Shown here: one piece after another, positions 1-64,000 of the stretch
How positions within the stretch are numbered: position 1 is the first letter of the stretch
Layout: each line of letters starts with the position of its first letter
From: Candidatus Flavonifractor intestinigallinarum
GTDB taxonomy: Bacteria > Bacillota > Clostridia > Oscillospirales > Oscillospiraceae
Length of the DNA: 64,000 nucleotides
Reading direction: 5' to 3'
Assembly: GCA_019119165.1 (NCBI GenBank)
Contig: DWXO01000021.1
Location: forward strand, 1 to 64,000
The notes under the pieces: model-generated
Told to the model about the DNA's origin: nothing
What the model saw: only the letters and a program-made list of their open reading frames with translations
The model's database searches: none
Position numbers and translations under genes: made by a program

Positions 1-57
1 TACACCGACGAGGTCATCCGCCGCAAGGAAGGCAAGACCGGCGTCAAGAAGAAATAA
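1..57 (+). CDS. rplF: 50S ribosomal protein L6, C-terminal end (partial)
   Basis: Frame 1 reads [18 protein letters not shown], a typical L6 C-terminus, directly upstream of L18. Confidence 0.85.
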
Positions 58-71
58 GGAGGTGTGCCACT

Positions 72-431
72 ATGATCAACAGACCCGATACCAACGCTCA
101 GCGGCTTAAGCGCCACAAGAGAGTGCGCGGCAAGATTTCCGGCACGCCCGAGCGTCCCCGTCTCAACGTGTTCCGCAGCAACACCAACATCTATGCCCAG
201 ATCATCGACGATGTGAACGGCAAGACTCTGGTGTCCGCTTCCTCCATGGAAAAGGGCTTTGAAGGCAAGGGCTCCGACTGCGAGGCCGCCAAGAAGGTGG
301 GCCTGGCTGTCGCCGAGCGCGCCAAGGCCGCCGGCATCGAGAACGTCGTGTTCGACCGCGGCGGTTACGTCTACCACGGCCGCGTGCAGGCCCTGGCCGA
401 AGGCGCCCGTGAGGGCGGCCTGCAGTTCTAA
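72..431 (+). CDS. rplR: 50S ribosomal protein L18
   Basis: Protein sequence and spc operon order. Confidence 0.97.
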
Positions 432-448
432 GGGAGGAGGAAGATTAA

Positions 449-949
449 ATGGCTCGTTTTGAAAGAGAACCCAGCGAGTTCACCGAGAAGCTGGTTGCCC
501 TGAACCGCGTGTCCAAGACCGTTAAGGGCGGTCGTATCTTCAAGTTTGCCGCCCTGATGGTGGTGGGCGACGAGAAGGGCCGCGTGGGCTTCGGTCTGGG
601 CAAGGCCGCCGAGGTGCCCGAGGCCATCCGCAAGGGCATCGAGGATGCCAAGAAGCATATGTGCAACGTGACTCTGTCCGGCACTACCATTCCCCACGAG
701 GTCATTGGTGAGTTCGGCGCCGGCCGCGTGCTCCTGAAGCCCGCTGCCCCCGGTACCGGCATCATCGCCGGCGGCCCCGTCCGCGCCGTCATGGAGGCCG
801 CCGGCATCCGTGACATCCGCGCCAAGTGCCTGCGCTCCAACAACCCGCAGAACGTGGTCTCCGCCACCTTCGAGGGCCTGAAGGCTCTCCGTGGCCCCGA
901 GGAGGTCGCCCGCATCCGCGGCAAGAGCGTCAGCGAGATCGTAGGTTAA
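449..949 (+). CDS. rpsE: 30S ribosomal protein S5
   Basis: Protein sequence and spc operon order. Confidence 0.97.
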
Positions 950-963
950 GGAGGGCCGTGAAC

Positions 964-1146
964 ATGGCTAATCTGAACATCAAGCTGGTCAAGAGCCTGA
1001 ACGGCCGCATCGCCAAGCATAAGGCCACCGCCGAGGCTCTGGGGCTGCGCCACATCGGCGACACCACCGTACAGCCCGATAACGAGGCTACCCGCGGCAA
1101 GATTGCCCACATCGGCTATCTGCTGCAGGTGACCGAGGAACAGTAA
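964..1146 (+). CDS. rpmD: 50S ribosomal protein L30
   Basis: [40 protein letters not shown]; internal ATG of the longer track ORF. Confidence 0.95.
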
Positions 1147-1159
1147 GGAGGTGCGCGAA

Positions 1160-1600
1160 ATGAATCTGCATGATCTTTCCCCCGCTGCCGGGTCCAACCC
1201 CAAGGCTTACCGCAAGGGCCGCGGCAACGGTTCCGGTAACGGCAAGACTGCCGGCCGCGGTCAGAAGGGCCAGTGGTCCCGTTCCGGCGGCGGCGTGCGC
1301 GTGGGTTTTGAAGGCGGCCAGATGCCTCTGACCCGCCGTATCCCCAAGCGGGGCTTCAACAACATCTTTGCCAAGCCCCTGGAGGCCATCAACGTGTCCG
1401 CCCTGAACAAGTTCGAGGACGGCGCTGTGGTTAACGTGTGCGACCTGCTGGAGAAGGGCATCCTCTCCAAGTGCGAGTATGGCTACAAGGTGCTGGGCAA
1501 CGGTACCCTGACCAAGAAGCTGACCGTCCGTGCCTCCGCTTTCTCCGCCTCCGCCAAGGAGAAGATCGTGGCGGCAGGTGGAAAGTACGAGGTGGTCTAA
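1160..1600 (+). CDS. rplO: 50S ribosomal protein L15
   Basis: [40 protein letters not shown] aaggaggt upstream. Confidence 0.96.
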
Positions 1601-2932
1601 GTGATCGAGACCATCCGTAACGCGTGGAAGATTCCCGAGCTGCGCAAGAAGATCCTCTTTACCATCTTCGCGCTGCTCATCTTCCGGCTGGGCTCGGTGG
1701 TTCCTGTTCCCTTTATTGACAGCGACCTGCTGGGCAATACGCTCAACAGCATGGGCGGTATTTTCTCCCTGCTGGGCACCATGAACGGCACCGCCTTCTC
1801 TATGGCCGCCGTTTTCGCCCTGGGCGTACAGCCGTATATCAACAGCTCCATCATCATCCAGCTGCTCACCGTCGCTATCCCCGCCCTGGAGCGTCTCCAG
1901 CGGGAAGGCGGCGAGGAGGGGCGGAAGAAGATCGCGGCCATCACCCGTTACGTGACCGTGGCTATCGCTATCCTGCAGGGTCTGGGCTACTACACCCTGG
2001 TCGCCAGCACCAACAATGGCGCTTTGCTGGACACCGCCGGTCTGCCCGGCTGGTGGGTGGCCGTTGTGATCATCCTGTGCTTTACCGCCGGTTCCGCCTT
2101 TGTCATGTGGCTGGGTGAGCAGATCACCGAGTTCGGCATCGGCAACGGCATTTCCATCATTCTGTTTGCCGGCATCCTGTCCCGGGTGCCCGGCATGGTC
2201 GCCACCGTCTACGCCGGCATCCAGAACAACCTCAACGGCGTCACCGGCGAGGGCGTCTTTAATCTCCCCTGGTGGGGCGCCATCCTCATTGTCATTGGTA
2301 TGCTGGCCATCGTGGTGCTCATCGTGTTTATCCAGAACTCCGAGCGCCGCATCCCCGTCCAGTACGCCAAGCGGGTGGTGGGCCGCAAGATGTACGGCGG
2401 CCAGTCCAGCCACATCCCCCTGAAGGTGAATATGAGCGGCGTTATGCCCATCATCTTCGCCCAGGCCATTGCCTCTCTGCCGGCTACCATCGGTATGTTC
2501 TTCGGCAAGAGTGCCAACAGCGAGGGCGGCTGGGGCGTGTTCCTCAGTGTGTTCAACACCACCAGCATCGTTTATATCATCGTTTATTTCCTGCTGATTG
2601 TCGGCTTCAGCTATTTCTACTCCACCATGCAGTTCAACCCCGTGGAGGTGGCCAACAATCTCAAGAAGAACGGCGGCTTTATCCCCGGCTTCCGTCCCGG
2701 CAAGCCCACCGCCGACTTCATCCACAAGGTTCTGGGTAAGATCACCATGTTTGGTGCTCTCTATCTGGCTGTGATTGCCATCGCTCCCATCGTCACCGGC
2801 GCCATCATCGGCGTCAGCAGCCTGGCCATCGGCGGTACTTCCGTCATCATCGTGGTGGGCGTTGCTCTGGAGACCACCAAGGCGATGGAGGCCCAGATGA
2901 TGATGCGCCATTACAAGGGCTTCCTGGAGTAA
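1601..2932 (+). CDS. secY: preprotein translocase subunit SecY
   Basis: Multi-TM SecY sequence; GTG start directly after the rplO stop. Confidence 0.97.
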   Translation: MIETIRNAWKIPELRKKILFTIFALLIFRLGSVVPVPFIDSDLLGNTLNSMGGIFSLLGTMNGTAFSMAAVFALGVQPYINSSIIIQLLTVAIPALERLQREGGEEGRKKIAAITRYVTVAIAILQGLGYYTLVASTNNGALLDTAGLPGWWVAVVIILCFTAGSAFVMWLGEQITEFGIGNGISIILFAGILSRVPGMVATVYAGIQNNLNGVTGEGVFNLPWWGAILIVIGMLAIVVLIVFIQNSERRIPVQYAKRVVGRKMYGGQSSHIPLKVNMSGVMPIIFAQAIASLPATIGMFFGKSANSEGGWGVFLSVFNTTSIVYIIVYFLLIVGFSYFYSTMQFNPVEVANNLKKNGGFIPGFRPGKPTADFIHKVLGKITMFGALYLAVIAIAPIVTGAIIGVSSLAIGGTSVIIVVGVALETTKAMEAQMMMRHYKGFLE

Positions 2933-2944
2933 GGGGCGAGGAAA

Positions 2945-3577
2945 ATGAAAATCATTCTTCTCGGCGCCCCCGGCGCCGGAAAGGGCACCCAGGCTGAGAT
3001 CATCAGCAAGAAGCTGGGTATCCCCACCATCTCCACCGGCAACATCCTCCGGGCCGCCGTCAAGGCCGGCACCCCCATCGGGCTGGAGGCCAAGAGCTAT
3101 ATGGACGCCGGCAAGCTGGTTCCCGATGAGGTCATTATCGGCATCATCCAGGAGCGGCTGGCCGAGAGCGACTGCGCCAACGGCTTCATTCTGGACGGCG
3201 TGCCCCGCACCATTGCTCAGGCCGAGGCTCTGGATGCCCACGGCATCCACTTTGACGCGGTGCTCTCCCTGGAGATTGCCGACAGCGTCATCGAGGCCCG
3301 CATGACGGGCCGCCGGACCTGCCACACCTGCGGCGCCACCTACCACATCGTGGCCGCTCCTCCCAAGCAGGAGGGCGTCTGCGACAAGTGCGGCGGCGAG
3401 CTGGAGCAGCGCAAGGACGACCAGCCTGAGACCGTCAAGCACCGGCTGGAGGTCTATCACAACGAGACCGAGCCCCTCAAGGACTATTACCAGGCGCACG
3501 GTGTGCTCATGAGCGTGCCTGACCTGGGCGGGATCGAAGAGACCAACGACAAGATCATGGAACTGCTGGGGAAGTGA
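2945..3577 (+). CDS. adk: adenylate kinase (zinc-finger lid form)
   Basis: P-loop GAPGAGKGT; CxxC...CxxC in LID ([15 protein letters not shown]). Confidence 0.97.
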
Positions 3578-3583
3578 TTTGAG

Positions 3584-4342
3584 ATGGAAATGATCTCACT
3601 GAAATCCCCCCGTGAAATCGAGCTCATGCGCCGGGCCGGGCGGCTGACCGCCCAGGCCCGGGCGCTGGCCGGTTCCATGGTGCGTCCCGGCGTCACCACC
3701 CATGAGATCGACACCGCGGTACGCAAGTTTATCGAAAGCCACGGAGCCAAGCCCTCTTTCTTGGGATACGGCGGCTTTTCCGGCTCCGCCTGCATCTCCA
3801 TCAATGAGCAGGTCATCCACGGCATCCCCGGCCCCCGGAAGCTGCAGGAGGGCGATATCGTCTCCATCGACGTGGGCGCCTACCTCAACGGCTTTCACGG
3901 TGACTGCGCCGCCACCTTCCCCTGCGGCGAGGTGAGCGACGAGGCCATGCGGCTCATTCGGGTCACCGAGCAGAGCTTCTGGGAGGGCATCCGTCTGGCC
4001 CGGCCGGGCAAGCGGGTGTACGACATCTCCCACGCCGTCCAGCAGTACGTGGAGGCCAACGGCTTCTCCGTGGTGCGGGACTTTGTGGGCCACGGCGTGG
4101 GCGCCAAGCTCCACGAGGCCCCGGAGGTGCCCAACTACGGGCCCGCCGGACACGGTCCCCGGCTCCAGCCGGGCATGACCATTGCCGTGGAGCCCATGGT
4201 GTGCGCCGGCGACTGGCGGGTGAAGGTGCTCAAGGACGGCTGGACCACTGTGTCCGCCGACGGCAGCCTGACCGCCCACTATGAAAACACCATCCTCATC
4301 ACCGACGGCGAGCCGGAAGTGCTTACCGTGGCGGAGGAGTGA
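3584..4342 (+). CDS. map: type I methionyl aminopeptidase
   Basis: GHGVGAKLHEAPEVPNYG metal-binding motifs; after adk. Confidence 0.95.
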   Translation: MEMISLKSPREIELMRRAGRLTAQARALAGSMVRPGVTTHEIDTAVRKFIESHGAKPSFLGYGGFSGSACISINEQVIHGIPGPRKLQEGDIVSIDVGAYLNGFHGDCAATFPCGEVSDEAMRLIRVTEQSFWEGIRLARPGKRVYDISHAVQQYVEANGFSVVRDFVGHGVGAKLHEAPEVPNYGPAGHGPRLQPGMTIAVEPMVCAGDWRVKVLKDGWTTVSADGSLTAHYENTILITDGEPEVLTVAEE

Positions 4343-4623
4343 GCATGGCGGCGGAGCATCCGCGGATCGTCCGCTCACTGGCAGGGCATGACAAGGGGCA
4401 GCTGTTCTGCGTTGTGGATCAAGATGGCCCCTATCTGCTGCTCTGCGACGGCAGACGGCGAAAGGCAGAGTCCCCCAAGCGAAAGAAGGCCGTACACACG
4501 GCGGACGCCGGGGACTTCCAACACCCCGTCCTGGAGAAGCTCCGGACCGGGGAACCCATCACAAACCGAGAGGTGCGGAGGGCGCTGGCCGCTTTCCGAG
4601 CTGAGGAGTCAAGGAGGGTATGA
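4339..4623 (+). CDS. KOW-domain-like RNA-binding protein
   Basis: [31 protein letters not shown]; between map and infA as in many Firmicutes; ATG at 4345 is an alternative start. Confidence 0.7.
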
Positions 4624-4627
4624 CGCT

Positions 4628-4846
4628 TTGGCAAAAGACGATATGATCGAAGTGGAGGGCGTCGTCACCGAGTCCCTTCCCAATACCACGTTCCATGTGG
4701 ACATCGGAAACGGCCACATCATTCTGGCCCACATCTCCGGCAAGCTGCGGATGAACTTCATCCGCATTCTGCCCGGCGATAAGGTCACCGTCCAGATGTC
4801 CCCCTACGACGTAACCCGGGGCCGGATCACTTGGCGAAGCAAGTAA
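4628..4846 (+). CDS. infA: translation initiation factor IF-1
   Basis: [64 protein letters not shown] start inferred. Confidence 0.92.
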
Positions 4847-4960
4847 TCCGGCTCATTCCGGCGGGCGCAGGCCTGCCGACCCTATCAATGACCGGTGCGG
4901 GTCAGCGGGGCCTTGCCTCCGCCGTACCGGGGCCATCAGGCTCTACAGGAGGTTAATGAC

Positions 4961-5074
4961 ATGAAAGTTAGACCGTCCGTGAAGCCCATGTGCGAGAAGT
5001 GCAAGATCATCAAGCGCAAGGGCAAGGTCATGGTTATTTGCGAAAACCCCAAGCATAAGCAGAGACAAGGTTAA
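4961..5074 (+). CDS. rpmJ: 50S ribosomal protein L36 (C+ zinc form)
   Basis: [37 protein letters not shown] read from sequence; too short for the ORF track; SD aggagg. Confidence 0.95.
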
Positions 5075-5093
5075 TAGGAGGTGCTGAAACAGT

Positions 5094-5462
5094 ATGGCAC
5101 GTATTGCTGGCATTGATTTGCCCAAGGATAAGCGGGTCGAGATCGGCCTTACCTATATCTTTGGTATCGGGCGCACCAGCGCCAACAAGATCCTGGCTGA
5201 GGCCGGTATCAACCCCGACACCCGCGTGAAGGATCTGACTGAGGCCGACGAGGCTAAGCTGCGCGAGATCATCAGCCACAGCTACACTGTGGAGGGCGAC
5301 CTCCGTCGTGACGTGGCGATGGACATCAAGCGTCTCACCGAGATCGGCTGCTACCGCGGCCTGCGTCACCGCAAGGGGCTGCCCGTCCGCGGTCAGCGTT
5401 CCAAGACCAACGCTCGTACCCGCAAGGGTCCCAAGCGTACCGTCGCTAACAAGAAGAAGTAA
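5094..5462 (+). CDS. rpsM: 30S ribosomal protein S13
   Basis: Protein sequence and order. Confidence 0.97.
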
Positions 5463-5477
5463 GGGAGGGAGAGACAC

Positions 5478-5879
5478 ATGGCTACCGCTACCAAGGGTAA
5501 GAAGGTTATCCGCAAGCGCCGCGAGCGCAAGAACGTTGAAAAGGGCCAGGTGCACATCCGCTCTTCCTTCAACAACACCATGGTTACCGTGACCGACATG
5601 GGGGGCAACGCCCTGTCCTGGGCCTCTTCCGGCGGCCTGGGCTTCCGCGGCTCCCGTAAGTCCACCCCCTTCGCCGCTCAGACCGCTGCCGAGACTGCCG
5701 CCAAGGCTGCCATGGAGCACGGCCTGAAGACCGTGGAGGTGTACGTGAAGGGCCCCGGCGCCGGCCGTGAGGCTGCCATCCGCGCCCTGCAGGCCGTGGG
5801 CCTGGAGGTCACCCTGATCAAGGACGTGACCCCCATCCCCCACAACGGCTGCCGTCCGCCTAAGCGCCGCCGCGTGTAA
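5478..5879 (+). CDS. rpsK: 30S ribosomal protein S11
   Basis: Protein sequence and order. Confidence 0.97.
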
Positions 5880-5899
5880 GAGAAGGAGGAGTACGAATT

Positions 5900-6529
5900 A
5901 TGGCTAGATATACCGGAGCAGTCTGCCGCCAGTGCCGCAGAGAGGGCCAGAAGCTCTTCCTGAAGGGCGACCGCTGCTACACCGACAAGTGCGCCATGGA
6001 GCGCCGTCCTTTCGCCCCTGGTATGCACAACCAGGGCCGCACCAAGAAGCTGTCCGAGTACGGAATGCAGCTGCGTGAGAAGCAGAAGGCCCGCCGCTAC
6101 TACGGCGTGCTGGAGAGCCAGTTCCACAAGTACTACGAGATGGCCGCCGCCCGCAAGGGCGTGACCGGCGACAACCTGCTGAGCATCCTGGAGACCCGCC
6201 TGGATAACGTGATCTATCGTCTGGGCTTCGCCATGAGCCGTCCTGAGGCTCGTCAGCTGGTCCGTCACGGCCACTTCACCATCAACGGCCATCGCGTGGA
6301 CATCCCCTCCTACCTGGTCAAGCCCGGCGAGGTCATCGCCCTGAAGGAGACCAGCCGGAGCAAGGAGAAGTTTAAGGCTTCTCTGGAGGCCAACGGCTCT
6401 CGTCCCGCCCCCAAGTGGCTGGACTTTGACCAGAACAACCTGGTGGCCAAGGTGGTTGCGCTCCCCGCCCGCGAGGACGTGGACCTGCCCATCGAGGAGC
6501 ACCTCATCGTCGAGCTGTACTCCAAGTAA
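5900..6529 (+). CDS. rpsD: 30S ribosomal protein S4
   Basis: Protein sequence; N-terminal C-x2-C...C zinc motif. Confidence 0.97.
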
Positions 6530-6608
6530 TCGTGCTTGTACCCTCGATTATTGGTGAGCTGTATAAGGCGGCGGACAGAGTCCGCCGCCGCGAAAAGGAG
6601 GGTAACAC

Positions 6609-7556
6609 ATGGTAGAAATCGAGAAGCCCCGCATCGAATGTGTGGAGAATCCCGGTGACGGCTCCTACGGCAAGTATGTCGTGGAGCCCCTGGAGCGTGG
6701 CTACGGTACCACGCTGGGTAACTCCCTGCGCCGCATCCTGCTCTCGTCCCTGCCCGGCACGGCGGTTACCTCCATCAAGATCGCCGGCGTGCAGCACGAG
6801 TTTTCCACCATTCCCGGAGTGAAGGAGGACGTCACCGAGATCGTCCTCAACGTGAAGAGCATCATTGCCAAGCTTCACTCCGAGGGCGTGAAAACGGTCT
6901 ATATTGAAGCCAGCGGTGAGTGTGAAGTCACCGCCGGCGACATCAAGGCCGACGGCGAGGTGGAGATCCTCAACCCGGATCTCCACATTGCCACCCTGGG
7001 ACCGGACGCCAGCCTCAACATGGAGCTGACCCTGTCCCATGGCCGGGGCTATGTCCCCGCCGACCGGAACAAGCCGGCCCAGACCATCATCGGTCTGATC
7101 CCGGTGGATTCCATCTACACGCCGGTGCGGAAGGTCAATTACACGGTGGAGAACACCCGTGTCCGCGACCTGACCGACTTCGACAAGCTGACCCTGGAGG
7201 TGTGGACCAACGGTACCATCACCGCCCGGGACGCCGTCAGCCTGGGCGCCCGCATCCTCTGCGACCACTTCGTCCTCTTCACCGATCTCTCTGAGACCAT
7301 GGGCTCCAAGTCCACGGTGGTGGAGAAGGCCGAGGCCCAGCGGGACAAGGTGCTGGAGCTGACCATTGAGGAGCTGGACCTGTCCGTCCGTTCCTTCAAC
7401 TGCCTCAAGCGTGCCAACATCAACACGGTGGAGGATCTGATCTCCAAGACCGAGGACGAGATGATGAAGGTGCGCAACCTGGGCCGCAAGTCCCTGGAAG
7501 AGGTCATCAACAAGCTGGCCATGATGGGCCTGCGCCTGGCCGACGAGGAAAACTGA
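6609..7556 (+). CDS. rpoA: DNA-directed RNA polymerase subunit alpha
   Basis: Protein sequence and order. Confidence 0.97.
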
Positions 7557-7703
7557 GGCCAGCGAAGAGGGCGGCCCGGGGGCACGTAACGTCCCCTCCC
7601 GGGCCCGCAGGCCGTAAGGCGCTCTCTTCAGGGGAAGGTTCCCCCCGGACGAATTTAAATTGTGGAGTTCGCCTTGGCGAACATCCGATAGGAGTTGGAT
7701 TTC

Positions 7704-8045
7704 ATGTCTCACAACCGTAAGCTGGGCAAGCCCACTGATCAGCGCATCGCCATGCTGCGCGCCATGACCACCTACCTGCTGGAGAATGGTCAGATCAAGA
7801 CCACCTATGCCCGTGCCAAGGAAGTTGCTCCCATGGCCGAGAAGATGATCACCCTGGCCAAGAACCCCAACCTGGCCAATTACCGCAAGGCCCTGTCCTA
7901 CCTGACCAAGGAGGACGTGGCCAAGAAGACCTTCGACGAGCTGGGCCCCAAGTATGCCAGCCGTAACGGCGGTTACACCCGTGTGGTCAAGATCGGCCCC
8001 CGCCGCGGCGATGCCGCCGAGATGGCCATCGTGCAGCTGGTGTAA
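7704..8045 (+). CDS. rplQ: 50S ribosomal protein L17
   Basis: MSHNRKLGKPTDQRIAMLRAMTTYLLENGQIKTTYARAKE. Confidence 0.96.
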   Translation: MSHNRKLGKPTDQRIAMLRAMTTYLLENGQIKTTYARAKEVAPMAEKMITLAKNPNLANYRKALSYLTKEDVAKKTFDELGPKYASRNGGYTRVVKIGPRRGDAAEMAIVQLV

Positions 8046-8054
8046 GTTCACCTC

Positions 8055-8087
8055 AAAAAGCGCCCTGCCAAAAGCAGGGCGCTTTTT
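8055..8087 (+). terminator. intrinsic terminator after rplQ
   Basis: AAAAAGCGCCCTGC-N5-GCAGGGCGCTTTTT. Confidence 0.9.
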
Positions 8088-8101
8088 CTGTGCGCAGCTT
8101 C

Positions 8102-8130
8102 TTGCAATTTGTGGGATGCTATGGTATACT
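8102..8130 (+). promoter_or_regulatory. sigma-A-type promoter for the CNNM/CBS gene
   Basis: TTGCAA-17 nt-TATACT. Confidence 0.7.
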
Positions 8131-8136
8131 ATGCAA

Positions 8137-8300
8137 CAATAAACCATAAAGGAGACGGTGAGCCCTCGTGGACGAACCTCCGCCCAGTTGTAACTGCAAA
8201 ACAGACCATGTGGAACAGGACAGCCTTACCCTGAACAGGGGATAGGGTTGTCCTTTTGCGCGTTCCACACATTTTGAACATTGGAGTTGATGATTTTCCT
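8137..8300 (+). promoter_or_regulatory. structured 5' leader of unknown class
   Basis: TGTGGAAC (8209-8216)/GTTCCACA (8262-8269) closing AGGACAGCC/GGTTGTCCT and CCCT/AGGG helices; about 165 nt promoter-to-start leader. Confidence 0.5.
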
Positions 8301-9581
8301 ATGCCTGACAGTTCAAGTTTGACCATGATCGTGATTTTGATTGTTCTGGTGATTCTGTCCGCCTATTTCTCCGCCACGGAGACCGCCTTTACCTCTCTCA
8401 ACCGCATCCGCCTGAAGAGCAAGGCCGACGCCGGCAACCGCCGGGCCGCCCTGGCCCTCCGGCTGGTGGACCAGTATGACAACCTGCTGTCCACCATTCT
8501 GGTGGGCAACAACATCGTCAACCTGTCCGCCTCCTCTCTGGCCACCGTGTTCTTTACCGAGGGCCTGCGCCTGCAAAACGGCGCGGTGATCTCCACCGCC
8601 GTCATCACCATTGTGGTGCTGATCTTCGGCGAGGTCTCTCCCAAGAGCCTGGCCAAGGAGTATCCCGAGAGCTTTGCCGTGTTTTCCGCTCCCATTATGC
8701 GGATTCTCATGGTGATCCTTACCCCGGTGAACTTCCTGTTCAGCCTGCTGAAAAAGCTGCTGTCCATGGTGTTCCACAAGGAGGGGGACAGTGGCATCAC
8801 CGAGGAAGAGCTGGTGACCATGGTGGACCAGGCCGAGATCGAGGGCGGGCTGGACCAGCACGAGAGCAAGCTCATCCGCTCCGCCATCGAGTTCAATGAT
8901 ATGGAGGTGGATGAGATCCTCACCCCCCGCGTGGACATCGTGGCGGTGGAGGACACCGACTCCATGGACGACATCGCTCAGGCCTTCGCCGAGAGCGGTT
9001 ACTCCCGGCTGCCGGTGTACCATGAGGACATCGACGACATCATCGGCGTGATCCATGAGAAGGACTTCCACGCCGCCCGCTATCGTGGTCAGACCGACGT
9101 AAAGGCCATTACCGGCCCCATGCTGTACACCACCGGCAATACTAAGATCTCCGAGCTGCTGCGGATTCTCCAGCGGGAGAAGGCCCACATGGTTATTGTG
9201 GTGGACGAGTACGGCGGCACCGAGGGCCTGGTGACCCTGGAGGACATCGTGGAGGAGCTGGTGGGCGAGATCTGGGACGAACACGACGAGGTGATCGAGG
9301 AGTTCAAGAAACAGGAGGACGGCAGCTACCTGATCTCCTGTTCCGCCGACCTCACCGACCTGTTCGACCTGTTCTCCATCAAGGGAGAGTGCGACGCCAA
9401 TACCATCTCCGGCTGGGTGATGGAGCAGATCGGCCGCATCCCCGAGGAGGGGGACCATTTCACCTCCGACGGACTGGACGTTACCGTCACCAAGGTGGAT
9501 CACCGGCGGGTGCTGGAGATCCGGGTAGAGGTGCTCCCGCAGCCGGAGGATGAGAAAAAAGAGAAGGCGAAGGACCAGTGA
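8301..9581 (+). CDS. hemolysin/CorC-type CNNM + CBS + transporter-associated domain membrane protein
   Basis: [24 protein letters not shown]21 start; CBS pair; C-terminal CorC_HlyC-like region. Confidence 0.9.
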
Positions 9582-10683
9582 ACCAAGCAGATCTGAGTTT
9601 GGCAGCCGCTTTGCGCCATGCGCTCCACGCCCATCCGGAGCTGTCCGGACAGGAGACGTGGACCAAGGCCCGGCTGATGGACTTCCTCATGGAACATACC
9701 CATTTGGCCCTTTACGACCGGGGTAGCTGGTTTTATGCTCTGTGCCGGGGCAGGGGAGAGGGGAAGATCGCCTTTCGGGCGGACTTTGACGCCCTGCCTA
9801 TAGAGGAAACCTGTGACCTGCCCTACCACTCCCAATGTCCCGGCGTGGCCCACAAGTGCGGTCACGACGGCCACAGCGCCGCCCTGGCGCTGCTGGGACT
9901 CACTCTGGAGCGGACCGGGGCGGACCGGGACGTAACCTCATCTTTCAGCCCGCCGAGGAGGTGGGGGCCGGCGGCGAAGCCTGCGCCGCTCTGCTGAAGG
10001 AGGAGGGCATCGGGGAGGTATACGCCTTCCACAATATGCCCGGCTATCCCCTGCATACTGTGGCCCTGCGGCGGGGCACCATGAACTGCGCCTCCAAGGG
10101 GGTGACCTACCGCTTTGAAGGGGTGCCCGCCCACGCCAGCACCCCGGAGCTGGGCCGAAACCCCGCCCAGGCGGTGGCTCGGATGGTGAGCGCTCTGCCT
10201 GGATTGACCCGGCGGGAGGACCACCGGGGACTGGTGATGGCTACTGTGGTCCAGATGGACGTGGGGGAGCCCGCCTTCGGTATCTCGGCTTACCGGGGCG
10301 CCCTGCTGCTCACCCTGCGGGCCCAGTACCAGGAGGAGCTGGACGCTCTCTCCCGGCAGGTGACTGAGATTGCCCGCCGGGCGGCGGCGGAGGACGGCCT
10401 GACCCTGACCATAGAGGAGCAGGATGTGTTTCCGGAGACTGCCAACCACCACGCCGGGGTGGAACGGGTGGAGCGTGCCGCCCGGGCCCTGGACCTGCCG
10501 GTGGTGGAAATGGCAGAGCCTATGCGGGCATCGGAGGATTTCGGCTGGTACCTGCGGCAGGCGGAGGGCGCCCTGTTTCTGCTGGGGGACGGGGAGGACC
10601 ATCCGCCCCTCCACAGCAGCGACTTCGATTTTCCCGACGCACTGCTGGAGAAGGCCTGCGCCCTCTTTCAAAAATTGATCTGA
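9578..10683 (+). pseudogene. M20 family amidohydrolase/peptidase, disrupted by a single-base frameshift
   Basis: ORF 9578-9997 has the N-terminal half (DFDALPIEE, CGHDGHSA); the +1 frame resumes with NLIFQPAEEVGAGGEACAALL and continues to 10683. Confidence 0.85.
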
Positions 10684-10716
10684 AAAAAGCCCTGCGGCAA
10701 TGCCGCAGGGCTTTTT
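10684..10716. terminator. bidirectional terminator
   Basis: AAAAAGCCCTGCGGCAATGCCGCAGGGCTTTTT. Confidence 0.9.
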
Positions 10717-10720
10717 GACA

Positions 10721-11200
10721 TTATGGGCGGGTCCGCTGCCAGTAGGCGGCCATGCTTTCCCCGGGCTGTCCGGTGACCTCGTTTGAGAGATAGGCTGCCA
10801 GTTCCCCGGGCGGCGTCCAGGCCAGGGCGGAGGCCTCGTCGGGGAACTCCACCTCGGCGTAGAAAAAGCCGGTTTCCAGCTGGGGGTCCACCGAATTGAC
10901 CTCCAGAGTGAGCCCGCCGTGCAGGGAATAGCGGCGCTGCTCCTTCTGGATCATGGGCTTGCCAATCATGGCCCGCAGGCGCTGATAGCGGTCCTGATCC
11001 ACCTCCACCTCGATCTCCTCCCGCACCAGTCCGGCGCCTCCTTTGAAACAGAGCACATAGGTGGTGTTGCCACCCTGGAGGGCCTCCTGGCGGATGCGGA
11101 TGGCGGGGTGGGTGAGGAAGTAGCCCTGCTCCATAAAAAAGGTAGAAGCGGGTTTCAGGTCGGGCCAGCTTTCCACCAGCCAGCGGCGTTCGATCTCCAT
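10721..11200 (-). CDS. CYTH domain-containing protein
   Basis: MEIERRWLV... N-terminal ExExK-like motif and CYTH pattern. Confidence 0.85.
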   Translation of the reverse strand: MEIERRWLVESWPDLKPASTFFMEQGYFLTHPAIRIRQEALQGGNTTYVLCFKGGAGLVREEIEVEVDQDRYQRLRAMIGKPMIQKEQRRYSLHGGLTLEVNSVDPQLETGFFYAEVEFPDEASALAWTPPGELAAYLSNEVTGQPGESMAAYWQRTRP

Positions 11201-11212
11201 AGAAATACCTCC

Positions 11213-12187
11213 TTAAAAGGGAAGAGCCACGATGGCGGGCACCAGCACGGGCACCGCCAGGGAGAGCACCACGCCGGAGGTAAAGGAGTAGATGGTGATG
11301 CGCTCATGGGTGGCGCCCACCACCACCGGCAGCACGGTGTCCATGGCGGCGGCGCCGGGCAGAGCGGCGCACTCCACATAGCCCACATACCGGGCGATGA
11401 AAGGAATGGCCAGGATGGAGAAGATCTCACGCATCACGTTGGACAAAAAGGCCACCGCCGACACCGACGGGGAATAGGGGGCCAGCAGGGTGGGGGCCAG
11501 GGAGTACCAGCCCATACCGGCGGAGGCGGCCATGGAGTCCTTCACCCCCAGAGGGAGGAAGAGCCCGGCCACGGCGGCAAAGACCAGAGTACCAGCGCAT
11601 ACCGCCACCGGCACCAGCAGCACCTGAAAACCGGCGGTCTTGATGTCGCTGACGAAGGTGCCCTGCTTGCCCATATCCATGCCTACCATAAATAAAAGCA
11701 GATAGAGGCCGAAGTTGATGACCGTACCGCAGTGGGCGGTGACGGCGGGGGGAATGATGAACCGGCCCGCCAGCATTCCCAGCACCACGGCAATCACGAT
11801 CCACTTGGTCAGGGAATTGTCTGCCTTGCCGGCGGAGTGGGCGCTGTCATGATCGGTCTGACTGCTGCCCCGGGGCAGGCCCACATGGTTCAGCCGCAGG
11901 ACGAACCGGCGCAACAGGGTGAGAAACAGGATGGAACCGAACATGGCCAGCACCGTGATGATGAGAGCGGCCAGGCCGATCTGCCCCAGAGAGGAGATAA
12001 CCTCGTCGTTGGCGCCCAGGTTGACCCCCAGGGTGACGATCAGGATCATCAGCGCCACAAATTGCAGCTTGCCCACCCAGACCAGGGGGCGGCTGCGTAC
12101 CCCGGGCCGGGAGCCGATCAGCGCGCCCAGGATCACCAGGGCGATGTAGATGGCCAGATTGCTCAGAGTGCTGAGCGTGGTGTCCAT
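11213..12187 (-). CDS. lysO: LysO-family (YbjE-like) lysine exporter
   Basis: Eight or more TM segments; IYIALVILGALIGSR start and GMDMGKQG motif; start at MDTTL. Confidence 0.8.
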   Translation of the reverse strand: MDTTLSTLSNLAIYIALVILGALIGSRPGVRSRPLVWVGKLQFVALMILIVTLGVNLGANDEVISSLGQIGLAALIITVLAMFGSILFLTLLRRFVLRLNHVGLPRGSSQTDHDSAHSAGKADNSLTKWIVIAVVLGMLAGRFIIPPAVTAHCGTVINFGLYLLLFMVGMDMGKQGTFVSDIKTAGFQVLLVPVAVCAGTLVFAAVAGLFLPLGVKDSMAASAGMGWYSLAPTLLAPYSPSVSAVAFLSNVMREIFSILAIPFIARYVGYVECAALPGAAAMDTVLPVVVGATHERITIYSFTSGVVLSLAVPVLVPAIVALPF

Positions 12188-12441
12188 ATCAATACATCCT
12201 TTCTGAACCGTAGTAAGAAAAAACACGGAAACAGGCAGCAGGGCCATTCTAGCATATCTCCTGTGGAAAGTCCACCCCTGAACGACAGCGGTCAATAAGA
12301 GAAAGTCAGCGCTTATTTTTGAAACCAATTAGTTTATAACAGATACTGGAATTATAGAAAATGCCCTAATATTCTGGATATAATTTTATGAATTACACAA
12401 AAAAAGGCAAAGAATTTTGGGGGGCATGCTTCATTTTACAC

Positions 12442-12470
12442 TTGCATCTCAAGTTTAAATGGGTTATAGT
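12442..12470 (+). promoter_or_regulatory. promoter for NCS2 permease
   Basis: TTGCAT-17 nt-TATAGT. Confidence 0.65.
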
Positions 12471-12523
12471 TTGGTTGAGCAAAAAAACAATTTGGGCAAA
12501 AAAATTTTTGTGAGGTGATTGGA

Positions 12524-13852
12524 ATGGGTACACCAAAAACAAAGAACTCTGATACCGTATTTCAATGGAACGGTATCCCCCAGCCGGGTCAGCTGATCCC
12601 CCTGGGCCTCCAGCACGTGGTGGCCGCGGTAGTGGGTATCATTACGCCTGCTATTTTGGTTGCCAACACCTGTGGCCTGAGCGAAGCGGAAAAGACCCTG
12701 ATGATTCAGGTCTCCCTGATCCTGACCGCGCTTGCCACCCTGCTCCAGCTCTTCCCCATCTTCCGGCGCATTGGCTCCGGACTGCCCGTCATCATGGGCA
12801 TTAGCTTTGCGTACATCCCCACGCTCCAGGCCATCGGCGCACAGTTTGACATCGCAACGATTCTGGGCGCTGAGATCATCGGCGGTATTGTGGCCATCGT
12901 CTTTGGCGTGTTCGTCAAGTGGATCCGTCCTCTGTTCCCGCCCCTGGTCACCGGCACCGTCATCTTTACCATCGGCCTGTCCCTCTATCCCACCGCCGTC
13001 AAGTACATGGCCGGCGGCGCCGGCACCGAGTGGTTCGGCAATGTGAAGAGCTGGGTCGTGGCCCTCATCACCCTGGTTGTGGTGGTGATCCTGTCCAACT
13101 TCACCAAGGGTATCTTCAAGCTGGGCGCCATCCTCATTGGCATGATCGTGGGCTACATCGTGGCCTACTTCGTGGGCATGGTGGACTTCTCCAGCGTGGG
13201 TACCTCCAGCTGGTTTGCTCTGCCCGAGGTTATGCCCTTTGAGATCAAGTTCGTGCCCTCCGCCTGCGTCTCTCTGGCCATTGTGTATGTGGTCAACGCG
13301 GTGCAGACCATCGGCGACCTGAGCTCCACCACCATGGGCGGCATGGATCGGATGCCCACCGATCGCGAGCTGTCCGGCGGTATCGTTGGCCAGGGCATCA
13401 TGAGCATCGTGGGCGCCTTCTTCGGCGGCCTGCCCACCGCTTCCTACAGCCAGAACGTGGGTATCGTCACTGTGAACAAGGTCATCAACCGGGCCGTCTT
13501 TACCCTGGCTGCCGGTATCCTGCTGGTGGCCGGCCTGATGCCCAAGTTTGCCTCCCTGCTCACCACCATTCCCCAGTGCGTCATCGGCGGCGCCACCATC
13601 TCTGTGTTTGCCACCATCACCATGACCGGCATCCGCATGATCACCGAGGGCGGCTTTACCCCCCGTAAGAGCTCCGTGGTCGGCCTGTCCGTGGCTCTGG
13701 GCGTCGGCATCACTCAGGTGTCCGGCTGCCTGGCCGGCGAAGGCTTCCCCGAGTGGGTCAACACCGTGTTTGGTTCCTCCTCCGTGGTGGTTGCCACCAT
13801 CGTGGCCATCATCCTCAACCTGGTCCTGCCCAAGGAGCAGAACAACAAGTAA
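12524..13852 (+). CDS. NCS2 family nucleobase (uracil/xanthine/urate-type) permease
   Basis: GLQHVVAAVVGIITPAILVA; ADLSSTTMGG-like/QNVGIV motifs of NCS2. Confidence 0.9.
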   Translation: MGTPKTKNSDTVFQWNGIPQPGQLIPLGLQHVVAAVVGIITPAILVANTCGLSEAEKTLMIQVSLILTALATLLQLFPIFRRIGSGLPVIMGISFAYIPTLQAIGAQFDIATILGAEIIGGIVAIVFGVFVKWIRPLFPPLVTGTVIFTIGLSLYPTAVKYMAGGAGTEWFGNVKSWVVALITLVVVVILSNFTKGIFKLGAILIGMIVGYIVAYFVGMVDFSSVGTSSWFALPEVMPFEIKFVPSACVSLAIVYVVNAVQTIGDLSSTTMGGMDRMPTDRELSGGIVGQGIMSIVGAFFGGLPTASYSQNVGIVTVNKVINRAVFTLAAGILLVAGLMPKFASLLTTIPQCVIGGATISVFATITMTGIRMITEGGFTPRKSSVVGLSVALGVGITQVSGCLAGEGFPEWVNTVFGSSSVVVATIVAIILNLVLPKEQNNK

Positions 13853-13864
13853 GCATGATAATGC

Positions 13865-13897
13865 AAAAGGCCCGACCCACAAGGGGTCGGGCCTTTT
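13865..13897. terminator. bidirectional terminator
   Basis: AAAAGGCCCGACCC...GGGTCGGGCCTTTT. Confidence 0.9.
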
Positions 13898-13904
13898 CCT
13901 AAGA

Positions 13905-14543
13905 TCATTCCTTGGCTTCGTCGATGTAGCTGTACAGCGTATACTTGGAAATTCCGAAGAACTTGCATACCTTGTCGCCGCTTTTGGTGATGAGGAAGGC
14001 GCCGGTGTCGTTGAGGAACTGCACCGCCTTGACCTTGTCCTCCTTGTTCATCAGGGCCACAGGCTTGCCTACGATCTTCACGCTCTGCTCCATCAGCTCG
14101 TCCAGCAGGTCGGAGACGTTGCGGGAGATGGCCTCGGGTTCCTTCTCGTCCTTCTCCGTGGCAGTGAACTGCTTGATGGCGGTTTCCATAGCCAGCATGA
14201 GGGTGATATCGTAGTTGATCCCGAAGATCCCGATGGGCGTTCCGTCGTCGTCCCGGATGTAGATGGTGGTGGACTTCAGGATCTTGCCGTCCTTGGTGCG
14301 GGTGAGGTAGCTGAGATGATCCTGCAGCTGGTCCTGATTGCCCCGCAGGGCCTCCAGGACCACGTGAGACGGTCCGTCCCCCACCTTTCGTCCCGTGACC
14401 TGCCCGTTTTCAATGGCGACGATGGAGCTCTCCGGGTCGTTGGTGGACAGGTCGTGGACCACCACTTCACAGTTGGGGCCAAACTGGCTGGCAATGCCCT
14501 TGGCCAACTTGAAGAGGAATTGCAGGGTAGATGCTTCTGGCAC
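13905..14543 (-). CDS. YheO/DauR-type PAS-like helix-turn-helix transcriptional regulator
   Basis: FGPNCEVVVHDLS...GIFGINYDIT...GAFLITKSGDKVCKFFGISKYTLYSYI; GTG start with SD gaaaggaggg. Confidence 0.85.
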   Translation of the reverse strand: MPEASTLQFLFKLAKGIASQFGPNCEVVVHDLSTNDPESSIVAIENGQVTGRKVGDGPSHVVLEALRGNQDQLQDHLSYLTRTKDGKILKSTTIYIRDDDGTPIGIFGINYDITLMLAMETAIKQFTATEKDEKEPEAISRNVSDLLDELMEQSVKIVGKPVALMNKEDKVKAVQFLNDTGAFLITKSGDKVCKFFGISKYTLYSYIDEAKE

Positions 14544-14722
14544 GTAGATTCCCTCCTTTCGGAGTCTGCGCCGGACGGCAGACGCCCCCCGGAGGAAGGG
14601 ACGCCAAAGGTTGCCCATTCAGCGGCAGACGGTAAGATATACTTTATCATTTTACCACATTTCAGCTCAGATTCAACTGATTTTGCAGACCTAAAAATTT
14701 TTTTGCTTTTCTAACAAAAGTA

Positions 14723-14751
14723 TTGCATATCCGTGCGAACTGTGGTAACAT
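14723..14751 (+). promoter_or_regulatory. promoter for the ssnA transcription unit
   Basis: TTGCAT-17 nt-TAACAT. Confidence 0.75.
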
Positions 14752-14841
14752 AGAAACAACGAGAGATTGAAACTATGCAAGATGCACAAATTTCCATATA
14801 AAAAGTTGTAGCTGCAACGGAGTGCTTTCGCGCACGGGCTG

Positions 14842-14907
14842 AATGGACATGGAATTCGGCTGGGTTGCGGACGCAACCTAGAAAAGAACGAATTTGTACT
14901 GTCCATT
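14842..14907 (+). promoter_or_regulatory. candidate riboswitch aptamer/antiterminator upstream of ssnA
   Basis: P1 AATGGACA/TGTCCATT (14842-14849/14900-14907), P2 AATTCG/CGAATT (14853-14858/14889-14894), P3 GGTTGC/GCAACC (14863-14868/14873-14878). Confidence 0.7.
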
Positions 14908-14931
14908 CCACCGGGAATGGGCAATTTTTTT
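14900..14931 (+). terminator. intrinsic terminator/attenuator in the ssnA leader, overlapping P1
   Basis: TGTCCATTCC-ACCG-GGAATGGGCA stem followed by A+7T (14925-14931). Confidence 0.85.
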
Positions 14932-14968
14932 ACGGAGAAAAAGAACGAATTTAAAGGAGGAACTTACT

Positions 14969-16309
14969 ATGCTGCTGATCGGTAATGGCAGACTCATCAC
15001 CCGGAGCGAGGAGCTCCCTTATCTGGAAGACGGCGCCGTTGTTCTGGACGGCGAGGTGGTCAAGGAGGTCGGCTCCCTGGCCGACATGAAGGCCAAGTAC
15101 CCCGACGCCGAGTTCGTGGACGCCAAGGGCGGCGTCATCATGCCCGGCCTCATCAACGTCCATACCCACATCTATTCCGGCCTGGCCCGGGGCCTGTCCA
15201 TCAACGGCTTCAATCCCACCAACTTCTTTGAGGTGCTGGACGGCCAGTGGTGGTACATCGACCGTCACCTGACTCTGGACGGCACCCGCGCCTGCGCCTA
15301 CGCCACCATCCTGGACTGCATCCGGGACGGCGTGACCACCATCTTCGATCACCACGCCTCCTTCTGCGAGATCCCCGGTTCCCTCTTTGCCATCAAGGAC
15401 GTGTGCAAGGAGCTGGGTATGCGCGCCAACCTCTGCTACGAGGTGTCCGAGCGTGACGGCCAGGAGAAGTGCGATCAGTCCATCCAGGAGAACGCCGACT
15501 TCGCCAAGTGGGCCAAGGAGCAGGACGACGACATGATCAAGGCCATGTTCGGCGGCCACGCCCTGTTCACCATCTCCGACAAGACCTTTGAGAAGATGGT
15601 CAAGGCCAACGACGGCATGACCGGCTTCCACATCCATGTGGCCGAGGGCATGAACGATGTGTACGACTCCCTGCAGAACTACGGCTGCCGGCCCATCAAC
15701 CGCCTGCTGTACAACGGCATCCTGGGCGAAAAGACCATGCTGGGCCACTGCATCCACGTCTCTCCCGCCGAGATGGACATCATCAAGGAGACCAACACCA
15801 TGGTCTGCCACAACCCCGAGTCCAACATGGGCAACGCTGTGGGCTGCTCCCCCGTGCTGCAGCTGTACAACCGGGGCATCCTCATCGGCCTGGGCACCGA
15901 TGCCTACACCCACGATATGCTGGAGAGCCTGAAGGTCCTGCTGCCCATGCAGCGCCACAACGTCTGTCAGCCCAACGTGGGCTGGTGCGAGGCCACCGGG
16001 ATGCTCTTCCAGAACAACGCCAAGATCTGCTCCCGCTACTTCAAGAAGCCTCTGGGCGTGCTGAAGCCCGGCGCCGCCGCCGACGTGATCGTCATGGACT
16101 ACAAGCCCTTCACCCCCTTCTCCGACGCCAACATCGACGGGCATATGCTCTTCGGCATGATGGGCAAGAACTGCCGCACCACCATCATCAACGGCAAGGT
16201 GCTGTACAAGGACCGCGAGTTCGTGGGCATTGACGAGGACAAGATCAACGCCTGGTGCATGGAGCAGTCCAAGAAACTGTGGGGCGAGCTGAACCACTGC
16301 ACTTACTGA
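14969..16309 (+). CDS. ssnA: putative aminohydrolase SsnA
   Basis: MLLIGNGRLITRSEELPYLEDGAVVLDG; NVHTHIYSGLARG metal site; adjacent to ygfK as in purine clusters. Confidence 0.93.
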   Translation: MLLIGNGRLITRSEELPYLEDGAVVLDGEVVKEVGSLADMKAKYPDAEFVDAKGGVIMPGLINVHTHIYSGLARGLSINGFNPTNFFEVLDGQWWYIDRHLTLDGTRACAYATILDCIRDGVTTIFDHHASFCEIPGSLFAIKDVCKELGMRANLCYEVSERDGQEKCDQSIQENADFAKWAKEQDDDMIKAMFGGHALFTISDKTFEKMVKANDGMTGFHIHVAEGMNDVYDSLQNYGCRPINRLLYNGILGEKTMLGHCIHVSPAEMDIIKETNTMVCHNPESNMGNAVGCSPVLQLYNRGILIGLGTDAYTHDMLESLKVLLPMQRHNVCQPNVGWCEATGMLFQNNAKICSRYFKKPLGVLKPGAAADVIVMDYKPFTPFSDANIDGHMLFGMMGKNCRTTIINGKVLYKDREFVGIDEDKINAWCMEQSKKLWGELNHCTY

Positions 16310-16511
16310 GAACAACGTAGGTTGAGCTTGTCTTCGCCAAGCGTTTTGCCCCAGGCAAAACCTTGATGCCGGGGCGATTCATTCGACCCGAGCAGATGAA
16401 AGGAATCGGGGTCCCCGCCCGGCCGGGCCGGGTGGGGCCAAGATCAACGCCTGGTGCATGGAGCAGTCCAAGAAGCTGTGGGGCGAGCTGAACCACTGCA
16501 CTTACTGAGAA
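16241..16511. repeat. 72-bp direct duplication of the ssnA 3' end (16241-16312 and 16440-16511) flanking a hairpin-rich insert
   Basis: 71/72 nt identical by eye; single difference AAA/AAG. Confidence 0.95.
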
Positions 16512-16574
16512 ATCCCCCAAAAACTGAAAACAAAATGTAATTCCGAGTTATAACGATAACTGGAGGTTTTGATT

Positions 16575-19571
<2,997 letters not shown>

Positions 19572-19730
19572 AAGTGTAAATCGGTTCCACTGCCTCCCCC
19601 CACGGCAGCGCGCATCGCCTCAGTGTTGACTGAGGCTTTGCGTGCGCGTGGGGGATAGGTGGATTGGACGATGGAATACTGACCGGGCGGGAAATCCCTG
19701 GAGCCCGCCCCGTGTAAGGAGGAACCCAAC

Positions 19731-20282
19731 ATGGCACCGACCCAAAACAACCGTATCGCCATGGTGTACTGCGCCGGCGGCAGCCGGGCCAAGCGCCGGG
19801 GAGAGGCGGACCTGTCCTACTTGGATTGCAGCATGGCAAAGCAGGCCTTTGCCGACGGGGTGCTGGAGTGCGCCCAGGGGTGCCTGGGCCTGGGCAGCTG
19901 CGTGGAGGCCTGCCGTCTGGACGCCATCCACATTGGAGCCCACGGCGCCGCCGTGGTGGACCGGGAGGCCTGTGTGGGCTGCGGCCTGTGCGTGGAGGCC
20001 TGTCCCCAGGGTCTGATCCGTCTGGTGGACGCGGACACCACCATCGTGCCCCGCTGCTCCAACCAGGACGCTGGCCCCGTGGCCCGGAACGCCTGCGACG
20101 TCAGCTGCATCACCTGCCGGATGTGTGAGCGCAACTGTCCGGCGGCCGCCATCACCATGGTGGACAACCACGCGGTGATTGATCCGGAGCTTTGCATCTC
20201 CTGCGGAATGTGCGCGGTAAAGTGCCCCCGGGGCGTGATCGTGGACGCCGACGGCGTCTTTACCGTGGCCGACTTTGCATAG
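19731..20282 (+). CDS. RnfB-like polyferredoxin (multiple 4Fe-4S)
   Basis: GCLGLGSCVEACRLDAI, CVGCGLCVEACPQGLIRLV, CRMCERNCPAAAI, CISCGMCAVKCPRGVI. Confidence 0.8.
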   Translation: MAPTQNNRIAMVYCAGGSRAKRRGEADLSYLDCSMAKQAFADGVLECAQGCLGLGSCVEACRLDAIHIGAHGAAVVDREACVGCGLCVEACPQGLIRLVDADTTIVPRCSNQDAGPVARNACDVSCITCRMCERNCPAAAITMVDNHAVIDPELCISCGMCAVKCPRGVIVDADGVFTVADFA

Positions 20283-20298
20283 GAAAGAGGAACCACAG

Positions 20299-22869
20299 AT
20301 GAGCTATTCTTTTACCGTAAACGGCGTCCTCCGCACCACCGAGGAGGATAAGCCCCTGCTGCGCTATCTGCGCGACGATCTGCACCTCTATTCCGTCAAG
20401 GACGGGTGCAGCGAAGGCGCCTGCGGCACCTGTACCATCGTGGTGGACGGCAAGGCCGTCAAGTCCTGTGTCCTCACCACCAAGAAGGCGGTGGGCAAGA
20501 CCATCCTTACCGTGGAGGGCCTGTCCCACGACGAGCAGGAGGCCTTTGTGTACGCCTTCGGCAAGGTGGGCGCCGTCCAGTGCGGCTTCTGTATCCCCGG
20601 CATGGTGATGGCGGGCAAGGCTCTCATTGACCGCAATCCCAACCCCTCTGAGGAGGAGATCAAGAAGGCCATCCGGGGCAACATCTGCCGGTGTACCGGC
20701 TACAAGAAGATCATCGAGGGCATTGCCCTCACCGCCGCCATTCTCCGGGGGGAGGAGAAGATTGACCCCGAGCTGGAGAAGGGTGACATCTACGGCGTGG
20801 GCGACCGGGCCTTCCGCACCGACGTGCGGGGCAAGGTGCTGGGCAGCGGCGCTTACTGCGACGACATCGAGATGGAGGGCATGGTCCATGCCTCCGCCGT
20901 CCGTTCCCAGTATCCCAGAGCAAAGGTGCTGGATATTGACGCCTCCAAGGCCCTGGAGCTGCCCGGCGTGCTGGCCGTTCTCACTGCCGAGGACGTGCCC
21001 AACAACAAAGTGGGCCACATCCAGCAGGACTGGGATGTGTTCATCGCCAAGGGCGACATCACCCGCTGCGTGGGCGACGCCATCTGCCTGGTGGTGGCTG
21101 AGAACGAGAAGGTGCTGGCCCAGGCCAAGAAGCTGGTGAAGATCAGCTATGAGCCCCTGGAGCCGGTGCGCTCCATCCAGGAGGCTATGGCCGAGAACAC
21201 CCCCAAGCTCCATCCCAACGGCAACCTGTGCCAGCAACGCCATGTGACCCGGGGCGACGCCAAGACCGCCCTGGCCAACTCCAAGTATGTGGTGACCCAG
21301 AGCTACAAGACTCCCTTCACCGAGCACGCCTTCCTGGAGCCCGAGTGCGCCGTGGCCTTCCCCTATAAGGACGGCGTGAAGGTGTACACCTCCGATCAGG
21401 GCGTGTACGACACCCGGAAGGAGATCTCCATCATGCTGGGCTGGGAGCCCGACCGCATCGTGGTGGAGAACAAGTTCGTGGGCGGCGGCTTCGGCGGCAA
21501 GGAGGACGTGTCCGTGCAGCACCTGGCGGTGCTGGCAGCCCTGAAGGTCCAGAAGCCGGTGAAGGTGAAGTTCACCCGGCAGGAGTCCATCAACTTCCAC
21601 CCCAAGCGCCACTATATGGAGGGTACCTTCACCCTGGGCTGCGACGAGAACGGCATCTTTACCGGCCTGGACTGCGAGATCTACTTCGACACCGGCGCCT
21701 ATGCCTCCCTGTGCGGCCCCGTGCTGGAGCGTGCCTGCACCCACTCCGTGGGCCCCTATTGCTACCAGAACACCGACATCCGGGGCTTCGGCTACTACAC
21801 CAACAATCCTCCCGCCGGCGCCTTCCGTGGCTTCGGCGTGTGCCAGAGCGAGTTCGCCCTGGAGTCCAACATCAACCTGCTGGCTGAGAAGGTGGGTATC
21901 TCCCCCTGGGAGATCCGCTACCGCAACGCCATTGAGCCGGGCAAGGTGCTGCCCAACGGCCAGATCGCCGACTGCTCCACCGCTCTGAAGGAGACCCTGC
22001 TGGCGGTGAAGGACGTGTACGAGGCCAACATGGACCACGCGGGCATCGCCTGCGCCATGAAGAACGCCGGCGTGGGCGTGGGCCTGCCGGACAAGGGCCG
22101 CTGCAAGCTGGTGGTGCGGGACGGCATGGTGGAGCTGTACGCCGCCGCCTCCGACATCGGCCAGGGCTGCGCCACCGTCTTCCTCCAGGTTCTGGCTCAG
22201 ACCACCGGGCTGCCCCGGCTGCTGCTGCGGAACATGGGCGCCAACTCCGAAGTGGCCCCCGACTCGGGCACCACCTCCGGCTCCCGTCAGACCCTCATCA
22301 CCGGCGAGGCCGTGCGTATGGCCGCCGTGGATCTGAAGAAGGATATGGACGAGGTGAACGGCGACCTCAGCAAGCTGGAGGGCAAGGAATATTTTGCCGA
22401 GTTCTTTGACCCCACCGACAAGCTGGGCTCCGACAAGCCCAACCCCAAGAGCCATGTGGCCTACGGCTTTGCCACCCATGTGGTTATCCTGGACGACGAG
22501 GGCCAGGTCAAGGAGGTCTACGCGGCCCACGACTCCGGCAAGGTGGTCAACCCCACCTCCATCCAGGGTCAGATCGAGGGCGGCGTGCTCATGGGTCTGG
22601 GCTACGCCCTCACCGAGGACTTCCCCCTGAAGGACTGCGTGCCCCAGGCCAAGTACGGCACCCTGGGCCTGATGCGGTCCAACCAGATCCCCGATATCCA
22701 CGCCATCTATGTGGAGAAGGACGAGCTGCTGCCCTTCGCCTACGGCGCCAAGGGCATCGGTGAGATCGCCACCATCCCCACCGCGCCGGCCGTCCAGGGC
22801 GCCTATTACGCCAAGGATCACATCCTGCGCACCAGCCTGCCCATGGAGAACACCTACTACAAAAAGTAA
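20299..22869 (+). CDS. xdhD: molybdenum hydroxylase with fused 2Fe-2S domain (XdhD / selenium-dependent xanthine dehydrogenase type)
   Basis: CSEGACGTCTIVVDG and CGFC...CRCTGY Fe-S motifs; Moco domain GGGFGGKEDV, GAFRGFGVCQ; no FAD domain. Confidence 0.88.
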   Translation: MSYSFTVNGVLRTTEEDKPLLRYLRDDLHLYSVKDGCSEGACGTCTIVVDGKAVKSCVLTTKKAVGKTILTVEGLSHDEQEAFVYAFGKVGAVQCGFCIPGMVMAGKALIDRNPNPSEEEIKKAIRGNICRCTGYKKIIEGIALTAAILRGEEKIDPELEKGDIYGVGDRAFRTDVRGKVLGSGAYCDDIEMEGMVHASAVRSQYPRAKVLDIDASKALELPGVLAVLTAEDVPNNKVGHIQQDWDVFIAKGDITRCVGDAICLVVAENEKVLAQAKKLVKISYEPLEPVRSIQEAMAENTPKLHPNGNLCQQRHVTRGDAKTALANSKYVVTQSYKTPFTEHAFLEPECAVAFPYKDGVKVYTSDQGVYDTRKEISIMLGWEPDRIVVENKFVGGGFGGKEDVSVQHLAVLAALKVQKPVKVKFTRQESINFHPKRHYMEGTFTLGCDENGIFTGLDCEIYFDTGAYASLCGPVLERACTHSVGPYCYQNTDIRGFGYYTNNPPAGAFRGFGVCQSEFALESNINLLAEKVGISPWEIRYRNAIEPGKVLPNGQIADCSTALKETLLAVKDVYEANMDHAGIACAMKNAGVGVGLPDKGRCKLVVRDGMVELYAAASDIGQGCATVFLQVLAQTTGLPRLLLRNMGANSEVAPDSGTTSGSRQTLITGEAVRMAAVDLKKDMDEVNGDLSKLEGKEYFAEFFDPTDKLGSDKPNPKSHVAYGFATHVVILDDEGQVKEVYAAHDSGKVVNPTSIQGQIEGGVLMGLGYALTEDFPLKDCVPQAKYGTLGLMRSNQIPDIHAIYVEKDELLPFAYGAKGIGEIATIPTAPAVQGAYYAKDHILRTSLPMENTYYKK

Positions 22870-22922
22870 GCAGCGAATCATACCCAGTTACCCAGTTACG
22901 GAGGCCGCCCAAAGACCTTCCA

Positions 22923-22973
22923 GGGGGCCTCGGATCAGCGGTGGAAAACTGCCGCTCTGAGGCCCCCTTTTTT
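22923..22973 (+). terminator. intrinsic terminator after xdh
   Basis: GGGGGCCTC...GAGGCCCCCTTTTTT. Confidence 0.9.
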
Positions 22974-23078
22974 GCGCCCACAGGCAAGAGGGGAGGGGGT
23001 AGAATCCACTGAAACCAGAGAGTTTGAAACGCTACCAAAAAATTTTTTAGCTTCTCAATATTTTTTTCTGATTTCCTC

Positions 23079-23106
23079 TTGACAACTGGAAAACAAGTGG
23101 TATGAT
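23079..23106 (+). promoter_or_regulatory. promoter for ygeX
   Basis: TTGACA-16 nt-TATGAT. Confidence 0.8.
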
Positions 23107-23168
23107 GGTCTCAGAAAAACAAAAGAAAGTTTGCGAGTGCGCAAAGAAAATTTGGAGGCGAGTGTTCG

Positions 23169-24404
23169 ATGAAAGACCAGCTCAAATGGGTCCTCAACAA
23201 AATGCCGAAGAGCGACGACAAGCAGCTGGACGTGATGTCCCTGTCCAACGTGGCCAAGGCCCGCTTCTTCCACAGCTCCTTCCCCCAGTACTCCATCACC
23301 CCCCTGGCTCAGCTGGAGGGCATGGCCAAGTACCTGGGCCTGGGCGGCGTGTATGTGAAGGACGAGTCCTACCGCTTCGGCCTCAACGCCTTTAAGGTGC
23401 TGGGCGGCTCCTTCGCCATGGCCAAGTACATTGCCAAGGAGATGGGCCGGGACGTTTCCGAGATGACCTACGACTACCTGACCAGCGAGGCCTTCCGCAA
23501 GGAGTTCGGTCAGGCCACCTTCTTCACCGCCACCGACGGCAACCACGGCCGCGGCGTGGCCTGGGCTGCCAACAAGCTGGGCCAGAAGGCTGTGGTACAT
23601 ATGCCCAAGGGCAGCGCCAAGTCCCGCTTTGACAACATCGCCAAGGAGGGCGCCAAGGTCACCATCGAGGAGGTCAACTACGACGACTGCGTGCGTATGG
23701 CCGCCGCCGAGGCCGAGCAGACCGAGCACGGCGTCATCGTGCAGGACACCGCCTGGGACGGCTACGAGGAGATCCCCTCCTGGATCATGCAGGGCTACGG
23801 CACCATGGCCAACGAGGCCGCCGATCAGCTCCGTCAGTGCGGCGTGAACCGCCCCACCCACGTGTTCGTGCAGGCGGGCGTTGGCTCTCTGGCCGGCGCT
23901 GTGGTGGGTTACTTCACCAACCTGTTCCCCAATGATCCCCCCAAGTTCGTGGTAATGGAAGCCCGCGCTGCCGACTGCCTCTACCAGGGCGCTCTGGCCG
24001 CCGACGGCAAGCCCCGCATCGTGACCGGCGACCTCCAGACCATCATGGCCGGTCTGGCCTGCGGCGAGCCCAACACCATCTCCTGGGATATCCTGCGCAA
24101 CCATGTGTCCGCTTTCATCTCCTGCCCCGACTGGGTCAGCGCCAAGGGTATGCGGATGCTGGGCGTGCCCGTGAAGGGCGATCCCACCGTGATCTCCGGC
24201 GAGTCCGGCGCCGTGGGCATGGGCTGCCTGGACGCCATTATGTGCGACGACACCTACAAGGAGCTGCGTGACGCTCTGGAGCTCAACCGCTTCAGCCAGG
24301 TGCTCATGTTCTCCACCGAGGGCAACACCGATCCCCTGAAGTTCCGCCGGGTGATCTGGGACGGCGAGTATCCCACCACCGAGACCCCCCAGAAGCCCTA
24401 CTAA
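23169..24404 (+). CDS. ygeX: diaminopropionate ammonia-lyase family protein
   Basis: PLP motif FGLNAFKVLGGSFA; TDGNHGRGVAWAA. Confidence 0.94.
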   Translation: MKDQLKWVLNKMPKSDDKQLDVMSLSNVAKARFFHSSFPQYSITPLAQLEGMAKYLGLGGVYVKDESYRFGLNAFKVLGGSFAMAKYIAKEMGRDVSEMTYDYLTSEAFRKEFGQATFFTATDGNHGRGVAWAANKLGQKAVVHMPKGSAKSRFDNIAKEGAKVTIEEVNYDDCVRMAAAEAEQTEHGVIVQDTAWDGYEEIPSWIMQGYGTMANEAADQLRQCGVNRPTHVFVQAGVGSLAGAVVGYFTNLFPNDPPKFVVMEARAADCLYQGALAADGKPRIVTGDLQTIMAGLACGEPNTISWDILRNHVSAFISCPDWVSAKGMRMLGVPVKGDPTVISGESGAVGMGCLDAIMCDDTYKELRDALELNRFSQVLMFSTEGNTDPLKFRRVIWDGEYPTTETPQKPY

Positions 24405-24469
24405 GTTCGTGCCGACCGGGATTATTCCCGATGAAACCGTGAAATAAATTGAAAATGGAGGTCATTACC

Positions 24470-25861
24470 ATGGATTTTGAGAAGATCAAAGCTGCTGCCG
24501 AAGGTTATAAGGCCGACATGACCCGCTTCCTGCGGGACATGATCCGCATCCCCAGCGAGAGCTGCGAGGAGAAGGGCGTTTGCGAGTGCATCAAGGCCGA
24601 GATGGAGAAGCTGGGCTTTGACAAGGCCGAGTTCGACGGCCTGGGCAACGTGATCGGCTGGATGGGCGAGGGCGACAAGATCATCGCCATCGACTCCCAC
24701 ATCGACACCGTGGGCATCGGCAACATCAACAACTGGACCCACGACCCCTACGAGGGCTATGAGGACGACGAGGTCATCTACGGCCGCGGCGGTTCCGACC
24801 AGGAGGGCGGCATGGCTTCCGCCGTGTACGGCGCCAAGATCATGAAGGATCTGGGCCTGATCCCCGCCGGCTACAAGATCATGGTGGTGGGCTCCGTTCA
24901 GGAAGAGGACTGCGACGGTATGTGCTGGCAGTACATCGTCAACAAGTTCTTCCCCGCCAACGGCATCAAGAAGGAGCAGGTTGAGTTCGTTATCTCCACC
25001 GAGCCCACCGACGGCGGCATCTACCGCGGTCACCGCGGCCGTATGGAGATCCGCGTGGACGTGAAGGGCGTGTCCTGCCACGGCTCCGCTCCCGAGCGCG
25101 GCGACAACGCCATCTACAAGATGGCCGACATTCTCCAGGACGTGCGCGCCCTCAACGAGAACGACGACGCCGACTCCACCGAGATCAAGGGCCTCGTGAA
25201 GATGCTCAACCCCAAGTACAACCCCGACCACTACGAGGACGCCCGCTTCCTGGGCCGCGGCACCTGCACCACCTCCCAGATCTTCTACACCTCTCCCAGC
25301 CGCTGCGCTGTGGCTGACTCCTGCTCCATCTCCATCGACCGCCGCATGACCGCCGGCGAGACCTGGGATTCCTGCCTGGAGGAGATCCGCAACCTGCCCA
25401 GCGTGAAGAAGTACGGCGACGACGTGAAGGTCTCCATGTATATGTACGACCGTCCCTCCTGGACCGGCGAGGTGTACGAGACCGAGGCTTACTTCCCCAC
25501 CTGGATCAACAAGGAGAACGCCGCTCACGTTCAGGCTCTGGCCGACGCCCACCACGCCCTGTTCGGCGAGGAGCGCATCGGGCCCGACGGCGCCATGCAC
25601 CTGCGTCACCGTCCTCTGATCGACAAGTGGACCTTCTCCACCAACGGCGTTGCCATCCAGGGCCGCTACGGCATCCCCTGCGTGGGCTTCGGCCCCGGCG
25701 CCGAGTCTCAGGCTCACGCCCCCAACGAGATCACCTGGAAGCAGGATCTGGTCTCCTGCGCCGCCCTGTACGCCGCCGTGCCCGGCCTGTACAAGGAGGA
25801 GAACAAGACCGCTGACGTGACCCAGTTCCGCGCCGGCAAGACCAACAACAACATCCAGTAA
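24470..25861 (+). CDS. ygeY: YgeY-type M20 peptidase/deacetylase
   Basis: M20 motifs [22 protein letters not shown]; cluster context. Confidence 0.92.
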
Positions 25862-25957
25862 TTTCGTCCCATAAGGGGCGGCGCAAGCCGCCCCTGCGGA
25901 TATGAAACCCGTATCCATCCACCAACCGACTAAATATTGAAAAGGAGATCGATTGCA

Positions 25958-27157
25958 ATGGACAAGACTCTGCAGATGTATATTGACAAGCTGAATTCCC
26001 TGAACTTCAAGGAGATGTACGAGGGCGACTTCTTCCTGACCTGGGACAAGAGCGACGACGAGATCGAGGCCGTTTTCACCGTGGCCGACGCTCTGCGCTA
26101 TATGCGTGAGAACAACATCTCCACCAAGATCTTCGAGTCCGGCCTGGGCATCTCCCTGTTCCGCGACAACTCCACCCGCACCCGTTTCTCCTTCGCTTCC
26201 GCTTGTAACCTGCTGGGCCTGGAGGTTCAGGACCTGGACGAGGGCAAGAGCCAGATCGCTCACGGCGAGACCGTCCGCGAGACCGCTAACATGATCTCCT
26301 TCATGGCCGACGTCATCGGCATCCGCGACGATATGTACATCGGCAAGGGCCACACCTATCAGAAGGAAGTGGTCGAGGCCGTGACCCAGGGCCACAAGGA
26401 CGGCGTTCTGGAGCAGAAGCCCACCCTGGTCAACCTGCAGTGCGACATCGACCACCCCACCCAGGCTATGGCCGATATGCTGCACATCATCCATCACTTC
26501 GGCGGCGTTGAGAACCTGAAGGGCAAGAAGATCGCCATGACCTGGGCTTACAGCCCCTCCTACGGCAAGCCCCTCTCCGTGCCCCAGGGCATCATCGGCC
26601 TGATGAGCCGCTTCGGCATGGACGTCGTCCTGGCTCACCCCGAGGGATACGAGGTTATGCCCGAGGTCGAGGAGGTCGCCAAGAAGAACGCCGAGAAGTC
26701 CGGCGGCACCTTCACCAAGACCAACAGCATGGCTGAGGCCTTCAAGGATGCCGACATCGTGTATCCCAAGAGCTGGGCTCCCTTCGCCGCCATGGAGAAG
26801 CGCACCAACCTGTACGCCGAGGGCGACACCGACGGCATCAAGGCTCTGGAGAAGGAGCTGCTGGCTCAGAACGCCAACCACAAGGATTGGTGCTGCACCG
26901 AGGAGCTGATGAAGACCACCAAGGACGGCAAGGCTCTGTATATGCACTGCCTGCCCGCCGACATCAACGACGTGTCCTGCAAGGACGGCGAGGTCGAGGC
27001 TTCCGTGTTCGATCGCTATCGTGATCCTCTGTACAAGGAGGCTTCCTACAAGCCCTACATCATTGCCGCTATGATCTTCCTGGCTAAGGTTAAGGATCCC
27101 CAGGCCACTCTGAAGGCCCTGGAGGAGCGCGGCATCGCCCGTTGGTTCCAGAAGTAA
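25958..27157 (+). CDS. ygeW: YgeW-type carbamoyltransferase
   Basis: SLFRDNSTRTRFSFASAC carbamoyl-phosphate site; HCLPAD. Confidence 0.92.
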   Translation: MDKTLQMYIDKLNSLNFKEMYEGDFFLTWDKSDDEIEAVFTVADALRYMRENNISTKIFESGLGISLFRDNSTRTRFSFASACNLLGLEVQDLDEGKSQIAHGETVRETANMISFMADVIGIRDDMYIGKGHTYQKEVVEAVTQGHKDGVLEQKPTLVNLQCDIDHPTQAMADMLHIIHHFGGVENLKGKKIAMTWAYSPSYGKPLSVPQGIIGLMSRFGMDVVLAHPEGYEVMPEVEEVAKKNAEKSGGTFTKTNSMAEAFKDADIVYPKSWAPFAAMEKRTNLYAEGDTDGIKALEKELLAQNANHKDWCCTEELMKTTKDGKALYMHCLPADINDVSCKDGEVEASVFDRYRDPLYKEASYKPYIIAAMIFLAKVKDPQATLKALEERGIARWFQK

Positions 27158-27283
27158 GATTCTGATCCATATCTGACTTCCATTTTTCCTTCCCCTTCCT
27201 TTTAGAGGCCCGTCCGCATAGGTCAACCTGCCTGTATCTGTGCGGACGGGCCCCACTATTTTACGAATATTGAGGTGTTTATC

Positions 27284-28225
27284 ATGGGCAAGCGTATCGT
27301 GATCGCCCTGGGCGGCAATGCTCTGGGCAACAATCTTCCTGAGCAGATGATCGCCGTGAAGCAGACCGCCAAGGCCATCGTGGACCTGATCCAGGAGGGC
27401 CATGAGGTCATCATCGCCCACGGCAACGGTCCCCAGGTGGGCATGATCCAGAAGGCCATGACCGAGCTGACCCGTTCCGATCCCGAGAAGTACATTCCCT
27501 GCCCCCTGTCTGTGTGCGTGGCCATGAGCCAGGGCTACATCGGCTACGATCTGCAGAACGCTCTGCGTGAGGAGCTGCTGGACCGGGGCATCAACAAGGG
27601 CGTGGCCACCGTGCTGACCCAGGTGGAAGTGGACCCCGAGGACAAGGCTTTCCAGAATCCCACCAAGCCCATCGGCGCCTTCATGACCAAGGAAGAGGCC
27701 GACAAGATGGTGGCCGAGCGCGGCTACAACGTCATCGAGGACGCCGGCCGCGGCTATCGCCGTGTGGTGGCTTCCCCCAAGCCCCAGTCCATCATCGAGA
27801 TCCAGTCCATCCGTGACATGGTGGCCGCCGGCCTGGTGGTCGTGGCCTGCGGCGGCGGCGGTATCCCCGTCTACAAGACCGAGGGGCATCACCTGAAGGG
27901 CGCCGCTGCCGTCATCGACAAGGACTTTGCCTCCTGCGTGCTGGCCCAGCAGGTGGAGGCCGACACCCTCATCATCCTCACCGCCGTGGAGAAGGTGGCC
28001 ATCAACTTCGGCAAGCCCGACGAGAAGTGGCTGGACTCCCTCACTCCCGACGAAGCCCGCAAGTACATCGCCGAGGGCCACTTCGCTCCCGGCTCCATGC
28101 TGCCCAAGGTGCAGGCCGCTGTGGAGTTCGCTGAGAGCGCTCCCGGCCGCTCCGCTCTCATCACCCTGCTGGAGAAGGCCAAGGACGGCGTCGCCGGCCG
28201 CACCGGTACCGCCATCCATCAGTAA
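27284..28225 (+). CDS. arcC: carbamate kinase
   Basis: RIVIALGGNALG; VACGGGGIPV; AHGNGPQVGMI. Confidence 0.95.
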   Translation: MGKRIVIALGGNALGNNLPEQMIAVKQTAKAIVDLIQEGHEVIIAHGNGPQVGMIQKAMTELTRSDPEKYIPCPLSVCVAMSQGYIGYDLQNALREELLDRGINKGVATVLTQVEVDPEDKAFQNPTKPIGAFMTKEEADKMVAERGYNVIEDAGRGYRRVVASPKPQSIIEIQSIRDMVAAGLVVVACGGGGIPVYKTEGHHLKGAAAVIDKDFASCVLAQQVEADTLIILTAVEKVAINFGKPDEKWLDSLTPDEARKYIAEGHFAPGSMLPKVQAAVEFAESAPGRSALITLLEKAKDGVAGRTGTAIHQ

Positions 28226-28235
28226 TCTATACCAG

Positions 28236-28275
28236 AAAAGAGCACGTTCCGGAATCATCCGGAACGTGCTCTTTT
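28236..28275. terminator. bidirectional terminator
   Basis: AAAAGAGCACGTTCCGGA-ATCA-TCCGGAACGTGCTCTTTT. Confidence 0.92.
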
Positions 28276-28280
28276 GCTAT

Positions 28281-28311
28281 AAAAATTCCCCTGCCGTCAG
28301 GCAGGGGAATT
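28281..28311 (-). terminator. terminator of the pst-pho unit
   Basis: Minus strand AATTCCCCTGCC-TGAC-GGCAGGGGAATTTTT. Confidence 0.85.
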
Positions 28312-28314
28312 GTA

Positions 28315-30045
28315 TTAGTTCTTGGGAATGGGAAGGATCACGGTGAAGGTGGAGCCTTTGCCCACCTGGCTCTCCAGCCCCACGGTGCCGCCGTAGAGCT
28401 GGGTGATGTGCTTGACAATGGCCAGCCCCAGGCCGGTGCCGCCGTTTTTGCGGGCCCGGCCCTTTTCCACCCGGTAGAACCGCTCAAACACCCGGCTCTG
28501 ATCCTCCTCCGGGATGCCGATGCCGTGGTCCTCCACCGAGATCACAGCCTTGCCGTCCTCCACCCGGACGCGGGTGGTCACGGTGCCGCCGTTTTCGCTG
28601 TACTTGATGCCGTTGCCCATCAGATTGAAGAGCAGCTCCTTCAGCCGGCTCATGGGGACGCCTACGGTGACGCTCTCGCCCTCCACGGCCAGGGTCACGC
28701 CGGCGGCCTTGGCAGAGGGCTCCAGCAGGGAGGCGGTGTCATGGGCCGCATCCAGCACCGCGGAGCGCTCCTCGGTCTGGTCAATGGCCACCGATTCCAG
28801 CTCGGACAGCTTAAGGATGTCGTTGATGAGGTCGATGAGCCGGTCCACCTCCACGCCGATCATGGTGATAAACCGCTTCTGATCGGCGGGAGAGGTCACC
28901 ATGCCGCTGGACAGCATATCGGTAAAGCCCTTGATGCTGGTCAGGGGGGTTTTCAGCTCATGGGACACGTTGGCGGTGAACTCGCTGCGGATGCCCTCCG
29001 CCTTCTTCAGCTCGGTGACGTCGGACACCAGGATGGAGGTGCCCACCGGCTGGCCTTCGTACTGGCGGCCGGAGACGGGGGAGACAAACAGCCGCAGGGA
29101 GCGGGCGTCCTCGGTAAGGGCGTCCACATCCAGCATGATGGAGGAATGCTTCTCCTGGCAGTCGTGGATGGCCTTCCGGAGCCGGCGGCTGCGGGTGAGC
29201 AGCAGAGCGCCGTCCTCCTGCTCCCCCTCGGGGAAGCCGAACAGGGTGCGGGCGGCCCGGTTGATGGCCAGCACCTTGCCATCCTCGTCCAGCAGGATCA
29301 GGCCCTCGTCCATGCAGTCCAGGATGAGGCTGACCTTGTCCCGCTCGGCGGTAATGGACTGGATGTAGCCTTCCAGCTGATCCATCAGCTTGTCAATGTA
29401 GCGCAGGATGGGACGCAGCTCGTCGTCGGCCTGGGGCCCCTCCAGTCCGGGGGCCTTTTTGCCGTCCAGCACCCCCTGGAGGGCGGTGCCCACCGAGCTG
29501 AGGGGAGCCACGACCCGGTTGGCGGTACGGCGGGACAGCAGGAAGGCCAGCAGCAGAGCGGCGGCGGAGGCGATCAGAGCGCCCCATACGCTGGTCATGG
29601 CAAGGGAGTTGATGGAGGACAGGGGCATGGCGGCCCGGCCGATCATGCCGTCGGCAAAGCGCTTGGCCACATAAAGCATGGAGGTGCCCAGGGTATCTGA
29701 GCGGCGCACCGCCTCACCCCAGCCGGTGGCCTCCGCCTGGGCCACCTCCGGGCGGTCGTTGTGGTCCTCCAAGGTGGAGGCGTCCGCGCCGGTGTCGGCC
29801 AGCACGGTGCCGTCGGTGTCGATGATGGTGAGCCGCTTGTCGGGGGCGGCGGCGTGGAATTGCTCCATCAGGGCCTCCGGCTCTGTGATGGCGCTCTGGG
29901 CGTCCATCAGCTCCAGCAGCTCCTGCAGGGTGGAGCGGGCGGCGTCCATCTCCCGGCTGCGGAACATCAGAACCCCCACCACATTGGAGATCAACAGGGC
30001 GAACACCACGGTGAGCAGCGTTGCGCCGATGATTCGTTTCTTCAT
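28315..30045 (-). CDS. phoR: PhoR-type sensor histidine kinase
   Basis: FTANVSHELKTPLTSIKGFTDML; PAS; NGIKYSENGG; GTGLGLAIVKH. Confidence 0.9.
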   Translation of the reverse strand: MKKRIIGATLLTVVFALLISNVVGVLMFRSREMDAARSTLQELLELMDAQSAITEPEALMEQFHAAAPDKRLTIIDTDGTVLADTGADASTLEDHNDRPEVAQAEATGWGEAVRRSDTLGTSMLYVAKRFADGMIGRAAMPLSSINSLAMTSVWGALIASAAALLLAFLLSRRTANRVVAPLSSVGTALQGVLDGKKAPGLEGPQADDELRPILRYIDKLMDQLEGYIQSITAERDKVSLILDCMDEGLILLDEDGKVLAINRAARTLFGFPEGEQEDGALLLTRSRRLRKAIHDCQEKHSSIMLDVDALTEDARSLRLFVSPVSGRQYEGQPVGTSILVSDVTELKKAEGIRSEFTANVSHELKTPLTSIKGFTDMLSSGMVTSPADQKRFITMIGVEVDRLIDLINDILKLSELESVAIDQTEERSAVLDAAHDTASLLEPSAKAAGVTLAVEGESVTVGVPMSRLKELLFNLMGNGIKYSENGGTVTTRVRVEDGKAVISVEDHGIGIPEEDQSRVFERFYRVEKGRARKNGGTGLGLAIVKHITQLYGGTVGLESQVGKGSTFTVILPIPKN

Positions 30046-30134
30046 AATATGCTCCTCTCGCAGATAATGGGAACACGGGCGGAGGGAGGCCGCCCGTGGT
30101 GCGTGGCCCGCCTCCCCGGCAGGGAGGCAGACAG

Positions 30135-30803
30135 TCAGGACATTTTATAGCCCACGCCCCGGACCGTGGTGATCACGTCGTCCCCCAGCTTCTGGCGCAG
30201 GGCCTTGACGTGCATATCCACGGTGCGGGTCTCGCCGGTATAGTCGTAATCCCAAACCGTCTGGAGGATTTCGTCCCGGGTGAGGGCCACCCCCCGGCGG
30301 GCGCACAGCAGCTTGAGCAGCTCGAATTCCTTGAAGGTGAGCTCCACCGGCCTGCCGCCCTTGCGGACCTCCCGGGCGGCGGGGTCGATCTCCAGATCGC
30401 CGCAGGTCAGCACCTGGTCGCCCCGGCGTTGGGTGCGGCGAAGCACCGCCTTCACCCGGGCCTGGAGCTCCATAATGCCGAAGGGCTTGACCACATAGTC
30501 GTCGGCCCCGTTTTCCAGGCCGGACACCCGGTCCATCTCGGCGCTGCGGGCGGTGAGCATAATGACCGGCACCTCGGCGGTGTTCCGGCCCTCCCGCAGG
30601 CGGCGGAGGATCTCCAAACCGTCCATACCCGGCAGCATGATGTCCAGGATGAACAGCACGGGGAGGCTTTGGGCGGTCTCCCCCTCAAACATGGCCTCGC
30701 CGGATTCGTAGGGGCGGACGGTATAGCCCACGGATTGAAAATAGTACCGGAGCATCTCCCGGATGCTCTCGTCGTCCTCCACCACCACGATGGATCTGGA
30801 CAT
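30135..30803 (-). CDS. phoB: PhoB/PhoP-type response regulator
   Basis: MSRSIVVVEDDESIREML; OmpR-type wHTH; next to pst/phoU. Confidence 0.9.
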   Translation of the reverse strand: MSRSIVVVEDDESIREMLRYYFQSVGYTVRPYESGEAMFEGETAQSLPVLFILDIMLPGMDGLEILRRLREGRNTAEVPVIMLTARSAEMDRVSGLENGADDYVVKPFGIMELQARVKAVLRRTQRRGDQVLTCGDLEIDPAAREVRKGGRPVELTFKEFELLKLLCARRGVALTRDEILQTVWDYDYTGETRTVDMHVKALRQKLGDDVITTVRGVGYKMS

Positions 30804-30832
30804 GGGATCACCTTCCATTTCGTATTGGGGGC

Positions 30833-31483
30833 TTAGGCCTGCAGCTGGATCTCGCCGGTGACGCAGAAAATAGCCCACTGGGCGATGTTGACCGCGTGAT
30901 CCGCGATGCGCTCCAGATACTTGGCAATGATGATCAGGTCGATGGCCTGGTCGGCTGTCTCCCGGTTCTCCACGATGAGCTCCACCAGCTCGCTCTTAAT
31001 GGTGCGGAAGAGCTGGTCGATCTCGTCGTCCAGGCTGACCACGGCGTTGGCCGCCTCGGTGTCTCGGTTGACGTAGGCGAAAATGGCCCGCTTGACCATG
31101 ACGCCGGCCTTCTGGCTCATGGTGCGGATGTCCGCCAGGGTCTGAGTCTGCTGCTGTTCCTTCAGCAGCAGGGAGATCTCGGCGATGTTGGAGCACTGGT
31201 CCCCGATGCGCTGCAGGTCGGTGACCATTTTTAGGGCGGCGGAGATGGTGCGCAGGTCCCGGGCCACGGGCTGCTGCTGGAGGAGCAGACGCAGGCAGCG
31301 GTTCTCGATATCCCGCTCCATCTCGTCCATGTGCTTGGTCATTTCCACCGCGGATTTGGCGGCGGCGTCGTCGCTGGAGGCCAGGGACTCCACCACCACG
31401 TCGATGGCGTCCTCGGCGGCGGCGGCCATGTCGATCATTTCGTAGTTGAGCTCCTGGAGCTCGGCGTCAAAGGTTTTTCTCAT
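30833..31483 (-). CDS. phoU: phosphate signalling protein PhoU
   Basis: PhoU sequence pattern and context. Confidence 0.95.
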   Translation of the reverse strand: MRKTFDAELQELNYEMIDMAAAAEDAIDVVVESLASSDDAAAKSAVEMTKHMDEMERDIENRCLRLLLQQQPVARDLRTISAALKMVTDLQRIGDQCSNIAEISLLLKEQQQTQTLADIRTMSQKAGVMVKRAIFAYVNRDTEAANAVVSLDDEIDQLFRTIKSELVELIVENRETADQAIDLIIIAKYLERIADHAVNIAQWAIFCVTGEIQLQA

Positions 31484-31495
31484 GAGAGCCTCCTG

Positions 31496-32257
31496 TTAAC
31501 CGAAGCGGCCAGTGATGTAGTCCTCGGTACGCTTATCCTTGGGCACGGAGAAGAGCTGGGTGGTATCGCCGAACTCAATGAGCTGGCCCAGCAGGAAGAA
31601 GGCGCATTTGTCGGACACACGGGTGGCCTGCTGCATATTGTGGGTGACGATGACGATGGTGTAGTCTTTCTTCAGATCGGCGATCAGGTCCTCGATCTTG
31701 GAGGTGGAGATGGGGTCCAGGGCGGAGGTGGCCTCGTCCATCAGAAGGATGTCGGGCTCCACAGCCAGAGCCCGGGCGATACAGATACGCTGCTGCTGGC
31801 CGCCGGACAGGCCCAGAGCCGACTTCTTAAGCCGGTCCTTCACCTCATCCCAGATGGCGGCGCCCTGGAGGGACTTCTCCACGATGTCGTCCAGACGGCT
31901 CTTATTCTTGATGCCGTGGGTGCGGGGGCCGTAGGCGATGTTGTCATAGATGGACATGGGGAAGGGGTTGGGCTTCTGGAACACCATGCCGATCTGCTTG
32001 CGCAGCCAGGTTACGTCCACCTTGGAGTCGTAGATCTCCTGGCCCCGGTACTGAATGGAACCGGTGATCTTGATGCCGGGCACCAGATCGTTCATCCGGT
32101 CCAGGGTTTTCAGGAAGGTGGACTTGCCGCAGCCGGAGGGGCCGATGAGGGCGGTGACCTGCTTTTCGGGAATATCCACGCTGACATCCTTCAGGGCCTG
32201 GGTCTGGCCGTACCAGAGGTCCAGCCCCTTCACAGACAGAATTGTATTTTCATCCAT
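31496..32257 (-). CDS. pstB: phosphate ABC transporter ATP-binding protein
   Basis: [28 protein letters not shown]. Confidence 0.97.
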
Positions 32258-32269
32258 GGTTGGAACTCC

Positions 32270-33139
32270 TTATTTTTTCTTTAATTTCTTGCCCACCAGC
32301 TTGGCGGTCAGGTTGATCACCAGGGTGAGCAGCATCAGGATGGCGGCGATGGCGAAGGCCACGTCAAACTCGGCCCGCTCCTTGGCGTACACATACAGGG
32401 CCACAGTGAGGGAGGCGCCGGAGGAGTGGATAAACTGGTCGAAGGAGCCGAAGAAATCGTTGAGCGCCATACCCATACCGGCGGTAAAGAGCAGGGCGGC
32501 GGACTCGCCTACAATGCGGCCGATGGACAGGATGCAGCCGGTGACGATGCCGTCCACCGAGGAGGGGAGCACCACCGTGCGGATCATGCGCCACTTGCCG
32601 GCGCCCAGGCCCAGAGCGGCCTCACGGTAGGACTGGGGCACCGTCTTAAGGGCCTCCTGGGTGGTGCGGACGATGGTGGGCAAAGTCATAATGACCAGGG
32701 TGAGGGCGCCGGCCAGCAGGGAGGCCTTCAGACCCAGGAACTGACAGAAGAAGAGCATACCCACCAGGCCGAAGATGATGGAGGGGATGCCGGTGAGGGT
32801 CTCGGTGGCAAACTCCAGAATACCCACCAGCCGGCGGTTGCGGGCGTACTCGGTCAGGTAGATGGCGGCCCCAACGCCCAGGGGCAGAATGAAGATGAGG
32901 GTGACCACCACGATATACACCGTGTTTAAAATATTGGGAAGAATACCGATGGTATCCTTAATATAGCTGGTCTCGGTGGTCAGGAACTCCCAGGAGATGT
33001 GGGGCAGACCGTTGATGAAGATATAGCCGATGACGAACACCAGCAACGCACAGGTGAGGGCGGCGCAGAAGTAAAGCAGGAAGCGGAGGATACGGTCATA
33101 GGCCTTCCGCTTTCCGGAGAGAGGTTTCATTTCGATCAC
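32270..33139 (-). CDS. pstA: phosphate ABC transporter permease PstA
   Basis: Sequence and order. Confidence 0.95.
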   Translation of the reverse strand: MIEMKPLSGKRKAYDRILRFLLYFCAALTCALLVFVIGYIFINGLPHISWEFLTTETSYIKDTIGILPNILNTVYIVVVTLIFILPLGVGAAIYLTEYARNRRLVGILEFATETLTGIPSIIFGLVGMLFFCQFLGLKASLLAGALTLVIMTLPTIVRTTQEALKTVPQSYREAALGLGAGKWRMIRTVVLPSSVDGIVTGCILSIGRIVGESAALLFTAGMGMALNDFFGSFDQFIHSSGASLTVALYVYAKERAEFDVAFAIAAILMLLTLVINLTAKLVGKKLKKK

Positions 33140-33145
33140 AGTATA

Positions 33146-34012
33146 TCACCCCTTCTTCCGTTTGAGAAGCGTGTTGAGGATCACATTGATGAGCATGATA
33201 AAGAGGAAGAGCACCAGGGCGATGGAGAACAGGGCCTGACGCTGGAGGCCGGAGGCATAGGACATCTCGCTGGCCACGGCGGTGGTGAGGAAGCGGACGG
33301 AGGAGAAGAGGGAGGGCATATTAGCCACGTTGCCCGCTACCATGATGACGGCCATGGCCTCGCCGATGGCCCGGCCGATGCCCAGCACGATGGAGGCGGC
33401 GATGCCGCTGGAGGCGGCGGGCACACTCACCCGGAACACCGTCTCGATGTGGGTGGCGCCCAGGGCCAGGGAGGCCTCCTCATACTCCTTGGGGACGGCC
33501 TTCAGGGCAGTCTCGGACACGGAGATGATGGAGGGCAGGATCATGACGGCCAGCACGATGATGGCGCAGAACAGGCTGGCGCCGTCAGGCAGGTTGAACA
33601 GCTCCCGGACGGCGGGGACCAGCACCATCATGCCGATGAGGCCGTAGACCACCGAGGGGATGCCTGCCAGCAGGTCCACCGCGGTACGCACGGCGGAGGC
33701 CAGCCTGGGCGGGGCGATCTTGGCGAGAAACACCGCCGTCATGAAGCCCACCGGAACGCCCAGCACAATGGCGCCGGCGGTGCCGTAGATGGAGGTCAGA
33801 ATAAAGGGAAGGATACCGAAGGAGGGCTCTGATGCAGTGGAGGCCCACTTGGTCCCGAACAGGAACTCCACCAGCCCGATCTCCTTGATGGCGGGCAGGC
33901 CGGAGATGATCAGGTAGATGCTGATGAACAGGACGAAGACGACCGCGATGAAACCGCACAGGAAGAACAGCAGGTTCATGGTCACTTCCAACGGTCGGAG
34001 CTTTTGTTTCAT
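33146..34012 (-). CDS. pstC: phosphate ABC transporter permease PstC
   Basis: Sequence and order. Confidence 0.95.
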   Translation of the reverse strand: MKQKLRPLEVTMNLLFFLCGFIAVVFVLFISIYLIISGLPAIKEIGLVEFLFGTKWASTASEPSFGILPFILTSIYGTAGAIVLGVPVGFMTAVFLAKIAPPRLASAVRTAVDLLAGIPSVVYGLIGMMVLVPAVRELFNLPDGASLFCAIIVLAVMILPSIISVSETALKAVPKEYEEASLALGATHIETVFRVSVPAASSGIAASIVLGIGRAIGEAMAVIMVAGNVANMPSLFSSVRFLTTAVASEMSYASGLQRQALFSIALVLFLFIMLINVILNTLLKRKKG

Positions 34013-34098
34013 GGTTGATGACCGGCCTTTCGTAAAAAGTTGAAATCATGGAGATTGCCCCCTCGTGACCGAGGGGGCAATCGGAACGGCGGATGGAT

Positions 34099-34992
34099 TT
34101 ACTCGGCCACAGGCACCGCGCCGGCGCCGGCGATCAGATCGGCGGCATCAGCGGAGGTAGCCCAATCGATGAAGGCCTGAGCCGCGTCGGAGAGCTCGGC
34201 GCTGTCGCTGACGATGAAGTTGAAGTTACGCTGAATGGCATAGGTGCCGTCCAGAACGGTCTCCTCGGTGGGAGCCACACCGCCCACGGTGATGGCCTTC
34301 ACGGTGTCATCCACAGCGGACAGGGAGGCGTAGCCGATGGCGTTGGGGTTGGAAGCCACGTTGGCGATCACTTCGCCGGTGGAGGTCAGCTCGTTCTGGT
34401 ACTTGCAGGCGTCCTCGGTGCCGGTGATGGACTCGAAGCCGTCGCGGGTGCCGGAGCCGGCCTCACGGCCGATGAACACGACCTGAGCGTCGTTGCCGCC
34501 AACCTCGGACCAGTTGGTGATCTCACCGGTGGCCAGCTGAGCGATCTGCTCCACGCTCAGGTCAGCCACGGGGTTCTCGGGGTTGATGATGATGGCGATG
34601 CCGTCCTTGGCCACGGTGATGGCCTTCACGCCGGTCTCATCATCCTTCAGGTCGCGGCTGGCCAGACCGATGTCGGCGGTGCCGTCCTGAGCGGAGGTGA
34701 TGCCGGCGCCGGAACCGGAACCGGTGTACTGAACCTGGATGCCGGGCTGGACCTCACGGAAGGCCTCGGTCAGGGAGCCCATCACGCTCTCCATAGAGGT
34801 GGAGCCGTTGGTGACCACGGTGCCGGTCAGCTCGGTGGTGGCGTCATCGGGGGTCTCGGACTCGGTGACAGCGGGGCTGCCGGTGTTGCCGGCGGGGGTG
34901 TTGGCGCTGCCGGTGTCGCCGCCGCCGCAGCCGGCCAGCATACCCACGCACAGAGCAGCGGAAAGCATCAGCGCAAGAGTTCTCTTTTTCAT
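34099..34992 (-). CDS. pstS: phosphate-binding lipoprotein PstS
   Basis: Lipobox CVGMLAGCGGG; NGSTSMESVMGSL. Confidence 0.94.
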   Translation of the reverse strand: MKKRTLALMLSAALCVGMLAGCGGGDTGSANTPAGNTGSPAVTESETPDDATTELTGTVVTNGSTSMESVMGSLTEAFREVQPGIQVQYTGSGSGAGITSAQDGTADIGLASRDLKDDETGVKAITVAKDGIAIIINPENPVADLSVEQIAQLATGEITNWSEVGGNDAQVVFIGREAGSGTRDGFESITGTEDACKYQNELTSTGEVIANVASNPNAIGYASLSAVDDTVKAITVGGVAPTEETVLDGTYAIQRNFNFIVSDSAELSDAAQAFIDWATSADAADLIAGAGAVPVAE

Positions 34993-35060
34993 GGTGTTCA
35001 ATCTCCAATCATGCAATGTATTCTTGGTGTCTCGGAACAAGCTACAGTATAGCTGCCGAT

Positions 35061-35100
35061 TGTAAAGTTGTCCTTCAACGAATTGTAAAGAATGGGTAAA
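35061..35100 (-). promoter_or_regulatory. candidate PHO box upstream of pstS
   Basis: Minus strand TTTACC-N5-TTTACA-N4-GTTGAA-N7-TTTACA; roughly 11-nt phased repeats. Confidence 0.6.
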
Positions 35101-35340
35101 GTCACTCTCTCCCAGCCGTTTGCGGACTTTACATTGTAGGATGTCCCATTTTACAAAAGGGATACCGGTCAATTTTCAGCGGTGGGGAAAAAAGACAGAA
35201 CGTGGAAAAATGAGCGGGGCTGGGTATTGTATTCTTTCCGGAGGAAAGATATAATAATGATCACTGAATTGGCTCTTTCTATGTCCGCCCGGGAACCCAG
35301 GGGGACATAAACAGAACAAGGAATAAAAGGAGATACCGTT

Positions 35341-35913
35341 ATGTCTAACATCTGGCATGATATCAGCCCCAGCCGCATCCAGCCCGAGGATTTTGTGGCG
35401 GTCATCGAGATCCCCAAGGGCAGCAAGAAGAAGTATGAGCTGGACAAGGAGACCGGCCTCATCATTCTGGACCGGGTGCTCCACACCTCCACCCACTATC
35501 CCGCCAACTATGGTTTCATCCCCCGGACCTACGGCGACGACGGCGACCCCCTGGACGTGCTGGTGCTCTGCTCCGAGGCCATGGACCCCCTGACCCTGGT
35601 GCGCTGCTACCCGGTGGGCTTTATCTCCATGCTGGACGGCGGCAAGAACGACGAGAAGATCATCGCCATCCCCTTCTCTGATCCTACCTATAATACCTAT
35701 CAGGACCTGATGGATCTGCCCGGCCACATCTTTGACGAGATGGCCCACTTCTTCACGGTGTACAAGGCTCTGGAGGGCAAGGAGGCCGTGGCCGGTGACG
35801 TGAACGACCGACAGGCCGCCATCAAGGTCATTCAGCACGCCATGGATCACTACGCCGAGTGCTTCCTGGGTGGGGCAGCCCCCCGGGTGGATCACCGCCA
35901 TTCGGATCGATAA
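35341..35913 (+). CDS. ppa: inorganic pyrophosphatase
   Basis: STHYPANYGFIPRTYGDDGDPLDVLVL. Confidence 0.95.
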   Translation: MSNIWHDISPSRIQPEDFVAVIEIPKGSKKKYELDKETGLIILDRVLHTSTHYPANYGFIPRTYGDDGDPLDVLVLCSEAMDPLTLVRCYPVGFISMLDGGKNDEKIIAIPFSDPTYNTYQDLMDLPGHIFDEMAHFFTVYKALEGKEAVAGDVNDRQAAIKVIQHAMDHYAECFLGGAAPRVDHRHSDR

Positions 35914-36052
35914 CGGCGTTAAGGAAAACTTAATGGATTCTTTTCCCCCTTTTTTCCCATTCTGTGTTACAATGAAGCAGTCCTATGCCCCAATCGGCGC
36001 ATAGGACCGCATCCAATATCTGCGATCATTCCAATGAGAGAGGACGGATACC

Positions 36053-37222
36053 ATGGGTCATCCATTTGACTGCCTGGTCATCGGCGCCGGCATGGCGGGG
36101 GCCATCTGCGCCCGGGAGCTGGCCGAGCGGGGCGGGAAAAAGGTGCTGGTGCTGGAGCGCCGGGACCATGTGGGCGGCAACGCCTACGACTGCTTTGACC
36201 AGGCCGGTGTGCTCATCCACCGGTACGGTCCCCATATCTTCCACACCAACGACAAGCGGGTCTATGACTACCTGTCCCGCTTCACTCCCTGGCTGAGCTA
36301 CCAGCATCAGGTGGTGGCCAACATCCCGGCGGAAAACGGCCGGATGGAAATGCCGGTGCCCTTCAACCTGGTGTCCATGCGGGCGGCCTTCGGCAAGGAG
36401 AAGGCCGACAGCCTGGCCAAGCGGCTTATCGCCGCCTACGGCGCGGAGAAGAAGGTCACCATTCTGGAGCTGCGGCAGAATCCCGATCCCGAGATCGCCG
36501 CGCTGGCCGACTATGTGTACGAGCACGTCTTTGTCCACTACACCATGAAGCAGTGGGGACAGCGCCCGGAGGACATCGATCCCAACACCACCGCCCGGGT
36601 GCCGGTATTCCTGTCCGAGGACTGCCGCTACTTCCAGGACACCTATCAGGGGATGCCCAAGGAGGGCTACACCCCCATGTTCGAGCGGATGCTGGACCAT
36701 CCGGACATCACCGTGGAGCTGAACGTCGACGCCGGGGAACGCCTGACCCTGGCCGACGGAGGGGTGCTGCTGGATGGGGAGCCCTTCGACGGCACGGTGA
36801 TCTATACCGGTGCGGCGGACGAGCTGTTCTCCTGCAAGTATGGCCGGCTGCCCTACCGCACCCTGACCTTCCGGTTTGAGACCCACCCGGTGGACTACTG
36901 GCAGAGCCACGGCACGGTAAACTACACCGTGGACCAGGACTATACCCGCATCACCGAGTTCAAGTATCTCACTGGCCAGGAGCTGCCCGGCGTCACCACC
37001 ATTATGAAGGAATACTCCAGCGCCTATACCGGCGCGGCGGGCGAGATCCCCTACTACTCCATCATCAACGAGGACAACAACGCCCTCTATGCCAAATACA
37101 AGGCGGAGGCCGACCGCTTCCCCCGGTTCCACCTGCTGGGCCGGCTGGCGGAATACAAGTATTACAACATGGACGCCATCGCTGCCCGGGCCCTGGCGCT
37201 GTGTGACGATCTGTTGAAGTGA
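36053..37222 (+). CDS. glf: UDP-galactopyranose mutase
   Basis: FDCLVIGAGMAGAICARELAERGGKKVLVLERRDHVGGNAYD. Confidence 0.95.
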   Translation: MGHPFDCLVIGAGMAGAICARELAERGGKKVLVLERRDHVGGNAYDCFDQAGVLIHRYGPHIFHTNDKRVYDYLSRFTPWLSYQHQVVANIPAENGRMEMPVPFNLVSMRAAFGKEKADSLAKRLIAAYGAEKKVTILELRQNPDPEIAALADYVYEHVFVHYTMKQWGQRPEDIDPNTTARVPVFLSEDCRYFQDTYQGMPKEGYTPMFERMLDHPDITVELNVDAGERLTLADGGVLLDGEPFDGTVIYTGAADELFSCKYGRLPYRTLTFRFETHPVDYWQSHGTVNYTVDQDYTRITEFKYLTGQELPGVTTIMKEYSSAYTGAAGEIPYYSIINEDNNALYAKYKAEADRFPRFHLLGRLAEYKYYNMDAIAARALALCDDLLK

Positions 37223-37234
37223 GGAAAGGTACAT

Positions 37235-38263
37235 ATGTCAAAGCTCATTACATTCGCGGTGCCCTGCTACAACTCCGCGGCCTACATGGAGCACTGTGTG
37301 GAGACCCTGCTCACCGGCGGGGAGGACATTGAGATCATTCTGGTGGACGACGGCTCTACCAAGGACGACACGCCCGCCATCTGCGACCGCTACGCCGCCC
37401 AGTACCCCAACATCGTCAAGGCCATCCACCAGGAGAACGGCGGCCACGGCGAGGGCGTTAACCAGGGCATCCGTAACGCCACCGGCTTTTATTTCAAGGT
37501 GGTGGATTCCGACGACTGGCTGAACGAGGCCGCCCTCCAGAAGGCCCTGGAGAAGCTGCGGAAGTTTGCCAAGATGGAGAAGCCGGTGGATATGTTCGTG
37601 GCCAACTACGTCTACGAGCACGTGGAGGACAACACCCAGAAGGTGATCCGCTACACCAATGTGTTCCCCCAGAACAAGATCTTCTCCTGGAGCAAGGTGG
37701 GCCGGTTCCGCCCCTCCCAGTTCCTGCTGATGCACAGCGTGATCTACCGCACCCAGCTGCTGCGGGACTGCGGGCTGGAGCTGCCCAAGCACACCTTCTA
37801 TGTGGACAACATCTTCGTCTACCAGCCCCTGCCCTATGTGAAGCGGATCTACTATATGGACATCGATCTGTACCGCTACTTCATCGGCCGGGCCGACCAG
37901 AGCGTCAACGAGCAGGTGATGGTGGGCCGGGTGGACCAGCAGCTGCGGGTCAATAAAATCATGATCGACAGCCACGATCTCCGCAAGCTCCACGCCCAGC
38001 AGCCCAGGCTGGCCCGATATATGAGCAGCTACCTGTCCATGATGATGACCATTTCCTCCATCTTCCTCATCCTGGACGGTTCTCCCGAGGCCCTGGGCAA
38101 AAAGACCGAGCTGTGGGAGTACCTCCGCAGCAAGGACGTGGGTCTCTACCACAAGTACAAGTACCGCTCCCTGTCCTTTGTGGGCAACATCCCCGGCTAT
38201 CAGGGCCGGAAGCTGTCGGTCAAGCTGTACCGGCTGGCCCGCAAGATTTACAAGTTCAACTGA
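37235..38263 (+). CDS. family 2 glycosyltransferase
   Basis: FAVPCYNSAAYMEHCVETLL...ILVDDGSTKDDT; DSDDW. Confidence 0.92.
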   Translation: MSKLITFAVPCYNSAAYMEHCVETLLTGGEDIEIILVDDGSTKDDTPAICDRYAAQYPNIVKAIHQENGGHGEGVNQGIRNATGFYFKVVDSDDWLNEAALQKALEKLRKFAKMEKPVDMFVANYVYEHVEDNTQKVIRYTNVFPQNKIFSWSKVGRFRPSQFLLMHSVIYRTQLLRDCGLELPKHTFYVDNIFVYQPLPYVKRIYYMDIDLYRYFIGRADQSVNEQVMVGRVDQQLRVNKIMIDSHDLRKLHAQQPRLARYMSSYLSMMMTISSIFLILDGSPEALGKKTELWEYLRSKDVGLYHKYKYRSLSFVGNIPGYQGRKLSVKLYRLARKIYKFN

Positions 38264-38308
38264 GCAGCAAAAAAACAGGACGCGTTCGCGTCCTGTTTTT
38301 TTGCTGCT
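38263..38308. terminator. bidirectional terminator
   Basis: AGCAGCAAAAAAACAGGACGCG/CGCGTCCTGTTTTTTTGCTGCT. Confidence 0.92.
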
Positions 38309-38310
38309 CT

Positions 38311-39021
38311 TCACCCCAGCAGACCTGCCAGCCAGTCCCGGATGGGCAGGTAGGCCAGAGGCAGAAAGATGGCGGGCAGCATATTGCCCACCCGCAGCTT
38401 CTCCTTGGGCAGGCCCAGCATATTGATGCCGATGCCCACGATGATGGTGCCGCCCACGGCGCTCATCTCGGTGACCACCGCCGGATCCATCCCCTGTCCC
38501 ACGATGCTGAAAATAATGGTGAGCGCGCCCTGGTAGAGGAAGGTGGGCAGGGCGGCGAAGGCCACACCCACGCCCATGGCGGCGGCAAAGGTGATGGAGC
38601 TCACCCCGTCGATCACCGCCTTGGAGATGATGATGTCGTAATTGCCGTTCATCCCCGCCTCCATGGCGCCGTTGATGGCCATGGCTCCCACACAGTAGAG
38701 CACCGAGCAGTTCACAAAGGCCTCCACAAAGCGGCTGTTGCTCTCCCCCCGGATCAGCTTGCGGCGGAGCACATCCCCCACCGAGTCCATCCGCTTCTCG
38801 ATATTGATGAGCTCCCCCAGCAGCGTGCCGATGACCATGCACACGATGACGCATAAGGTATCGGCTGTGCCGATCATACTGGTGGTGCCGATGCCCAGCA
38901 CGCACAGGCCCAGGGCAAAGGTGATGCCCGAGGCAAACCGGGCGCTGATGCGGTTTTTGAACAGAAGGCCCAGAATACTGCCCAGCAGAATCAGGACCAC
39001 GTTGATGACGGTGGCGATCAT
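38311..39021 (-). CDS. DUF554 family membrane protein
   Basis: MIATVINVVLILLGSILGLLFKNRIS. Confidence 0.88.
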   Translation of the reverse strand: MIATVINVVLILLGSILGLLFKNRISARFASGITFALGLCVLGIGTTSMIGTADTLCVIVCMVIGTLLGELINIEKRMDSVGDVLRRKLIRGESNSRFVEAFVNCSVLYCVGAMAINGAMEAGMNGNYDIIISKAVIDGVSSITFAAAMGVGVAFAALPTFLYQGALTIIFSIVGQGMDPAVVTEMSAVGGTIIVGIGINMLGLPKEKLRVGNMLPAIFLPLAYLPIRDWLAGLLG

Positions 39022-39170
39022 AGGGATTCCTCACTTTTATACTGCAATTCGTTAAAATATATGGTTCTATGATAAAACCTTTGCCGCCGTTTGTCAAAAG
39101 TTTTCTGGATGTATGCCGGGCCTGTCCGGGGAATAGAGTGGAAATGGACCATTGAAAGGGGGAGGGCCCA

Positions 39171-40736
39171 TTGAAGCTCGACCGGACATCCATGCTCTAC
39201 GGCACCCTGCTGCTCACCGGTACCGGCATTGCCGGGCAGTTTTTGGGGTTTGTCTACCGGATCTTACTCTCCCGCCTCATCGGGGCGGAGATCATGGGCC
39301 TTTACCAGCTCATCATGCCGGTGTATTCCGTGCTCCTCTCCCTGACGGCGGTGGGGCTGACGGCGGCGGTGTCCAACCTGTCCGCCGGATACTACGCCCG
39401 GGGCCAGTGGGGGGCGGCGGCTCAGGTGCTCCGCCGGTGTCTGTTGTGCTTTTTGGGGCTGTTCGGCGTGCTGGCCGTTATCACCGCCCTGCTGTACGAC
39501 CCCATTTCGGTGTATCTGCTGGGGGACGCCCGCACCCAGATGGGGCTGTTGCTGCTGCTGCCCTGCATCCTGCTCACCGGCGTGGAGAACCTGCACAAGC
39601 ACTTCTTCTACGGCACCGGCGCCATCCGTCCCCCGGCGGCGGTGGAGCTGTGCGAGCAGGTAATCCGGGCGGCGGCAGTACTGGGACTGCTGGTCCTCTT
39701 CCTGCCCCAGAATCCCGAGCGTACCGTGGCCCTGATCGTGACGGGCATGATCGTGTGCGAGCTCTTTTCCTCCCTTACCCTGATGCTGCTGGCCCGCCGC
39801 CGGCTGGCGGGGGAGAAGCTGGGGGAGCCGGGGGCCTCCCGGCGGATGAACCGGCAGATTTTGGCCATCGCCCTGCCGGTGGGATTTACCAGCCTGCTGG
39901 GCAACCTGATGGGCTCGGCCAACGCGGTGCTCATCCCCCAGCGGCTGGTGGCCGCCGGGGCGGAGGTGAGCCGGGCCATGGAGGAGTTCGGCGTGCTGTG
40001 CGGCATGACCATGCCCATGCTCTGCCTGCCCACCGCCTTCATCGGGGCGCTGGGGCTGGTGCTTATGCCCAAGCTGGCCCAGGGGGCCGCCCTGGGGAAC
40101 CAATCTCTCATCCGGCGGCGGATCGACCGGTCCATGCTGGCCGCCTCGGTGCTTATGTTTCCCGCCATGGCCCTGCTGGTGGTGCTGGGTCCCACCCTGG
40201 GAGCCCTGCTCTTTCGGGAGGAGGGGGTGGGCCGGTATCTGCTCCCCCTGTCGGTGGGGGTGCTGCTGTCCTGCTGGCAGGCGGTGCTGGGGTGCGCCCT
40301 CAACGGCCTGGGCAGACAAAAAGCCGCCGCCCGCAGTTCCATCCTGTCGGGCGGCGTGCAGCTGGTATGTACCTATGTTCTCTTGGGCCTGCCTGGGGTG
40401 GGCATCGGAGGCTACCCCGTGGGGGTGGTGGCCTCCTCCGCCCTGGGGGCGCTGCTGAACTGGCTCCAGGTGCGGCGGACCACCGGATTAAAGCTCCGGA
40501 TCTTCGACTGGGCGGTGGCCCCGGGCTTGGCCGCCCTGCTGGCGGGCCTTGCGGGCAACCTGCTCTTTCATGTGCTGCTGGACAGCGGGGTGGGGGAGTG
40601 GACCGCGGTGGGGGCCTGCGCCTTCTTCGGCGTGGTGCTCTATCTGGCGGCCCTCCAGGCCCAGGGAGTGCGGTTGAGCGGCATTACAGGACGTAGCTGG
40701 CCATCAGGAAAAGGGCCAGCAGACAGAAAAAGATAA
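39171..40736 (+). CDS. SpoVB/MVF-type polysaccharide flippase
   Basis: About 14 TM oligosaccharide flippase pattern; TTG start. Confidence 0.85.
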   Translation: MKLDRTSMLYGTLLLTGTGIAGQFLGFVYRILLSRLIGAEIMGLYQLIMPVYSVLLSLTAVGLTAAVSNLSAGYYARGQWGAAAQVLRRCLLCFLGLFGVLAVITALLYDPISVYLLGDARTQMGLLLLLPCILLTGVENLHKHFFYGTGAIRPPAAVELCEQVIRAAAVLGLLVLFLPQNPERTVALIVTGMIVCELFSSLTLMLLARRRLAGEKLGEPGASRRMNRQILAIALPVGFTSLLGNLMGSANAVLIPQRLVAAGAEVSRAMEEFGVLCGMTMPMLCLPTAFIGALGLVLMPKLAQGAALGNQSLIRRRIDRSMLAASVLMFPAMALLVVLGPTLGALLFREEGVGRYLLPLSVGVLLSCWQAVLGCALNGLGRQKAAARSSILSGGVQLVCTYVLLGLPGVGIGGYPVGVVASSALGALLNWLQVRRTTGLKLRIFDWAVAPGLAALLAGLAGNLLFHVLLDSGVGEWTAVGACAFFGVVLYLAALQAQGVRLSGITGRSWPSGKGPADRKR

Positions 40737-41601
40737 CGCCGGGGTTTTCAAAAAAGAGCCGCCACTTCCACCCCTGAGACAGGGATACGGAGCCAGGCTC
40801 CAGTCGGATGTGCCGCCAGCTGGTGACCAGAAAGGTCAGGCCCACCACAATGGAGCCCACCACCAGCAGGGAGGTCAGCTGTTCTCCGGTTTGGCCCAGC
40901 CGCTCCAGCAGGGGCACCAGACCCACCGAGGTGAAGTTGACCAGGGCGTGGAGCAGGATGGACTGCCACAGACAGCCGGTTCGGAGCACCACATAGGCAA
41001 AGAGCGCCCCCACGGCAAAGGCATAGAACAGCTGATTCAGATTGCCGTGAAACAGGCCGAAGCACAGGGCGGAGGCCAGAATGGCGAATTTGTCTCCATA
41101 GGGCCGCAGCCGCTCCAGCAGCAGACGGCGGAAGAGATATTCCTCCGACAGGGGCGCGATGACGCAGCCCAGCAGAAGATTGAGGACCATGGGATAGCCC
41201 GCCAGGCTGTCCACCGGGTTGGTGACCGCCTGTCCCCGCAGACTGCCGATGAGCTGGGTGAGGAGCAGGGTGAGCAGATTGGACAGATAAACCAGCCCCA
41301 GGGTGGTGATCAGCGCCTTGCACAGCCTCAGCGGACCCATGGGCCGCCGTACCGGAGGCCGGGGGGCGGGGAGGCCCCGCAGCGCCAGACAGAAGGCGGG
41401 TACGCCCACCCCGTAGGCCGAGCCCACGGAGAGGCACCAGCGGGAGACCGGGTGGCTCAGTACGCCGGGGACCGCGGCGGTGACTGCCAGCTGGAGGACC
41501 AGCATGGCGGCCATCTGGGCAAACAGGGCCCACCCAAGCCGGGAGAACCATTGACAGTGGGGGCGCAGCAGCTGGGCCCGGTCCGGTTGATGGCGATCCA
41601 T
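40684..41601 (-). CDS. CPBP family intramembrane metalloprotease
   Basis: APLSEEYLFRRLL, FGLFHGNLNQ motifs; overlaps the convergent flippase 3' end. Confidence 0.88.
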   Translation of the reverse strand: MDRHQPDRAQLLRPHCQWFSRLGWALFAQMAAMLVLQLAVTAAVPGVLSHPVSRWCLSVGSAYGVGVPAFCLALRGLPAPRPPVRRPMGPLRLCKALITTLGLVYLSNLLTLLLTQLIGSLRGQAVTNPVDSLAGYPMVLNLLLGCVIAPLSEEYLFRRLLLERLRPYGDKFAILASALCFGLFHGNLNQLFYAFAVGALFAYVVLRTGCLWQSILLHALVNFTSVGLVPLLERLGQTGEQLTSLLVVGSIVVGLTFLVTSWRHIRLEPGSVSLSQGWKWRLFFENPGVIFFCLLALFLMASYVL

Positions 41602-41809
41602 TCCGTCACCTCGCACAAAAATTTTTGCTTTTCCTGACGCCCGGGGCAGGCGGGAGCTTCCCGCCTGCTTCGGGCGCAAGGGTTTCAGGCAGTATTATAG
41701 CAGGAACAGGGGGGAAGCGCAAGAAAGAGACAGTATATTGACATGGCTGTTTTTCATGATACAATATCTTGTGCTTAGAACTGAAATACACTCAGAGGAG
41801 AGATACCAT

Positions 41810-44110
41810 ATGCCCATTTCTGAAAACGCCAAGGCAGTGCTGGAGCGGCGCTACCTGGCCCGGGACGAGCAGGGGAACCCCACCGAGACGGTGGACGGAC
41901 TGTTCCGCCGGGTGGCCAACGCGGTGGCCGAGGGCGACCGCCACTTTGACCCCAAGGCCGATGTGGTGGCCACGGCGGCGGAATTCTATGAGATGATGAC
42001 CAACCTGGAGTTTTTGCCCAACTCCCCCACCCTGATGAACGCTGGCCGCCCCCTGGGACAGCTGTCCGCCTGCTTTGTGCTGCCGGTGGCCGACTCCATG
42101 GAAGATATCTTTGACGCCATCAAGAACGCCGCCCTCATCCACAAGAGCGGCGGCGGCACCGGATTCTCCTTCTCCCGGCTGCGGCCCAAGGGATCTACCG
42201 TCAACTCCACCGGCGGCGTGGCCAGCGGTCCCATCTCCTTTATGAAGGTGTTCAACGCCGCCACCGAGGCGGTGAAGCAGGGCGGCACCCGCCGGGGGGC
42301 CAACATGGGCATCCTCCGGGTGGACCACCCTGACATCATGGACTTTATTACCTGCAAGAACGACACCTCCGAGATCACCAACTTCAACATCTCCGTGGGC
42401 ATTACCGAGGCCTTTATGGAGGCGGTGAGCGCCGACGGGATGTATGATCTGGTGGACCCGGCCACCGGCCGGAAGGTGGGCCAGCTGAAGGCCCGGGAGG
42501 TCTTTGATACCATCGTTACCTCCGCCTGGCAGACCGGCGAGCCGGGCATCATCTTCCTGGACCGGCTCAACCGGGACAACGCGGTGCCCAGCCAGGGCGA
42601 GATCGAGTCCACCAACCCCTGCGGCGAGCAGCCTCTGCTGCCCTACGAGAGCTGCAACCTGGGTTCCATCAACCTGGTCAACCACATTACCAAGACGGTG
42701 GCCGGCTGGGTGCTGGACCGGGCCAAGCTGGAAAAGACCATCCGCACCGCCGTCCACTTCCTGGACAACGTCATCGAGGTCAACCAGTACCCCCTGCCCG
42801 AGATCGACAAGATGACCCGCTACACCCGGAAGATCGGACTGGGCGTGATGGGCTTTGCAGATATGCTCCTCTATATGGGCGTGCCCTACAACAGCGAGGA
42901 GGGCGTGGCCCTGGCCCAGGAGATCATGGACACCATCAACACCATCGGCCACCAGGAGAGCGAACGCCTGGCCGAGAGCCGGGGCGCCTTCCCCCTCTTT
43001 GACCAGAGCGTCTACAAGGACGGCAAGCCCATCCGCAACGCCACCGTCACCACCATCGCCCCCACCGGCACCCTGTCCATCATCGCCGGGGTGTCCTCCG
43101 GTGTGGAGCCGGTGTTTGCCTACGCCTATATCCGCAACGTCATGGACAACACCCACCTCATTGAGACCAACCAGATCCTGAAGGACAAGCTGGTGGAGGC
43201 GGGGATCTACTCCGAGGAGCTGATGCGGAAGATTGTGGAGCAGGGTTCCCTGGCCCATGTGGACGGCATCCCCGAGGACATCAAGCGGGTCTTTGTGTGC
43301 GCCCACGATGTGTCCCCCATCTGGCACGTCAAGATGCAGGCCGCTTTCCAGCAGTACACTGACAACGCCGTCAGCAAGACGGTGAACTTCCCCAACTCCG
43401 CCACCAAGGCTGAGGTGGCCGAGGTCTACCGCCTGGCCTACACCCTGGGGTGCAAAGGTACCACCATCTACCGGGACGGTAGCCGCAACGAGCAGGTGCT
43501 CAACATCGGCAAGGTTAACGACGGCAAGGAGCCCGCCCCCACCGGCCGGGTGTGCGAGGAGTGCCAGGTGCCCCAGGAGGCCTACGGCCACATCCAGCCC
43601 CGACCCCGCCCGGCGGTGACCACCGGCTTTACCGAGAAGGTGCATATCGGCTGCGGTAACCTCTATATTACGGTCAACTATGATGAGAACGGCATCTGCG
43701 AGGTGTTTACCAACACCGGGCGGGCCGGCGGCTGTCCCAGCCAGTCTGAGGCTACCGCCCGGCTGGTCAGCGTGGGTATCCGCTCCGGCATGGACCCCAA
43801 GGAGATTATCCAGCAGCTCAAGGGCATCCGCTGCCCCTCCTGCCTGCGGCAGCCAGGCGTGCCGGTGACCTCCTGCCCCGACGCCATTGCCAAGGCCCTG
43901 GAGAAGGTGCTCAAGGTGTCCAAGGTCACCCACGAGCCCGCCCCCGCCCCCATCAGCCCCACGGCCAAGGCGGCGGCTCCCATTCCCCGGCCCGGCATGA
44001 CCCCCGCCGAGGCCAAGCTGGCCAAATTCTGCCCGGAATGCGGCTCCAGACTGGAACATGAGGGCGGCTGCGTCACCTGTCGGGACTGCGGCTACTCCAA
44101 GTGCGGCTAA
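41810..44110 (+). CDS. nrdJ: adenosylcobalamin-dependent (class II) ribonucleotide reductase
   Basis: NPCGEQPLLPYESCNLGSINL; C-terminal zinc ribbon CPECGSRL...CRDCGYSKCG. Confidence 0.94.
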   Translation: MPISENAKAVLERRYLARDEQGNPTETVDGLFRRVANAVAEGDRHFDPKADVVATAAEFYEMMTNLEFLPNSPTLMNAGRPLGQLSACFVLPVADSMEDIFDAIKNAALIHKSGGGTGFSFSRLRPKGSTVNSTGGVASGPISFMKVFNAATEAVKQGGTRRGANMGILRVDHPDIMDFITCKNDTSEITNFNISVGITEAFMEAVSADGMYDLVDPATGRKVGQLKAREVFDTIVTSAWQTGEPGIIFLDRLNRDNAVPSQGEIESTNPCGEQPLLPYESCNLGSINLVNHITKTVAGWVLDRAKLEKTIRTAVHFLDNVIEVNQYPLPEIDKMTRYTRKIGLGVMGFADMLLYMGVPYNSEEGVALAQEIMDTINTIGHQESERLAESRGAFPLFDQSVYKDGKPIRNATVTTIAPTGTLSIIAGVSSGVEPVFAYAYIRNVMDNTHLIETNQILKDKLVEAGIYSEELMRKIVEQGSLAHVDGIPEDIKRVFVCAHDVSPIWHVKMQAAFQQYTDNAVSKTVNFPNSATKAEVAEVYRLAYTLGCKGTTIYRDGSRNEQVLNIGKVNDGKEPAPTGRVCEECQVPQEAYGHIQPRPRPAVTTGFTEKVHIGCGNLYITVNYDENGICEVFTNTGRAGGCPSQSEATARLVSVGIRSGMDPKEIIQQLKGIRCPSCLRQPGVPVTSCPDAIAKALEKVLKVSKVTHEPAPAPISPTAKAAAPIPRPGMTPAEAKLAKFCPECGSRLEHEGGCVTCRDCGYSKCG

Positions 44111-44115
44111 AACAG

Positions 44116-44144
44116 AAAAGGGCCTGCTCCGGCAGGCCCTTTTT
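44116..44144 (+). terminator. intrinsic terminator
   Basis: AAAAGGGCCTGC-TCCG-GCAGGCCCTTTTT. Confidence 0.9.
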
Positions 44145-44236
44145 GCACTATCATAACCGGGATAGCCTGGGACGGGAACAGTTACACTAAGAGGGACGCC
44201 GTCAGGCGTTCCATCTGAATACAGGAGGTTTCAGCC

Positions 44237-45208
44237 ATGTGTACCAGCCTGACCTTTACCACCGAGCACACCTATTTCGGCCGGAATCTGGATCTGGAAT
44301 ACCACTTCGGCCAGCAGGTGGTCATTACCCCCCGCAATTACCCCTTTTCCTTTCGAGCCATGCCTGCCCTGGAGAAGCACCATGCCATCATCGGCATGGC
44401 CACGGTGGCGGAGGGCTATCCCCTCTACGCCGAGGGAGTCAATGAAAAGGGCCTCTATATGGCGGGGCTCAACTTCCCGGGCAACGCCTGCTATCCCTGC
44501 GGCCCGGAAAACGGCACTCCCGCCGCCCCCTATGAGCTGATCCCCTGGCTGCTGGGCACCTGCGACAGTGTGGACCAGGCCGAGGAAAAGCTGCGCTCCG
44601 TCCGGATTCTGGACACCCCCTTTGCCCCCAATATGCCCAACGCCCCCCTCCACTGGCACCTGGCCGACGGGCGGCGGGCTCTGGTGGCGGAGCCTATGGC
44701 CGACGGCCTGAAGTTGTTTGAGGACCCGGTGGGTGTGCTCACCAACAACCCAACCTTTAATTTCCACCTGACCAATCTGAACCAGTATATGGGCCTGTCT
44801 GCCGCCCAGCCGGACAATCGCTTCGGCGGGGTGGAGCTGCGCCCCTTCGGTCAGGGCATGGGCACATTGGGCCTGCCGGGGGACTGGTCACCTGCCTCCC
44901 GCTTTGTCCGGGCCGCCTTCCTCAAGTGGAACAGCGCCTGCCAGGGGGACCAGGCCTCCAGCGTCAGTCAGGTCTTTCACATCCTGGACGCCGTGGCCAT
45001 GCCCCGGGGGGCGGTGCGGACGCCCGAGGGGAAGTGGGACATTACGGATTACTCCTGCTGCATCGACGGCCGGACGGGCACCTACTACTATAAGACCTAC
45101 GACAACAGCCAGATTACCGCGGTGCCTATGGACGAGGCAAAGCGGGAGGGAGCAGCGCTGATCTGCCACCCTCTGGTGACCGAGCAGCAGTTCCGGATTG
45201 TGCCGTAA
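44237..45208 (+). CDS. choloylglycine hydrolase family (bile salt hydrolase-like) protein
   Basis: MCTSLTF N-terminal Cys2, GRNLDLEY, LTNNPTFNFHLTNL, SPASRFVRAAF. Confidence 0.85.
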   Translation: MCTSLTFTTEHTYFGRNLDLEYHFGQQVVITPRNYPFSFRAMPALEKHHAIIGMATVAEGYPLYAEGVNEKGLYMAGLNFPGNACYPCGPENGTPAAPYELIPWLLGTCDSVDQAEEKLRSVRILDTPFAPNMPNAPLHWHLADGRRALVAEPMADGLKLFEDPVGVLTNNPTFNFHLTNLNQYMGLSAAQPDNRFGGVELRPFGQGMGTLGLPGDWSPASRFVRAAFLKWNSACQGDQASSVSQVFHILDAVAMPRGAVRTPEGKWDITDYSCCIDGRTGTYYYKTYDNSQITAVPMDEAKREGAALICHPLVTEQQFRIVP

Positions 45209-45411
45209 GCTCCGCCGGGGCCTCTGCCCCGGCACTTGTACACATTGCATAAGAAGAGGACTGTCCCACCGGGGCGAAAAACGGGAAAACCAGGCCTAAA
45301 ACCACGCAGTTTGCCAATTCGGCTGAGAGTTAAGGCGGCTTTCTTAAATTTCATTGTGCATATTGGACATAATCATTGATAAAAAAATAACGAATTTCTC
45401 TTGCATTTTAC

Positions 45412-45440
45412 TTGCCTGTTGGCCGGCAGTGCGCTATACT
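45412..45440 (+). promoter_or_regulatory. promoter of the crt butyrate operon
   Basis: TTGCCT-17 nt-TATACT. Confidence 0.7.
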
Positions 45441-45454
45441 TATTAGGTAAGAAC

Positions 45455-45472
45455 TTGTTAAAAATATAACAA
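45455..45472. promoter_or_regulatory. Rex-like operator
   Basis: TTGTTA-AAAATA-TAACAA, matching the TTGTTA-N6-TAACAA Rex consensus, just downstream of the promoter. Confidence 0.8.
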
Positions 45473-45508
45473 TTCTAGATAGGTTACAGGACAAGGAGGT
45501 AGAACATA

Positions 45509-46285
45509 ATGGGTTTTGTGAAGCTGGAAAAGCAGGGCCATGTTGGCGTGGTCACCATTGACCGGCAGGAGGCGCTGAACGCGCTGAACAGCCAGGTTCT
45601 GAGCGATCTGGACGCGGTCATTGATCAGGTGGCTGCCGACGACGAGATCTATGTGATGATCCTCACCGGCGCGGGCCGTTCCTTCGTGGCGGGCGCTGAC
45701 ATCGGCGAGATGAAGAACTTCTCTTCCATCGACGGCAAGAAGTTCGGCGTACACGGCGGCGGTGTGTTCCTGAAGCTGGAGAATATGGCCAAGCCGGTCA
45801 TTGCCGCCATCAACGGGTTCGCTCTGGGCGGCGGCTGCGAGCTGAGCATGGCCTGCGATATCCGTCTGGCCAGCGAGAAGGCCAAGTTCGGTCAGCCCGA
45901 GGTGGGCCTGGGTATCACCCCCGGCTTTGCCGGTACTCAGCGGTTGCCCCGCATCGTGGGCATCTCCAAGGCCATGGAGCTGATCCTGACCGCCAAGGTC
46001 ATCAAGGCCGACGAGGCCAAGGCCATCGGCCTGGTCAGCGAGGTCTATCCCGCCGAGGAGCTGATGGACAAGGCCATGGAGCTGGCCAACGCCATCTGCG
46101 CCAACGCTCAGATCGCCGTGCAGGAGTCCAAGCGCTGCATCCGCATGGGTATGCAGACCGACATCGCCACCGGCTCCGCCTTTGAGGCCGAGGCCTTCGG
46201 CGTCTGCTGCGGCACCGCCGACAAGGACGAGGGCATGGGCGCCTTCCTGGAGAAGCGGGCTGAGAAGCACTTCCAGAATAAGTGA
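45509..46285 (+). CDS. crt: 3-hydroxybutyryl-CoA dehydratase (crotonase)
   Basis: Crotonase fold motifs; NGFALGGGCELSMACDIR. Confidence 0.93.
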   Translation: MGFVKLEKQGHVGVVTIDRQEALNALNSQVLSDLDAVIDQVAADDEIYVMILTGAGRSFVAGADIGEMKNFSSIDGKKFGVHGGGVFLKLENMAKPVIAAINGFALGGGCELSMACDIRLASEKAKFGQPEVGLGITPGFAGTQRLPRIVGISKAMELILTAKVIKADEAKAIGLVSEVYPAEELMDKAMELANAICANAQIAVQESKRCIRMGMQTDIATGSAFEAEAFGVCCGTADKDEGMGAFLEKRAEKHFQNK

Positions 46286-46474
46286 TCTGGCGGTGTGTGG
46301 GCCGATGAGGGCATCGGCCCCTACGTCTCCAATCCCCTCGGAGAGCGGAGGGGGTATCGCGCCGCTTGCGGCGCGTATCTAGGGGGAACTGGTTCCCTCT
46401 GGACGGCGCGGACGTAATACCTGCGTTTCCCGCAGGAAACGCCCGCGCCGTGGAGAAGCACTTCCAGAACAAGT
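46262..46474. repeat. 22-bp direct duplication of the crt 3' end (46262-46283 and 46453-46474) flanking a hairpin-rich insert
   Basis: GAGAAGCACTTCCAGAA(T/C)AAGT in both; each followed by a stop codon (TGA, TAA). Confidence 0.9.
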
Positions 46475-46547
46475 AAGGAAGTTCGGCGAATTTGATTCAG
46501 CAAACCAACTACATACATTTATAGTATTTGAAAAGAGGTTTTCTGCT

Positions 46548-47399
46548 ATGAAAAAGATTGTTGTCATCGGCGGCGGCACCATGGGCCTGGATATCGCTCA
46601 GGTCTTTGCCAAGAAGGATTTTGACGTTGTGGTCCGCGACATCAACGACGACATCATCAAGGCATCCGAGGCCCGCCTGAACAAGAGCCTGGACAAGCTG
46701 GTGGCCAAGGGCAAGATGGACGAGGCCAAGAAGGCCGACATCCTGGCCCGCATGAGCTTCACCACCGATCTGAAGGCTGCCGCCGACGCCGACCTGGTGG
46801 TTGAGGCCGCCATCGAGAACCTGGACATCAAGAAGAGCATCTTTGCCGAGCTGGACAGCATCTGCAAGCCCGAGACCATCCTGGCCTCCAACACCTCTTC
46901 CATCTCCATCACCGCTATCGCCGCCGCCACCAAGCGGGCCGACAAGTTTATCGGTATGCACTTCTTCAACCCCGCCACGGTCATGAAGCTGGTGGAGGTC
47001 ATCCGGGGCGCTCACACCTCCGACGAGACCTTCAAGACCATCAGCGACCTGTCCGTGGAGATCGGCAAGGAGCCTGTTGAGGTCAACGAGGCCCCCGGCT
47101 TCGTGGTCAACAAGATCCTGATCCCCATGATCAACGAGGGCATCGACCTGGTGTACACCGGCGTGGCTTCCGTGGAGGGTGTTGACACCGCCATGAAGCT
47201 GGGCGCCAACCACCCCATGGGCCCCCTGGCTCTGGGCGATCTGGTGGGCCTGGACGTGTGCCTGGCCATCATGGACACCCTGTACAACGAGACCCACGAT
47301 CCCAAGTACCGCGCCTCTCTGCTGCTGCGGAAGATGGTCCGCGCCGGCAAGCTGGGCCGCAAGACCGGCATCGGCTTCTACGACTACACCAAGAAGTAA
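46548..47399 (+). CDS. hbd: 3-hydroxybutyryl-CoA dehydrogenase
   Basis: [32 protein letters not shown]. Confidence 0.95.
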
Positions 47400-47491
47400 G
47401 AAGCCAGTTCATACTGCGCAAAACGACGGGCGGGAGCCTAAAACACTCCCGCCCGCCGTTGTGAAATACATATCTAGGAGGAAGGCAACAA

Positions 47492-48652
47492 ATGGATCTG
47501 CACCTTTCCAAAGAGCAGGAAATGCTCCGCAAGATGTACCGTGACTTTGCCGAAAACGAAGTCAAGCCCCTGGCTGAGTGGGTGGACGAGAACGAGGCGT
47601 TCCCCGAGGAGACCGTCAAGAAGATGGCCAAGCTGGGCATGATGGGCATCTATTTCCCCAAGGAGTATGGCGGCGCCGGCGCGGACGTTCTGTCCTACGT
47701 CATGGCCGTCGAGGAGATGAGCAAGGTCTGTGGTACCACCGGCGTTATCATCTCCGCTCACACCTCCCTGTGCTGCGCTCCCATCTATGAGAACGGCACC
47801 GAGGAGCAGAAGATGAAGTATCTGCCCAAGCTGTGCTCCGGCGAGTGGATCGGCGCCTTCGGCCTGACCGAGCCCGGCGCCGGCACCGACGCCCAGGGTC
47901 AGCAGACCACCGCCGTGAAGGACGAGAACGGCAACTGGGTGCTCAACGGCTCCAAGATCTTCATCACCAACGCCGGCTATGCCAACGTGTTCGTGATCTT
48001 CGCCATCACCGGTATCTCCACCGACAAGCGCGGCCGCAAGAAGAAGGAAATCTCCGCCTTCATCGTGGAGCGCACCGATCCCGGCTTCTCCGTGGGCAAG
48101 CACGAGAAGAAGATGGGCATCAAGGGCTCCTCCACCTGCGAGCTGATCATGGAGGACTGCGTGATCCCCGCCGACCGTCTGCTGGGCAAGCAGGGCAAGG
48201 GCTTCGGCATTGCCATGAAGACCCTGGACGGCGGCCGTATCGGTATCGCCTCCCAGGCTCTGGGCCTGGCCGAGGGCGCCATCGAGGAGACCATCAAGTA
48301 CACCAAGGAGCGTGTCCAGTTCGGTAAGCGCATTTCCCAGTTCCAGAACACCCAGTTCCAGCTGGCTGATATGCACGCCAAGACCGAGGCTGCCAAGTGG
48401 CTGGTTTACTCCGCCGCTATGAAGAAGCAGAACCATGAGCCCTACACCATGGACGCTGCCATGGCCAAGCTGTTCGCCGCCGAGACCGCCAGCGACGTGA
48501 CCCGCCGCTGCGTGCAGCTGTTCGGTGGCTACGGCTACACCCGTGAGTACCCCGTGGAGCGCATGATGCGCGACGCCAAGATCACTGAGATCTACGAGGG
48601 CACCAGCGAGGTCCAGCGCATGGTCATTTCTGCCAACCTGGGCGTGAACTAA
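47492..48652 (+). CDS. bcd: butyryl-CoA dehydrogenase
   Basis: Acyl-CoA dehydrogenase motifs; operon context. Confidence 0.95.
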   Translation: MDLHLSKEQEMLRKMYRDFAENEVKPLAEWVDENEAFPEETVKKMAKLGMMGIYFPKEYGGAGADVLSYVMAVEEMSKVCGTTGVIISAHTSLCCAPIYENGTEEQKMKYLPKLCSGEWIGAFGLTEPGAGTDAQGQQTTAVKDENGNWVLNGSKIFITNAGYANVFVIFAITGISTDKRGRKKKEISAFIVERTDPGFSVGKHEKKMGIKGSSTCELIMEDCVIPADRLLGKQGKGFGIAMKTLDGGRIGIASQALGLAEGAIEETIKYTKERVQFGKRISQFQNTQFQLADMHAKTEAAKWLVYSAAMKKQNHEPYTMDAAMAKLFAAETASDVTRRCVQLFGGYGYTREYPVERMMRDAKITEIYEGTSEVQRMVISANLGVN

Positions 48653-48675
48653 AGGAACTGGAGGGAAGTTACGAT

Positions 48676-49476
48676 ATGAAATGCATCGTTTGTGTTAAGC
48701 AGGTCCCGGATACCTCCGGTGTGGTGGCGGTGAAGGAAGACGGCACCATGGACCGTGCCGCCATGGCTACCATCACCAACCACGACGACCTGGCTGCTGT
48801 TGAGGCCGCTCTGCGCATCAAGGATGCCACCGGCTGCAAGGTGGTTGTGGTCTCCATGGGCCCCCCGCCCGCCGAGGGTATGCTCCGCGAGCTGCTGGCC
48901 ATGGGCTGCGACGAGGCCGTTCTGGTCTCCGCCCGTGAGTTCGGCGGTTCCGATACTTACGCCACCTCTCAGATCCTGGCTGCCGCCATCAAGAAGATCG
49001 GCGTGGACGACGACGATATCGTGTTCTGTGGCCGTCAGGCCATCGACGGCGATACCGCTCAGGTCGGTCCCCAGATCGCTGAGAAGCTGAACCTGCCCCA
49101 GGTCTCCTATGTGGCCGAGATCAACGTGGACGGCAAGGCTGTCACCGTGAAGCGTCTGCTGGAGGACGGCTACATGACCATCAAGGTCCAGACCCCCTGC
49201 CTGCTGACCTGCGTGAAGGAGCTCAACGATGCCCGCTACATGAGCGTGGGCGGCATCATGGAGTGCTACCAGAAGCCTCTGGAAGTGTACAACTATGAGA
49301 CTCTGAAGGACGATCCCCTGATTGATGTTACTACCATCGGCCTGAAGGGCTCTCCCACCAATGTGTACAAGTCCTTCTCTCCCCCGGTGAAGGGCGCCGG
49401 TATGATGATGGAGGGCGCCGATAAGGCGACTGTCGAGAAGCTGGTCTCCATCCTCAACGACAAGCACATTATCTGA
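48676..49476 (+). CDS. etfB: electron transfer flavoprotein subunit beta
   Basis: MKCIVCVKQVPDTS; CGRQAIDGDTAQVGPQIAEKL. Confidence 0.95.
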   Translation: MKCIVCVKQVPDTSGVVAVKEDGTMDRAAMATITNHDDLAAVEAALRIKDATGCKVVVVSMGPPPAEGMLRELLAMGCDEAVLVSAREFGGSDTYATSQILAAAIKKIGVDDDDIVFCGRQAIDGDTAQVGPQIAEKLNLPQVSYVAEINVDGKAVTVKRLLEDGYMTIKVQTPCLLTCVKELNDARYMSVGGIMECYQKPLEVYNYETLKDDPLIDVTTIGLKGSPTNVYKSFSPPVKGAGMMMEGADKATVEKLVSILNDKHII

Positions 49477-49495
49477 TTGAAAGGAGAGCAATAGA

Positions 49496-50599
49496 ATGGC
49501 TTTCAATAGTAGCGATACCGCCGCCTTCAAGGGCGTATGGGTTTTCTGTGAGCAGCGCGAGGGCGTTATCATGTCCACCAGCTACCAGCTCCTCTCCGAG
49601 GGCCGTAAGCTGGCCAACGACCTGGGCGTTGAGCTGTGCGGCGTGGTCCTGGGCAAGGACATCAAGGAAGAGTACCTGAAGGCTCTGGGCGGCTACGGCG
49701 CCGACAAGGTGTACTACTGCAACCACGAGCTGCTGGACGTTTACACCACCGACGCCTACACCAAGGTCATCTGCGACCTGGTGGAGGACAAGAAGCCCGA
49801 GATCTTCCTCATCGGCGCCACCAACATCGGTCGTGACCTGGGCCCCCGCTGCGCTGCCCGGCTGCACACCGGTCTGACCGCCGACTGTACCCACCTGGAC
49901 GTGGACGTGGCCAAGTACAAGGAGTTCCTGAAGACCACCTCCACCATCGACGTGGATAACACCGTGTTCGAGGAGAACACCAACCTGAAGATGACCCGTC
50001 CCGCTTTCGGCGGTCACCTGATGGCCACCATCATCTGCCCCCGCTTCCGTCCCCAGATGTCCACCGTCCGTCCCGGCGTGATGCAGACCCAGCCCTACGA
50101 CGAGGCCGGCGCTGCCAAGACCGAGATCGTCAACGTGGATGTGGCCCTGTCCAAGGACGACATCCATGTGGACGTCATCGAGGTCAAGAAGGCCGCCAAG
50201 AAGCTGGTTGACCTGATCGGCGCCGACGTTGTGGTCTCCGTGGGCCGCGGCATCAGCAAGGACGTTGAGGGCGGCATCAAGCTGGCCGAGGAGCTGGCTT
50301 CCGTCCTGGGCGGCGTTGTGGGTTCCTCCCGTGCCTGCGTGGACGCCGGCTGGATCACTGCCGACCATCAGGTCGGCCAGACCGGCAAGACCGTCCATCC
50401 CCGCATCTATGTTGCTCTGGGTATCTCCGGCGCCATCCAGCACCTGGCTGGTATGCAGGACTCCGAGTGCATCATCGCGGTGAACAAGAACGAGTCCGCC
50501 CCCATCTTCGACGTGGCTTCCTACGGCATCTGCGGCGACCTGTACAAGGTTACCCCCATGCTCATCGAGGCCATCCGGGCTGCCAAGGCTGCCAAGTAA
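49496..50599 (+). CDS. etfA: electron transfer flavoprotein subunit alpha
   Basis: GSSRACVDAGWITADHQVGQTGKTVHPRIYVALGISGAIQH. Confidence 0.95.
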   Translation: MAFNSSDTAAFKGVWVFCEQREGVIMSTSYQLLSEGRKLANDLGVELCGVVLGKDIKEEYLKALGGYGADKVYYCNHELLDVYTTDAYTKVICDLVEDKKPEIFLIGATNIGRDLGPRCAARLHTGLTADCTHLDVDVAKYKEFLKTTSTIDVDNTVFEENTNLKMTRPAFGGHLMATIICPRFRPQMSTVRPGVMQTQPYDEAGAAKTEIVNVDVALSKDDIHVDVIEVKKAAKKLVDLIGADVVVSVGRGISKDVEGGIKLAEELASVLGGVVGSSRACVDAGWITADHQVGQTGKTVHPRIYVALGISGAIQHLAGMQDSECIIAVNKNESAPIFDVASYGICGDLYKVTPMLIEAIRAAKAAK

Positions 50600-50614
50600 G
50601 ATCCTTTACATCCA

Positions 50615-50648
50615 AAATCACCGGCTGGATTCCAGCCGGTGATTTTTT
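50615..50648 (+). terminator. terminator of the butyrate operon
   Basis: AAATCACCGGCTGG-ATT-CCAGCCGGTGATTTTTT. Confidence 0.92.
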
Positions 50649-50715
50649 ATTGGGAGAATCATTGCGGAAGGGGACGGAATGGGATATACTGATAAGCCGT
50701 GAGGAGGTGAGGAGA

Positions 50716-51585
50716 ATGTTGGAACGCCATCCCAACAGTGTGCTGCTGCTGGGCGTGGTGGGGATCTCCATCTCCGCCATCCTGGTGCGCTACTCCCAGG
50801 CCCCTTCGGTGATCACCGCCGTATACCGCCTGGGCTGGACGGTGTTGCTGCTGCTGCCGGCGGTGCTTACAAAGTTCCGGCAGGAGCTAAAGCAGGTACG
50901 GGGGAAGGACGTGCTGCTGTGTACCCTCAGCGGCATTTGTCTGGCCCTCCATTTTCTCACCTGGTTTGAGTCCCTGAAATGGACCGGCGTGGCGGTGTCC
51001 ACTGTTCTGGTGAGTACGGAGGTTATCTTTACAGCTCTGGGCTTTGCCCTCTTTCTCAAGGGGAAGATCCCGCCCCTGGGGGTGGCAGCCATCCTGCTGG
51101 CCTTCGGCGGCAGCGTCCTGTTGGCCCTGGCGGGAGGGGGAACGGGCAGCGCATGGTATGGAAATGTGCTGGCATTGGCGGCAGCTTTCTTTGTCGCTCT
51201 GTATACTTTGATTGGAAGAATACAGAGAGGATACCTTTCCACCACCGTTTACACCTTTTTGACCTATCTGGCCTGCTTCCTGACCCTGCTGCTCATGGCT
51301 GTGGCCAGCGGTACCCCCCTGGTGGGCTACGGCGGGCGGGAGTGGCTCATCGGCCTGGGGCTGGCGGTGCTGTGTACCCTTATGGGCCACAGCCTGTTCA
51401 GCTGGTGCCTGAAATTTCTCTCCCCCGCCTATGTGTCGGCGGCAAAGCTGTGCGAACCGGTGTTCTCCGGCGCTCTGGCCGTCCCCCTGTTCGGAGAGAT
51501 CCCCACCCCCATGCAGCTGCTGGGGGCGGCGGTCATCTTGGGGGCGGTGCTCCTCTACACCTGGGCGGAGGGGCGGCAGTCCTGA
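50716..51585 (+). CDS. EamA/DMT family transporter
   Basis: Ten-TM EamA-like protein from MLERHPNSVLLLGVVGIS; SD gaggtgagg. Confidence 0.85.
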   Translation: MLERHPNSVLLLGVVGISISAILVRYSQAPSVITAVYRLGWTVLLLLPAVLTKFRQELKQVRGKDVLLCTLSGICLALHFLTWFESLKWTGVAVSTVLVSTEVIFTALGFALFLKGKIPPLGVAAILLAFGGSVLLALAGGGTGSAWYGNVLALAAAFFVALYTLIGRIQRGYLSTTVYTFLTYLACFLTLLLMAVASGTPLVGYGGREWLIGLGLAVLCTLMGHSLFSWCLKFLSPAYVSAAKLCEPVFSGALAVPLFGEIPTPMQLLGAAVILGAVLLYTWAEGRQS

Positions 51586-51690
51586 CCCCCTTTGGCGATT
51601 TGTGACGAAAGAATACGAATGGTTGTACTTTACAATTTATGGTAAAGATGTATAATTGAGTCATAGAATCGTACAAAGGGGGAGGACGCC

Positions 51691-51939
51691 ATGAAAGAGC
51701 TGCTGCTGGAGAGCCCGGAGGGCTGTGGGTACCGCTACGCCATTCTGGTGGACGAGATGGCGGTGGGGGGACTGTGCTGCGAGAGTTACGGCATCAAGGT
51801 CACCGGGCCGGACGGGGACAGCCAGGCGGTGCCCAACATCACGGTAAGCGCCGGGCGGATTGACGAACTGGCTGAGTTGGTCTGCCGCAACCAGGTGTCG
51901 CCGGTGACCCTGCGGGATGTGGTGGAGGACTGGCTGTAA
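51691..51939 (+). CDS. small conserved protein, DUF6514-like
   Basis: 82-aa ORF with SD; family assignment tentative. Confidence 0.55.
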   Translation: MKELLLESPEGCGYRYAILVDEMAVGGLCCESYGIKVTGPDGDSQAVPNITVSAGRIDELAELVCRNQVSPVTLRDVVEDWL

Positions 51940-51979
51940 GAGAAATGGATAACAATGCAGCACAATTGGATTCTTTGCA

Positions 51980-52008
51980 TTGACAGCACCGGTAAAATCG
52001 GCTATGAT
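51980..52008 (+). promoter_or_regulatory. near-consensus promoter for the NSS transporter
   Basis: TTGACA-17 nt-TATGAT, about 230 nt upstream of the start codon. Confidence 0.85.
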
Positions 52009-52240
52009 AATGTCTGCTGAATCAACTGCTTTGTCCTCCGCTTGGGCAGACGTTCGAGAGGAAAAAAGAAAAAAACTGCTGTTCAGACGGCAAAGTAGCT
52101 TGTTTCCCGCGGTGAGGACCGCGGGAATTCTCTTTGTGGAGGGGTTTTCCTCCCGGAGAGGCAGCGGGGCCGGATGCCGGAGCTTCGGCGAAGCCGGCTC
52201 AGAAGGCCGCCCTGGGCGGCCAAACCAAGGAGGAAAGATC

Positions 52241-53626
52241 GTGAAAGAGAGAGAGACCTTTGCGTCCCGGCTGGGCTTCGTGCTCATCTCCGCCGGGTGC
52301 GCCATCGGCCTGGGCAACGTCTGGCGTTTCCCCTACATTGTGGGGCAATACGGCGGCGCCGCCTTTGTGCTGATCTATCTGGTGTTTCTGGTGATTATGG
52401 GTGTACCCATCATGGCCATGGAGTTCGCTGTGGGCCGGGCCAGCCGGAAGAGCATCATCGTGTCCTTTCAGGAACTGGAGCCCAAGGGCACCAAATGGCA
52501 CTGGTACGGCTGGTTCGGTATGGCGGGCAACTACCTGCTGATGATGTTCTATACCACCATTGCCGGCTGGCTGCTGATGTACTTCTTCAAGATTGCCGCC
52601 GGCCAGTTTGATGGACTGGACCAGGCGGGTGTGTCACAGGCCTATGCGGATATGACGGCTGATCCTGGCATTCAGCTGATCTTCATGGCCGTCGTAGTGG
52701 TGTTGGGCATGGTGATCTGCAGCCGGGGCCTCCGCAACGGCGTGGAGAAGGTCAACAAGTTCATGATGCTCTGTCTGCTGTGCCTGCTGGTGGTGCTGGC
52801 CATCCGGGCCATCACCCTGCCCGGCGCCATCAAGGGCCTGGAGTTCTATCTGGTGCCCAATTTCGATAACCTGATGTACGACGCCAACGGCAATTTCCGG
52901 CTGGGCGAGGCCATCTACGCCGCCATGGGGCAGTCCTTCTTTACCCTGAGCCTGGGCATCGGCGCCATGGCCATCTTCGGCAGCTACATCGGCAAAGAAC
53001 GCCGCCTCTTCGGCGAGGCTATCAGCGTGGGTATTCTGGATACCTGCGTGGCCTTTGTGGCCGGCCTGATCATCTTCCCCTCCGCCTTCGCTTTTGGGAT
53101 TAACCCTGACTCTGGCTTCAATCTCATCTTCGTCACCCTGCCCAATGTGTTTAACGCCATGTCGGGCGGGCGACTGTGGGGTGCGCTCTTCTTCGTGTTC
53201 CTCTTCTTTGCCGCCCTGTCCACCATCACCGCCGTGTTTGAGAATATTTTGGCCTGCTGGATGGACAAGTGGGGGGTGTCCCGCCGTAGGGCGGTGGCCG
53301 TCAACCTGGTGCTGATCTTCCTGCTCAGCCTGCCCTGCCTGCTGGGCAACAATGTGTGGAGCGGCGTGCAATTCCTGGGTTCCGGCATTATGGAGTGGGA
53401 GGACTTCCTGATCACCAACAACCTGCTGCCCATCGGCTCGGTGATCTATCTGCTCTTCTGCTGCCTGTCCAAGAAGGTCGCCTGGGGCTTCGACGGCTTC
53501 CTGGCCGAGGTCGACCAGGGCAAGGGGGCCCGGTTCCCCGCCAAGCTGCGGATGTATTTCACCGTGGTGGTGCCCATCATCGTGCTTATCATCTTTGTCA
53601 TGGGCTATATTGAGAAATTTGCATAA
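52241..53626 (+). CDS. neurotransmitter:sodium symporter (NSS) family transporter
   Basis: RLGFVLISAGCAIGLGNVWRFPYIVGQYGGAAFVLIYL; GTG start with SD aaggagg. Confidence 0.93.
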   Translation: MKERETFASRLGFVLISAGCAIGLGNVWRFPYIVGQYGGAAFVLIYLVFLVIMGVPIMAMEFAVGRASRKSIIVSFQELEPKGTKWHWYGWFGMAGNYLLMMFYTTIAGWLLMYFFKIAAGQFDGLDQAGVSQAYADMTADPGIQLIFMAVVVVLGMVICSRGLRNGVEKVNKFMMLCLLCLLVVLAIRAITLPGAIKGLEFYLVPNFDNLMYDANGNFRLGEAIYAAMGQSFFTLSLGIGAMAIFGSYIGKERRLFGEAISVGILDTCVAFVAGLIIFPSAFAFGINPDSGFNLIFVTLPNVFNAMSGGRLWGALFFVFLFFAALSTITAVFENILACWMDKWGVSRRRAVAVNLVLIFLLSLPCLLGNNVWSGVQFLGSGIMEWEDFLITNNLLPIGSVIYLLFCCLSKKVAWGFDGFLAEVDQGKGARFPAKLRMYFTVVVPIIVLIIFVMGYIEKFA

Positions 53627-53632
53627 ACCTGC

Positions 53633-53665
53633 AAAAAAGGACCTGCCCCAGGCAGGTCCTTTTTT
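53633..53665. terminator. bidirectional terminator
   Basis: AAAAAAGGACCTGCC-CCA-GGCAGGTCCTTTTTT. Confidence 0.92.
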
Positions 53666-53667
53666 GT

Positions 53668-54393
53668 TCATGGGTAGGCGTTCCAGTACACCTCGCCCGG
53701 GTCCAGGGAGATACCCCGGGCGGCAAAGAGCTGGTCGATGGTACAGAAATAGTAGCCCTGGGCGTGGAGTTCGTCCACAATGGCCAGGGCCGCGTCCACC
53801 GACTCCGGGTAGATGTCGTGGAGCAGGATGATCCCCCCGTCCCGGGCCTGGTTCACCACCATATTTACTACCCGGTCGGTATTTTTATCGTCCCAGTCCT
53901 CCGGATCGATGGACCAGAGAATGATGGGACAGCCCGCCCGCTGTTTCACGCCCTCGTCCCACTTGCCGTAGGGGGGCCGGAGGAGAAAGTCGTTGTGGCC
54001 CAGCAGATCCTTCAGCAGGGTGCGGGTGGACTCCACCTGGGCGTCAAAATCCGCCTGATTCAGGTCGGTGAGCTGTACATGGTCGAAGGTGTGGATGCCG
54101 ATCTGGTGGCCCTCCCGGTCCATCCGCTCCACCACGTCCTCATTGTCGGCGATCTGACAGCCGATGAGGAAAAAGGTGGCCTTCACCCCCCGCTCTGCCA
54201 GCCCGTCCAGCAGGCGGGTGGTGGTGGAGCGCCGGGGGCCGTCGTCAAAGGTGAGGGCAATGAGCCTCTGCTGGGGCAGCTGGGTGGGGGCGTCAACGGA
54301 CAGGGCCGTCCGGCGAACGCCCATGGAGCAGGTCAGACAGACCAGCGTGACCGCCAGAAGAACCACCAACCACCGCTTTTGCCTCTGACTCAC
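53668..54393 (-). CDS. polysaccharide deacetylase family protein
   Basis: IALTFDDGPRRSTTTRLLDGL; GIHTFDH; LRPPYGKWD. Confidence 0.93.
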   Translation of the reverse strand: MSQRQKRWLVVLLAVTLVCLTCSMGVRRTALSVDAPTQLPQQRLIALTFDDGPRRSTTTRLLDGLAERGVKATFFLIGCQIADNEDVVERMDREGHQIGIHTFDHVQLTDLNQADFDAQVESTRTLLKDLLGHNDFLLRPPYGKWDEGVKQRAGCPIILWSIDPEDWDDKNTDRVVNMVVNQARDGGIILLHDIYPESVDAALAIVDELHAQGYYFCTIDQLFAARGISLDPGEVYWNAYP

Positions 54394-54470
54394 GCCCCTC
54401 GCCGCCCTTCCGCTGTTATGCCCTTAGTATGTCCGGGGCGGCGGGGAAGCTTTCACGCAAAATCTGTCAA

Positions 54471-55148
54471 TCAGCTCTGACGGGGGTCTGGGTCCCCGCT
54501 GAGGGAGAGGACGTACTGATAGTAGGGCAGCAGAAACTCGTAGCTGTCCACCAGAACGTCGGCCAGCTCGTGGCTCCACAGCAGCTCCTGATGGGAGGCG
54601 CTGTGGGAGAGGGCAAAGCTCTTTTTGCTGTACCAGGGCTGGAGCAGAGGGGAGGGGGCGGTCTTGGGCCGCTTGTAGTCCTGTCCCTCCAGGATAAACT
54701 GGTCCTGCTTGTTCAGACGGCGGGCCAGCTGCTCCATGGGCTTGGGGTCTTTGTCCATCCGGGCCCGGAGCTTGGCCATGGTGACCGCCGGGGCCATCCA
54801 GAAGCCCATGCCGCAGGACCAGCCCTCCGGCTCCAGCTCAAACCAGAACACCGGCTCGGAGCCTGGCTCCACATGGGGCCGGACCAGACTCATCCAGAGG
54901 TGGTCCTTGTAGGGCCCACGGCCAAAGAGCCGACGGGCGTCCCGGTAGATGCGGGAGACCTTGCACACCAGATCCAGGTCGGGGTGCTTGTCCAGAAAGC
55001 GGGAATAGACCTCATTGGCCAGCTCCTTCATGGGACGCTGAAAGTGGGTCAGGTATTCCTCCTTATGGGCCTCAAACCAGGACTTCTCATTGTTGAAGCG
55101 GATGCCCCACATGAAGTCCACGGTGGCGCCGGAAAATCCTTCAAACAT
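54471..55148 (-). CDS. DUF2461 family protein
   Basis: MRFNNEKSWFEAHKEEYL-type motif; FGRGPYKDHLW. Confidence 0.85.
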   Translation of the reverse strand: MFEGFSGATVDFMWGIRFNNEKSWFEAHKEEYLTHFQRPMKELANEVYSRFLDKHPDLDLVCKVSRIYRDARRLFGRGPYKDHLWMSLVRPHVEPGSEPVFWFELEPEGWSCGMGFWMAPAVTMAKLRARMDKDPKPMEQLARRLNKQDQFILEGQDYKRPKTAPSPLLQPWYSKKSFALSHSASHQELLWSHELADVLVDSYEFLLPYYQYVLSLSGDPDPRQS

Positions 55149-55182
55149 AGCGGTTCCTTTCCAAGTTCATATTTGGGCAAGC

Positions 55183-55209
55183 AAGGCCCCCCGCCGGGCG
55201 GGGGGCCTT
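55183..55209 (-). terminator. hairpin between VanW-family gene and DUF2461 gene
   Basis: AAGGCCCCCCGCC-G-GGCGGGGGGCCTT. Confidence 0.6.
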
Positions 55210-55223
55210 GGCAGATGCTGGGG

Positions 55224-57062
55224 TCAGGCCGCGGGGGCCTCCGATGCGGGCGGTACGCTGTCCTCAGGCTGCATACCGGGGCCGGGTGTGGTTGTAATTT
55301 CCAGTGGAGGCGTGGCGGTGGGCACCGCGCTGGGCGTTGCCGAGGGGGTTGCGGAAGGTGTGGCGGAAGGCGTTGCACTGGGCGTTGCCGCGGGCGTGGG
55401 GGTGGGTACCACCGGGGTGAGAGTCTTTAGACCGGTGGAGGTGTCAATGCCCCAGCGGGCCGCGTCGGCGGGGTTGTAGTAGTACACCGCGTCGGAGGAT
55501 TTATAGCTGTTCCGGTAGAGGAAGATGGTGTCTACGGTGTTGCCGTTTTTGTCCACCAGCTTCTGATACACATCCACCGTGACGCCGTTATAACGGGAGT
55601 AGTTGGGGTCCCGCTGGGGCTCGGTGCCCTGGGGGATAGAGGCGTCTGGCTTATAGATGTTTTTATAGGGGGTGGTGGAGATGGTTACGGAGTAGGGCTC
55701 TCCGTGAATACCGGTGGTATCGGTGCCGTAGATAGTGACATGGAGTTTGTGGTTCTTATCCTGATAGGTCTCAATCTTAATGGGATAATCGGTGCTGTTT
55801 TTAAATTTGAAGTCGATCTGATTGCTCCAGACGGTGGCGTCAGTGCCGATCACCGGCATATAGCCGCCGTTGAAGGCGTGCTTGGACCGCTCCACCGTCT
55901 CCAAATTGGCCTTCAGAGTGACCCAGTAAATGGTGGAGGAGAGCTGGCAGATGCCGCCGGCAGTGGCGTCAATGCTCTGGCCGTTCTGGTAGGTGCCCGC
56001 GTCCTTGTAGCCGCTGGACTTGGTATAGGGGCCGGCCAGGTCGTTGTAGGAGAATACCTCGCCAGGCAGCAGGATGGTGCCGTTGACCCGGCTGGCAGCC
56101 AGGTCGATGTTATACCAGCGGTTGGAGGGGCCGGCGCAGCTGGTGGTGCCGGTGCCCAGCACGTCCTTGAAAAGGTTGGCCTCCAGGTCGGCGGTGGTCA
56201 TATCCGGCTCGGTCTTGGTCAGGGGTACGGAGACATCGGAGCCCTCCGCCGCGCTGTCCAGGGCGGACTTGGCGGCGGTGGTGTCCAAGCTGACGCCGGT
56301 GACAGAGGGCACGATCTGCTTGGTGCTCTTGTCTAAGTAGGCGTCGGCGGGCTCCACGCAGATCTCGTCGTGGATGGCGTCAAAGTCCGGGTCCAGGGGA
56401 GGGGCGTTGGTGACCTGGGTTTCCAGAGGGGTATTTTCGGCGCTGCTGTCGTTGAGCAGCTGGGTGAAGCGCTCCTCGGCGGCGTCGGTCAGGGCGGTCA
56501 CGTCAATGGTGCGGCCGGTGACACCCTTGTGGAACACCAGCTGATCCCCCGACACCTCCCAGGTGGTCTGGGCCTCCGGATCGGCGTAGGTTTCCACCGC
56601 CTCAGTCACAACGGCGGGGGTGTCCTTCAGGGTCACGGGGACGGAATACTGGGCGCCTCCGGTCATGGCCCCCAGATACTGGGCGCCCCGGGTGAAGAAG
56701 CTGCCGGACTGCTGGTCCAAAGCCTCCTGCAGGGCGGATTCCACCGCCTGGTCGTCTATGGTGGCGTCACTGCCCGGAATGGTAAATTCCTGTCCCTGGC
56801 ATACGAAGGGCACGGAAAGCTGAGAAAGCCGGTCAGGCAGCTGGGTCTTGAGGGTGTCCAGGGCCTGCTCCCGGGTCTGGCCGCTCAGATCGATCCCGGC
56901 GATGGTGGTATTGGGCAGGAAGGTGCCGCTGCCGGCGGCGGCGCACAGAATGAGGTAGCCGCCCACCAGGACGACCACTACTGCCAGCGCCGCGATGAGG
57001 GCGATCTTGCCGCCCTTGGGCTTCTCGGCCTGAGCACTTCGCTTGCCCGCTGTTTGTGCCAT
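55224..57062 (-). CDS. VanW family protein with N-terminal TM and Pro/Thr/Ser/Ala-rich C-terminal tail
   Basis: VanW core NGTILLPGEVFSYNDLAGP...GGICQLSSTIYWVTLKANLE; ATPS tandem tail. Confidence 0.92.
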   Translation of the reverse strand: MAQTAGKRSAQAEKPKGGKIALIAALAVVVVLVGGYLILCAAAGSGTFLPNTTIAGIDLSGQTREQALDTLKTQLPDRLSQLSVPFVCQGQEFTIPGSDATIDDQAVESALQEALDQQSGSFFTRGAQYLGAMTGGAQYSVPVTLKDTPAVVTEAVETYADPEAQTTWEVSGDQLVFHKGVTGRTIDVTALTDAAEERFTQLLNDSSAENTPLETQVTNAPPLDPDFDAIHDEICVEPADAYLDKSTKQIVPSVTGVSLDTTAAKSALDSAAEGSDVSVPLTKTEPDMTTADLEANLFKDVLGTGTTSCAGPSNRWYNIDLAASRVNGTILLPGEVFSYNDLAGPYTKSSGYKDAGTYQNGQSIDATAGGICQLSSTIYWVTLKANLETVERSKHAFNGGYMPVIGTDATVWSNQIDFKFKNSTDYPIKIETYQDKNHKLHVTIYGTDTTGIHGEPYSVTISTTPYKNIYKPDASIPQGTEPQRDPNYSRYNGVTVDVYQKLVDKNGNTVDTIFLYRNSYKSSDAVYYYNPADAARWGIDTSTGLKTLTPVVPTPTPAATPSATPSATPSATPSATPSAVPTATPPLEITTTPGPGMQPEDSVPPASEAPAA

Positions 57063-57425
57063 ATTCGATCACTCCAACTCATATGATTGCCCGGCCTGTG
57101 GTACGGGCAGAATATCCGGCAGACTTTCCCCAGGAAAAACAGGTGAAACCGCCGGGCTGCATCAAAATTGATTCAGTAACCCATATTATAGGTGTTTCCT
57201 ATGAGAAAAGCAATTACAGATTGGTTACATGGTCCGGCGGCGGAAATCGCTTTACAGAACTGCCGATTCAGTGTATGATTATATTCACCCGGGCGGTGGT
57301 TGCGCCGATGGTTGTCTGCCCTTACAGCATGACCCGCCCGGCCCATCATATCCAGCGAAACTTTGACACTTTTGTGATGGAATGACAACATTTTTTCAGC
57401 TTAGACTGGAAAAGGAGCGGTATCT

Positions 57426-58538
57426 ATGTCATATGGTGGATACAGACGTCCCGATGGGAACGGGGATTTAGGTTCCTGGATCGTGACGCTGATCCTGCTG
57501 GTCAGCCCCCTGTGGTTCGTGGGGCTGATCCTGCTGTTCCGCAAGCTGAACGCTCTGGGACGCAGGCCCCAATTCCCCTATCTGGGGCCCAGCCCCGGCA
57601 CCCAGGGAGTCCGTACCCCGCCGCCGGGGGCGGCGGGCCGGGGACTGGGCTTCGGCAAGGCCAAGGCCATGACCATCGGCGGAGCCGCCATGGCCATTCT
57701 CTTCGGTATCGCCACGGCGGCGGGCCTGCCGGTGGTGAGCAGCATCCTGGGCTTCCCTCTGTCCCTGGCGGCCATGTCCCCGGTGATTGGCCTGTGTACC
57801 GGCGGCCTGGCCCTTATGCTGGCGGGCAGCCTCAGTACCCGCAAGATCCGGCGGTTCCGGAAGTATCTGGCCCTCATCGGCCGGCGGGAGAGCGTGTCGG
57901 TGGTCCAGCTGGCCCACGCCATGCCGGTAAGCGTGCGGAAGGCGTGCAATGACTTGCAGGAGATGCTGGACCGGGGCATCCTGCCTGCGGGCTATCTGGA
58001 TATGTCCTCCCATCAGCTCATCCTCAGCGACGAGGGGCTGAAGGACGAGCCGGAGCCGGCGGCGGAGCCAGAGGCGCCCGACCAGGAAGAGGAGGAGCCT
58101 CTGGACATCCGGGACGACGACGCGGTGCTCCGGGAGATCCGCCGCCTCAACGACGATATCGACGATGCGGAGATGAGCCGCAAGATTGACCGGATCGGGG
58201 AGATTACCAGCAAGATTTACGGCTATGTAAAGCAGAATCCCAGCAAGGAGGGGCAGCTGCGCTCCTTCCTCAATTACTATCTGCCTACCACCCTGAAAAT
58301 CCTCAAGGCCTATGCCCGCATGGAGGACCAGGGCGTGGAGGGGGAGAACATCCGCACCGCCAAGGAGCGCATCGAGGGGATGATGGACAAGGTGGTGGAC
58401 GGCTTCGAGAAGCAGCTGGACCGCCTCTTTGAGGTGGACACCATGGACATCACCGCCGATGTGGAGGTGCTGGAGCGGATGCTGGAGAAAGACGGCCTGT
58501 CCGGCGGCATGGACTTTGGCCAGAAGGGTACTTCATAA
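57426..58538 (+). CDS. XpaC-like (5-bromo-4-chloroindolyl phosphate hydrolysis family) membrane protein
   Basis: LRSFLNYYLPTTLKILKAYARMEDQG signature; N-terminal TM segments. Confidence 0.75.
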   Translation: MSYGGYRRPDGNGDLGSWIVTLILLVSPLWFVGLILLFRKLNALGRRPQFPYLGPSPGTQGVRTPPPGAAGRGLGFGKAKAMTIGGAAMAILFGIATAAGLPVVSSILGFPLSLAAMSPVIGLCTGGLALMLAGSLSTRKIRRFRKYLALIGRRESVSVVQLAHAMPVSVRKACNDLQEMLDRGILPAGYLDMSSHQLILSDEGLKDEPEPAAEPEAPDQEEEEPLDIRDDDAVLREIRRLNDDIDDAEMSRKIDRIGEITSKIYGYVKQNPSKEGQLRSFLNYYLPTTLKILKAYARMEDQGVEGENIRTAKERIEGMMDKVVDGFEKQLDRLFEVDTMDITADVEVLERMLEKDGLSGGMDFGQKGTS

Positions 58539-58567
58539 ATCGTTTACATAAGGTCCAAAAATTATCC

Positions 58568-58751
58568 ATCACTCGACAGGGGCGCTGTGGTATCTTATAA
58601 GCACAGCCAAGCAAGACGGCAAGGGCGGCGCGCCGGGAGCGTGCGGAGGACAAATGCCATCCGGAGCGCGCTCAACAGACCGGCCCGCCCTTGTGACTGC
58701 CCCCCGGCTGTGGGGGCAGACCAAAGACAACACCTGGCTCTGCCGAGTGAT
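58568..58751. ncRNA. candidate structured RNA with a four-way junction (strand uncertain)
   Basis: Closing stem ATCACTCG-a-CAG/CTG-c-CGAGTGAT plus arms GCTGTG/CACAGC, CAAGGGCGG/CCGCCCTTG (extended by GAGCGTGC/GCGCGCTC) and CTGCCCCC/GGGGGCAG. Confidence 0.5.
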
Positions 58752-58780
58752 GAAATACATCTGAATTCCTCCGCGTAAGC

Positions 58781-58819
58781 AAGGAAGCCCCGGACGGCTC
58801 TGCCGTCCGGGGCTTCCTT
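58781..58819. terminator. terminator-type hairpin
   Basis: AAGGAAGCCCCGGACGG...CCGTCCGGGGCTTCCTT. Confidence 0.8.
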
Positions 58820-58829
58820 GTTGGTTGAA

Positions 58830-59780
58830 TCAGGTGCAGCGCACCGTGCAGGTCAAGGTTTTGCCGTCCACGGTGCAGGTCAGGGTGGTGGTGCCCTTGC
58901 CCACATAGGTCACGGTGCCGTCGCCGGATACGGTGGCCACTGCGCTGTTGCCGATGCTCCACACGGGGGTGGAGGAGGTGCCGCTCACTTCCACCTGGAA
59001 GGAGGGATAGGTCTTGCTCAGGGTGAAGTCCGTCCGGTTCAGGGACAGAGCGGTGGAGGTAGTGGTGCCGGAACCGGTGTTGGTGGAGGCGCCGGTGGTC
59101 ACCGAGTTGTGGACCAGGCAGGTATGGGTCACGCCGCCGGGCATGGTGGCGGTAATGGTGGCGTTGCCTGTTTTGGTCCCGGCGCTTACCTTGCCGGTCT
59201 CATCCACGCTGGCCACCTCGGGATCGCTGCTGGTCCAGGTGATGGTACCGGTGGAGCCCTCGGGAATGAAGGTGACCGTCAGGGTGATGGGATCGGGATA
59301 GCGGTTGCTCAGGGAGAACTCCGTCAGGCTCAGGGTGAAGTCGGTGGCAGTCTGGTCGGCGGGAATGGTCTCCGTCGGCTCAGGCGAATCGGTGGGTTCG
59401 ACGCTGGGCTGGGCGGAGTCGGTGGGCATGACGCTCTCCACGGCGGAGGGATCGGTCACCGAGCTGCCCTTGGTCACCAGGGGAATAATCACCGAGATCA
59501 CGATGATGACCGCAGCGATGATGATGGCCAGAGAGATGATGATCCCCACCAGACGGAGGGGAGAGGGGCCCCGGCCATAGCCGCCGCCTCTGGTGTTGGT
59601 CACCAGCCGTTTGCCGCCACGGGCACGGCGGGGAGAATCCTCGTCGCCGTCAAAGTCCTCGTCGTCCAGGGGAACTTCATCACAGAAAGGGCAGTGTTTA
59701 TAAGTAGAGGCGTAGTCCTCGCCACAGTATTCGCAGTGGATCATTTTGGGACGGTCGTCCCGGCTTCGTCTGGATGCCAT
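58830..59780 (-). CDS. zinc-ribbon, single-TM protein with bacterial Ig-like (Big2-type) repeats
   Basis: MIHCEYCGEDYASTYKHCPFCDE; TM LVGIIISLAIIIAAVIIVISVIIPLV; TWTSSDPEVASVDETGKVSA and PVWSIGNSAVATVSGDGTVTYVGKG. Confidence 0.85.
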   Translation of the reverse strand: MASRRSRDDRPKMIHCEYCGEDYASTYKHCPFCDEVPLDDEDFDGDEDSPRRARGGKRLVTNTRGGGYGRGPSPLRLVGIIISLAIIIAAVIIVISVIIPLVTKGSSVTDPSAVESVMPTDSAQPSVEPTDSPEPTETIPADQTATDFTLSLTEFSLSNRYPDPITLTVTFIPEGSTGTITWTSSDPEVASVDETGKVSAGTKTGNATITATMPGGVTHTCLVHNSVTTGASTNTGSGTTTSTALSLNRTDFTLSKTYPSFQVEVSGTSSTPVWSIGNSAVATVSGDGTVTYVGKGTTTLTCTVDGKTLTCTVRCT

Positions 59781-59959
59781 AGGAAATCCCTCCAATCGAC
59801 ATTCTTATGCCTATTGTACAACGACGACGCGCGGCCCGTCAACGGTACTTCGGGAAATATAAAAGTTTTTTAACAATTATGTCAACTGATAGGGCGGGGT
59901 TGCGCCGCCAGAACAAATTGGATATAATAGCAGGCAAGACGGCAGGGGAGGCAGAAAAT

Positions 59960-61381
59960 ATGAAAGGTTCCATCAGCGCAGGAGAGGCCCACAGACAGTA
60001 CAGCGAAGCCATGACGGCCTTCCGGCGTCAGATCCCGGATCAGACCCTGCGGGAACGGTTTGGACGGGAGGCGGACACCTTCTTCCGCGCCTGCGCCCTG
60101 GGCCTGTGGCAGCGGGATGGGGCCTCTCCCACCCCCCGGTATGTGGAGTTCTACAACGCCATCTATACCAAGGGCAATCCGGTGCCCTCAGTGCTGTTCT
60201 GGGAGCTGTCCTCGGCGGTGGCGGACTACCCTGGTTTCCGGCCGCCGGACTTTTTCAACCGGATGCGGGCCTGCGACAAGGTATCGGGTACCAGTCTGGC
60301 CCGCCGGTTTGTGGATGTGACTACCCTGATGCTGCTGCTCTTCGCCGCGGTGGACGATCAGGTCAGCGAGGCCGAGGCCGGTTTTGTCAACCAGTGCGCT
60401 GACGCCCTCACCGCCCTGTGCGATGGGGACGGGCTGAAAGGGGAGAAGGCCCCTCTGGACGTGGGGGACTTTGTGACCCGCAGGCCCACGCCCCAAACGC
60501 CTCAGACCGCACCGGCGGCGGAGCCCAAGGAGGAGGACAAGCCGGAGGAGCCAGAGCCCACCCTGGAGGAGCTGATGGCCCAGCTGGATGGGCTGTGCGG
60601 CCTGGAGCAGGTGAAGGCCGACGTGAAGAGCCTGGTCAACCTGGTGAAGGTACGCAAGATGCGCCAGGAGCACGATCTGCCGGTGCCGCCTCTGTCCCTC
60701 CATCTGGTGTTTATGGGCAATCCGGGCACCGGCAAGACCACCGTGGCCCGGCTGCTGGCCCAGCTGTACAAGGCCATCGGCGTGCTGTCCAAGGGGCAGC
60801 TGGTGGAGGTGGACCGGTCCGGCCTGGTGGCCGGGTTTGTGGGACAGACCGCCATCAAGACCAGCGAGGTCATCCAGAAGGCCCTGGGGGGCGTGCTCTT
60901 CATCGACGAGGCCTACGCCCTGGCGGGGCAGGACAACCCCAACGACTTCGGCAGGGAGGCCATCGAAACCCTGCTGAAGGGGATGGAGGACCACCGGGCG
61001 GATCTGGTGGTCATCGTGGCGGGCTACACCCAGCTGATGGACCGCTTCCTCCACGCCAACCCCGGCCTGGAGAGCCGGTTTAACAAGTATTTCTATTTTG
61101 AAGACTACAACGGGGAGCAGCTGATGGAGATTTTCTGCTCCATGTGTGGGAAAAATGGGTATACCCTCAGTGATGAAAGCCGGAAGTATGCCGAAAAGTA
61201 TTTCAAAACCCTGTATGAGGAGCGGGACGAGAACTTCGGCAACGCCCGGGATGTGCGAAACCTGTTCGAGCGGGCGGTGGCCCGGCAGTCCGACCGGGTG
61301 GCCGTTCTGGAGGCTCCCGGTAAGGAGGAGCTGATGGCGCTGACGGTGGAGGACCTGAGGGAGGACCAGCCGGAGGCATAA
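59960..61381 (+). CDS. CbxX/CfqX (SpoVK-like) AAA+ ATPase
   Basis: FMGNPGTGKTTVARLLAQLYKAIGVLSKGQLVEVDRSGLVAGFVGQTAIKT; GVLFIDEAYAL; promoter TTGCGC-17-TATAAT upstream. Confidence 0.9.
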   Translation: MKGSISAGEAHRQYSEAMTAFRRQIPDQTLRERFGREADTFFRACALGLWQRDGASPTPRYVEFYNAIYTKGNPVPSVLFWELSSAVADYPGFRPPDFFNRMRACDKVSGTSLARRFVDVTTLMLLLFAAVDDQVSEAEAGFVNQCADALTALCDGDGLKGEKAPLDVGDFVTRRPTPQTPQTAPAAEPKEEDKPEEPEPTLEELMAQLDGLCGLEQVKADVKSLVNLVKVRKMRQEHDLPVPPLSLHLVFMGNPGTGKTTVARLLAQLYKAIGVLSKGQLVEVDRSGLVAGFVGQTAIKTSEVIQKALGGVLFIDEAYALAGQDNPNDFGREAIETLLKGMEDHRADLVVIVAGYTQLMDRFLHANPGLESRFNKYFYFEDYNGEQLMEIFCSMCGKNGYTLSDESRKYAEKYFKTLYEERDENFGNARDVRNLFERAVARQSDRVAVLEAPGKEELMALTVEDLREDQPEA

Positions 61382-61411
61382 AAAGAGCCCCTGCCGTGCG
61401 GCAGGGGCTTT
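61381..61411. terminator. terminator hairpin
   Basis: AAAAGAGCCCCTGCC-GTGC-GGCAGGGGCTTT. Confidence 0.8.
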
Positions 61412-61419
61412 GAGCCGTC

Positions 61420-61836
61420 TTACAGGTGATCGCTGTCCACCAGAATGTTGTCGGTGCCGTGCTCCTCGAACTCGGCGATATAGGCGTCGATGCGGCTGGC
61501 CAGCTCGTCATAGTTGCTCTCGTCGATGGGGGCGTCGTCCATGTCCCGGCGGGCCAGGTCCTCCGCCAGGATATCAAAAAAGACGTTGTTCTCATACTCC
61601 ATAATGGCCTCGTGGATGCCGCCCTCGGCAAAGGCGCGGGAGGGGACCACTTCGCCCTGCCAGTCCTCGGCCAGGGTGGGCATACCCTCCGCCCGGGCCT
61701 TGGCAAAGAGCAGGCTCTCTACCTCGTCATAGTCCCTGAACCGGTCGTCGCCCCGGGTGGAATTCAAGATCCAGTTGCCGATATAGGCCATATCCAGCAG
61801 ACGGCGAAACTGCTTGGTCGTCAGTTCCAGCTTCAT
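61420..61836 (-). CDS. conserved hypothetical protein
   Basis: 138-aa ORF with coding-type composition; SD gcgaggaggtcgc upstream. Confidence 0.65.
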   Translation of the reverse strand: MKLELTTKQFRRLLDMAYIGNWILNSTRGDDRFRDYDEVESLLFAKARAEGMPTLAEDWQGEVVPSRAFAEGGIHEAIMEYENNVFFDILAEDLARRDMDDAPIDESNYDELASRIDAYIAEFEEHGTDNILVDSDHL

Positions 61837-62018
61837 ACCAATGCGACCTCCTCGCTGTCATGACGTTGGGGCAGGAGGGACCATACCCCACTCTCATATT
61901 ATAATCACCCCCGAAGAAATGTCAAACCGGGGAGGGAAAAATGTGAAAATAATCCTTGTTTTCCTGCCCTGTTTCCCCTATCATTAAAAGAACCATAGTA
62001 TTACAAGGAGGGAACGCC

Positions 62019-62834
62019 TTGGACAGTCGACCCATCGGCGTATTTGACTCCGGCCTTGGGGGCCTGACCACGGTGCGGGAGCTGTGCCGCCTGCTGCCGG
62101 GGGAGGACATCGTCTATTTCGGAGATACCGGACGGGTGCCCTACGGCAGCCGCTCCAAGGAGACCATTATCCGGTACGCCCGTCAGGACGTGGCCTTTCT
62201 GCGTACCTTTGATCTCAAACTCATCGTTATTGCCTGCGGTACCGTGTCCACCACGGCCCTGGACATCCTGGCCAATGAGAATCCCATCCCGGTGCTGGGA
62301 GTGGTGGCTCCCGCCGCCGCCGCTGCCGCACAGACCACCCAAAACGGCAGGATCGGACTCATCGGCACCCAGGCCTCCATCCGTAGCGGCGCCTATGAGG
62401 CCCTCATCCGCAAGGCTGACCCGGAGGCCCAGGTGACCGCCCAGCCCTGCCCCCTCTTTGTGCCCCTGGTGGAGAATGGACGCTTCCGGCCTGGCGATAT
62501 CGTCATTGAGACGGTGGCGGGGGAGTACCTGGCCCCCCTGAAGGAGGCGGGGGTGGACACCCTGGTGCTGGGCTGTACCCACTATCCCCTTCTCCAGGAT
62601 GTGATCGCCGCCCAGATGGGGCCTCAGGTCCGGCTGGTCAACGCCGGAGCGGAGGGGGCCCGGGCCGCCGCCGCCCGGCTGGCGGCCGACGACGCCCTGT
62701 CCGGCAGGACGGAGGGGGGCAGCTGCCGGTACTTCGTCAGTGACCGGCAGGAGGACTTCTCCCGGTTGGCCTCCATCTTCCTGGGCTGGGACGTCACCGG
62801 GACGGTGGGACAGGTGGATATCAGCTGCTATTGA
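62019..62834 (+). CDS. murI: glutamate racemase
   Basis: PIGVFDSGLGGLTTVRELCRLLPGEDIVYFGDTGRVPYGSRS; VLGCTHYPLL; TTG start inferred. Confidence 0.94.
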   Translation: MDSRPIGVFDSGLGGLTTVRELCRLLPGEDIVYFGDTGRVPYGSRSKETIIRYARQDVAFLRTFDLKLIVIACGTVSTTALDILANENPIPVLGVVAPAAAAAAQTTQNGRIGLIGTQASIRSGAYEALIRKADPEAQVTAQPCPLFVPLVENGRFRPGDIVIETVAGEYLAPLKEAGVDTLVLGCTHYPLLQDVIAAQMGPQVRLVNAGAEGARAAAARLAADDALSGRTEGGSCRYFVSDRQEDFSRLASIFLGWDVTGTVGQVDISCY

Positions 62835-62844
62835 AAACCAGCCC

Positions 62845-62873
62845 TTTACATTGGGGCCGGAATTGGATATAAT
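62845..62873 (+). promoter_or_regulatory. promoter for the DUF1934 gene
   Basis: TTTACA-17 nt-TATAAT. Confidence 0.75.
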
Positions 62874-62922
62874 ATGGTGCAATTTGCGGCCGGAAGTGCC
62901 GGTAAAGAGGGAACATAGAACC

Positions 62923-63366
62923 ATGGAGAACAATGTTATCATATCCATTCAGGGCAGGCAGTCCTTTGAGGACCAGGAGCCGGAGGTCATTGAGCTGGTG
63001 ACTGAGGGCAGGCTGTCCCCCGACGGCGAGGACGGCTATACCCTCAGCTACCAGGAGAGCGAACTGACCGGACTGGAGGGTACCCTCACCACCTTCCAGA
63101 TCGAGCCCGAGCGGGTCACCCTGCTGCGGGTGGGGGAGGTCAACTCCCAGATGGTCTTTGAAGAGGGACGGCGGCACCTGTCCATGTACAACACGCCCTA
63201 CGGCGCCCTGGCGGTAGGGATCAACACCAAGAAGATGCGGGCCCAGCTCAGTCCGGTGGGAGGCAGCATCGAGATCAACTATGCCCTTGAGATTGACCAT
63301 GCGGTGGCGGGAGAGAATCTCTTCCACATCCAGGTGCGGCAGAAGGGGAACGCCATCCGGCAGTAA
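62923..63366 (+). CDS. DUF1934 family beta-barrel protein
   Basis: VIISIQGRQSFEDQEPEVIELVTEGRL...; directly upstream of argS. Confidence 0.85.
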   Translation: MENNVIISIQGRQSFEDQEPEVIELVTEGRLSPDGEDGYTLSYQESELTGLEGTLTTFQIEPERVTLLRVGEVNSQMVFEEGRRHLSMYNTPYGALAVGINTKKMRAQLSPVGGSIEINYALEIDHAVAGENLFHIQVRQKGNAIRQ

Positions 63367-63418
63367 AACCGGCGGCGTGCATTTTTGATTTGAGAAGTTA
63401 AAAGAAAAGGTGATAGAT

Positions 63419-64000
63419 ATGTCCAATATGATCCAGGCGGCCCGGGAGCAGGTCGCCCAGCTGACCCAGGCGGCCTACGAGAAGGCTGCGGCCCAGGGCC
63501 TGCTGCCCGCCGGGGCGGAGGTCAAGGCCACCATTGAGATTCCCAAGGACCCCACCCACGGGGACTACGCCTCCTCCTTTGCCATGGCGGGAGCCAAGGC
63601 CCTCCACAAGGCCCCCCGGCAGATCGCCCAGACCATCGTGGACAACCTGGAGCTGGAAGGCACTTTCTTTGATAAGGTGGAGATTGCAGGGCCCGGCTTC
63701 CTCAACTTTACCCTGGGCAGCAAGTGGTATGGTGAGGTCCTCACCGATATCCAGGCCGAGGGGAACACCTACGGTGCGGTGGACGAGGGCCACGGCGAGA
63801 AGGTGATGGTGGAGTTCGTCTCCGCCAACCCCACCGGCCCCATGCACATCGGCAACGCCCGGGGCGGCGTGCTGGGCGACGCCCTGGCCAGCGTCCTCAC
63901 CCGGGCCGGGTACGACGTGTGGCGGGAGTTCTACGTCAACGACGCCGGCAACCAGATCCACAAGTTTGCCATGTCTATCGACGCCCGCTACCTCCAGATC
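63419..64000 (+). CDS. argS: arginyl-tRNA synthetase (partial, runs off window)
   Basis: MSNMIQAAREQVAQL...; VEFVSANPTGPMHIGNARGGVLGDALASVL read from sequence; absent from track because there is no stop. Confidence 0.95.
   Translation, partial: MSNMIQAAREQVAQLTQAAYEKAAAQGLLPAGAEVKATIEIPKDPTHGDYASSFAMAGAKALHKAPRQIAQTIVDNLELEGTFFDKVEIAGPGFLNFTLGSKWYGEVLTDIQAEGNTYGAVDEGHGEKVMVEFVSANPTGPMHIGNARGGVLGDALASVLTRAGYDVWREFYVNDAGNQIHKFAMSIDARYLQI

Follow-up and report, generated by a model that had tools for sequence, protein, structure and literature searches.

An ssnA RNA core abutting a terminator-antiterminator platform in the leader of a reductive urate-degradation operon of Candidatus Flavonifractor intestinigallinarum

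The operon and its promoter

The window, i.e., the whole 64-kb stretch of DNA analysed here, contains a plus-strand gene set running from ssnA to arcC that constitutes the reductive urate pathway. This pathway (ssnA, ygfK and their neighbours) was worked out recently, with YgfK and SsnA jointly opening yanthine (PMC12507026). The genes of the operon and those beside it are the following.

12515-13852, plus strand: purine permease (Xan_ur_permease), beside the operon
13908-14618, minus strand: YheO-like PAS_6/HTH_22 regulator, divergent, beside the operon
14723-14751, plus strand: sigma-70-like promoter TTGCAT-17-TAACAT (TTGCAT 14723-14728, TAACAT 14746-14751), read from sequence
14953-14960, plus strand: ribosome-binding site of ssnA, AAAGGAGG, read from sequence
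14969-16309, plus strand: ssnA amidohydrolase (NF005540, 649.7 bits; TIGR03314, 565.1 bits; both above cutoff)
16575-19571, plus strand: ygfK flavoenzyme, start codon approximate (TIGR03315, 1413.8 bits)
19731-20282, plus strand: 4Fe-4S ferredoxin-like protein (Fer4 domains)
20299-22869, plus strand: selenium-dependent xanthine dehydrogenase-type molybdoenzyme (TIGR03311, 1260.5 bits)
23169-24404, plus strand: ygeX diaminopropionate ammonia-lyase (TIGR03528, 628 bits)
24449-28225, plus strand: ygeY, ygeW and carbamate kinase arcC (NF009555, TIGR03316, TIGR00746, all above cutoff)

Among 10 related leaders, the TTGCA of the promoter is invariant and the -10 region largely conserved; the hexamers score below threshold in a consensus scan. 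The sole short ORF of the leader, ATG...TAA at 14775-14801 (MQDAQISI), sits just 5' of the RNA core described below and is not conserved in the genus. Leader-peptide attenuation was rejected, this ORF being missing from the relatives L054, L055 and L138.

The ssnA RNA core and its distribution

The preliminary description of this leader, made from the sequence alone, had recognised no known RNA class. The Rfam cmscan places it in one: ssnA RNA (RF03031) matches at 14802-14850 with 53.6 bits against a cutoff of 37.3 (E 7e-14, model positions 1-48), the sole Rfam match within the 64-kb window and the single RF03031 copy in the genome. The score, the P1 and P2 helices, the loop bases and the site 5' of ssnA (118 nt between the match and the ssnA start) all agree with the family. 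The leader is a member of an already known orphan class, and the class is not new. RF03031 is a cis-regulatory family whose motif was reportedly first described by Weinberg et al. in 2017, and its Rfam model is limited to the 48-nt core. What lies outside that model, namely the antiterminator/terminator platform and the ON logic proposed here, is drawn from our own comparison of leaders.

14802-14850, plus strand: ssnA RNA, entire Rfam RF03031 match (cmscan)
14809-14813, plus strand: core P1 5' strand UAGCU, partner 14837-14841 (95% of cells paired, n=137 distinct sequences)
14814-14821, plus strand: internal loop GCAACGGA (family form GNAACGNA), facing the single G14836 (conservation)
14822-14835, plus strand: core P2 GUGC/GCAC, capped by a UUUCGC loop (pairing at 100% over 137 sequences)
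14837-14841, plus strand: core P1 3' strand GGCUG, directly abutting rod P1 (in relatives it contributes to the terminator)

The core is a 33-nt hairpin (14809-14841) made up of P1 UAGCU/GGCUG, the internal loop and P2 GUGC/GCAC, and it lies immediately 5' of the rod-like hairpin that the preliminary description had taken for the sensor; the RF03031 match overlaps the rod in the first rod strand only. No other part of the leader is as conserved as the match, 14802-14850, and 26 of the 33 core bases are invariant in ten close relatives (Flavonifractor-type leaders). An alignment of 137 distinct cores has 15 invariant columns, mostly in the internal loop and P2, with G16, A18, A19, G21 and A23 (alignment numbering) in the loop identical in 137/137 sequences. 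The loop of the window, GCAACGGA / G, fits the conserved RF03031 bases GNAACGNA / G and is the presumed ligand pocket. In the two helices 97.2% of cells are paired (21-56% in slid controls), with 16 double-side changes vs 4.0 in shuffles (0/500); three P1 pairs carry changes on both sides, and the loop-closing pair of P2 has undergone nine CG-to-UA double changes.

Matches to RF03031 were found in 78 of 301 genomes of the same family; two of them (G187 and G222) proved on inspection to be without the core, leaving 76 genomes. The gene ssnA is present in 94 genomes of the family, of which 76 carry the RNA, and no genome without ssnA carries it. Among 391 genomes of the class, there was no match above the cutoff in other families, and all nine matches of an order-level scan (295 genomes) fell inside the same family. 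The matches listed in a pattern scan of named genomes include those from Oscillospiraceae, among them Flavonifractor, Oscillibacter, Intestinimonas, Pseudoflavonifractor and Dysosmobacter, as well as entries labelled Gemmiger, Fournierella, Subdoligranulum and Anaerotruncus. The weak matches L032-L036 from other families, together with L082 and L084, are missing the full core and were judged to be chance. Upstream of ssnA in G197, the leader L206 contains a possible divergent core, AUGACCGAAACUAAGUGUUGCGCGUACGGGUCAU (11.4 bits, E 0.15), in whose candidate P1 different bases would form Watson-Crick pairs throughout; it is not claimed as a member. In the loci L203, L204 and L205 (G030, G173 and G056), with SsnA 86-89% identical, ssnA RNA is absent, and the sequence upstream still resembles the gene of the divergent YheO-like regulator.

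Of 161 distinct leaders, 153 have ssnA downstream, and four of the other eight are cut by contig ends. The remaining four (L075, L100, L162 and L183) precede an NfnA-like oxidoreductase, a hydantoinase-like amidohydrolase and, twice, a YczE-like membrane protein, the names of these genes and of their neighbours being read from sequence by eye. Several of the exceptions, judged in the same way, adjoin ssnA, a purine permease or a YgeW-like gene. Such a location, within or beside purine-degradation loci, suggests a purine-catabolic signal.

Two known groups of riboswitches share this gene context. The guanine/adenine (purine) riboswitch and its xanthine, guanine and 2'-dG variants (PMC9295807) are three-way junctions, whereas the core here is two-helix and rod-like. 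Like the present core, xanthine-I (NMT1) is a hairpin with a conserved internal loop, found next to purine-oxidation genes; it binds xanthine and uric acid. NMT1 RNAs switch genes OFF, probably at the level of translation (PMC7373994), in contrast to the intrinsic terminator at the end of the present leader. Neither these two classes nor any Rfam class other than ssnA RNA matched in 14400-15200, even when filters were permissive and the threshold was relaxed to E<=5.

The rod, the terminator and the platforms of relatives

The promoter, the helices of the rod, the terminator and the ATTTTTTT tract all lie where the preliminary description had placed them. The conserved, covarying, sensor-like hairpin at 14809-14841 abuts a covarying antiterminator rod at 14842-14907, which is followed by the terminator.

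14842-14849, plus strand: antiterminator 5' strand AAUGGACA, rod P1 (95% of cells paired in 10 relatives)
14853-14894, plus strand: rod P2 and P3, variable antiterminator arm (covariation; loops unconserved)
14900-14907, plus strand: antiterminator 3' strand UGUCCAUU, common to the terminator 5' strand (sequence, relatives)
14900-14931, plus strand: intrinsic terminator UGUCCAUUCC-ACCG-GGAAUGGGCA with U-run (fold, scan)

The terminator hairpin (14900-14923, followed by ATTTTTTT at 14924-14931) has a folding energy of -15.5 kcal/mol (z -4.5 vs shuffles) and is the sole terminator-like site in 14600-15000. The rod, with P2 at 14853-14858/14889-14894 and P3 at 14863-14868/14873-14878, folds with -30.4 kcal/mol vs -16.2 in shuffles (z -4.8), and the best fold adds a ninth pair, G14841-C14908, to rod P1. 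Strand 14900-14907 is used by both rod P1 and the terminator, so that the two are mutually exclusive, and both are conserved in relatives; the earlier view of the leader as a transcription attenuator with a shared strand holds. The covariation looked for in P1-P3 is also present: 10 of 20 pairs are changed on both sides (4/6 in P2 and 6/6 in P3), with 0/500 shuffles as good.

What did not hold is the placement of the sensor. The rod itself being the aptamer of an unknown riboswitch class would fit its stability and covariation, yet not even the closest relatives conserve its loops: the purine-rich loop UAGAAAAGAA has 0/10 invariant bases and a mean identity of 0.51 in ten relatives, and P3 has 0/16 in the ten Flavonifractor-type leaders. 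Moreover, most relatives are without such a rod, and the conserved element, overlooked in the preliminary description, is upstream at 14809-14841. That reading is therefore very improbable. The rod covaries as an expression platform, in which P1 is the antiterminator competing with the terminator at 14900-14923; variable sequence with covarying structure is how an antiterminator arm should look.

An intrinsic terminator is present in 155 of 160 leaders of sufficient length (from the 161 distinct leaders collected), and three platform types follow the one core (A, n=22; B, n=29; C, n=89), with 20 leaders outside these types. In type A, the 5' strand of the terminator is the core's own GCAC-G-GGCUG strand; the 22 leaders were selected for this core/terminator overlap, which goes beyond 95% of dinucleotide shuffles in 9 of them. 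Type B, the type of the window, has a rod-like antiterminator starting flush after the core. In type C, the post-core CUAUCAC can pair either 5' (UGAUAG) or 3' (GAGUG). The largest group of relatives has another platform after the same core, on CUAUCACUC...GAGUG, without such a rod. Antiterminators pair better with their own terminator arm than with swapped arms in type B (-11.5 vs -8.3 kcal/mol, 0/300; 28 leaders) and in type C (-11.8 vs -9.5 kcal/mol, 0/300), where the 5' alternative pairing is also better than the swaps (0/300); control windows had no preference for the own arm. These results are supportive rather than decisive, as swapping ignores relatedness.

Two other arrangements were observed. 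In L094 and L130 (Gemmiger sp. An87 and An194), two tandem ssnA cores lie about 170 nt apart 5' of ssnA, an arrangement resembling tandem riboswitches. In L119 (uncultured Subdoligranulum), the core ends 28 nt 5' of the ssnA start with no terminator between, and there the RNA may act on translation.

The core might instead be bound by a protein or another RNA, in a protein-dependent antitermination. The core is a small hairpin whose internal loop is short and conserved, which would suit such a partner, and the gene of the YheO-like PAS_6/HTH_22 regulator is divergent at 13908-14618. The regulator has a DNA-binding HTH domain, however, and the matching upstream sequence remains in the RNA-less relatives L203-L205, while tandem cores and three platforms on one core are typical of riboswitch aptamers. 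Recognition of the core by something other than a metabolite is thus unlikely.

Proposed switch, polarity and ligand

Most probably, the ssnA RNA of this leader works as a transcriptional ON switch through which a metabolite controls the reductive urate-degradation operon, a reading to which we give a probability of about 0.68. The architecture of a riboswitch that had been proposed for this leader was half right, the attenuator with its antiterminator being correct and the sensor misplaced. The proposed mechanism resembles that of transcriptional ON riboswitches with an antiterminator, in which the same strands can be claimed by the sensor, the antiterminator or the terminator; the likeness is one of mechanism and implies no membership.

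In the leader of the window, the core and the rod could be linked by one further predicted pairing.

14837-14861, plus strand: possible anti-antiterminator hairpin GGCUGAAU/AUUCGGCU, 14837-14844/14854-14861 (predicted fold)

This hairpin (-8.8 kcal/mol, z -2.6 for 14836-14868) excludes core P1, the AAU of rod P1 and rod P2. Among relatives, 86% of its cells are paired with no covariation, and the pairing is weakly enriched (combined z about -2.8, from sequences that are not independent). It is kept as a hypothesis, and the link between core and rod is the weak step of the proposed mechanism. In the best fold of a partial transcript (14795-14870), the core CUGCAAC pairs with GUUGCGG of rod P3 around the GGCUGAAU/AUUCGGCU hairpin; this pairing (14812-14818, 14837-14868) is a possible larger ligand-free fold and is not conserved in all relatives.

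According to the proposed scheme, in the absence of the ligand the 3' strand of the core, GGCUGAAU, would be taken by AUUCGGCU, which would disrupt core P1 and rod P2 as well as the margin of rod P1 and let the terminator form. With the ligand present, the core would hold GGCUG, and the rod would form flush against it, possibly coaxially stacked. With both core and rod formed, RNA polymerase would read into ssnA.

The ON polarity can be inferred most clearly from the type A leaders. Since their terminator is built from the core 3' strand, core and terminator exclude each other, and a stabilised core should permit read-through. This polarity is predicted to show most cleanly in short leaders, for example L074, L049 and L057. 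The opposite polarity, with the ligand-bound core favouring the terminator (OFF), e.g., by stacking or by freeing the terminator arm, draws on the energies and on some relatives. Equilibrium folding with the core and/or the terminator enforced gave no polarity signal, with about zero change in most leaders: the forced core alters the terminator cost by a median of -0.04 (group B) and +0.07 kcal/mol (group C), and by -0.67 kcal/mol in the window leader, the wrong sign for ON. The full-length minimum-energy fold already includes the antiterminator rod. In six leaders (L060, L073, L127, L141, L162 and L183), the terminator is flush at the core edge without an antiterminator, and the polarity there may be either. 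Two points speak against OFF: in 22 leaders the core 3' strand itself supplies the terminator, so that a stabilised core must block termination, and catabolic operons are usually induced by their substrate. An OFF switch is therefore rather unlikely, if slightly less so than a protein-bound core, and ON, the polarity favoured already in the preliminary description, is the better supported. Given the neutral equilibrium energies, an ON switch of the proposed kind would have to operate kinetically or through ligand energy and stacking. The terminator costs just about 0.8 kcal/mol relative to the free ensemble in the window leader, which is thus bistable.

In the literature that could be searched, no ligand of ssnA RNA and no riboswitch named ssnA was found. 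As for the ligand, our best guess is a purine from the reductive urate pathway, i.e., urate, xanthine or the intermediate yanthine. More broadly, and tentatively, with the chances somewhat below even, ssnA RNA might be an aptamer class unrelated in structure to the known purine riboswitches, which senses urate, xanthine or yanthine and switches on the whole gut-bacterial urate-degradation operon via several interchangeable platforms, in tandem in Gemmiger.

The reductive urate pathway is discussed in connection with gut urate removal and gout. If ssnA RNA is a metabolite switch, finding its ligand would solve an orphan riboswitch, provide a ready sensor for that compound and reveal the signal that turns on urate degradation in Oscillospiraceae.
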